From: a virus
Strand: one strand, 5' to 3'
DNA: 24,042 nucleotides
Virus record (IMG/VR): IMGVR_UViG_3300025286_000140
Span: 1-24,042 of that record
Shown here one piece after another: positions 1 to 24,042 of the stretch. The notes under the pieces are model-generated. The model was not told the DNA's origin. It ran no database searches and saw only the letters and a program-made list of their open reading frames with translations. Both the position numbers and the translations under genes were made by a program. How positions within the stretch are numbered: position 1 is the stretch's first letter; every line of letters starts with the position of its first letter.

Positions 1-108
1 GGCGGGTGACACCCCAACCCTGGTTGTCAAGGGGTATGGGGGTCTATTTAGCGCTCCTAAGTGGTTGATTTGTATAGAGTTTATAACGTAGCAAGCACGC
101 GTAAGTCC

Positions 109-137
109 TTGATTTATAAGGGAAAAGTAATTAAGAA
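109..137 (+). promoter_or_regulatory. Candidate sigma70-like promoter for the 202-680 gene pair
   Basis: TTGATT at 109-114 and TAAGAA at 132-137 are separated by 17 bp and lie 65 bp before the preferred start at 202. The arrangement resembles the better-supported promoter at 17244-17272 (TTTACT, 17 bp, TAAGAT). The match is imperfect and rests only on pattern reading. Confidence 0.3.
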
Positions 138-201
138 AAGGTTGGACAAACCCCTTTACTTCAGGCAATATGGTCTTGCTTTTAGCGAAAGGAGAAAGCA
201 A

Positions 202-465
202 ATGAAAGAAGTAAAACGAAGCAGTCTGGATATTCTAGACAGCATAGCTCAAGGAGCTAGGATTCTGGTTAGGAGCCGGGACCTTCTCAAAAACATGGGC
301 ATCAGTTTCGAACCAGCTTGGGAAGAAGGAGAAGAGAATGACCTCTTCGACGAGCTGTTTGAAATCGACAACCTCATCTGGGAGTTCATTGTGAATGCCC
401 ATGCCCGCAAAGGTGAAATCTGGAACCGAATCCAGGCAGACGTAGAAGAGGTGTCAAACTCATGA
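202..465 (+). CDS. Small hypothetical phage protein
   Basis: An 87-residue, acidic, probably all-helical protein that I do not recognise. The reading frame is open from a GTG at 61. The ATG at 202 is preferred because AAAGGAG lies about 8 bases before it, whereas the 61-201 part encodes a Lys/Arg/Tyr-rich stretch of different composition, has no ribosome site and contains a possible promoter. The product starts MKEVKRSSLDILDSIAQGAR and has a Trp- and Glu-rich middle (EPAWEEGEENDLFDELFEID). There is no signal peptide, membrane segment or cysteine motif. It is translationally coupled to the next gene by an ATGA overlap at 462-465, so the two products are probably made together. Function unknown. 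Confidence 0.6.
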   Translation: MKEVKRSSLDILDSIAQGARILVRSRDLLKNMGISFEPAWEEGEENDLFDELFEIDNLIWEFIVNAHARKGEIWNRIQADVEEVSNS

Positions 466-680
466 GCCTTAACCAATACGTTGAGAACCTAGAAGAAGCA
501 GGTATCGCAGATACCCGCACCTACTCACTCAATCATGGCATGGAAGTACTTTGGGGTGCTTACGTAATGCTGGATTTATCTGGCCGCAAAGCGTTCAACG
601 AGTTCGTCGGAGATCGAACCGTACGCGAGGCCTTGATCCAGTGGGCTAAAACTCAACCAGGGAACAACTCAAGGTTGTAA
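462..680 (+). CDS. Small hypothetical phage protein
   Basis: A 72-residue protein of unknown function, starting at an ATG that overlaps the previous stop in ATGA. GAGGTG about 9 bases upstream can serve as ribosome site. The sequence has a plausible globular composition (LNHGMEVLWGAYVMLDLSGR, then a charged helix and an Asn/Ser-rich end). It shows no cysteine pairs, membrane segment or nucleotide-binding motif. It is the last gene of a two-gene rightward unit, followed at once by two UUCG hairpins, the second a strong terminator. I could not assign it to a family. Confidence 0.6.
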   Translation: MSLNQYVENLEEAGIADTRTYSLNHGMEVLWGAYVMLDLSGRKAFNEFVGDRTVREALIQWAKTQPGNNSRL

Positions 681-695
681 CCAGAACATCCGGAC

Positions 696-713
696 GCGGG
701 ACTTCGGTCCCGC
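696..713 (+). other. UUCG hairpin between stop codon and terminator
   Basis: GCGGGAC (696-702), loop TTCG, GTCCCGC (707-713) is a perfect 7-bp stem closed by the very stable C(UUCG)G loop. It has no T-run after it, so alone it is unlikely to terminate. It may protect the 3' end or assist the terminator 24 bp downstream. Confidence 0.6.
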
Positions 714-736
714 TAAGGAGCCATAACCGACCTTTC

Positions 737-764
737 GCGGGGTCCTTCGGGACCCCGCTTTTTT
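737..764 (+). terminator. Intrinsic terminator of the 202-680 unit
   Basis: GCGGGGTCC (737-745), loop TTCG, GGACCCCGC (750-758), then six T residues (759-764). This is a textbook Rho-independent terminator on the plus strand, 57 bp after the stop codon at 680. Confidence 0.92.
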
Positions 765-786
765 ACCTGTTGTTTATGTATTGGTA

Positions 787-885
787 GGCGTTGGCGTTGG
801 CTAACTAGGTCCGGCGCTGGCGCTGGCTAATGTAATGAGTAGAGTAGAGTAGAGTAGAGTAGAGTAGAGTAGATTTGGATAGAGT
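787..885. repeat. Composite simple-repeat cassette, copy 1
   Basis: Two GGCGYTGGCGYTGGCTAA blocks (787-804 with TT, 813-830 with CT) are followed by seven perfect GAGTA units (837-871) and GGATAGAGT (877-885). Copy 2 at 1429-1514 has the same elements in the same order and orientation. The stretch holds no gene. On the leftward strand it reads as G-poor TACTC repeats, just beyond the terminator of the leftward gene pair. Confidence 0.85.
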
Positions 886-891
886 AGAGAC

Positions 892-917
892 AAAAAAAGG
901 GCCGCGCTAGGCGGCCC
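892..917 (-). terminator. Intrinsic terminator of the leftward 936-1336 gene pair
   Basis: GGGCCGC (899-905) pairs with GCGGCCC (911-917) around a 5-base loop. Seven A residues at 892-898 give a T7 run on the minus strand. It sits 18 bp beyond the minus-strand stop at 936. Confidence 0.88.
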
Positions 918-935
918 TCAAAAACTCCAGGACAA

Positions 936-1193
936 TCAGCCCTCGTAGCTCTCCCCCTCACAGAGCCCGCACATATACTCGCTAACGTCGTTGCCGTGTC
1001 GGCAAATGTACCACGGACGCCCGCGCGTCTTAGCGCGGCAATCTTCACAGTACAGCCCATCGCCATCTATGCCAGTGCTTCCGCACCGCATCTCAACGAC
1101 CTTGTAATCATACTTAGTGGGCACGACCTGATCGACCATGTTGGTACAGCCCCTTTGCGTTTTACGAGGAATATAAATAAAAGTGTCCCTCAT
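936..1193 (-). CDS. Small cysteine-rich, probably zinc-binding protein
   Basis: An 85-residue protein with seven cysteines: C16, C37, CEDC at 49-52, C64 followed by H66, and CGLC at 75-78. Paired CxxC knuckles suggest one or two bound zinc ions, as in zinc ribbons, so binding to nucleic acid or protein is possible but not shown. A GTG three codons earlier (1202) is open, but GGAGG would abut it. The ATG at 1193 has GGAGG about 10 bases upstream and overlaps the preceding stop in ATGA. A second possible start is Met19 at 1139, preceded by AAGGGG. It is the promoter-distal gene of a two-gene leftward unit and is followed by a strong terminator. Confidence 0.65.
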   Translation of the reverse strand: MRDTFIYIPRKTQRGCTNMVDQVVPTKYDYKVVEMRCGSTGIDGDGLYCEDCRAKTRGRPWYICRHGNDVSEYMCGLCEGESYEG

Positions 1194-1336
1194 GATTTGC
1201 ACGCCTCCAAGAACCGATCCCGGTCGAAGTTCGGGTTAGTGGTCGCGAGCGCATCCGCCATCGCGAAAACCAAAGCCGCCCCCGCGCCCGCCTCGCGCAG
1301 CACGTCGGCGATTAATTGAAAATGCTTTCTTGTCAT
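1190..1336 (-). CDS. 48-residue small phage protein (NPNFDRDRF motif)
   Basis: A short gene that a 60-codon cut-off misses. It begins MTRKHFQLIADVLREAG, continues through an Ala-rich helix and ends ATTNPNFDRDRFLEACKS. The ending TNPNFDRDRFLEAC is, from memory, a recurring motif in very small phage and plasmid proteins of unknown function. A predicted promoter lies 34 bp upstream (1370-1398). The stop overlaps the start of the cysteine-rich gene in ATGA, which indicates translational coupling. The codon pattern is consistent with coding, and the plus-strand frame opposite (996-1319) looks like a shadow. Function unknown. Confidence 0.72.
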   Translation of the reverse strand: MTRKHFQLIADVLREAGAGAALVFAMADALATTNPNFDRDRFLEACKS

Positions 1337-1369
1337 AACTAAGCTCTACTTTCTAGTAAATGGACCCCC

Positions 1370-1398
1370 ACTGTACCGCATACTACTTTACTTTGCAA
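1370..1398 (-). promoter_or_regulatory. Leftward promoter with CTTTACTTT element
   Basis: On the minus strand TTGCAA (1398-1393), 17 bp, TACAGT (1375-1370) make a good sigma70-like promoter for the 1336 gene. The 9-mer CTTTACTTT (plus strand 1386-1394) overlaps the -35 box and spacer. The same 9-mer occurs at three other intergenic promoters in the window. Confidence 0.55.
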
Positions 1399-1428
1399 CT
1401 TAGCCACAAGACCTTTTTTCGCTTTTTT

Positions 1429-1514
1429 GGCGCTGGCGTTGGCTATATATAGGCGCTGGCGTAGGCGCTGGCCCCGTAGCTATGTTGGGTAGAGTAGAGT
1501 AGAGAGGATAGAGT
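1429..1514. repeat. Composite simple-repeat cassette, copy 2
   Basis: GGCGCTGGCGTTGGCTA (1429-1445), the palindrome CTATATATAG (1443-1452), further GGCGCTGGC units to about 1472, then GAGTA-type units (1488-1504) and GGATAGAGT (1506-1514). It repeats the order of copy 1 at 787-885. It begins immediately at the 3' end of the leftward terminase gene. Confidence 0.8.
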
Positions 1515-2047
1515 TAATCGGTAGAGTGGTCGGTTACCTGATCGATGACCACGGGCAACCGCTTCTTAATCAGCGACCCTAGGCGCTCGATCAATGCGTC
1601 CTTGCTCAGACCATGCACTTGCGCGGTCAAGACCTCCCGCCGGTCGATGTACAACCCCGCTACCTTGCCCCGCGACACCTCGGCCGTGACCGCAGCCGAG
1701 TGGTTCCCGGCCTCGGAGGCTGCGTTCCGAAGATCGTACAGAGCGCCAAGGTGCGACTCTGTAGTAACTCGCTCACGTTCAGCGTTCGCGAGTTGAAGCT
1801 CAATCATGTAATTTCGGATCATTGGGTTGTGGTTGAGTAACACCGAGCCCTGACGTTTTGCCGCGTTCCGATTTTTGGTATATCCGGCTCGCATCGCCGC
1901 GTCCGTAGCGGTTTGGCCTTTCATGTACTCCCGGACAAACTTCTTTTGGCGCGTGTTCAGTTCTTGCCAAACCTTGCCCTCGGGATCAACTTGCCCCTGT
2001 CCCTCATCGGCGGGGACCATTGGTGTCCATTCGAGCGGCTTAACCAT
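1514..2047 (-). CDS. Terminase small subunit
   Basis: A 177-residue protein recognised as a phage terminase small subunit of the Terminase_2 type. Such proteins bind the packaging-initiation site and hand viral DNA to the large-subunit motor. The diagnostic region is residues 30-85: LNTRQKKFVREYMKGQTATD, then AAMRAGY with its helix-turn-helix, Lys/Arg-rich turn and LLNHNP. The C-terminal half is helical and probably forms the oligomer. The ATG at 2047 has AAGGGAG about 12 bases upstream, rather far; Met10 is an alternative. No large subunit follows downstream, where small unrelated leftward genes and a repeat cassette lie instead. The gene faces away from the early rightward genes across a 470-bp control region. 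Confidence 0.85.
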   Translation of the reverse strand: MVKPLEWTPMVPADEGQGQVDPEGKVWQELNTRQKKFVREYMKGQTATDAAMRAGYTKNRNAAKRQGSVLLNHNPMIRNYMIELQLANAERERVTTESHLGALYDLRNAASEAGNHSAAVTAEVSRGKVAGLYIDRREVLTAQVHGLSKDALIERLGSLIKKRLPVVIDQVTDHSTD

Positions 2048-2517
2048 CGGTAATTACGTCTCCCTTAGGTGTTTTTCAAACGGTTTGGAAGTAACAAATT
2101 TAACATGTTTTGCTATCTGGATAGACTCTTCTCTTTTCTGAACCACTTGACCTCACGAAAGTAATAGTAATAGGGTTTTTTTCAAAAGTAATAACTTCGC
2201 TCTAGCCATGATGTTTCCTACCTTTTGACCTTCTAATTATTACCATTATTACTTTATTACCGTCGTTACACTTTTTTTTCAAAAAAGTTTTTGCTCTCAA
2301 ATAACCAATAGGGTAATAAATAATAGCCAAAAAAACGGAGTTATGCGGCCTCCAGGCCGACGCCCTATTACTTTTCATCCCCGAACCGCTTTACATTAGC
2401 CTATTTTTGTGAAAAACTGTCTCTGTTTTAGGAGGTTTTGACCGAAAAAACACGGTTTTAAGCCATTTTTACACACTGGGTTTTTATCCAGTAGAAAGAC
2501 AGAAATAGGAAAGATTT
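2048..2517. promoter_or_regulatory. AT-rich divergent control region with TATTAC repeats (candidate origin or operator)
   Basis: A 470-bp gene-free stretch between the leftward terminase gene and the rightward small-gene run. It holds three tandem TTATTAC (2237-2243, 2246-2252, 2254-2260), reverse copies GTAATA(A/G) at 2161, 2167, 2188 and 2313, and CTATTAC at 2365. AGTAATAGGG (2166-2175) and CCCTATTACT (2363-2372) form a perfect inverted repeat. ACTTTTTT (2270-2277) pairs with AAAAAAGT (2281-2288), and CGGCCT/AGGCCG (2346-2359) is a GC-rich palindrome. TTGACC boxes lie at 2147, 2225 and 2438. Repeated short motifs in AT-rich DNA fit iterons or repressor sites; which of these is inference. 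Confidence 0.5.
2468..2497 (+). promoter_or_regulatory. Candidate promoter for the 2518-4981 run
   Basis: TTTACA (2468-2473) and TAGAAA (2492-2497) are 18 bp apart and 20 bp before the start at 2518. The spacer contains the small inverted repeat CTGG/CCAG. TAGAAAGACAGAAA (2492-2505) recurs exactly at 5001-5014 upstream of the next rightward unit, so it may instead be a leader or regulatory element. Confidence 0.3.
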
Positions 2518-2763
2518 ATGAAGCCTTCTTACGAACCTTTGACGAAAGTCCTTACCTCATTACGTAGTCAGTTCGATACCGCGTGGGTAGTCGTTAAGTT
2601 TAACGATGGTCAATACAAAATTTGGGCTGATTACGGGGACAATGTGTGGGGGAGTCCGGCTTACGAAGTGCTGGACTATTTCACGGACTACCGCGCCGCT
2701 CAAAAGGCAGTAAGGCAAGATCGAGCGGGGGAGTACGTGCAACTTGATTCTAGAACTACATGA
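2518..2763 (+). CDS. Small hypothetical protein, first gene of the early-type run
   Basis: An 81-residue protein with AGGAAAG about 5 bases before the ATG. The middle is aromatic (FDTAWVVVKFNDGQYKIWAD) and looks like a small beta-rich fold, followed by a helix rich in Ala, Arg and Gln. No family was recognised. It is the first of eight overlapping small genes that probably form one transcript starting in the AT-rich control region. Its stop overlaps the start of the next gene (ATGA at 2760-2763). Position and size are typical of phage accessory or host-takeover genes, but that is inference from context only. Confidence 0.65.
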   Translation: MKPSYEPLTKVLTSLRSQFDTAWVVVKFNDGQYKIWADYGDNVWGSPAYEVLDYFTDYRAAQKAVRQDRAGEYVQLDSRTT

Positions 2764-2915
2764 TTTGCCCCGACTGCGGGGAGGGCACATTGCAGTATCA
2801 GCCCGAGGAATGGGAGGGAGGGGAGCGCCCTGCGCTGCAGTACCCCGAACTTTATTTTTGTAACGAGTGTGGGGTGACTCACACACCTGAAGAAATGAGA
2901 GAGAGGTTTTTATGA
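2760..2915 (+). CDS. 51-residue zinc-ribbon protein
   Basis: A short gene missed by a 60-codon limit. The product begins MICPDCGEGTLQYQPEEWEG and has a second knuckle, YFCNECGVTHTPEEM, so CPDC (residues 3-6) and CNEC (34-37) form a classic four-cysteine zinc ribbon of about 35 residues. Such small ribbons commonly bind nucleic acids or transcription proteins; the partner here is unknown. Both ends are coupled: its ATG overlaps the upstream stop and its TGA (2913-2915) overlaps the next ATG (2912). The perfect fit between neighbours makes it very likely real. Confidence 0.8.
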   Translation: MICPDCGEGTLQYQPEEWEGGERPALQYPELYFCNECGVTHTPEEMRERFL

Positions 2916-3268
2916 GTAGTGTTTTATGGGAAAACGATGAGCCTGTAACCGAGCTAGATATCTCGGTTCCGGCGTGGATTGAGCAAGACATATCGCCCTA
3001 TACCGTTGCCGCCATCAATCAAGGTGGTTGCGCGTCGGGTTCGTACATGCCTGCGGTGACGTATTACCAAGCGCGGGAAACCATGAGCGACTATGGCGAT
3101 GACGTACTCGACTACATTGAGGAAGCTTACGGCGAATTGCCCCCGCTCCCCAAAGGTGAGAGTTGGTCCGGCATGGCTGTGTTCTATCTTTCCGTAGCGG
3201 TCGAATTGTGGGCCGCGGGTGTTGAGGACGAGCTCATTGACGCTTTAGACGATGAGGATGCCGCATGA
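2912..3268 (+). CDS. Conserved small phage protein (DUF7222-like, tentative)
   Basis: A 118-residue acidic protein. The stretch CASGSYMPAVTYYQARETMS, then DDVLDYIEEAYGELP, then SWSGMAVFYLSVAVELWA is reminiscent of a family of small phage proteins I know as DUF7222-like; the assignment is from memory and tentative. No catalytic motif is evident. The second helix (WSGMAVFYLSVAVELWAAG) is hydrophobic but broken by charged flanks, so it is probably a core helix and not a membrane span. It ends with DEDAA. Its last codons plus the next start belong to a 21-bp sequence (3254-3274) duplicated exactly at the next gene junction. Confidence 0.65.
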   Translation: MSSVLWENDEPVTELDISVPAWIEQDISPYTVAAINQGGCASGSYMPAVTYYQARETMSDYGDDVLDYIEEAYGELPPLPKGESWSGMAVFYLSVAVELWAAGVEDELIDALDDEDAA

Positions 3269-3274
3269 CCACTT
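3254..3274 (+). repeat. Gene-junction linker repeat, copy 1
   Basis: A 21-bp sequence spanning the end of one gene (DAA, stop) and the start of the next (MTT), identical to 3448-3468. The 12-mer CCGCATGACCAC inside it recurs at 4149-4160. Confidence 0.85.
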
Positions 3275-3462
3275 TTGATTCGGTTAGATTAGACGACGAA
3301 AAACTAGGGCGTGCTGTCACCAACTATGTTGAAAGCATGACTAGAGAACAACTTGAGTTTTATGTGGCGACAGAAAGGCTCGATTATTTTTGTGGCAATT
3401 CTGTAGATCAAGAGGAAGTAGATCGATTTATAGAAGAGTATGGCGGGGAGGATGCCGCATGA
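3265..3462 (+). CDS. Small acidic protein with short helical motif
   Basis: A 65-residue acidic protein starting MTTFDSVRLDDEKLG with a central helix MTREQLEFYVATERLDYF and an ending EEVDRFIEEYGGEDAA. The MxREQLxxxVxxxLxDYF pattern is, as I recall, common in very small phage proteins of unknown function. It overlaps its upstream neighbour by ATGA and its downstream neighbour in the same way. The last residues and stop again fall in the duplicated 21-bp linker. No regulatory or enzymatic motif is visible. Confidence 0.65.
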   Translation: MTTFDSVRLDDEKLGRAVTNYVESMTREQLEFYVATERLDYFCGNSVDQEEVDRFIEEYGGEDAA

Positions 3463-3468
3463 CCACTT
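3448..3468 (+). repeat. Gene-junction linker repeat, copy 2
   Basis: Perfect copy of 3254-3274 at the following gene junction. Similarity extends to the third junction: TGGCGGGGAGG (3441-3451 and 3727-3737) and ATGACCACTTACG (3459-3471 and 3746-3758) occur at both, separated by 7 and 8 bp. Confidence 0.85.
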
Positions 3469-3746
3469 ACGACGATTTAACGCAACTGTTACGCGACACC
3501 TATGACGGTGATTCGTGGGGCAATGTTATGGAGGCGTTGTTTGAGAGTGCCGGACATATGCATGCTCGCGGCCTTTCGATTCCGGCAACGTGGTTGTATT
3601 CGCCGGGGGCTGGGGGTGATGGCACCGACCCCGAATGCATTTGGTACGACTTTTGTAAAGAGGCAACCGACGATGCACTCGTAAAATTTGCCACGATGCT
3701 AGAGCGGTATTCCGCGAAATTAACCGTGGCGGGGAGGGACTACTAA
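3459..3746 (+). CDS. Small hypothetical protein of the cassette run
   Basis: A 95-residue protein of unknown function. The frame is open from 3390, but the start at 3459 is chosen because it overlaps the previous stop in ATGA and gives the MTTYDDL beginning shared with its neighbours. The sequence mixes acidic helices (NVMEALFESAGHMHARGLSI) with a Gly/Pro loop (SPGAGGDGTDPEC) and a helical C-terminus (DALVKFATMLERY). Two cysteines (PEC, FCK) are not arranged as a metal site. Its stop shares one base with the next start (TAATG at 3744-3748). Confidence 0.65.
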   Translation: MTTYDDLTQLLRDTYDGDSWGNVMEALFESAGHMHARGLSIPATWLYSPGAGGDGTDPECIWYDFCKEATDDALVKFATMLERYSAKLTVAGRDY

Positions 3747-4156
3747 TGACCACTTACGCTAGTGTCTATGGCTATCGAACGGGACATTTTGTCGAAGATG
3801 ACTTGGAGTGGTGCCTCTACGCGGTCTCTGGTGATTGCTCGTCTCGTGGGATGTCGGATGTCGGCGACGTTATCCAGTTCAAAAACAAACACTCGGCGCT
3901 TGTAGCGAGTTTCCTTAGGGCGCAACTCGAATGGGATCTTTGCTCTTGTTTAGAGTTTCCTGGCGTAGATCAACCCAGTACAGAGGAACAGGAACATCGT
4001 CGCACTGTGTTGCGGGATATGTTCGATAGAGGCCATGAGCTTATAGAAGCGGGGGTTTTTCATCATAAATGGCATGTTAGAACACAATGGGCGTTAGGCG
4101 AGCCCGACGAGTTTGAGGGCCGAAAAGACTACAGATTCGTGGAGGCTTCCGCATGA
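3746..4156 (+). CDS. Small hypothetical protein of the cassette run
   Basis: A 136-residue protein of unknown function starting MTTYASVYGYRTGHFVEDDL, so its first four residues match its neighbour exactly at DNA level (13-bp identity). It holds an aromatic N-terminal part, four scattered cysteines (WCLY, DCSS, DLCSC) and a His-rich helix GHELIEAGVFHHKWHVRTQW. The histidines and cysteines could bind a metal, but no recognised motif is present. It sits between coupled genes with a one-base overlap upstream and ATGA downstream. Confidence 0.6.
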   Translation: MTTYASVYGYRTGHFVEDDLEWCLYAVSGDCSSRGMSDVGDVIQFKNKHSALVASFLRAQLEWDLCSCLEFPGVDQPSTEEQEHRRTVLRDMFDRGHELIEAGVFHHKWHVRTQWALGEPDEFEGRKDYRFVEASA

Positions 4157-4359
4157 CCACCATTCGCATTGATGTATCCGTGGGCGACGCTGGACTCAAG
4201 CAATACGGCAAGGTGTTCAACGCTCGGGATCCTGCCGAGGCCAAACAGTTTCTGATTGACGATCTCAAGGGCGACCCGTTTACGTGGGGTAAGCGGTTGG
4301 TAGACATCGTGGGTAGAGAGGGCGTCGAGCTTAAAGTGAGCGAGGTGAAAAATGCGTAA
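4153..4359 (+). CDS. Small hypothetical protein of the cassette run
   Basis: A 68-residue protein, MTTIRIDVSVGDAGLKQYGK followed by VFNARDPAEAKQFLIDDLKG. The alternation of a short strand, a helix (AEAKQFLIDDL) and a final strand (GVELKVSEVK) looks like a compact alpha/beta fold. No family was recognised. The ATG overlaps the previous stop in ATGA inside a partial linker sequence (CCGCATGACCAC at 4149-4160). It overlaps the next gene by 8 bases. Confidence 0.6.
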   Translation: MTTIRIDVSVGDAGLKQYGKVFNARDPAEAKQFLIDDLKGDPFTWGKRLVDIVGREGVELKVSEVKNA

Positions 4360-4981
4360 ATCAAAAGCCCGTCCTTGGCACGCTTTAACTCCCGAAAAGG
4401 TAGAGGCTATAAATTCTCCAGGCCGGTATACGGACGGGGGTTGTTTGTCTCTTGTAGTGCGACGGGCAAAAAACGGCGATCACTTATGGAAGCATTGGGT
4501 GCTTCGAACCTCGACACAGGGACTGCGCGTAGACATGAGTTTAGGACCACTGAAAATAGTGTCTTTAGCCAAGGCCCGCGTGCTGGCTTATAAATATCGT
4601 GGGCTAGCGAAAGAAGGGATAAATCCTATTCTCTACCGTCAAAAGGAACGAAAGGCAAAAATGACTGAAGACAGGACTGTCGCCACAAAACTTGAGCTTT
4701 CCTTCACGGCGAAACAGATTTCCTACCTCGCGCACACGAGTTGCGCGTCTTTTGTCGAGGATCAACCGGGGCGTTTTGAAATTCATGACGTTTCCGAGAA
4801 CGAACATCTCATGGGGTCGGGTTGGCTGCACTGGCTTGAAGGCGACTCCTATCTGTCGGCCATCGCCATGCAGCAAGCGTGTGTTGCGCGGGGCTTCCAC
4901 GCCTCCATCCTGATCGATGACGCCGATGACGAAAAAAATGAATGGGTAGTGTGGACCGACGATCCCCTGGATATGAAATAA
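4352..4981 (+). CDS. Integrase arm-binding domain (DUF4102-like) fused to an unrelated tail; no catalytic core
   Basis: A 209-residue protein. Residues 11-100 match the N-terminal arm-type DNA-binding domain of P4-like tyrosine integrases: LTPEKVEAI, PGRYTDGGCLSLVV, a HWVLR strand, MSLGPLKIVSLAKARVLA and the end of the helix LAKEGINPI. Full integrases (about 400 residues) continue with a core-binding domain and an R..HxxR..Y catalytic domain. Here residues 104-209 are instead an acidic aromatic segment (GSGWLHWLEGDSYLSAIAMQ, EWVVWTDDP) with no integrase signature, and no catalytic domain lies in any frame downstream. An internal ATG at 4661 (Met104) has a plausible ribosome site, so the tail may once have been, or still be, a separate cassette gene. 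Preceded by GAGGTGAAAA. A DNA-binding regulator or integrase relic are both possible. Confidence 0.7.
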   Translation: MRKSKARPWHALTPEKVEAINSPGRYTDGGCLSLVVRRAKNGDHLWKHWVLRTSTQGLRVDMSLGPLKIVSLAKARVLAYKYRGLAKEGINPILYRQKERKAKMTEDRTVATKLELSFTAKQISYLAHTSCASFVEDQPGRFEIHDVSENEHLMGSGWLHWLEGDSYLSAIAMQQACVARGFHASILIDDADDEKNEWVVWTDDPLDMK

Positions 4982-5097
4982 GTGAGAGATTAATTCGTCT
5001 TAGAAAGACAGAAAGTAGAGAGGTAAAGCCTATGGTCTGAAACTGGTTCGCAGTAGAAGTCTAATTTTTTATTAATCAAACTACAGGAGTAGTTAAA
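4982..5097 (+). promoter_or_regulatory. Leader region before the 5098-6236 pair
   Basis: A 116-bp gap. It contains GTCTTAGAAAGAC (4998-5010, a 5-3-5 hairpin) overlapping TAGAAAGACAGAAA (5001-5014), which is also at 2492-2505. An AT-rich run precedes the AGGAG ribosome site of 5098. I found no convincing -35/-10 pair; this may be a processed leader inside one long transcript or a weak promoter. Confidence 0.35.
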
Positions 5098-5724
5098 ATG
5101 GCTATAGCAGCAATTAAACCGATTTCTCAGTCACTCATGACTGTGCAGATCGTCGGCATTTCGCCGTTAGTGCAACATAAGTGGTCTGAAAAGGCGTTAC
5201 AGATGTTGCGTGATAAGCACGCTGGGATTCGGACAAAGAATCGTGACGTGCGGGAACCTGAGCAAGAGTTCCGTGACGCAGCTTACGTCTGCGAGGACGG
5301 TTCTTTTGGTTTCCCGGCGGGAGGCATCAAAAAATGTCTCATCAACGCCGCGCACAAAGACATGGGGTTGGAAAAAACCCTGCTTCGCAAGAGCCTCTTT
5401 GTCCGACCGGATGATCCAGCCAACAACCTCGTGATCTTGACCACGACCGATCCGGTCATGCGTGAAGATATCGTGCGCGTGGGTGCCGGATCAACTGACC
5501 TACGCTACCGTCCCGAGTTCAGAGAGTGGTCTATTCTCTTGAACCTGGAAGTGGACGCCGACGCGTTGACCAGTGATGCCGTTGTGTCGCTGATCGATCG
5601 CGCGGGGTTTGGTGTAGGGCTGGGGGAAATGCGGCCTGAGAAAGATGGGGAATATGGACGCTTCCGCGTTGATACCAACGTGGCAGTGAACATCGTGCCT
5701 GTCGAAACGAGGTTGGCCGCGTGA
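5098..5724 (+). CDS. Conserved phage protein with C-terminal GEMRPEKDGEYGRF motif
   Basis: A 208-residue protein with AGGAG 8 bases before the ATG. It carries ISPLVQHKWSEKALQML near the N-terminus, DGSFGFPAGGIKKCLINAAH in the middle, DIVRVGAGSTDLRYRPEFREW, and a C-terminal glycine-rich run GFGVGLGEMRPEKDGEYGRF. I recognise this pattern as a conserved phage and prophage protein without assigned function. The combination of ferredoxin-like strand order and a late glycine-rich loop makes a RAMP-like nucleic-acid-binding fold conceivable, but that is speculation. Its stop overlaps the GTG of the next gene, and the pair precedes the pentamer array, so all three may act together. Confidence 0.6.
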   Translation: MAIAAIKPISQSLMTVQIVGISPLVQHKWSEKALQMLRDKHAGIRTKNRDVREPEQEFRDAAYVCEDGSFGFPAGGIKKCLINAAHKDMGLEKTLLRKSLFVRPDDPANNLVILTTTDPVMREDIVRVGAGSTDLRYRPEFREWSILLNLEVDADALTSDAVVSLIDRAGFGVGLGEMRPEKDGEYGRFRVDTNVAVNIVPVETRLAA

Positions 5725-6236
5725 ATCCGGTCTACTCAACTGTCGCCTGGAAGCAGGGAACTGTTTTCAAGACAGATGCACGGACGGCGTTTCAGGAAGT
5801 TGAGCGTCTCAATGCACAATTCGGGGGCTCTGCCCCCGATGGTGCGTTGGTAACGGCCAGCAAGCCTGTGACCGCCCCACTGCATAACGAATTTGAGTGG
5901 AGCAACGCCAAGGCTGGAAAGCTGTATCGCTTGGATCAAGAGAAGAAGATCAAACGATCTCTTGTCGTGATTAGTGAGTCCAGTGTGGACGACCATCGAG
6001 CGCCTATTGAGATCCGCTTGTATCAACGGACGAAGATCAAGGACAACGGCGATTCTCGCCGTGTGTACATGAACACGTTTGAAATGCTGGAGGATCCTGA
6101 AGGGCGTGAGCAATTATTGGCCCAAGCGCGGCGCGATTTGGAAATTTTCCAAAATCGTTACCGTGTATTGACCGAGCTATCTGGCGTGCTGGAGCCGATT
6201 CAGATTTTTCTGAGGTCGGCAACGCACGCAGCTTAG
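5721..6236 (+). CDS. Conserved phage protein of unknown function
   Basis: A 171-residue protein starting with GTG at 5721, which overlaps the upstream TGA (GTGA). Its signature is LHNEFEWSNAKAGKLYRLDQ followed by basic and hydrophobic residues (KKIKRSLVVI), then a long C-terminal helix (REQLLAQARRDLEIFQNRYR). The FEW..xxAxxxYRxxQ pattern recurs, as far as I recall, in small phage proteins of unknown function. The N-terminal sequence (DARTAFQEVERLNAQFGG) is also helical. It is coupled to 5098 and is the last gene before 850 bp of non-coding repeat array. Confidence 0.6.
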   Translation: MNPVYSTVAWKQGTVFKTDARTAFQEVERLNAQFGGSAPDGALVTASKPVTAPLHNEFEWSNAKAGKLYRLDQEKKIKRSLVVISESSVDDHRAPIEIRLYQRTKIKDNGDSRRVYMNTFEMLEDPEGREQLLAQARRDLEIFQNRYRVLTELSGVLEPIQIFLRSATHAA

Positions 6237-6247
6237 GCTCGTTTGGG

Positions 6248-7080
6248 TAGGTATGGGCGAGGCTAGGCAGTCGAGTCGAGTTATGGTAGTCGAGGTGTGA
6301 CGGGGTTCGGTGTTTAGCGTCCAGGTTAGTCAGGGAGTGGTCCGACTAGTTAGGGCCTCGTTTGGCATGGCAGTCAAGGTATGGCAGCGGTATGGCAAGC
6401 TCCGACAAGGCACGGTAAGGCACGGCAGTCTCGGTTTGTTCCGTTGCGTTACGGCACCGTACGGCTGGGAAGGGCTGGGTTTGACTTGTCCTGGTAGGGC
6501 TCGGTCTGGCAGTCGAGGTGTGACGCGGGGCGTTTGGGAAAGACATGGTGCGATCAGGTACTTTTTGGCAGTTACGACGTGACACGGTGGGGTGACGTAG
6601 GGCTCCGTTGGGCAACGTTTGGCAGTCTCGGCTTGTTCCGTCGCGTTACGGCATCGTATGGCTGGATAGGTATGGGCGAGGCAGTCATGATTGGAAATGA
6701 CGTGTTCCGGGGTGATTTGGCGAAATTCGGCATGGTTTGGCAGTCAGGGTTTGTTGGGAAAGGTAAGTTCAGGTCCGTCCTGGTTAGGCATGTTAAGGCA
6801 GTCGGGTTATGGCAAGTACGGCTTGAGTGAGGTTTGGCGAGTTCGGTTTCATAAGGGTTTGGCATGGCAGTCGAGGTGCGCTCGGTTGAGGCAGGGCCGT
6901 TTTAGGTGGGTTTGGTTGGGATTCGGCAGTCTCGGTCCGGTTACGCTCGAAGTGGTAGGTTGGGGCGAGGTATGGCTAAGTTTGGCATGGCAGTCAAGGT
7001 CAGGCGAGGTTTGGCTCGGAATGGTTTGAATACGGTAAGGCATGGTTGGATTGAATGTGGCGAGGTGAGGCAGGGTTTTA
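6248..7080. repeat. G-skewed pentamer array with regularly spaced GGCAGTC markers
   Basis: About 830 bp without a credible gene. GGCAGTC occurs at 6266, 6369, 6424, 6508, 6621, 6680, 6739, 6797, 6866, 6925 and 6989, with variants at 6285 (GGTAGTC) and 6567 (GGCAGTT). Spacing is often exactly 59 bp; most intervals equal 5n+4, and the bases between fall into 5-mers such as GGCAT, GGCAA and GGTAT. Larger near-copies exist: 6360-6380 equals 6980-7000 (21 bp), 6857-6877 differs at one base, 6248-6263 equals 6667-6682, and 6424-6468 matches 6621-6665 with four transitions. At 6961-7020 there are 26 G and 9 C on the plus strand. Open frames here have low-complexity Gly/Arg/Trp products and are not counted as genes. 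Confidence 0.9.
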
Positions 7081-7092
7081 GTGGAGGACAAT

Positions 7093-7263
7093 ATGTCATG
7101 TCATGAAAATGAAGCGTTAGCAGAACAGCTCATGGACCATTACTTAGGTCTTGGGTATTCCGAAGTGGAGGCGGAGGCATTGACCATACAAGATATGGAT
7201 TTTGCCGACCGGCCTACCGTTGACGAAACGGAGACCGGCGGCAACACCAAGATAAAAGGATGA
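7093..7263 (+). CDS. Small acidic hypothetical protein
   Basis: A 56-residue protein, MSCHENEALAEQLMDHYLGL then GYSEVEAEALTIQDMD. A GTG at 7081 extends the frame, but GGAGG six bases before the ATG at 7093 decides the start. The helix-Gly-Tyr-helix arrangement (YLGLGYSEVEAEAL) resembles a UBA-like or short helical-hairpin motif; this is only a visual impression. The gene directly follows the pentamer array and converges on the leftward replication module, 21 bp from the nuclease stop, with no intrinsic terminator between them. Confidence 0.55.
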   Translation: MSCHENEALAEQLMDHYLGLGYSEVEAEALTIQDMDFADRPTVDETETGGNTKIKG

Positions 7264-7284
7264 CGTTTGACCGTCGCGTACAGT

Positions 7285-7662
7285 TTAGCGGATTAGGGCC
7301 TCGTGCAACAACTCCCAAGTAAAGGGGGAAGATAGTTCGATAGTGTGCGGGGAAGTCCATTTAAGTCCTTTTATTTCACTTAATGAGCCTACGCGGAAGA
7401 GTCGGATGGTTTGATTTTTTCGACCGAGGACGAAGCATTTGCCACCGTGCATGGCACGTTGGGCGAGCCATGATATTTGCATGGGGCGCAGGCCTAGTTG
7501 GTTGCCGCGAACCGCTTTGAGCTCAACCCAGAATTCTTGACCTTCGAAACAACCGTTGAGGTCAGGAACCCCCTGCGCTGTACTCCCGGTCTCGATCCTC
7601 TGCCAATGAATCTTCGGCAGATGGTCCCGTACCAATCTCCACAGGTTCGACTCGCTTGGCAT
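7285..7662 (-). CDS. PD-(D/E)XK (VRR-NUC-like) endonuclease
   Basis: A 125-residue nuclease. MPSESNLWRLVRDHLP carries the conserved early glutamate (E4). GVPDL (31-35) supplies PD with Asp34, and WVELKAV (45-51) supplies E47 and K49, completing the PD-(D/E)XK site. Q62 in LRPMQISWL is the extra conserved glutamine seen in VRR-NUC and resolvase-like members. Phage members probably cut branched or flap DNA during replication and recombination. The frame is open to 7764, but the ATG at 7662 with AGGA 7 bases upstream gives the usual family N-terminus. Its first 101 bases overlap the end of the helix-turn-helix gene in another frame. It is the last gene of the leftward replication module. Confidence 0.8.
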   Translation of the reverse strand: MPSESNLWRLVRDHLPKIHWQRIETGSTAQGVPDLNGCFEGQEFWVELKAVRGNQLGLRPMQISWLAQRAMHGGKCFVLGRKNQTIRLFRVGSLSEIKGLKWTSPHTIELSSPFTWELLHEALIR

Positions 7663-7996
7663 TTTCCCATCCTGTATGCGGCGCAAGGCTGTGATTGTTC
7701 TTGATGAGCCGGACGCCCGTAGATTCGAGCCACTTAGCAAAGGCCTCGCGCACAACGTCCTCATTGGCTTCGGAGCTCTGGAGCTCTAGCCATTTCTGTC
7801 GTGCAATTCGCATACCCTCGTAGTAGTCACCGTCTGCCAGCTTGCAGCGCGTGATGATCTGCCAGATTCGCTGGCGGGTGATGCCGTGCTCGGTGCCCAG
7901 ATCCTTGAGGGTTTTTTCCCCTGTCAGGTAGGCTGTATAAATATCCCGATAGCGTTGCTGATTTTCATTAGCCTTTTGTTGGTTTATTCCGCGCAT
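7562..7996 (-). CDS. Helix-turn-helix protein
   Basis: A 144-residue protein with an N-terminal helix-turn-helix: RYRDIYTAYLTGEKTLKDLG followed by TEHGITRQRIWQII (residues 15-48), the pattern of sigma-70 region 4 and homeodomain-like DNA-binding domains. The rest has Trp- and Glu-rich helices (RQKWLELQSSEANEDVVREA) and an acidic Ser/Gly tail that overlaps the nuclease start. The start at 7996 has GGAGGG 6 bases upstream. It may regulate phage transcription or place the nuclease on DNA; neither is demonstrated. It overlaps the upstream gene by 29 bases. Confidence 0.7.
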   Translation of the reverse strand: MRGINQQKANENQQRYRDIYTAYLTGEKTLKDLGTEHGITRQRIWQIITRCKLADGDYYEGMRIARQKWLELQSSEANEDVVREAFAKWLESTGVRLIKNNHSLAPHTGWENAKRVEPVEIGTGPSAEDSLAEDRDREYSAGGS

Positions 7997-8252
7997 TGTG
8001 GTCCCTCCATAGTTTCAGGGTGTCGGCTTCCCAGTTGCTTTCGCGTAGAGCTTCGTTATCGGCACGTCCATCGCTGGCTGGGACAGGAGCTTTTTTTAAG
8101 TTGCCCAGATCACTCTTAGTTGCGAGTTGGCGCAGCCACTCTTCCGTGACCACGGCCCCTCCAGGGATGTGATATGTCCCAAGATCCCATTGATCCTGGA
8201 TAAATTCGTAAGGACCTAAGATTAAATTATAACGGACCCGTTCTTTATTCAT
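7968..8252 (-). CDS. Small hypothetical protein following DNA polymerase
   Basis: A 94-residue protein starting MNKERVRYNLILGPYEFIQD. An in-frame ATG lies at 8267, but the ATG at 8252 is chosen because it overlaps the polymerase stop in ATGA (8249-8252) and has GGGGA about 9 bases upstream. The central part is compact (GTYHIPGGAVVTEEWLRQLA), and the C-terminus is charged. No known family was recognised. Position between polymerase and helix-turn-helix gene suggests a replication accessory role, by context only. Confidence 0.6.
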   Translation of the reverse strand: MNKERVRYNLILGPYEFIQDQWDLGTYHIPGGAVVTEEWLRQLATKSDLGNLKKAPVPASDGRADNEALRESNWEADTLKLWRDHNARNKPTKG

Positions 8253-10105
8253 TTTATGTTTCCCCAATTGTCACCGTACTCCACATCTACTTTTAGAGGC
8301 ACCACGAGATCGACGCAATTGACCATAAGGTCTTGAATCTCTTGGCTTTGTGCGTCGGACTCGACGGAATAGTCGAGTTCGTCATGAATTTGAAGGTGAG
8401 GTACATGGCCTTTGTTCCATGAATCCCGCATGGCGAGCTTTGTCATGTCTGCCGCGGAGCCCTGAATCAGACGATTGAGGGCTCGGTAGGTATATGACCG
8501 TTTAATACCTTGGCCATAGGTTTCCTCGGCTTTTTCTTTAGGTAAAGGAGATCCCTCCCCTACGACGGGCTCCCATTGATCGAAGCGACAGCGCCGCCCG
8601 CCAAGGGTCCGAATAAATCCGCGCTGGTTGGCGGTGCGTGTGCATTGGTCCTGCAGGCCACGGAGGAAGGGGACTTTGGCGTGGTAGGCGTCAAGAAGAT
8701 CTTGAGCCTCCGTCTGATTAATGCCGAGCTCCTTCAGTAATTTGTTCTGGCCCATGCCGTAAGTGAGACCGAGATTGACGGTCTTGGCGTGTTTGCGAGA
8801 GATCCCGGCCATATCGGCCACGATCTGGTGGAAATCAGCATTGGCCGTGTAGGCGGCGACCGCTTCCTCGGCACCGGGGAGCTTTTGTTTCTGTGCGTAG
8901 TGCACGGTGAGGCGCGGCTCTTGCTGGGAGTAATCGAACGTACCCCAGCGGGTGTCGTCCTCGGGGATAAAGAGTGAGCGGATCATTTTGCCGATCATGG
9001 GATCCCGTGCAGGCACCTGTTGGAGATTCGGGTTGCTGTAACTAAAGCGGCCACTGACCGTACCGCCGTTGTCATTACGCAGGGGGTGGAGTTCAGCGTG
9101 GATCCGACCATCCACCATATGGTCCATGATCATTTTTTCCACAAACGTGGTGCGTGCCTTATTGAGTCGGCGTGCCTGGACGATCATCCGCGGGAGCTCG
9201 TGGGTGTGAGACTCTAGCCAAGGTCCCTGGAAACTGGGCGCACCCTTATCGGTGCGGGGGTAGATTAGATCGTTGGCTTCGAATGCTTTTTGCAGAGAGG
9301 CGCTGGCCCAGATGTCCACAGACGTACCGAATTTGCGTTTAATCTCTACCAAGAGCTGTTGTTCCTGGGTGGAGAGGTCCTTGCCCACCTGCTCGGCCCG
9401 ATCCTGATCGACACGCACCCCCCGCCAGCGCATTTCTAGGATGAGGGGGATGAGATCGCACTCCAGTCGGAAGACGTCTTCCAGGGATTGAGCTTTGATA
9501 TGTTGTTCTAGCTCGTTCCAAAGTTTCAGGGTGAGGGCGGCGTCTTGCTCGGCGTAGGGTCCGACGTAACGGGCCGGGAGTTTATAGAGCTCCGATTTGG
9601 GGTTAATACCCCAAGAGCGGGCGGCGTCCTGCAGCAGCGATTCATCCTTCACTTCATCGCAGTACGTCTGACCGAGGTGGTTCAGCGAATAAGACAGCGC
9701 ATGTTCGTTGACTAAAGGAGCAGCGAACATGGTGTCCACGAGAGGTCGTGGGAGTGTGGAAATTCCCTCCCTTCGCAACCACCCTATGTCGTACAGCGCA
9801 TTATGAAAAATGACGGGGGCCTTATGGGTGGAAAGGAGGGCCTTTAACCACCGCAGGACGACCGCCTCTTCAAGGTTGCCTCCCCCCTCGTGTCGAATGG
9901 GGAAGTAACCCTGATAATTATCTGCTGCTATAGCGATTCCTACAACATGTCCGTCACCCGTGGCCCAGCCGGGGCCTCGTTCGGTGAGATGCGGGTCATA
10001 GGTCTCCAAATCGATAGCCAACTGCTTTGTGGGATCGAGTGTGGTTGGCAATATCGAGGGAGTGACCCACGCCGATAGCGGCGTGATCAAGGGGAGCTGC
10101 TCCAC
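8249..10105 (-). CDS. polA: Family A DNA polymerase with 3'-5' exonuclease, Leu at the 762 position
   Basis: A 618-residue replicative polymerase. The proofreading exonuclease is intact: IDLET (D32, E34), FHNALYDIGW (D106) and YVGPYAEQDA (Y184, D188). The polymerase has motif A FDYSQQEPRL (D391), motif B R437-KHA-K441-TVNLGLTYG (Y449) and motif C HDELDY (D575, E576). There is no 5'-3' exonuclease domain, as in other phage enzymes. The residue aligned with E. coli Phe762 is Leu445. The start is GTG at 10105, overlapping the upstream TAG by one base; no strong ribosome site is present, so coupling is likely, and the next in-frame Met is about 225 residues away. It forms the core of the replication module with the primase and helicases. 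Confidence 0.95.
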   Translation of the reverse strand: MEQLPLITPLSAWVTPSILPTTLDPTKQLAIDLETYDPHLTERGPGWATGDGHVVGIAIAADNYQGYFPIRHEGGGNLEEAVVLRWLKALLSTHKAPVIFHNALYDIGWLRREGISTLPRPLVDTMFAAPLVNEHALSYSLNHLGQTYCDEVKDESLLQDAARSWGINPKSELYKLPARYVGPYAEQDAALTLKLWNELEQHIKAQSLEDVFRLECDLIPLILEMRWRGVRVDQDRAEQVGKDLSTQEQQLLVEIKRKFGTSVDIWASASLQKAFEANDLIYPRTDKGAPSFQGPWLESHTHELPRMIVQARRLNKARTTFVEKMIMDHMVDGRIHAELHPLRNDNGGTVSGRFSYSNPNLQQVPARDPMIGKMIRSLFIPEDDTRWGTFDYSQQEPRLTVHYAQKQKLPGAEEAVAAYTANADFHQIVADMAGISRKHAKTVNLGLTYGMGQNKLLKELGINQTEAQDLLDAYHAKVPFLRGLQDQCTRTANQRGFIRTLGGRRCRFDQWEPVVGEGSPLPKEKAEETYGQGIKRSYTYRALNRLIQGSAADMTKLAMRDSWNKGHVPHLQIHDELDYSVESDAQSQEIQDLMVNCVDLVVPLKVDVEYGDNWGNIK

Positions 10106-10347
10106 TACTTCTTGTTTTTAGGAGCTTTTCCGCCTACCCAGGCTTCATTAATGTCTTTAGTGCTCTTATCGTCACCCTTGAATTGACCACTTTCGGTACG
10201 CGCACGCTCGGGAGGTGCGTGATCCTCCGCTACAAATTTTTCTAGCTCGACCGCGGATTCTTCTACGTGGTCGACGGGCTCGGGCTCGGGCCAGGGCTGT
10301 TGCTCGGACTGTCGGTTTCGTCTGAAGAGTCTTCTAAACCATCCCAT
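10105..10347 (-). CDS. Small hypothetical protein, basic N-terminus and acidic middle
   Basis: An 80-residue low-complexity protein: MGWFRRLFRRNRQSEQQPWP, a Glu/Pro-rich acidic middle, and a Lys-rich end (KAPKNKK). It is probably disordered; the N-terminal WFRRLFRRN could form a short amphipathic or membrane-associating helix. GAGGA lies 9 bases before the ATG. The first 85 bases overlap the end of the upstream gene in another frame, and its stop overlaps the polymerase GTG, so its main visible consequence may be to couple polymerase translation. Function unknown. Confidence 0.55.
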   Translation of the reverse strand: MGWFRRLFRRNRQSEQQPWPEPEPVDHVEESAVELEKFVAEDHAPPERARTESGQFKGDDKSTKDINEAWVGGKAPKNKK

Positions 10348-10643
10348 TCTTCTGGTTCCTCGTTATAAGTAAGAAATTGATCTACCAGCAGCAGGTAGCG
10401 CCGTAGATCTCGAATATCGTCAATGAGCCCCGCATCCCCGTTGAAGGTCTGCGCGGCTTTGAAAATGTCCCAGCTTTCAGCTTTGGATTGCTGTTCAATG
10501 CGGTCGAATTTGCGGGCCAGCATCATAAAGGCCCCGATGCCACCGCGACGTTTCCATGAATCCCCGTAAGCACGTTGTGAATCAATGAGATGCAGAAGGT
10601 CTGCCTGGGCAAGCTCCTTCATTTGTACCCACTTAGGATCCAT
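10263..10643 (-). CDS. Phage protein similar to the DUF1599 / nucleotide-modification-associated family
   Basis: A 126-residue protein (140 if started at 10685). The core YGDSWKRRGGIGAFMMLARK, FDRIEQQ, then DIRDLRRYLLLVDQFL matches, from memory, the SWRxRG..GAF..LARKxDRxE..D..DLxxYxLL pattern of DUF1599-like domains, which have been linked by genome context to nucleotide or DNA modification. The biochemical activity is not established. The C-terminal tail is a Ser/Pro/Glu-rich disordered segment. The start at 10643 has AAAGGAG 9 bases upstream. The ATG at 10685 lies 2 bases after the previous stop but has no ribosome site, so coupling from it is the alternative. Confidence 0.6.
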   Translation of the reverse strand: MDPKWVQMKELAQADLLHLIDSQRAYGDSWKRRGGIGAFMMLARKFDRIEQQSKAESWDIFKAAQTFNGDAGLIDDIRDLRRYLLLVDQFLTYNEEPEEWDGLEDSSDETDSPSNSPGPSPSPSTT

Positions 10644-10687
10644 CGTGTCTTTCTCCTTTGACTGTCGTTTGAAAGGGTTTTTCATGG

Positions 10688-10897
10688 CTAATACAACGAA
10701 AGGCGCACCTCCATGGCGTAGCGCACTAGCATTTCGCTAGTTTTCATTTGGTGGGCCACATAGGTCACACCGTCCTCAAATGTACTGTTTTGAACTTGGA
10801 GTCGGATCATTTCTTGCAAAAACGCCCCATAGAGCTCCATTGCTTGGTCGCCACGCTCTTCTTCGAAGGCCATGGCGGCATGTTTACACCGTCCCAT
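10688..10897 (-). CDS. Small helical hypothetical protein
   Basis: A 69-residue, mostly helical protein, MGRCKHAAMAFEEERGDQAM followed by ELYGAFLQEMIRLQVQ. There is no recognised domain. It is the first gene after the internal promoter at 10930-10959. The ribosome site is weak (AAGAAAGAAG). Its stop is 2 bases from the alternative ATG of the next gene. It may be a small accessory replication or regulatory protein, but nothing in the sequence decides that. Confidence 0.55.
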   Translation of the reverse strand: MGRCKHAAMAFEEERGDQAMELYGAFLQEMIRLQVQNSTFEDGVTYVAHQMKTSEMLVRYAMEVRLSLY

Positions 10898-10929
10898 TCT
10901 TCTTTCTTTTATCTACATGAAGAATACGC

Positions 10930-10960
10930 ATTATCCTTTACTTTACCGTTAAAAGTAAAG
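10930..10960 (-). promoter_or_regulatory. Internal promoter with inverted-repeat operator
   Basis: On the minus strand TTTACT (10959-10954), 18 bp, GATAAT (10935-10930) form a good promoter 33 bp before the gene starting at 10897. CTTTACTTT (10936-10944) and AAAGTAAAG (10952-10960) are perfect 9-bp inverted arms around 7 bp, filling the space between the -10 and -35 boxes. A dimeric regulator bound there would block or direct RNA polymerase. Confidence 0.65.
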
Positions 10961-10966
10961 TACCTA

Positions 10967-12460
10967 TCACAACAAATAGTGCTTTGGCGTTTGTGGCTCC
11001 ACGAGCACTAATTTTTCCTTCGCGCGGGTGGTGGCCACGTAAAAAACTCGGGATTCATCGTCTGGATTTCGCTGATAACTGTCGTAAACTCGGGAAGATA
11101 GGTCAGTTAATAACAAGACGTTCGTTGCTTCCCCTCCTTTGGCCGAGTGAATAGTGGACAAATGGATCCGTGGTGTTCGGGTAATCTTCTCTCCACGTCT
11201 AAGCATTGCTCGTATGTAACTGATTTCATTAAGATTAATGGCTGTAAACGTGTCGTACCACACCGCTTCGCCGAGCTCAGGGACATAGCCGCGGAGCTGG
11301 GCTAACGAAATATCACCCTGTTCATCAAGGTTTTCTAACAAGTCGGGTACTTTTAGCTTGCGGATGTACTTCAAAAGAGTGACCGCATCACCAATACTGA
11401 CAACTTGTCCGTTACGCAGACGCTCCCAATTTTGAACCGCGTGAACTTTTTCGATGGCGATACTGTTTTGATGATTGATTTGGAAGAACCAACCTTCCGA
11501 TTTGCAATAATCCTTGAGCCGTTCGAGTAAATAATTGGTCCGAGCGAGCACGAGCCAGTCACCTTCCTCCATATCCACGGCATCGACATCGGGAACCCAT
11601 GTCACTTCCCCTTTTTCCTTCCGCGGAAGCCACTCTTTATGGATGCGGGAGCTCACCTGAGAGATACAACGGTGAGCCACTTGGTGAACACTCTGAGGCA
11701 CACGGTAGGATTGCTTCAAAATCATGGCGTTTTTAGAGTTTCGGATCAGATAATCGACATCGGCACCGGCCCAGCGGTAAATGGCTTGGTCATCGTCGCC
11801 TGCTAAGTAGATCCGATCTGCGTTTTCGCAGAGCTTACGCACCACCGACCACTGCAATGGAGATAAATCCTGCGCTTCATCGACAAACATGGCATCGAGA
11901 CTGGGGGCAACTCCCTCTTGGAGGAAGTCAGTGAGCATGTCGGTGTAGTCACGCAGGAGTCTTTCCTGCTTAAAAAGCTCTAAGCCCCGCGCAAATCGCT
12001 CCAGTTCGAACCAATTCACCATGTCTTCTACTTCTAACCACTGATCTTTGAGTGAAACCTCCCGGATCCGGGCTAAATTTTCGATGAAAAGCAGCCGGTC
12101 ATCGGAGGCCAGCCCCATAAGGTCGGTATCGCTAGTCCCATAAAGGCTCAGGTTAAGGTTAAGACGCTTGTTGAGTTCACTAATGGTCGTGCTACCGAGC
12201 ACACTGCTACGCGACAGCCCCAATTGTTGGAAGGCCAGCGAGTGCAGCGTCCGAAAGTAGGGCAGATCCCGGTTAGTAATGGAAAAACGGGCCATGGCAC
12301 GGTCTTTACCCTCCTGTGCGGCGCGTCGGGTGAACGTAAAGAAGCCAATCCGATCCGGTTCGGTCCCTTGTTCGAGCTCTTTTTCCACGAGCCCGAGTAA
12401 GGTGGTGGTTTTACCGGTCCCCGGTGGCCCCAGGATGATCTGGACACGAGACGGGAGCAT
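10967..12460 (-). CDS. UvrD/Rep-like superfamily 1A DNA helicase
   Basis: A 497-residue ATP-dependent helicase, likely translocating 3' to 5' by family analogy. Motif I GPPGTGKTTT is near residue 11, FFTFTRRAA is motif Ia, MFVDEAQDLSPLQW is motif II, YLAGDDDQAIYRWAGA is motif III, LKQSYRVP is motif IV, LSTIHSAKGGEATNVLLL is motif V and FYVATTRAKEKLVLV is motif VI. All catalytic motifs are present. The length is shorter than UvrD (about 720), as in phage members with reduced subdomains. Its ATG overlaps the primase stop in TAATG, so the two are co-translated. It probably unwinds DNA at the phage fork or in recombination; no DnaB-type helicase is visible here. Confidence 0.9.
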   Translation of the reverse strand: MLPSRVQIILGPPGTGKTTTLLGLVEKELEQGTEPDRIGFFTFTRRAAQEGKDRAMARFSITNRDLPYFRTLHSLAFQQLGLSRSSVLGSTTISELNKRLNLNLSLYGTSDTDLMGLASDDRLLFIENLARIREVSLKDQWLEVEDMVNWFELERFARGLELFKQERLLRDYTDMLTDFLQEGVAPSLDAMFVDEAQDLSPLQWSVVRKLCENADRIYLAGDDDQAIYRWAGADVDYLIRNSKNAMILKQSYRVPQSVHQVAHRCISQVSSRIHKEWLPRKEKGEVTWVPDVDAVDMEEGDWLVLARTNYLLERLKDYCKSEGWFFQINHQNSIAIEKVHAVQNWERLRNGQVVSIGDAVTLLKYIRKLKVPDLLENLDEQGDISLAQLRGYVPELGEAVWYDTFTAINLNEISYIRAMLRRGEKITRTPRIHLSTIHSAKGGEATNVLLLTDLSSRVYDSYQRNPDDESRVFYVATTRAKEKLVLVEPQTPKHYLL

Positions 12461-13983
12461 TAATTGAGGTCTTCTTCACTCTTTGGAAGGGTGAAAGGCT
12501 CTTTTTGTACGTCAAACTCTGGAATGTGCCAGACGTTGACGCCTTTTCCTTTGAGGTTAAAGAAGTGGGGCTTACCCCCCATGAACTTGAGCTTGGCCGA
12601 GAGCTTGTTGCGTGGGTATTCTTTGAAGTTACGACGGTGCAGGAAGTCCAATAAAGCGCCTAACTTGAAGTAAGTGCGACCCTCATGGGTCCATGCTTTA
12701 CGCATTAAGAGCTCATCGCGTTCTTTCGCGGGTCGCTCGGTGCAAAAAATCTCTAAAAGCTCCTCGAAATAGCCCGCCGTGCTCGCATCCTTGGGCATCT
12801 CGATAACGGTAAGGTTCTCTAACAGTTGATTGAGGACAGTACGCCACTCGGTTTCGCGTAATTTAGGTGGCAACGTGTTCAAAGCATCCATGCATTTGCG
12901 CTGAAAACGGACTTGATTGAGCAGTTCTTCGGTCTCTAGCTCTAACCTCCCGTCTTCTACGTCCAGAAACCACACAGGAGGCTCGCTATCCTGTTTTGTG
13001 AGGTTACTGAATAGAGGCATACCTCCGCTGTTTCCGATGCCGTAGCGGCGCGTACGGCACACTGGTGAGTTGCAATGGCCAGAGATGGGCTGGTCGTTGC
13101 ATTTATAGAAGTAGTCTTTCTTTTGTAGTTGCTTGGCCACCGCCAAAACTTCCTGAGAACTTAGGGGCGGTTGCATGTGTTCATGGTTAACTTGCTCTAA
13201 TCGCTTTTGCCATTCGTCGGGGAACTTCTTGCGGAGGAAAACGCCCAGGTTAAAGAGTCCTGAGTTCCGCATGCCGCGGGGAAAGCCCTGGGCAATGAGA
13301 TGTTGCAAACAGGGTGGGGCATGTTCCAACCATTCCAGTTCTTTTAGGAGTGGAGCAGGGTCAAGTTCACCCAACCCTTCCTCAGTTAGGGAAATCTTTT
13401 CCACATAATCCAAAAATTCTTGGGGAGAAAACACTTCCCCCGTGGGTCCGAAGCCATAACGGGTGGTGTTCTCACCCCCGAAGTAGGGCATGTTGAGGGT
13501 GCTGCCACGATCTCCACGGTCCAGCAGCAATTGGGATTGCTTGGGAAAGATCTCCGCTTGACCAAAGCCAATGGCTGCAGCCACTTGCCGCAGTTTCTGT
13601 TGCATGCTTAACGCCGGAACGGGGTCAAACACAAACAGATATAAGTGTGCACCTCCACTTTTAGAACGACAGACAACGAGGGGGAGCTTGAATTTTTTGA
13701 GCTTGCGAGCTAACGCCTTATGGTCAAGCTGCTCATACTCATCAATATCGATAGCGCCCCAGACACAGCAATTGTCTTCGTTAATAGGTACGAAGCCAAC
13801 GCTCTGTTCGCCACGGAGGTGTTTCTGCCACAACTCCCGCAGCAACTCACGAGTGAGCCGCTGTGAGATTGTGACATTTTTACCATTGGCCTTACCGTCT
13901 TCCCGTCGTTCTTTTGTTGGAGTGAATGTGCCATACGCCTGTTTCAGCCCAGCAAATCGCTGGGCAAAGTCATCCTCAAGCAT
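12460..13983 (-). CDS. Archaeo-eukaryotic-type primase (TOTE-like AEP) with PriL-like cysteines
   Basis: A 507-residue primase. AEP motif I is GAIDIDEY (D79, D81), motif II is SKSGGAH (H113), and AEIFPKQ (143-149) is a further hallmark of the TOTE-type branch, with LLLDRGDRGSTLNMPYFGG after it. A following helical domain has C225 in PPCLQHLIAQGFPRGMRNSG and three more cysteines in YKCNDQPISGHCNSPVCRTR (C295, C304, C309), the spacing expected of a PriL-like iron-sulfur domain. Such enzymes make primers on single-stranded DNA. The C-terminal 180 residues are unassigned. GAGTG provides a weak ribosome site. The gene lies between a possible ssDNA-binding protein and the SF1 helicase. The other TOTE conflict-system components are absent, so this is a replication gene. 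Confidence 0.8.
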   Translation of the reverse strand: MLEDDFAQRFAGLKQAYGTFTPTKERREDGKANGKNVTISQRLTRELLRELWQKHLRGEQSVGFVPINEDNCCVWGAIDIDEYEQLDHKALARKLKKFKLPLVVCRSKSGGAHLYLFVFDPVPALSMQQKLRQVAAAIGFGQAEIFPKQSQLLLDRGDRGSTLNMPYFGGENTTRYGFGPTGEVFSPQEFLDYVEKISLTEEGLGELDPAPLLKELEWLEHAPPCLQHLIAQGFPRGMRNSGLFNLGVFLRKKFPDEWQKRLEQVNHEHMQPPLSSQEVLAVAKQLQKKDYFYKCNDQPISGHCNSPVCRTRRYGIGNSGGMPLFSNLTKQDSEPPVWFLDVEDGRLELETEELLNQVRFQRKCMDALNTLPPKLRETEWRTVLNQLLENLTVIEMPKDASTAGYFEELLEIFCTERPAKERDELLMRKAWTHEGRTYFKLGALLDFLHRRNFKEYPRNKLSAKLKFMGGKPHFFNLKGKGVNVWHIPEFDVQKEPFTLPKSEEDLN

Positions 13984-13995
13984 GTCACTCTAATT

Positions 13996-14763
13996 CTAAA
14001 AGGCATCGGGAAGGTCTGAGCCTCCGTTCTCTAACGGGTCTTCACGGGGGACTACCGTGCCACTCTGCAAAACGTCACGGAATTCCCGCGCACTTTGAAT
14101 GGTGTCTGGTTCAGTAGGCCCACTCCGATTAACCACAAAGTTGTACCAAACGCCCTGATCGTTCTGACGAATGGTCGTGGTCAGAGCGTAGGTGTAGGCA
14201 AAGATAGGAGCCATGCGTACACCTTGGCTCGTTTTCATTCGAGCTTGTCGCATCATGGAGTTCCATCGCCGCGCTACCGTGAGATTGGTTTTATCAAACG
14301 GAATCAAGGCCGGTTCTTCACCCTCCTCGGTGAGAAGCAAACAGTAGTACTGCGCTGTCTCCACGATTTGGTTCGAGCCAAGTAACCACTGGCCTCTATC
14401 GTCCTGTTTGCATTGCTTCAGGATCGAAGCATCAGGATGACGGTCTACAATACCGCCGCCGCTTTCCCGTGGAATCCATTCGATGAATTCCTTTTGAATT
14501 TTGCAGGGTACGATGGATAGTCCAGTTTCTCCTGGCCATGTCACGTTAGACAGATTGTTATGCAGCATGCCAGGTTCGGCACTTTCTACGTAACGATCAG
14601 CCCCCTTCATCACTTGAGGGGATTGAGGTTGTAGGATCCGCAGAAAGGGAATAGCAAAGTCTTCACTCCCTGCTTCCTCTAAACCAGTTTCTCCCTCGAC
14701 AAGATCATCGTCAAAAATGGCGATGCTATTGTCCGTCTTAGTTACTAAGTCTTTTTCAGCCAT
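13996..14763 (-). CDS. Replication-module protein, possible ssDNA-binding protein
   Basis: A 255-residue protein. The N-terminus is acidic (IAIFDDDLVEGETGLEEAGS), followed by EDFAIPFLRILQPQSPQVMK and a large probably beta-rich middle (GETGLSIVPCKIQKEFIEWI, YYCLLLTEEG, WYNFVVNRSGP). The C-terminus ends SDLPDAF: acidic residues and a terminal Phe, the arrangement found at the tips of bacterial SSB and T7 gp2.5, where it recruits replication partners. With the primase directly downstream, a ssDNA-binding role is a reasonable inference; no OB-fold signature can be proven by eye. Start and upstream stop overlap in TAATG. Confidence 0.5.
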   Translation of the reverse strand: MAEKDLVTKTDNSIAIFDDDLVEGETGLEEAGSEDFAIPFLRILQPQSPQVMKGADRYVESAEPGMLHNNLSNVTWPGETGLSIVPCKIQKEFIEWIPRESGGGIVDRHPDASILKQCKQDDRGQWLLGSNQIVETAQYYCLLLTEEGEEPALIPFDKTNLTVARRWNSMMRQARMKTSQGVRMAPIFAYTYALTTTIRQNDQGVWYNFVVNRSGPTEPDTIQSAREFRDVLQSGTVVPREDPLENGGSDLPDAF

Positions 14764-15332
14764 TAACTTTTCCTCGTTATCTTGGTGCGGCTACCTCGAA
14801 AGGTGCCGAATAGATCATCGGGGACATCCCTCCCGGCCTCAAGCTCCGTTCGAATGAACTTCTTTAAGGTACTGGGGTGGACGGCCTCTTTGATTTCAGG
14901 TTGCAATCCTCGCGCACGAAGATCGCTAATAATTAACCCCGCCTCGTTATGCTCGTTGCGACCAAACTTAATCGTGACTTGATTCTTGATCAGGTCACCG
15001 TGGCCGTGGTCAGCGAGCCATGCCAACGCTTCGGGGGCTCTCTCGGCAGAGATATGTGCGTTGATGAATTCAGTGATGGTAATAAAGCTACCATCTGCCA
15101 AGCCCAATTCTAAAAACCCTGCTTCTAGCATGGCTTCAGGTAGCAACGTTTCCGATACCAAGCGCAATTCTGCCTTGGCCTCTTTCAATTCTTTTTCAAG
15201 ATCCGCTACCTTGCGTTCCAACTCCAATTGTTGATTGGCAAAGGTGGATACATTGCTAAGTTCTGTGCTCGGGATATCCGTTACTTCTTCTAGGGGGTAT
15301 GCCGGTGCAGTCAGTTCGTCAAAGTCAGACAT
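14763..15332 (-). CDS. Conserved phage protein with N-terminal coiled coil
   Basis: A 189-residue protein. Residues about 33-65 are a heptad-rich helix (LELERKVADLEKELKEAKAE). After it come TLLPEAMLEAGFLELGLADG, WLADHGHGDLIKNQVTIKFG and VHPSTLKKFIRTELEAGRD with DLFGTFRGSRTKIT. I know this LLPEAM...HGDLIK...HPSTLK pattern as a widespread phage protein in replication regions, with no settled function. The coiled coil suggests oligomerisation. It overlaps its upstream neighbour by 8 bases and its downstream neighbour by 1 base, so the stoichiometry of the three products is probably linked. Confidence 0.65.
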   Translation of the reverse strand: MSDFDELTAPAYPLEEVTDIPSTELSNVSTFANQQLELERKVADLEKELKEAKAELRLVSETLLPEAMLEAGFLELGLADGSFITITEFINAHISAERAPEALAWLADHGHGDLIKNQVTIKFGRNEHNEAGLIISDLRARGLQPEIKEAVHPSTLKKFIRTELEAGRDVPDDLFGTFRGSRTKITRKS

Positions 15333-15666
15333 GTAGGTCTCCCGTCAATTCCTCGGTGCGTTGGTGAATGTCCACGGCCACTGGGTAGTAGTCCCGCTCC
15401 TGGCGGTCCCACTTCAACAGATTGAATCGTCCTTGGTTAATGTTTGCAGCAATCGCGCAAGCCAGACCAATGGCAGCGGGGTCTCCCATCAACAAGAGGT
15501 AGTCATCGTCATCAAACTTACTGAGCCGTTGTCGTATGCGACGAACAGCAGGAGCAGGCGTGATTTGGATGTTGGTTCGGGGCTCTAGTAAAACTTCTAA
15601 GGAACCAAACCGACGTGCCGAAGTGACGTTGCGTCCTTCCGCTTCTTGAACCACGAAAACAGTCAT
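15325..15666 (-). CDS. Conserved phage protein, first gene of the replication module
   Basis: A 113-residue protein. It contains GRNVTSARRFGSLEVLLEPR, a basic segment (PAPAVRRIRQRL), FDDDDYLLLMGDPAAIGLAC and LLKWDRQERDYYPVAVDI. DDDYLLLMGDPAAIG and LLKWDRQE are, as I recall, conserved in small phage proteins of marine origin with no assigned function; the MGDP segment is not a known nucleotide-binding motif. It is promoter-proximal: a leftward promoter lies at 15708-15736. The purine-rich leader ATTAGAGAGATAGAG precedes the ATG and serves as ribosome site. Confidence 0.65.
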   Translation of the reverse strand: MTVFVVQEAEGRNVTSARRFGSLEVLLEPRTNIQITPAPAVRRIRQRLSKFDDDDYLLLMGDPAAIGLACAIAANINQGRFNLLKWDRQERDYYPVAVDIHQRTEELTGDLHV

Positions 15667-15707
15667 CTCTATCTCTCTAATGGGGCGTTTCTAATTTCTG
15701 GAAAAGA

Positions 15708-15736
15708 ACGATAGAACAGGCCCGAAAAAAAGTAAA
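15708..15736 (-). promoter_or_regulatory. Leftward promoter of the replication module
   Basis: Minus strand TTTACT (15736-15731), 17 bp, TATCGT (15713-15708), 42 bp before the start at 15666. The 9-mer CTTTACTTT (minus strand 15737-15729) covers the -35 box. The -10 match is moderate. Confidence 0.5.
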
Positions 15737-15742
15737 GACCTT

Positions 15743-15771
15743 TTGCAAAGAAACCTCGTGGCGGCGATAAT
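15743..15771 (+). promoter_or_regulatory. Rightward promoter of the SNF2-type helicase gene
   Basis: TTGCAA (15743-15748), 17 bp, GATAAT (15766-15771), 15 bp before the ATG at 15786. The leader is therefore very short and the ribosome site weak (AGAAAG). It is divergent from the replication-module promoter, with the two -35 boxes only 6 bp apart, so one regulator could control both directions. Confidence 0.6.
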
Positions 15772-15785
15772 GGTCATTAGAAAGC

Positions 15786-17231
15786 ATGAAGTATTTGTTC
15801 AAAACGGAGCCGTACCAGCACCAACGCGATGCGTTGCAACTTTCTTGGAAAGCTGACGCGTTTGCCTTGTTCATGGAGATGGGGACCGGTAAGAGCAAGG
15901 TGCTTATTGATAATCTTGCCATCCTGTTTGGCCGGGGAGCTGTCACAGCGGCTTTGATCGTAGCTCCCAAAGGGGTGTATCGAAACTGGGCGGCACAAGA
16001 AATCCCCATTCATTTACCCGATGCCATTCAGCGAGAGGTTGCGGTGTGGTCACCCTCTCCACGTAAGGCCGAGCGCATGGCCCTGGAACAGGTGTTCACA
16101 TCAAGTCCGGACACGCTCAAAATTTTGATCATGAACGTGGAGGCGTTTAGTACCCAGAAAGGTACGGATTTTGCTCAACGGTTCATTCTGGCTCACCGTG
16201 TGCTTCTTACCGTGGATGAGTCCACGACGATCAAGAATCCCAAGGCTCGACGTACTAAGACGCTGATGAAGCTCGCTATAAATGCACCTTACCGGCGTAT
16301 CTTGACCGGCTTCCCAATCACTCAGTCCCCACTCGATCTCTACAGTCAGGCAGAGCTCTTGGCCCCCAACATGTTGGGTTACACCTCGTTCTTCTCTTTT
16401 CAGAACCGCTACGCTCAGATCATTAACAGACAATTGGCCCAGCGTACCTTCCGTCAAGTGGTGGGCTACCAGAACATGGAGGAGTTATCGGAGAAGGTGG
16501 GACACTTTTCATATCGGGTGCTGAAGAAAGACTGCCTGGATTTACCGGACAAGGTGTATCAGCGCCGGGAAGTAGCTCTCACTCCGGAACAAAAGCGTGT
16601 CTATAAAGAGTTACAGGAGTACGCCATCGCTGAACTGGAAGGGGCTGAGATGGTGTCGGTCAATTCGGTATTGACGCAACTGCTGCGGTTACATCAAGTG
16701 GTCTGTGGCTACGTTAAGAACGACAGTGGTGAAGAGGTGGAGATCCCCAACCAACGCATGGATGAGTTGATGAGTGTGCTGGAAGAGATGCGGGGCAAGG
16801 TCATTATCTGGGCCAACTACCGTCACGACATTAAAAGCATCGTTAACCTCCTGCAAAAGACCTACGGCGCTGAGTCCGTGGCTTCGTACTTTGGGGACAC
16901 CCCGAGCGAGGAGCGCCAGGAAATTATCACGCGCTTTCAGGATCCAGACTCGAAGCTCAACTATTTTGTCGGTAACACCCAGACCGGGGGCTACGGCATC
17001 ACGCTGACCCAGGCACAGAACGTAGTCTATTACTCCAACAACTTTGACTTAGAGAAACGGCTGCAGTCGGAGGACCGAGCGCATCGAATTGGTCAGACCA
17101 ACAAGGTGACCTACGTGGATCTGGTAGCGAAGGACACGGTGGACGAGAAAATAGTAAAGGCGTTGCGGAACAAATTGAACCTAGCGCAGGAAGTGCTAGG
17201 CGATGAAAAGTGGAGGGAGTGGATAAAATAA
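15786..17231 (+). CDS. SNF2-family superfamily 2 helicase/ATPase
   Basis: A 481-residue DNA-dependent ATPase. The N-terminus has a Q-motif-like YQHQRDALQLSW, motif I MEMGTGKSKV, motif Ia LIVAPKGVYRNW, motif II TVDESTTIKN (DEST where many have DEAH), motif III LTGFPITQ. The second domain has GKVIIWANYRHDI, the motif V region GYGITLTQAQNVVYYSNNFD and motif VI QSEDRAHRIGQ. All are intact, and no extra nuclease or binding domain is fused. SNF2 ATPases translocate on duplex DNA; phage versions are thought to remodel replication or recombination intermediates. The gene stands alone, divergent from the leftward replication module, and is followed by a separate promoter. Confidence 0.9.
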   Translation: MKYLFKTEPYQHQRDALQLSWKADAFALFMEMGTGKSKVLIDNLAILFGRGAVTAALIVAPKGVYRNWAAQEIPIHLPDAIQREVAVWSPSPRKAERMALEQVFTSSPDTLKILIMNVEAFSTQKGTDFAQRFILAHRVLLTVDESTTIKNPKARRTKTLMKLAINAPYRRILTGFPITQSPLDLYSQAELLAPNMLGYTSFFSFQNRYAQIINRQLAQRTFRQVVGYQNMEELSEKVGHFSYRVLKKDCLDLPDKVYQRREVALTPEQKRVYKELQEYAIAELEGAEMVSVNSVLTQLLRLHQVVCGYVKNDSGEEVEIPNQRMDELMSVLEEMRGKVIIWANYRHDIKSIVNLLQKTYGAESVASYFGDTPSEERQEIITRFQDPDSKLNYFVGNTQTGGYGITLTQAQNVVYYSNNFDLEKRLQSEDRAHRIGQTNKVTYVDLVAKDTVDEKIVKALRNKLNLAQEVLGDEKWREWIK

Positions 17232-17243
17232 ATTACAAACTGC

Positions 17244-17272
17244 TTTACTTTTGGTTTCCGATCTGGTAAGAT
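17244..17272 (+). promoter_or_regulatory. Promoter for the 17325-17879 pair
   Basis: TTTACT (17244-17249), 17 bp, TAAGAT (17267-17272). CTTTACTTT (17243-17251) covers the -35 box. Transcription would begin near 17279, which excludes the in-frame ATG at 17271 as start and supports the start at 17325. Confidence 0.65.
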
Positions 17273-17324
17273 GTCTTTGCCTACTGAAAATAGGCACGGT
17301 AATAAAAAGAGAAAGAGAGAAAGT

Positions 17325-17597
17325 ATGATTAAGAAAATTGAAAAACTTGAAAAAGAGTTAGGCTTAGAAATTGACGAACTGTGGTGGTCTGAGATGGACT
17401 ACGGATGGGTTTGTCATATCGATGCGCCCGAGGGTTGGGGGTTTGGATGTCAGTACCATGGCACCCCCTTCATTTTGAATGATCCAGATCGCAAGCTTTC
17501 AAAGACAAAGGTGTGGGATTTCGTCGAGCAGTACGCCCGACAAGAAGCCACTGAGTTATGCAAATGTGACTGTGGTTTTTGGGAGGAGGGTATTTAA
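17325..17597 (+). CDS. Small Trp/Cys-containing hypothetical protein
   Basis: A 90-residue protein that begins MIKKIEKLEKELGLEIDELW. The start at 17325 is chosen because the upstream promoter places the transcript start inside the longer frame, and AGAGAGAAAG precedes this ATG. The middle is aromatic (WWSEMDYGWVCHIDAPEGWG), and the end has closely spaced cysteines (CKCDCGFW). It resembles its downstream neighbour in layout: LW..., a GW[VW]C strand, a later Cys cluster. The two are probably distant paralogues, perhaps metal-binding. The neighbour starts immediately after this stop. Confidence 0.6.
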   Translation: MIKKIEKLEKELGLEIDELWWSEMDYGWVCHIDAPEGWGFGCQYHGTPFILNDPDRKLSKTKVWDFVEQYARQEATELCKCDCGFWEEGI

Positions 17598-17879
17598 ATG
17601 AAAAAACCTCGAACGAAAGCAGATATTTATAACCACCCCCTTGTGACAGAGCTTTGGAATGAGGGTGAAGACGGTTGGTGGTGTTCTCTCAAAACAGGCA
17701 ATCAATGGTGCGGCTGTCACACGATCCACGAATATACGATCAAGGATATTTGTGACGGTCTAATGGACGTTGAACCGTGTGAATGTAAGGAGTGTAAAGG
17801 GGAACCGTATTTCGATGTTTATCCTCTCTTTACTCGCAAACAAAAGGAACTCGCACGAGATCTACGGATTTATGGATGA
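17598..17879 (+). CDS. Small Trp/Cys-containing hypothetical protein, probable paralogue
   Basis: A 93-residue protein starting MKKPRTKADIYNHPLVTELW directly after the previous stop, with GGAGG 9 bases upstream. It has DGWWCSLKTGNQWCGCHTIH and a cysteine group CECKECKG, then a basic C-terminal helix (RKQKELARDLRIYG). Six cysteines and two histidines could hold one zinc ion. HP.V.ELW.EGEDGWW..L..G....H is a pattern I associate with small phage and bacterial proteins of unknown function. It is the end of the rightward unit; a hairpin terminator follows at 17889. Confidence 0.6.
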   Translation: MKKPRTKADIYNHPLVTELWNEGEDGWWCSLKTGNQWCGCHTIHEYTIKDICDGLMDVEPCECKECKGEPYFDVYPLFTRKQKELARDLRIYG

Positions 17880-17888
17880 AAAGGGGGA

Positions 17889-17917
17889 GCGGCCTTCGGG
17901 CCGCTTCACTATTTTTT
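17889..17917. terminator. Bidirectional hairpin terminator between convergent genes
   Basis: GCGGCC (17889-17894), loop TTCG, GGCCGC (17899-17904). The plus strand continues to a T6 run at 17912-17917 after 7 bases; on the minus strand the stem is followed by CCCCC and TTTT. Convergent genes end at 17879 and 17909. The T-runs are not adjacent to the stem, so efficiency may be moderate. Confidence 0.65.
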
Positions 17918-18127
17918 CTTGCCGCCCTTCGTCTGTTTGATGGACGGGTACTTCTTCTTCACTGCAGCACGCACCTTCTTCTTCTGTGCCGGTGTCCCGT
18001 GTTGAGACACCCGAGCCAGTGCGTTACGGGCATGGGACTTATCCTGAATGGGATAAGCCCTCTTCTTAGGCAGCGCAAAATTCTTAGGCTTGATCTTTTT
18101 GCGTGCCTTCGCCGTTAGTTTAGCCAC
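17909..18127 (-). CDS. Small basic protein with KRAYPIxDKSHARNALARVSQ motif
   Basis: A 72-residue, very basic protein. From GTG at 18127 it begins with AKLTAKARKKI, then FALPKKRAYPIQDKSHARNA and LARVSQHGTPAQKKKVRAAV, ending in a Lys-rich tail (KQTKGGKKK). I recognise this as a small conserved phage and bacterial domain (DUF6582-like) found near structural genes; its role is unknown, with binding to nucleic acid or to capsid proteins both plausible. The frame extends to a GTG at 18163, but AKLTAK is the usual family beginning. The start lies inside the last codons of the upstream gene. Confidence 0.65.
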   Translation of the reverse strand: MAKLTAKARKKIKPKNFALPKKRAYPIQDKSHARNALARVSQHGTPAQKKKVRAAVKKKYPSIKQTKGGKKK

Positions 18128-19082
18128 CTCCAGCACCGCGTCCCGCGAACCGTCCTGGACCACCTGCCGCGGCCTGTCTTCCTAACTGCCTTCTTGCTTG
18201 ACGTGGTGCCATGTAGTTCATGAAGTCTTGCCTTCTCTGTTGACCTACGGGTCCCTGCTGCCATTGGATGGGACGGCCACCGGCCATCGTCGGCTCACCA
18301 CCACGATTCATCATCAACGAGCCGATACCACTCCGATCCATGCTGCCAACGGCTGAGTAGGCAGGCTTGCCCATCGCGCGTTCCATGCCTTTGCTTTCAT
18401 TGCGACGATCTTGCAAGTTTTGCAGCATAGGACCCCGGTTACGTGCGCCTAACGATTCATCAAGACGTGCGTTGTATCCCTGAGTCATTGGGCCACCGGC
18501 CTGAAAGCCTCCGCCTATAGGTGGTCCCATGGGTCCACTACCTCCTTGGCCTTGAGCACCAGTCCAACTTTGCTGCCCATATTGTTGGGGCATCGTGAAA
18601 GGGTTAGCTCTGGCGGGAGGAACAGTTCCTCCAAACTGCATGCCTAAGCCTAGGTCCAGCAACCGATCTTCTCCTCCCCCGATGTCCATGTCCTCTTCCA
18701 TGACCATGGACGCAACCTTATCGCTAATAGCATTCGCGAGGTTCATCGCTTCTTCAGGGGAGGGAGCCATACCGACAATGGCGCTCGCTACCTGAGTGGC
18801 GGCTTCTTCTGTGCTGGCCTCTTCGCCTAACGCAGCGTCCTCCGCCATGATGTCTTCATTAACGAGCTCTTCACCCATAAGACCTGCCATGGCGTCTGCC
18901 CCAGGAGGCATGCCCATTTCGGGGGGCATCATTGGGGGAGGAGCACCCATCGGAGGACCCCCCGGCATGGGCGGAGGTCCACCCATTTCTGGAGGTGGCC
19001 CACCCATACCTGGAGGAGCACCACCGCCTAAAGCTTCAGGGGCTCCTAGTGTTCGAATTTCATCTAATGGATTTAAGGCCAT
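18120..19082 (-). CDS. Gly/Pro/Met-rich probable virion-associated protein
   Basis: A 320-residue low-complexity protein. Residues 20-60 are Gly/Pro/Met repeats (PPEMGGPPPMPGGPPMGAPP), residues 70-135 an acidic, alanine-rich helical segment (EEASTEEAATQVASAIVGMA), and the C-terminal half is Gln/Gly/Arg-rich and basic. GAGGTG, provided by the last codons of the upstream gene, precedes the ATG. No enzyme or known structural domain is visible. Its position within the late-type leftward run and its disordered composition suggest a structural or assembly protein, by inference. It shares proline/glycine character with both ends of the 855-residue neighbour. Confidence 0.55.
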   Translation of the reverse strand: MALNPLDEIRTLGAPEALGGGAPPGMGGPPPEMGGPPPMPGGPPMGAPPPMMPPEMGMPPGADAMAGLMGEELVNEDIMAEDAALGEEASTEEAATQVASAIVGMAPSPEEAMNLANAISDKVASMVMEEDMDIGGGEDRLLDLGLGMQFGGTVPPARANPFTMPQQYGQQSWTGAQGQGGSGPMGPPIGGGFQAGGPMTQGYNARLDESLGARNRGPMLQNLQDRRNESKGMERAMGKPAYSAVGSMDRSGIGSLMMNRGGEPTMAGGRPIQWQQGPVGQQRRQDFMNYMAPRQARRQLGRQAAAGGPGRFAGRGAGGG

Positions 19083-19085
19083 GAT

Positions 19086-21653
19086 TCACCTCGGTCGGTT
19101 GGGTCGGAATGCATTTTGAAAGGGAGCGACGTTCGTTTGGAACGCCAAAGGATTCATGATGCCCGTCTGCTGTGTCTGATCGACGCCCATCTTACCATTG
19201 AGCAATGTGGAAGCTTGCGGGGTACCTACTAGACCCCCCTGATTGCCTCCACCTCCTGGCGGTAAGAACGGGGACGGGTATTCTAAGTTACTGGTGGAGC
19301 CCACGGGAGCAGTACCCCATGTGCCGTAGTCCATGGGGTCAGGGTAATCGCCATAGCCTGGTTGCATACCCCCCTGGCCATAGGCCATGTTCTGGAATGT
19401 CACAGGCTGATTACCTACAAACGGTGCCCAGATGGATTGCTGAGAAGCCGCAAGATCTGACATCGGACTACTCGCTGCGTCCCCGAAGACAGAGGTACTG
19501 CCTGTGGTGACGTTAGGCGCTTGGGCATTTGTAAAGAAGTTGTTCAAGTTGTCCTGCGTTTGCTGAATTTGTTGTTCTGTGGCATCGGCTTCGTATTCTG
19601 TTTGCGCGTCAGCATATTGTTGTTGCAGTGTGGCCAATTGATCCTGCATGGCCGCGTACTGGTCCTGAAGTCCAGCTACATCGACACCACCCAGAGCCTC
19701 ACTAATCTGAGTGCCTACACTGTCGGACGTGGCGTAACCTGCCAAACGGTCTTCCAGATCCAAGAGCGTAACGTAATCAGCAAGGTCACCACTCGCTATG
19801 CCCCCAGTCATCTCCGCAATGATTGCTCGGATCGCGTCAGGGTCTAAGCGACCTTCGGCTACCAGTCCACGGATTTCATCGGGGGATAATTGCTCGCTTT
19901 GAATAAGCGCCTTGATGTGGTCATCAGACAGTAGGCCTTGGTCGATGAGTGACTGAATTTCATCTGATGAGAGCGCAAAATTCTGGATGAGATCCATGAT
20001 CTCGTCTTCAGACTGGAACTGTTCCGTGGCTTGCGTGATCCACGTAGTAATTTGATCTTCGGTAAAGGTGCCAACATCAATAAGAGCTTGGATATGATCT
20101 TCAGTCAGTTGTCCCGCGGCAATCAGGTCTTGCACCTGATCCTCGGTCATCTGTCCTGATTCAATCAGATCCCAGATCTCATCCTCACTGAGGAAACCTT
20201 CGGTGGCCGCAGTGATCCAGCCGTCAATGGCCTCTTGAGTGAATTGCCCACTCTCTACAAGCGCAGCGATCTGATCTTCAGACAATACGCCATCAGCAAT
20301 GAGTGCCTGTACTTCTTCTTCCGACAGCGAACCGTCAGCGATAGCGTCCCAGATCTCTTGTTCTGATAAGACATCGGCTTCGCCTAGCCACTCGGTGAAT
20401 TGATCTTCAGTGAACTGTCCACTCTCTACGAGAGCGGCTACCTGATCTTCAGACAGTACGCCATCGGCAATGAGAGCCTGGACGTCAGCCTCAGATAAAG
20501 AGCCGTCGGCGATAGCGTCCCAGATTTCATCTTCAGTGAGCATTCCTTCTGTTGCTGCACCGATCCACTGATCTACTTCGTCTTGGGTGAGGCTACCTGC
20601 CTCCACCAATTCATTAATTCGCTCTTCGGAAATGAGATTGGCCCCGACATAGGCTTCCATGTCTGCGGCACTCAGCGTGTCTACATTGTTGGCAATGTAG
20701 TCTTCGACGATTTGTTCAACGTCTACTGCAGTGGTGGGGTCTCCTGGACCCATCCCTGACATATCGCCACCTGTGGGACCGGCAAAGTCCATGTCGGCAT
20801 ACACTTCGTTCATGATGTCAGCGATTAACTGCTCACGATCAAAGGTGGGTTCCTCTGCGTCTTGTAGCGCAGCTATCTGATCCTGCAGCCCCGTGGGATC
20901 GAAACCTTCGGCACCTTCTAATGCAGCGAGTCTGCCTTCCATTCCCGTGGGATCGAAACCCTCTCGGGCCTGTAACGCAGCTATCTGATCCTGAATCCCT
21001 GTGGGATCGAAAGCTTCAGGGAGCCCTGCAATACCCGCAGCCGTTGCCCCTTGGGCAATCTCCTGGACTTGTTCTGGAGTCATTCCAGGAGGTAGGCCCT
21101 CGATAGCTTGTCCAATTTGACCGGACACATCTTCTGCAGTTAGACCGGGAGGGAGTCCTGCAATGGCTTGTTCAATCTGAGACCCTACCCCTGCTTCAGC
21201 TTCAGCCAAGCGTTGTTCAAGGGCATCGATGCCCCCTTCCAGTTGGCTTGGATCAAACTGCTGCTCTGCAATCAGTTGCTGTACTTGGTCCCGAGTTAAG
21301 CGGTTCGCGTCAATGAGTGCTTCGACATCGGCTTGAGATAACGAGCCGTCAGCGATGCGTTGGTTAATCTCATCGGCAGATAGGAAACCTGCGGTCGCTG
21401 CGGTGAGATCCTGGGCACTAACGCCTGCGGGGATTCCGCTCATGGCATCTTGAATCTGAGCACTGATGTCCTCAGGTCGGATACGCCCTTCCTGAGCCGC
21501 GGCTACGATGCCGCTGATGTCTTGGTCAGTGAGCATGCCCTGCTCTTGGAGGTACTGCGCCACGTCCTGCATGTTGGTACCGGCAGGAGCCATATTGGCA
21601 GGCATCCCAGGACCGGGACCTCCGAAACCAGTTGGACCGAAACCATTAGCCAT
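19086..21653 (-). CDS. Large acidic protein with 14-residue helical repeats, probable virion protein
   Basis: An 855-residue, strongly acidic protein. Residues about 340-612 consist of 14-residue units of the form xxGxLSEDxIxxLI, grouped in fours into ~57-59-residue blocks (371-427, 428-486, 487-545, 546-612), most blocks opening SEDEIWD and the first three closing near a Trp. Earlier there are three FDPTG units with AAL helices at 215-268, two AGLPPGLT/EGLPPGMT units at 165-192, and isolated units from 40. Residues 660-705 are a Gln-rich coiled coil, and the C-terminus is Gly/Pro-rich and basic (FQNAFRPNRPR). Repetitive helical decks suggest an elongated scaffold or tail/ejection component; I do not know a named family. 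It overlaps the upstream gene by 8 bases. Confidence 0.65.
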   Translation of the reverse strand: MANGFGPTGFGGPGPGMPANMAPAGTNMQDVAQYLQEQGMLTDQDISGIVAAAQEGRIRPEDISAQIQDAMSGIPAGVSAQDLTAATAGFLSADEINQRIADGSLSQADVEALIDANRLTRDQVQQLIAEQQFDPSQLEGGIDALEQRLAEAEAGVGSQIEQAIAGLPPGLTAEDVSGQIGQAIEGLPPGMTPEQVQEIAQGATAAGIAGLPEAFDPTGIQDQIAALQAREGFDPTGMEGRLAALEGAEGFDPTGLQDQIAALQDAEEPTFDREQLIADIMNEVYADMDFAGPTGGDMSGMGPGDPTTAVDVEQIVEDYIANNVDTLSAADMEAYVGANLISEERINELVEAGSLTQDEVDQWIGAATEGMLTEDEIWDAIADGSLSEADVQALIADGVLSEDQVAALVESGQFTEDQFTEWLGEADVLSEQEIWDAIADGSLSEEEVQALIADGVLSEDQIAALVESGQFTQEAIDGWITAATEGFLSEDEIWDLIESGQMTEDQVQDLIAAGQLTEDHIQALIDVGTFTEDQITTWITQATEQFQSEDEIMDLIQNFALSSDEIQSLIDQGLLSDDHIKALIQSEQLSPDEIRGLVAEGRLDPDAIRAIIAEMTGGIASGDLADYVTLLDLEDRLAGYATSDSVGTQISEALGGVDVAGLQDQYAAMQDQLATLQQQYADAQTEYEADATEQQIQQTQDNLNNFFTNAQAPNVTTGSTSVFGDAASSPMSDLAASQQSIWAPFVGNQPVTFQNMAYGQGGMQPGYGDYPDPMDYGTWGTAPVGSTSNLEYPSPFLPPGGGGNQGGLVGTPQASTLLNGKMGVDQTQQTGIMNPLAFQTNVAPFQNAFRPNRPR
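19818..20543 (-). repeat. Coding tandem repeats of about 171-177 bp
   Basis: DNA encoding the four repeat blocks of the 855-residue protein. The marker CCCAGAT starts at 20171, 20348 and 20519 (plus strand), spacings 177 and 171 bp. Each block holds four 42-bp units. The two blocks at residues 371-486 are nearly identical (IADGSLSE...VQALIADGVLSEDQ), which suggests recent duplication. Confidence 0.8.
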
Positions 21654-24042
21654 CTGTGCCTGTTGCCTCGCGTCTTGCAGGAAGGTTAGGAAGGTCTTCG
21701 GTCACAAAGCCTGTAGGTGCTATCAATTCGCCAGCTTCAAGGGCTTGGCGGAGAAGATATAAAGACATTCCGGGAACTCCTTTTAAAAGGTCCACGACAT
21801 GACCACCCTGTTCTGGATCAAGAGGCTCCTCTTCATCTTCTGCAGCGAGATCATAATTATTCACCACATCCCAGGCACTTAATGCGCTTATGTATTGCTT
21901 TGCGGTAAGCCTGCGTCCCTGCAGACGCATAAGCTTGCCTAACAACTCAGGATCATGAAGAGCATTCATTGCGGCGACTTGAGCTCGTTGTCCCATCCTT
22001 CCTCGGAACGCGGTGAATCGGCGTCCAAACTGAGTCAACGGAGCAATGAAGATACGTTCAAAGAACTTTGTTTGTGGCTCTAAGTTGTCTCCCTCTAAAC
22101 TCAGACCTCGCATAGACGGAGGGATAGTTGATTGTTCTTGTACGATTGTATTAAGTTTTCTCAGGGCTCTGATGTATTCAGGTCCCTCTTTACCCAGCAA
22201 CTTACCAAAATAGCTTTCCAGTTGATGCGTCTGATCTCCTCCGGTACGGAAGCCTGCAAACAAATCATTAAGACGTTGAGGATCAATAACTCGTTCTTTC
22301 CTAAATAGATCCCCAACTAAAATGCCATGGTCTTTGTCGTATAACAGCCAGTTCCAAGCTACCTGCTTGGTTTCTTCTTGAAGGGCTGGGCTATCCTCAA
22401 TGAGTTTTACATAATCATTGATTTCGGCCTTCCATTTTCCGGCGGATATATCCGGGTCTTTGTTGAGATAATCAGACACGATGTTTTTAATTTTTTTACC
22501 ATAACGTCCTTCAATCTCAGCAACTTGGAGATCAAGTCTTTCAACCTTTTTGACTGCGTTGTCTAAAAACCCTGTGAGCTTATTCAAGCTGCCGAAATCT
22601 TTAGCTGGGAAAAGAGCTTTAAGAAAAGGCGTGTACTCTTGCAGGAATAATTGATACGCATTCCTTTGCTCAAGAAGTGTTTTATTGTTTTCTTTCAATC
22701 CTTCACGAATATATTCAACCACCACCCCACGTATGTCCCGTATGTCTTCATGCCGACCGATGCGCTCCAAGTTCTCAATAATTTCACTGAGCTCTTGATC
22801 CGGTAACTTTGATTTCCCAGTGTTACGGTACATGGCTAAAAGGTTGTGCATAAATCGGCTGGGGTCTTGGTCTTTTATTGCCTGAGTAAAGGCGTATCTG
22901 GATACCTCAATAGCATCTCTTTGTGCAAGCCAGCCCAGCTTTATATCGTCCATGAACTCATTATCTTTAATCCATTTTCTATTAGCCGCAGAACTGGGAG
23001 CATGGCCGCTAATGTCCGACGCTAGCTTTCTTTTTAAGCGTCCTATTTCTTGACCTAATTTTGTATTAGTCTCTTGCCACAGGTTGCGTAATGTTGGGTT
23101 CGTACCAACATCTGCAGTACCCACCATGTAATTAAGAACCAAGCGCATGGTGTTGAGTTCATCAAGGGTCAATGGACCCAGTTCAGGAATGTCCACCATC
23201 ACTGTCCTGCCTTTACTCCTTCCTTCTTTATGGGTGACTACTTTCCCTCTAGCATCTAGCTTAGGTGCTCTTTTGTACCCCGCTAATTGGAACAATCGGT
23301 TATAGATATCACCTTTTGAAGTAATGCTGTTGGGAACAAGATCAAAAATTGCTTCTATACCTTCCGAGACACGGGGGTCTCGAAAAGCCATTGTTTTATC
23401 TCCCGGTTCTTGAAGCTTGAGCCATTGTTTAAATGACTTCTGAAGCGACGGACTCATATCCATGCCGCCTTGATACTCAGGATTTTTTAAGGCAGCTTCT
23501 AACGCCTCCCGAGGACCTTTTTTGATCTCTTCAGCAAGGGCCTGACCTCCCGTTGGACGGGGTACAAATGCCTCTGCTGGTGTATCCCCTTCTCTCCATA
23601 GCCCTGGTACCAGAAGATCTGCATCTCGGTAAGTTTTCCCTACTCTTTCTTCAAACTGTCTTAAAGGTTCACGAGTAGTCGCTCGTATTACTTGCGAATA
23701 AGGAAGGGTTTCTGCCGCCTTCTTAATATTCAGTTCCTTCAGAATTAAGGTGGCGAGTTCATCCGCATTCACACCTTTAGGATAATCTCCGCCATGCATA
23801 CGCTTTAAAAGTGTCGTGGCCACTTTCTGGCCATGTAGGATTTGTGTTTTAAAAACGGCAGCGATCATAGGATTGTCTTTAGCCGCCAGCATAAGATCAG
23901 CTTCCGCAGCTAAAGCACTTCCTGCTCCTGTTTCTCTGCCTAGAGAACGTTCATAAATATTCTTTTTCCCAGGGACACGTTCTACTGCGAATTTTTCTAA
24001 AAGCTCTTCAATTTCCGTTAGGCTTTCAGGATGGTCTTGGAA
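21646..24042 (-). CDS. Large probable internal/ejection virion protein, C-terminal part
   Basis: The frame is open to the window edge, giving 798 residues with the N-terminus missing. An ATG at 23892 is not the start, because the frame upstream of it continues with plausible coding (ERVPGKKNIYERSLGRETGA). The sequence is mostly helical and charged. The segment FERIFIAPLTQFGRRFTAFR, then AQVAAMNALHDPELLGKLMR, resembles the C-terminal region I associate with very long internal or polyvalent phage proteins. No lysozyme or transglycosylase active site is visible in this part. It ends in an acidic, Pro-containing tail (AEDEEEPLDPEQGG) and overlaps the next gene by 8 bases. Assignment rests on size, composition and position. 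Confidence 0.6.
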   Translation of the reverse strand, partial: FQDHPESLTEIEELLEKFAVERVPGKKNIYERSLGRETGAGSALAAEADLMLAAKDNPMIAAVFKTQILHGQKVATTLLKRMHGGDYPKGVNADELATLILKELNIKKAAETLPYSQVIRATTREPLRQFEERVGKTYRDADLLVPGLWREGDTPAEAFVPRPTGGQALAEEIKKGPREALEAALKNPEYQGGMDMSPSLQKSFKQWLKLQEPGDKTMAFRDPRVSEGIEAIFDLVPNSITSKGDIYNRLFQLAGYKRAPKLDARGKVVTHKEGRSKGRTVMVDIPELGPLTLDELNTMRLVLNYMVGTADVGTNPTLRNLWQETNTKLGQEIGRLKRKLASDISGHAPSSAANRKWIKDNEFMDDIKLGWLAQRDAIEVSRYAFTQAIKDQDPSRFMHNLLAMYRNTGKSKLPDQELSEIIENLERIGRHEDIRDIRGVVVEYIREGLKENNKTLLEQRNAYQLFLQEYTPFLKALFPAKDFGSLNKLTGFLDNAVKKVERLDLQVAEIEGRYGKKIKNIVSDYLNKDPDISAGKWKAEINDYVKLIEDSPALQEETKQVAWNWLLYDKDHGILVGDLFRKERVIDPQRLNDLFAGFRTGGDQTHQLESYFGKLLGKEGPEYIRALRKLNTIVQEQSTIPPSMRGLSLEGDNLEPQTKFFERIFIAPLTQFGRRFTAFRGRMGQRAQVAAMNALHDPELLGKLMRLQGRRLTAKQYISALSAWDVVNNYDLAAEDEEEPLDPEQGGHVVDLLKGVPGMSLYLLRQALEAGELIAPTGFVTEDLPNLPARREATGTDG

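Follow-up and report, generated by a model that had tools for sequence, protein, structure and literature searches.

Viral Interference Programmable Repeat (VIPR) systems were described in a 2026 bioRxiv preprint (PMC13142463, doi 10.64898/2026.04.26.720920). According to its main text, they combine a phage-borne RAMP protein (Vipr) with an accessory gene (vap) and with vrRNAs that contain 9-16 GGY/NN repeats. The NN pairs of the vrRNA recognise double-stranded DNA with one base skipped between pairs, which leads to transcriptional repression in inter-phage conflict (PMC13142463). For the type II systems RNA expression, Vipr binding, DNA recognition and repression have been shown by others (PMC13142463). 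The same main text mentions staggered arrays with overlapping vrRNAs as well as vrRNAs aimed at other VIPR systems, and describes VIPR as related to CRISPR, possibly ancestral to it, and as reading DNA in an interrupted code (PMC13142463).

The DNA analysed here (the window, 24,042 nucleotides) is the whole of the IMG/VR virus record IMGVR_UViG_3300025286_000140. It contains a tract of G-K-Y-N-N pentamers (6237..7076, + strand), which we identify, with a probability of roughly 0.93, as the staggered vrRNA (guide RNA) array of a VIPR system carried by an uncultivated phage; the system does not belong to the type II clade. Judged by the main-text description, the window has in common with the staggered kind of VIPR its phage-borne location, a Vipr RAMP gene, a second small gene and a same-strand intergenic GGY/NN array; the one-base-skip rule is also shared, for related arrays. 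The original prediction knew of no described function for such tracts. This has been overtaken: a module made up of this gene and its array has appeared in print under the name VIPR (PMC13142463), the window's array belongs to a kind first described in 2026, and its function is no longer unknown. A literature search by description of the repeat gave no match; the lead to VIPR was the name of a PDB chain.

The heptamer GGCAGTC was found 11 times in the whole window, all within 6266-6995, together with two variants, GGTAGTC (6285) and GGCAGTT (6567), in agreement with the original count. The predicted intervals from 6369 onwards (55, 84, 59, 54, 59, 59, 58, 69, 59 and 64 bp) were all reproduced, and eight of the ten equal 5n+4. 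When 6237-7080 was subjected to autocorrelation, the check proposed for the predicted periods, peaks were obtained at lags 5 (z=7.3), 10 (z=9.6) and 59 (z=6.3), the highest z at any lag among 500 dinucleotide-preserving shuffles of the same segment being 4.6; a profile without peaks at 5 and 59, which would have spoken against the array, was not seen. Additional peaks were present at lags of 4 mod 5 (39-84), 3 mod 5 (108-128) and 2 mod 5 (187-197), the drift predicted by one 4-base slip per unit. The claimed anatomy was correct: non-coding units of about eleven pentamers plus a 4-base slip that recur in phages. The position given for the tract (6248-7080) was right but slightly too narrow: it extends from about 6237, just past the stop of the upstream gene (5721-6236), to about 7076. 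The ORFs listed inside the tract sit on non-coding array.

The grammar learned by the HMM over the related loci was G-K-Y-N-N, with GKY fixed (G in 95%, G/T in 94% and C/T in 93% at the three positions) and NN near-random. In the related arrays the entropy of NN was about 3.9 of 4 bits within units and 3.5-3.6 bits adjoining the tetramer. By this grammar GGCAGTC consists of a 4-base module, GGCA, and an ordinary GTC-NN pentamer. Because the pentamer following GGCA starts with GGC, GGT or GTT in other clades, GGCA must be regarded as the invariant part of the marker; it accounted for 773 of the 948 four-base modules in the segmented arrays. Successive GGCA modules in related arrays are in most cases 8-13 pentamers apart, compared with the 9-16 repeats published for vrRNAs, and the period of about 59 bases arises because eleven pentamers are followed by four bases. 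Over all arrays, NN was skewed to AT/AA right after GGCA and to TT/AT right before it, and was near-random in the interior. This skew may reflect a start-codon bias of the targets or be part of a processing signal.

HMM segmentation of the window's array, all on the + strand, decoded approximately 13 units. GGCA tetramers, taken as guide boundaries, start at 6266 (the first, 6266..6269), 6369, 6424, 6508, 6567, 6621, 6680, 6739, 6797, 6866, 6925 and 6989, and a GGTA variant tetramer starts at 6285. The guide units between them comprise 16 pentamers (6289..6368); nine pentamers plus one irregular 6-base module (6373..6423); 16 pentamers (6428..6507); 11 pentamers with NN = GA GT GC GC TG AA AT GC CA AC TT (6512..6566); 10 pentamers (6571..6620); 11 pentamers with NN = TC TT CC GC AC AT AT TG AG TG GA (6625..6679); 11 pentamers (6684..6738); 10 pentamers interrupted by an irregular tetramer at 6753 (6743..6796); 13 (6801..6865), 11 (6870..6924) and 12 pentamers (6929..6988). 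The last unit, 15 pentamers with one 6-base module, ends the array (6993..7076). Hypervariable NN and 9-16 repeats per guide are also the hallmarks of the described GGY/NN arrays. The first 10-11 pentamers of the unit at 6428 resemble the unit at 6625: the two guides have 18 of 22 NN bases in common, and over the first eight pentamers they differ only by pyrimidine swaps at Y and two NN changes. It looks as if one of them were a re-aimed copy of the other.

No Rfam family matched the array at gathering or permissive thresholds (none up to E=1 in 6200-7300), which also distinguishes it from hammerhead-interspersed VIPR arrays. Its predicted fold was no more stable than those of shuffled sequences (z +1.7; of 20 shuffles, 19 equalled or exceeded it in stability), as expected for an RNA that needs to stay open. 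Sequences of the type (GGNNN)n are in principle capable of forming two-layer quadruplexes, and the regularly spaced GG could accordingly be viewed as a two-tier G-quadruplex or another structured regulatory RNA or DNA. The structured-RNA reading was rejected on account of this fold result, and no Rfam family matched. Moreover, some relatives are built mostly of GTT-NN (L004) or of GCT-NN (L050), pentamers in which the GG runs are missing, and of the explanations considered here this is the most improbable. At the latter locus (L050, 4640-5090) GCT-NN pentamers and a GCCA tetramer (GCCAGTT) replace GGY-NN and GGCA. This suggests that the Vipr of that phage reads a different middle base; related consensus forms are mentioned in the VIPR paper (fig. 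S17, PMC13142463). Promoter recognition in 4900-7400 found none.

The vipr gene of the window (5098..5724, + strand) encodes a RAMP/Cas7-like protein of 208 amino acids (phrog_4652). The profile of its gene family matched one solved chain, PDB 36pp_D, 'SUSP1 Vipr protein' (E=4.5e-31). The AlphaFold model of the window Vipr (pLDDT 94.7) could be superimposed on Csm3 over 163 residues (Z 12.0, rmsd 4.0, VIA-align), and Foldseek matched it to Csm3 and type VII Cas7 chains with E values of about 1e-6. A RAMP-fold Vipr related to the SUSP1 Vipr is thus present. The vipr stop is overlapped by a probable vap (vipr accessory protein) gene (5721..6236, + strand, 171 amino acids), which matches phrog_15946 and has relatives adjoining vipr in 110 loci. 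The model of the accessory protein (pLDDT 94.8) had no convincing structural neighbours (best Z 5.1 over 47 residues). Both PHROGs are listed as of unknown function, and neither Pfam nor NCBIfam contained a family for either protein. On the 3' side of the array there is a small ORF (ATG at 7093, preceded by GGAGG) and, farther away, a group of oppositely oriented replication genes coding for a resolvase/nuclease-like protein, DNA polymerase A, a UvrD-like helicase and an AEP-type primase.

The locus resembles Class 1 CRISPR-Cas effectors (Csm3/Cas7 RAMPs with crRNA) in the RAMP fold and in the predicted use of a repeated protein subunit to hold a small RNA. It differs from them in that the window has no repeat-spacer array or cas operon, the period is 5 nt rather than 6 nt, and the guide is interrupted rather than contiguous. 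A CRISPR array consists of identical repeats and unique spacers, whereas here the sole recurrent element is the 7-base marker and the units are degenerate pentamers. TIGR-Tas systems, as described in the abstract of their report, likewise have phage guide-RNA arrays targeting DNA, but their effector is a Tas protein, found from a Cas9 guide-RNA interaction domain, and not a RAMP (PMC12045711).

Relatives of the 5098-5724 protein were gathered from IMG/VR, GTDB genomes and named phages. They came from Gordonia and Mycobacterium phages, a Felixounavirus, a LES prophage of P. aeruginosa, and contigs of, among others, Streptomyces, Sphingomonas and Lachnospiraceae, and gave a set of 165 loci including the window, in which a few contigs are present twice. 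A period-5 tract adjoined the gene in 163 of the 165 loci, with a signal above the 99th percentile, and usually several-fold above it, of controls consisting of 17,334 windows more than 2 kb away from the gene. The three weakest loci (L064, L090 and L101) are contigs that stop within the accessory gene or after only about 30 nt of array; the loci without a strong tract are cut by contig ends. The proposed search for the grammar, combined with comparison of gene context, placed an array of at least 100 nt beside the RAMP gene in 153 loci, always on the strand of the gene and never on the other, irrespective of whether the array was upstream or downstream of the gene. Blastn of the window array against phages yielded short chance-level matches only, as expected with hypervariable NN, and the window guides shared no more with other arrays than shuffled controls did.

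Type II VIPR (SUSP1/P. fulva) has separate units with structured 3' tails, whereas the window array is continuous with its guides joined via GGCA. The LES-prophage-like and Felixounavirus-like Viprs formed a separate clade (support 100/100), and in their loci, as in type II, the units stand apart with hairpins between them. The window Vipr fell outside this clade, on which basis it was placed outside SUSP1/P. fulva type II. Tailed separate units were seen at loci L017 and L018, unlike in the window.

Some arrays (L012:3900-5400 and L089:4680-6535) are unusually long, with many guides. Guide arrays also seem to have been annotated as coding in some phages: gp40 of Gordonia phage UmaThurman (L013:4631-4954), annotated as a protein, is an ORF on a pentamer array and probably not a gene, and gp48 of Mycobacterium phage Donkeykong (L015:3465-3851) likewise overlaps an array.

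The one-base-skip code was tested with 687 different units decoded from the arrays, of which 623 had nine or more pentamers; these were scanned over 1.29 Mb of the loci with the arrays masked. At ≥80% identity, reading with a skip of one base gave 108 matches in vipr genes, the sense strand accounting for 96. With skips of 0, 2 and 3 there were 25, 24 and 28, approximately the number expected from the 7.9% share of vipr in the scanned DNA. At ≥85% identity there were 31 matches to the vipr sense strand at skip 1 versus 0, 4 and 0 at skips 0, 2 and 3, although the 31 stem from five guides only and redundant target loci inflate the count; order-shuffled guides gave 0-3. All 31 were in codon phase 0, i.e. 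the skipped base was the wobble position. In the clearest guide-target pairs (19/20, 20/22, 21/24, 18/20 and 17/20) the match lay within one unit of the related array. GGCA was called a guide boundary because these matches stop at GGCA or one pentamer before it. The related arrays thus suggest where guides start and stop in a continuous array. In one instance a guide of a Bacillota prophage (L110:5233-5287) corresponds to the first eleven codons of the vipr gene of another (L108:3968-3999), with 20 of 22 bases matching from the ATG.

These matches reproduce the one-base-skip rule independently, for related arrays against rival vipr genes; the locus and its relatives provide a sequence-only confirmation of the interrupted code in arrays that do not belong to type II, the clade studied by experiment. 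They also bear on the possibility that the array is a double-stranded DNA ladder, a protein-bound repeat serving packaging, partition, replication or recombination with no role for RNA. The length and periodicity of this non-coding DNA and the base-specific constant positions would suit such a ladder. It would leave unaccounted for the near-random NN, their matches to rival vipr genes when read at skip 1, the constant vicinity of the RAMP gene, and the strand rule (153 versus 0, upstream or downstream), and we consider it very improbable. Among the functions originally proposed, a source of non-coding RNA came close, and a DNA ladder, a packaging or recombination site and a transcription barrier found no support.

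Under the VIPR reading, the array and the vipr-vap operon would probably be transcribed together. The small Cas7-like Vipr would form an oligomer on the RNA that follows the 5-nt repeats, in which the constant G-K-Y is gripped and the variable NN is exposed. A run of about 10-13 pentamers between GGCA tetramers would be one guide, whose NN pairs would jointly recognise DNA as NNxNNxNN, one base being skipped per pair. The targets would be rival phages or other mobile elements, where transcription would be blocked. GGCAGTC would be punctuation: GGCA, one base short, would shift the register and produce the 5n+4 spacing. Expression of the window array, cutting of its guides and their targets are inferred. 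Guides that match the vipr genes of rival phages were seen in related arrays, and the boundary reading of GGCA and vipr-against-vipr aiming in these clades are deduced from such matches. We give an even chance to the proposal that the one-base-short GGCA is a guide-boundary code (a processing site or filament end) of staggered arrays, by which a continuous array could be divided into separate guides with no need of tails or ribozymes, and that silencing the vipr gene of competing phages is a recurring use of these arrays.

When the window's own guides were scanned over 1.3 Mb of related loci, none of the skip rules was favoured. Exact IMG/VR scans with five window guide patterns gave two matches, both to one pattern: one in a tail-fibre-like gene (L166), where the skipped bases do not fall on wobble positions, and one in a large ORF (L167). 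Both were rejected as targets, as two matches are near the estimated chance level and the skips in L166 are off wobble. One window guide pattern, allowing up to three mismatches, had no match in 40 related records. A convincing target was thus found neither in the related loci and IMG/VR scans nor in these records. This, together with the irregular modules, would fit a VIPR array in decay, one of the right family that no longer functions in this phage. Several pentamers and modules of the window are off-consensus, for which reason the array is possibly partly decayed, and it is more degenerate than many of its relatives. On the other hand, the vipr and vap frames are open with conserved columns retained, eleven exact markers remain, and the guides at 6428 and 6625 show, in their first eight pentamers, the kind of differences expected of a copy under constraint. 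A loss of function seems unlikely.

Two other repeats were noted in the window. A second pentamer repeat, (GAGTA)10.6, lies toward the left of the record (837-889); it was rejected as a second array, being a plain microsatellite off the G-K-Y-N-N grammar. A 54-bp tandem repeat of 2.9 copies (20861-21017) lies within a long minus-strand ORF (19086-21653), the product of which is a repetitive EI/DAL-rich protein encoded near the structural genes.
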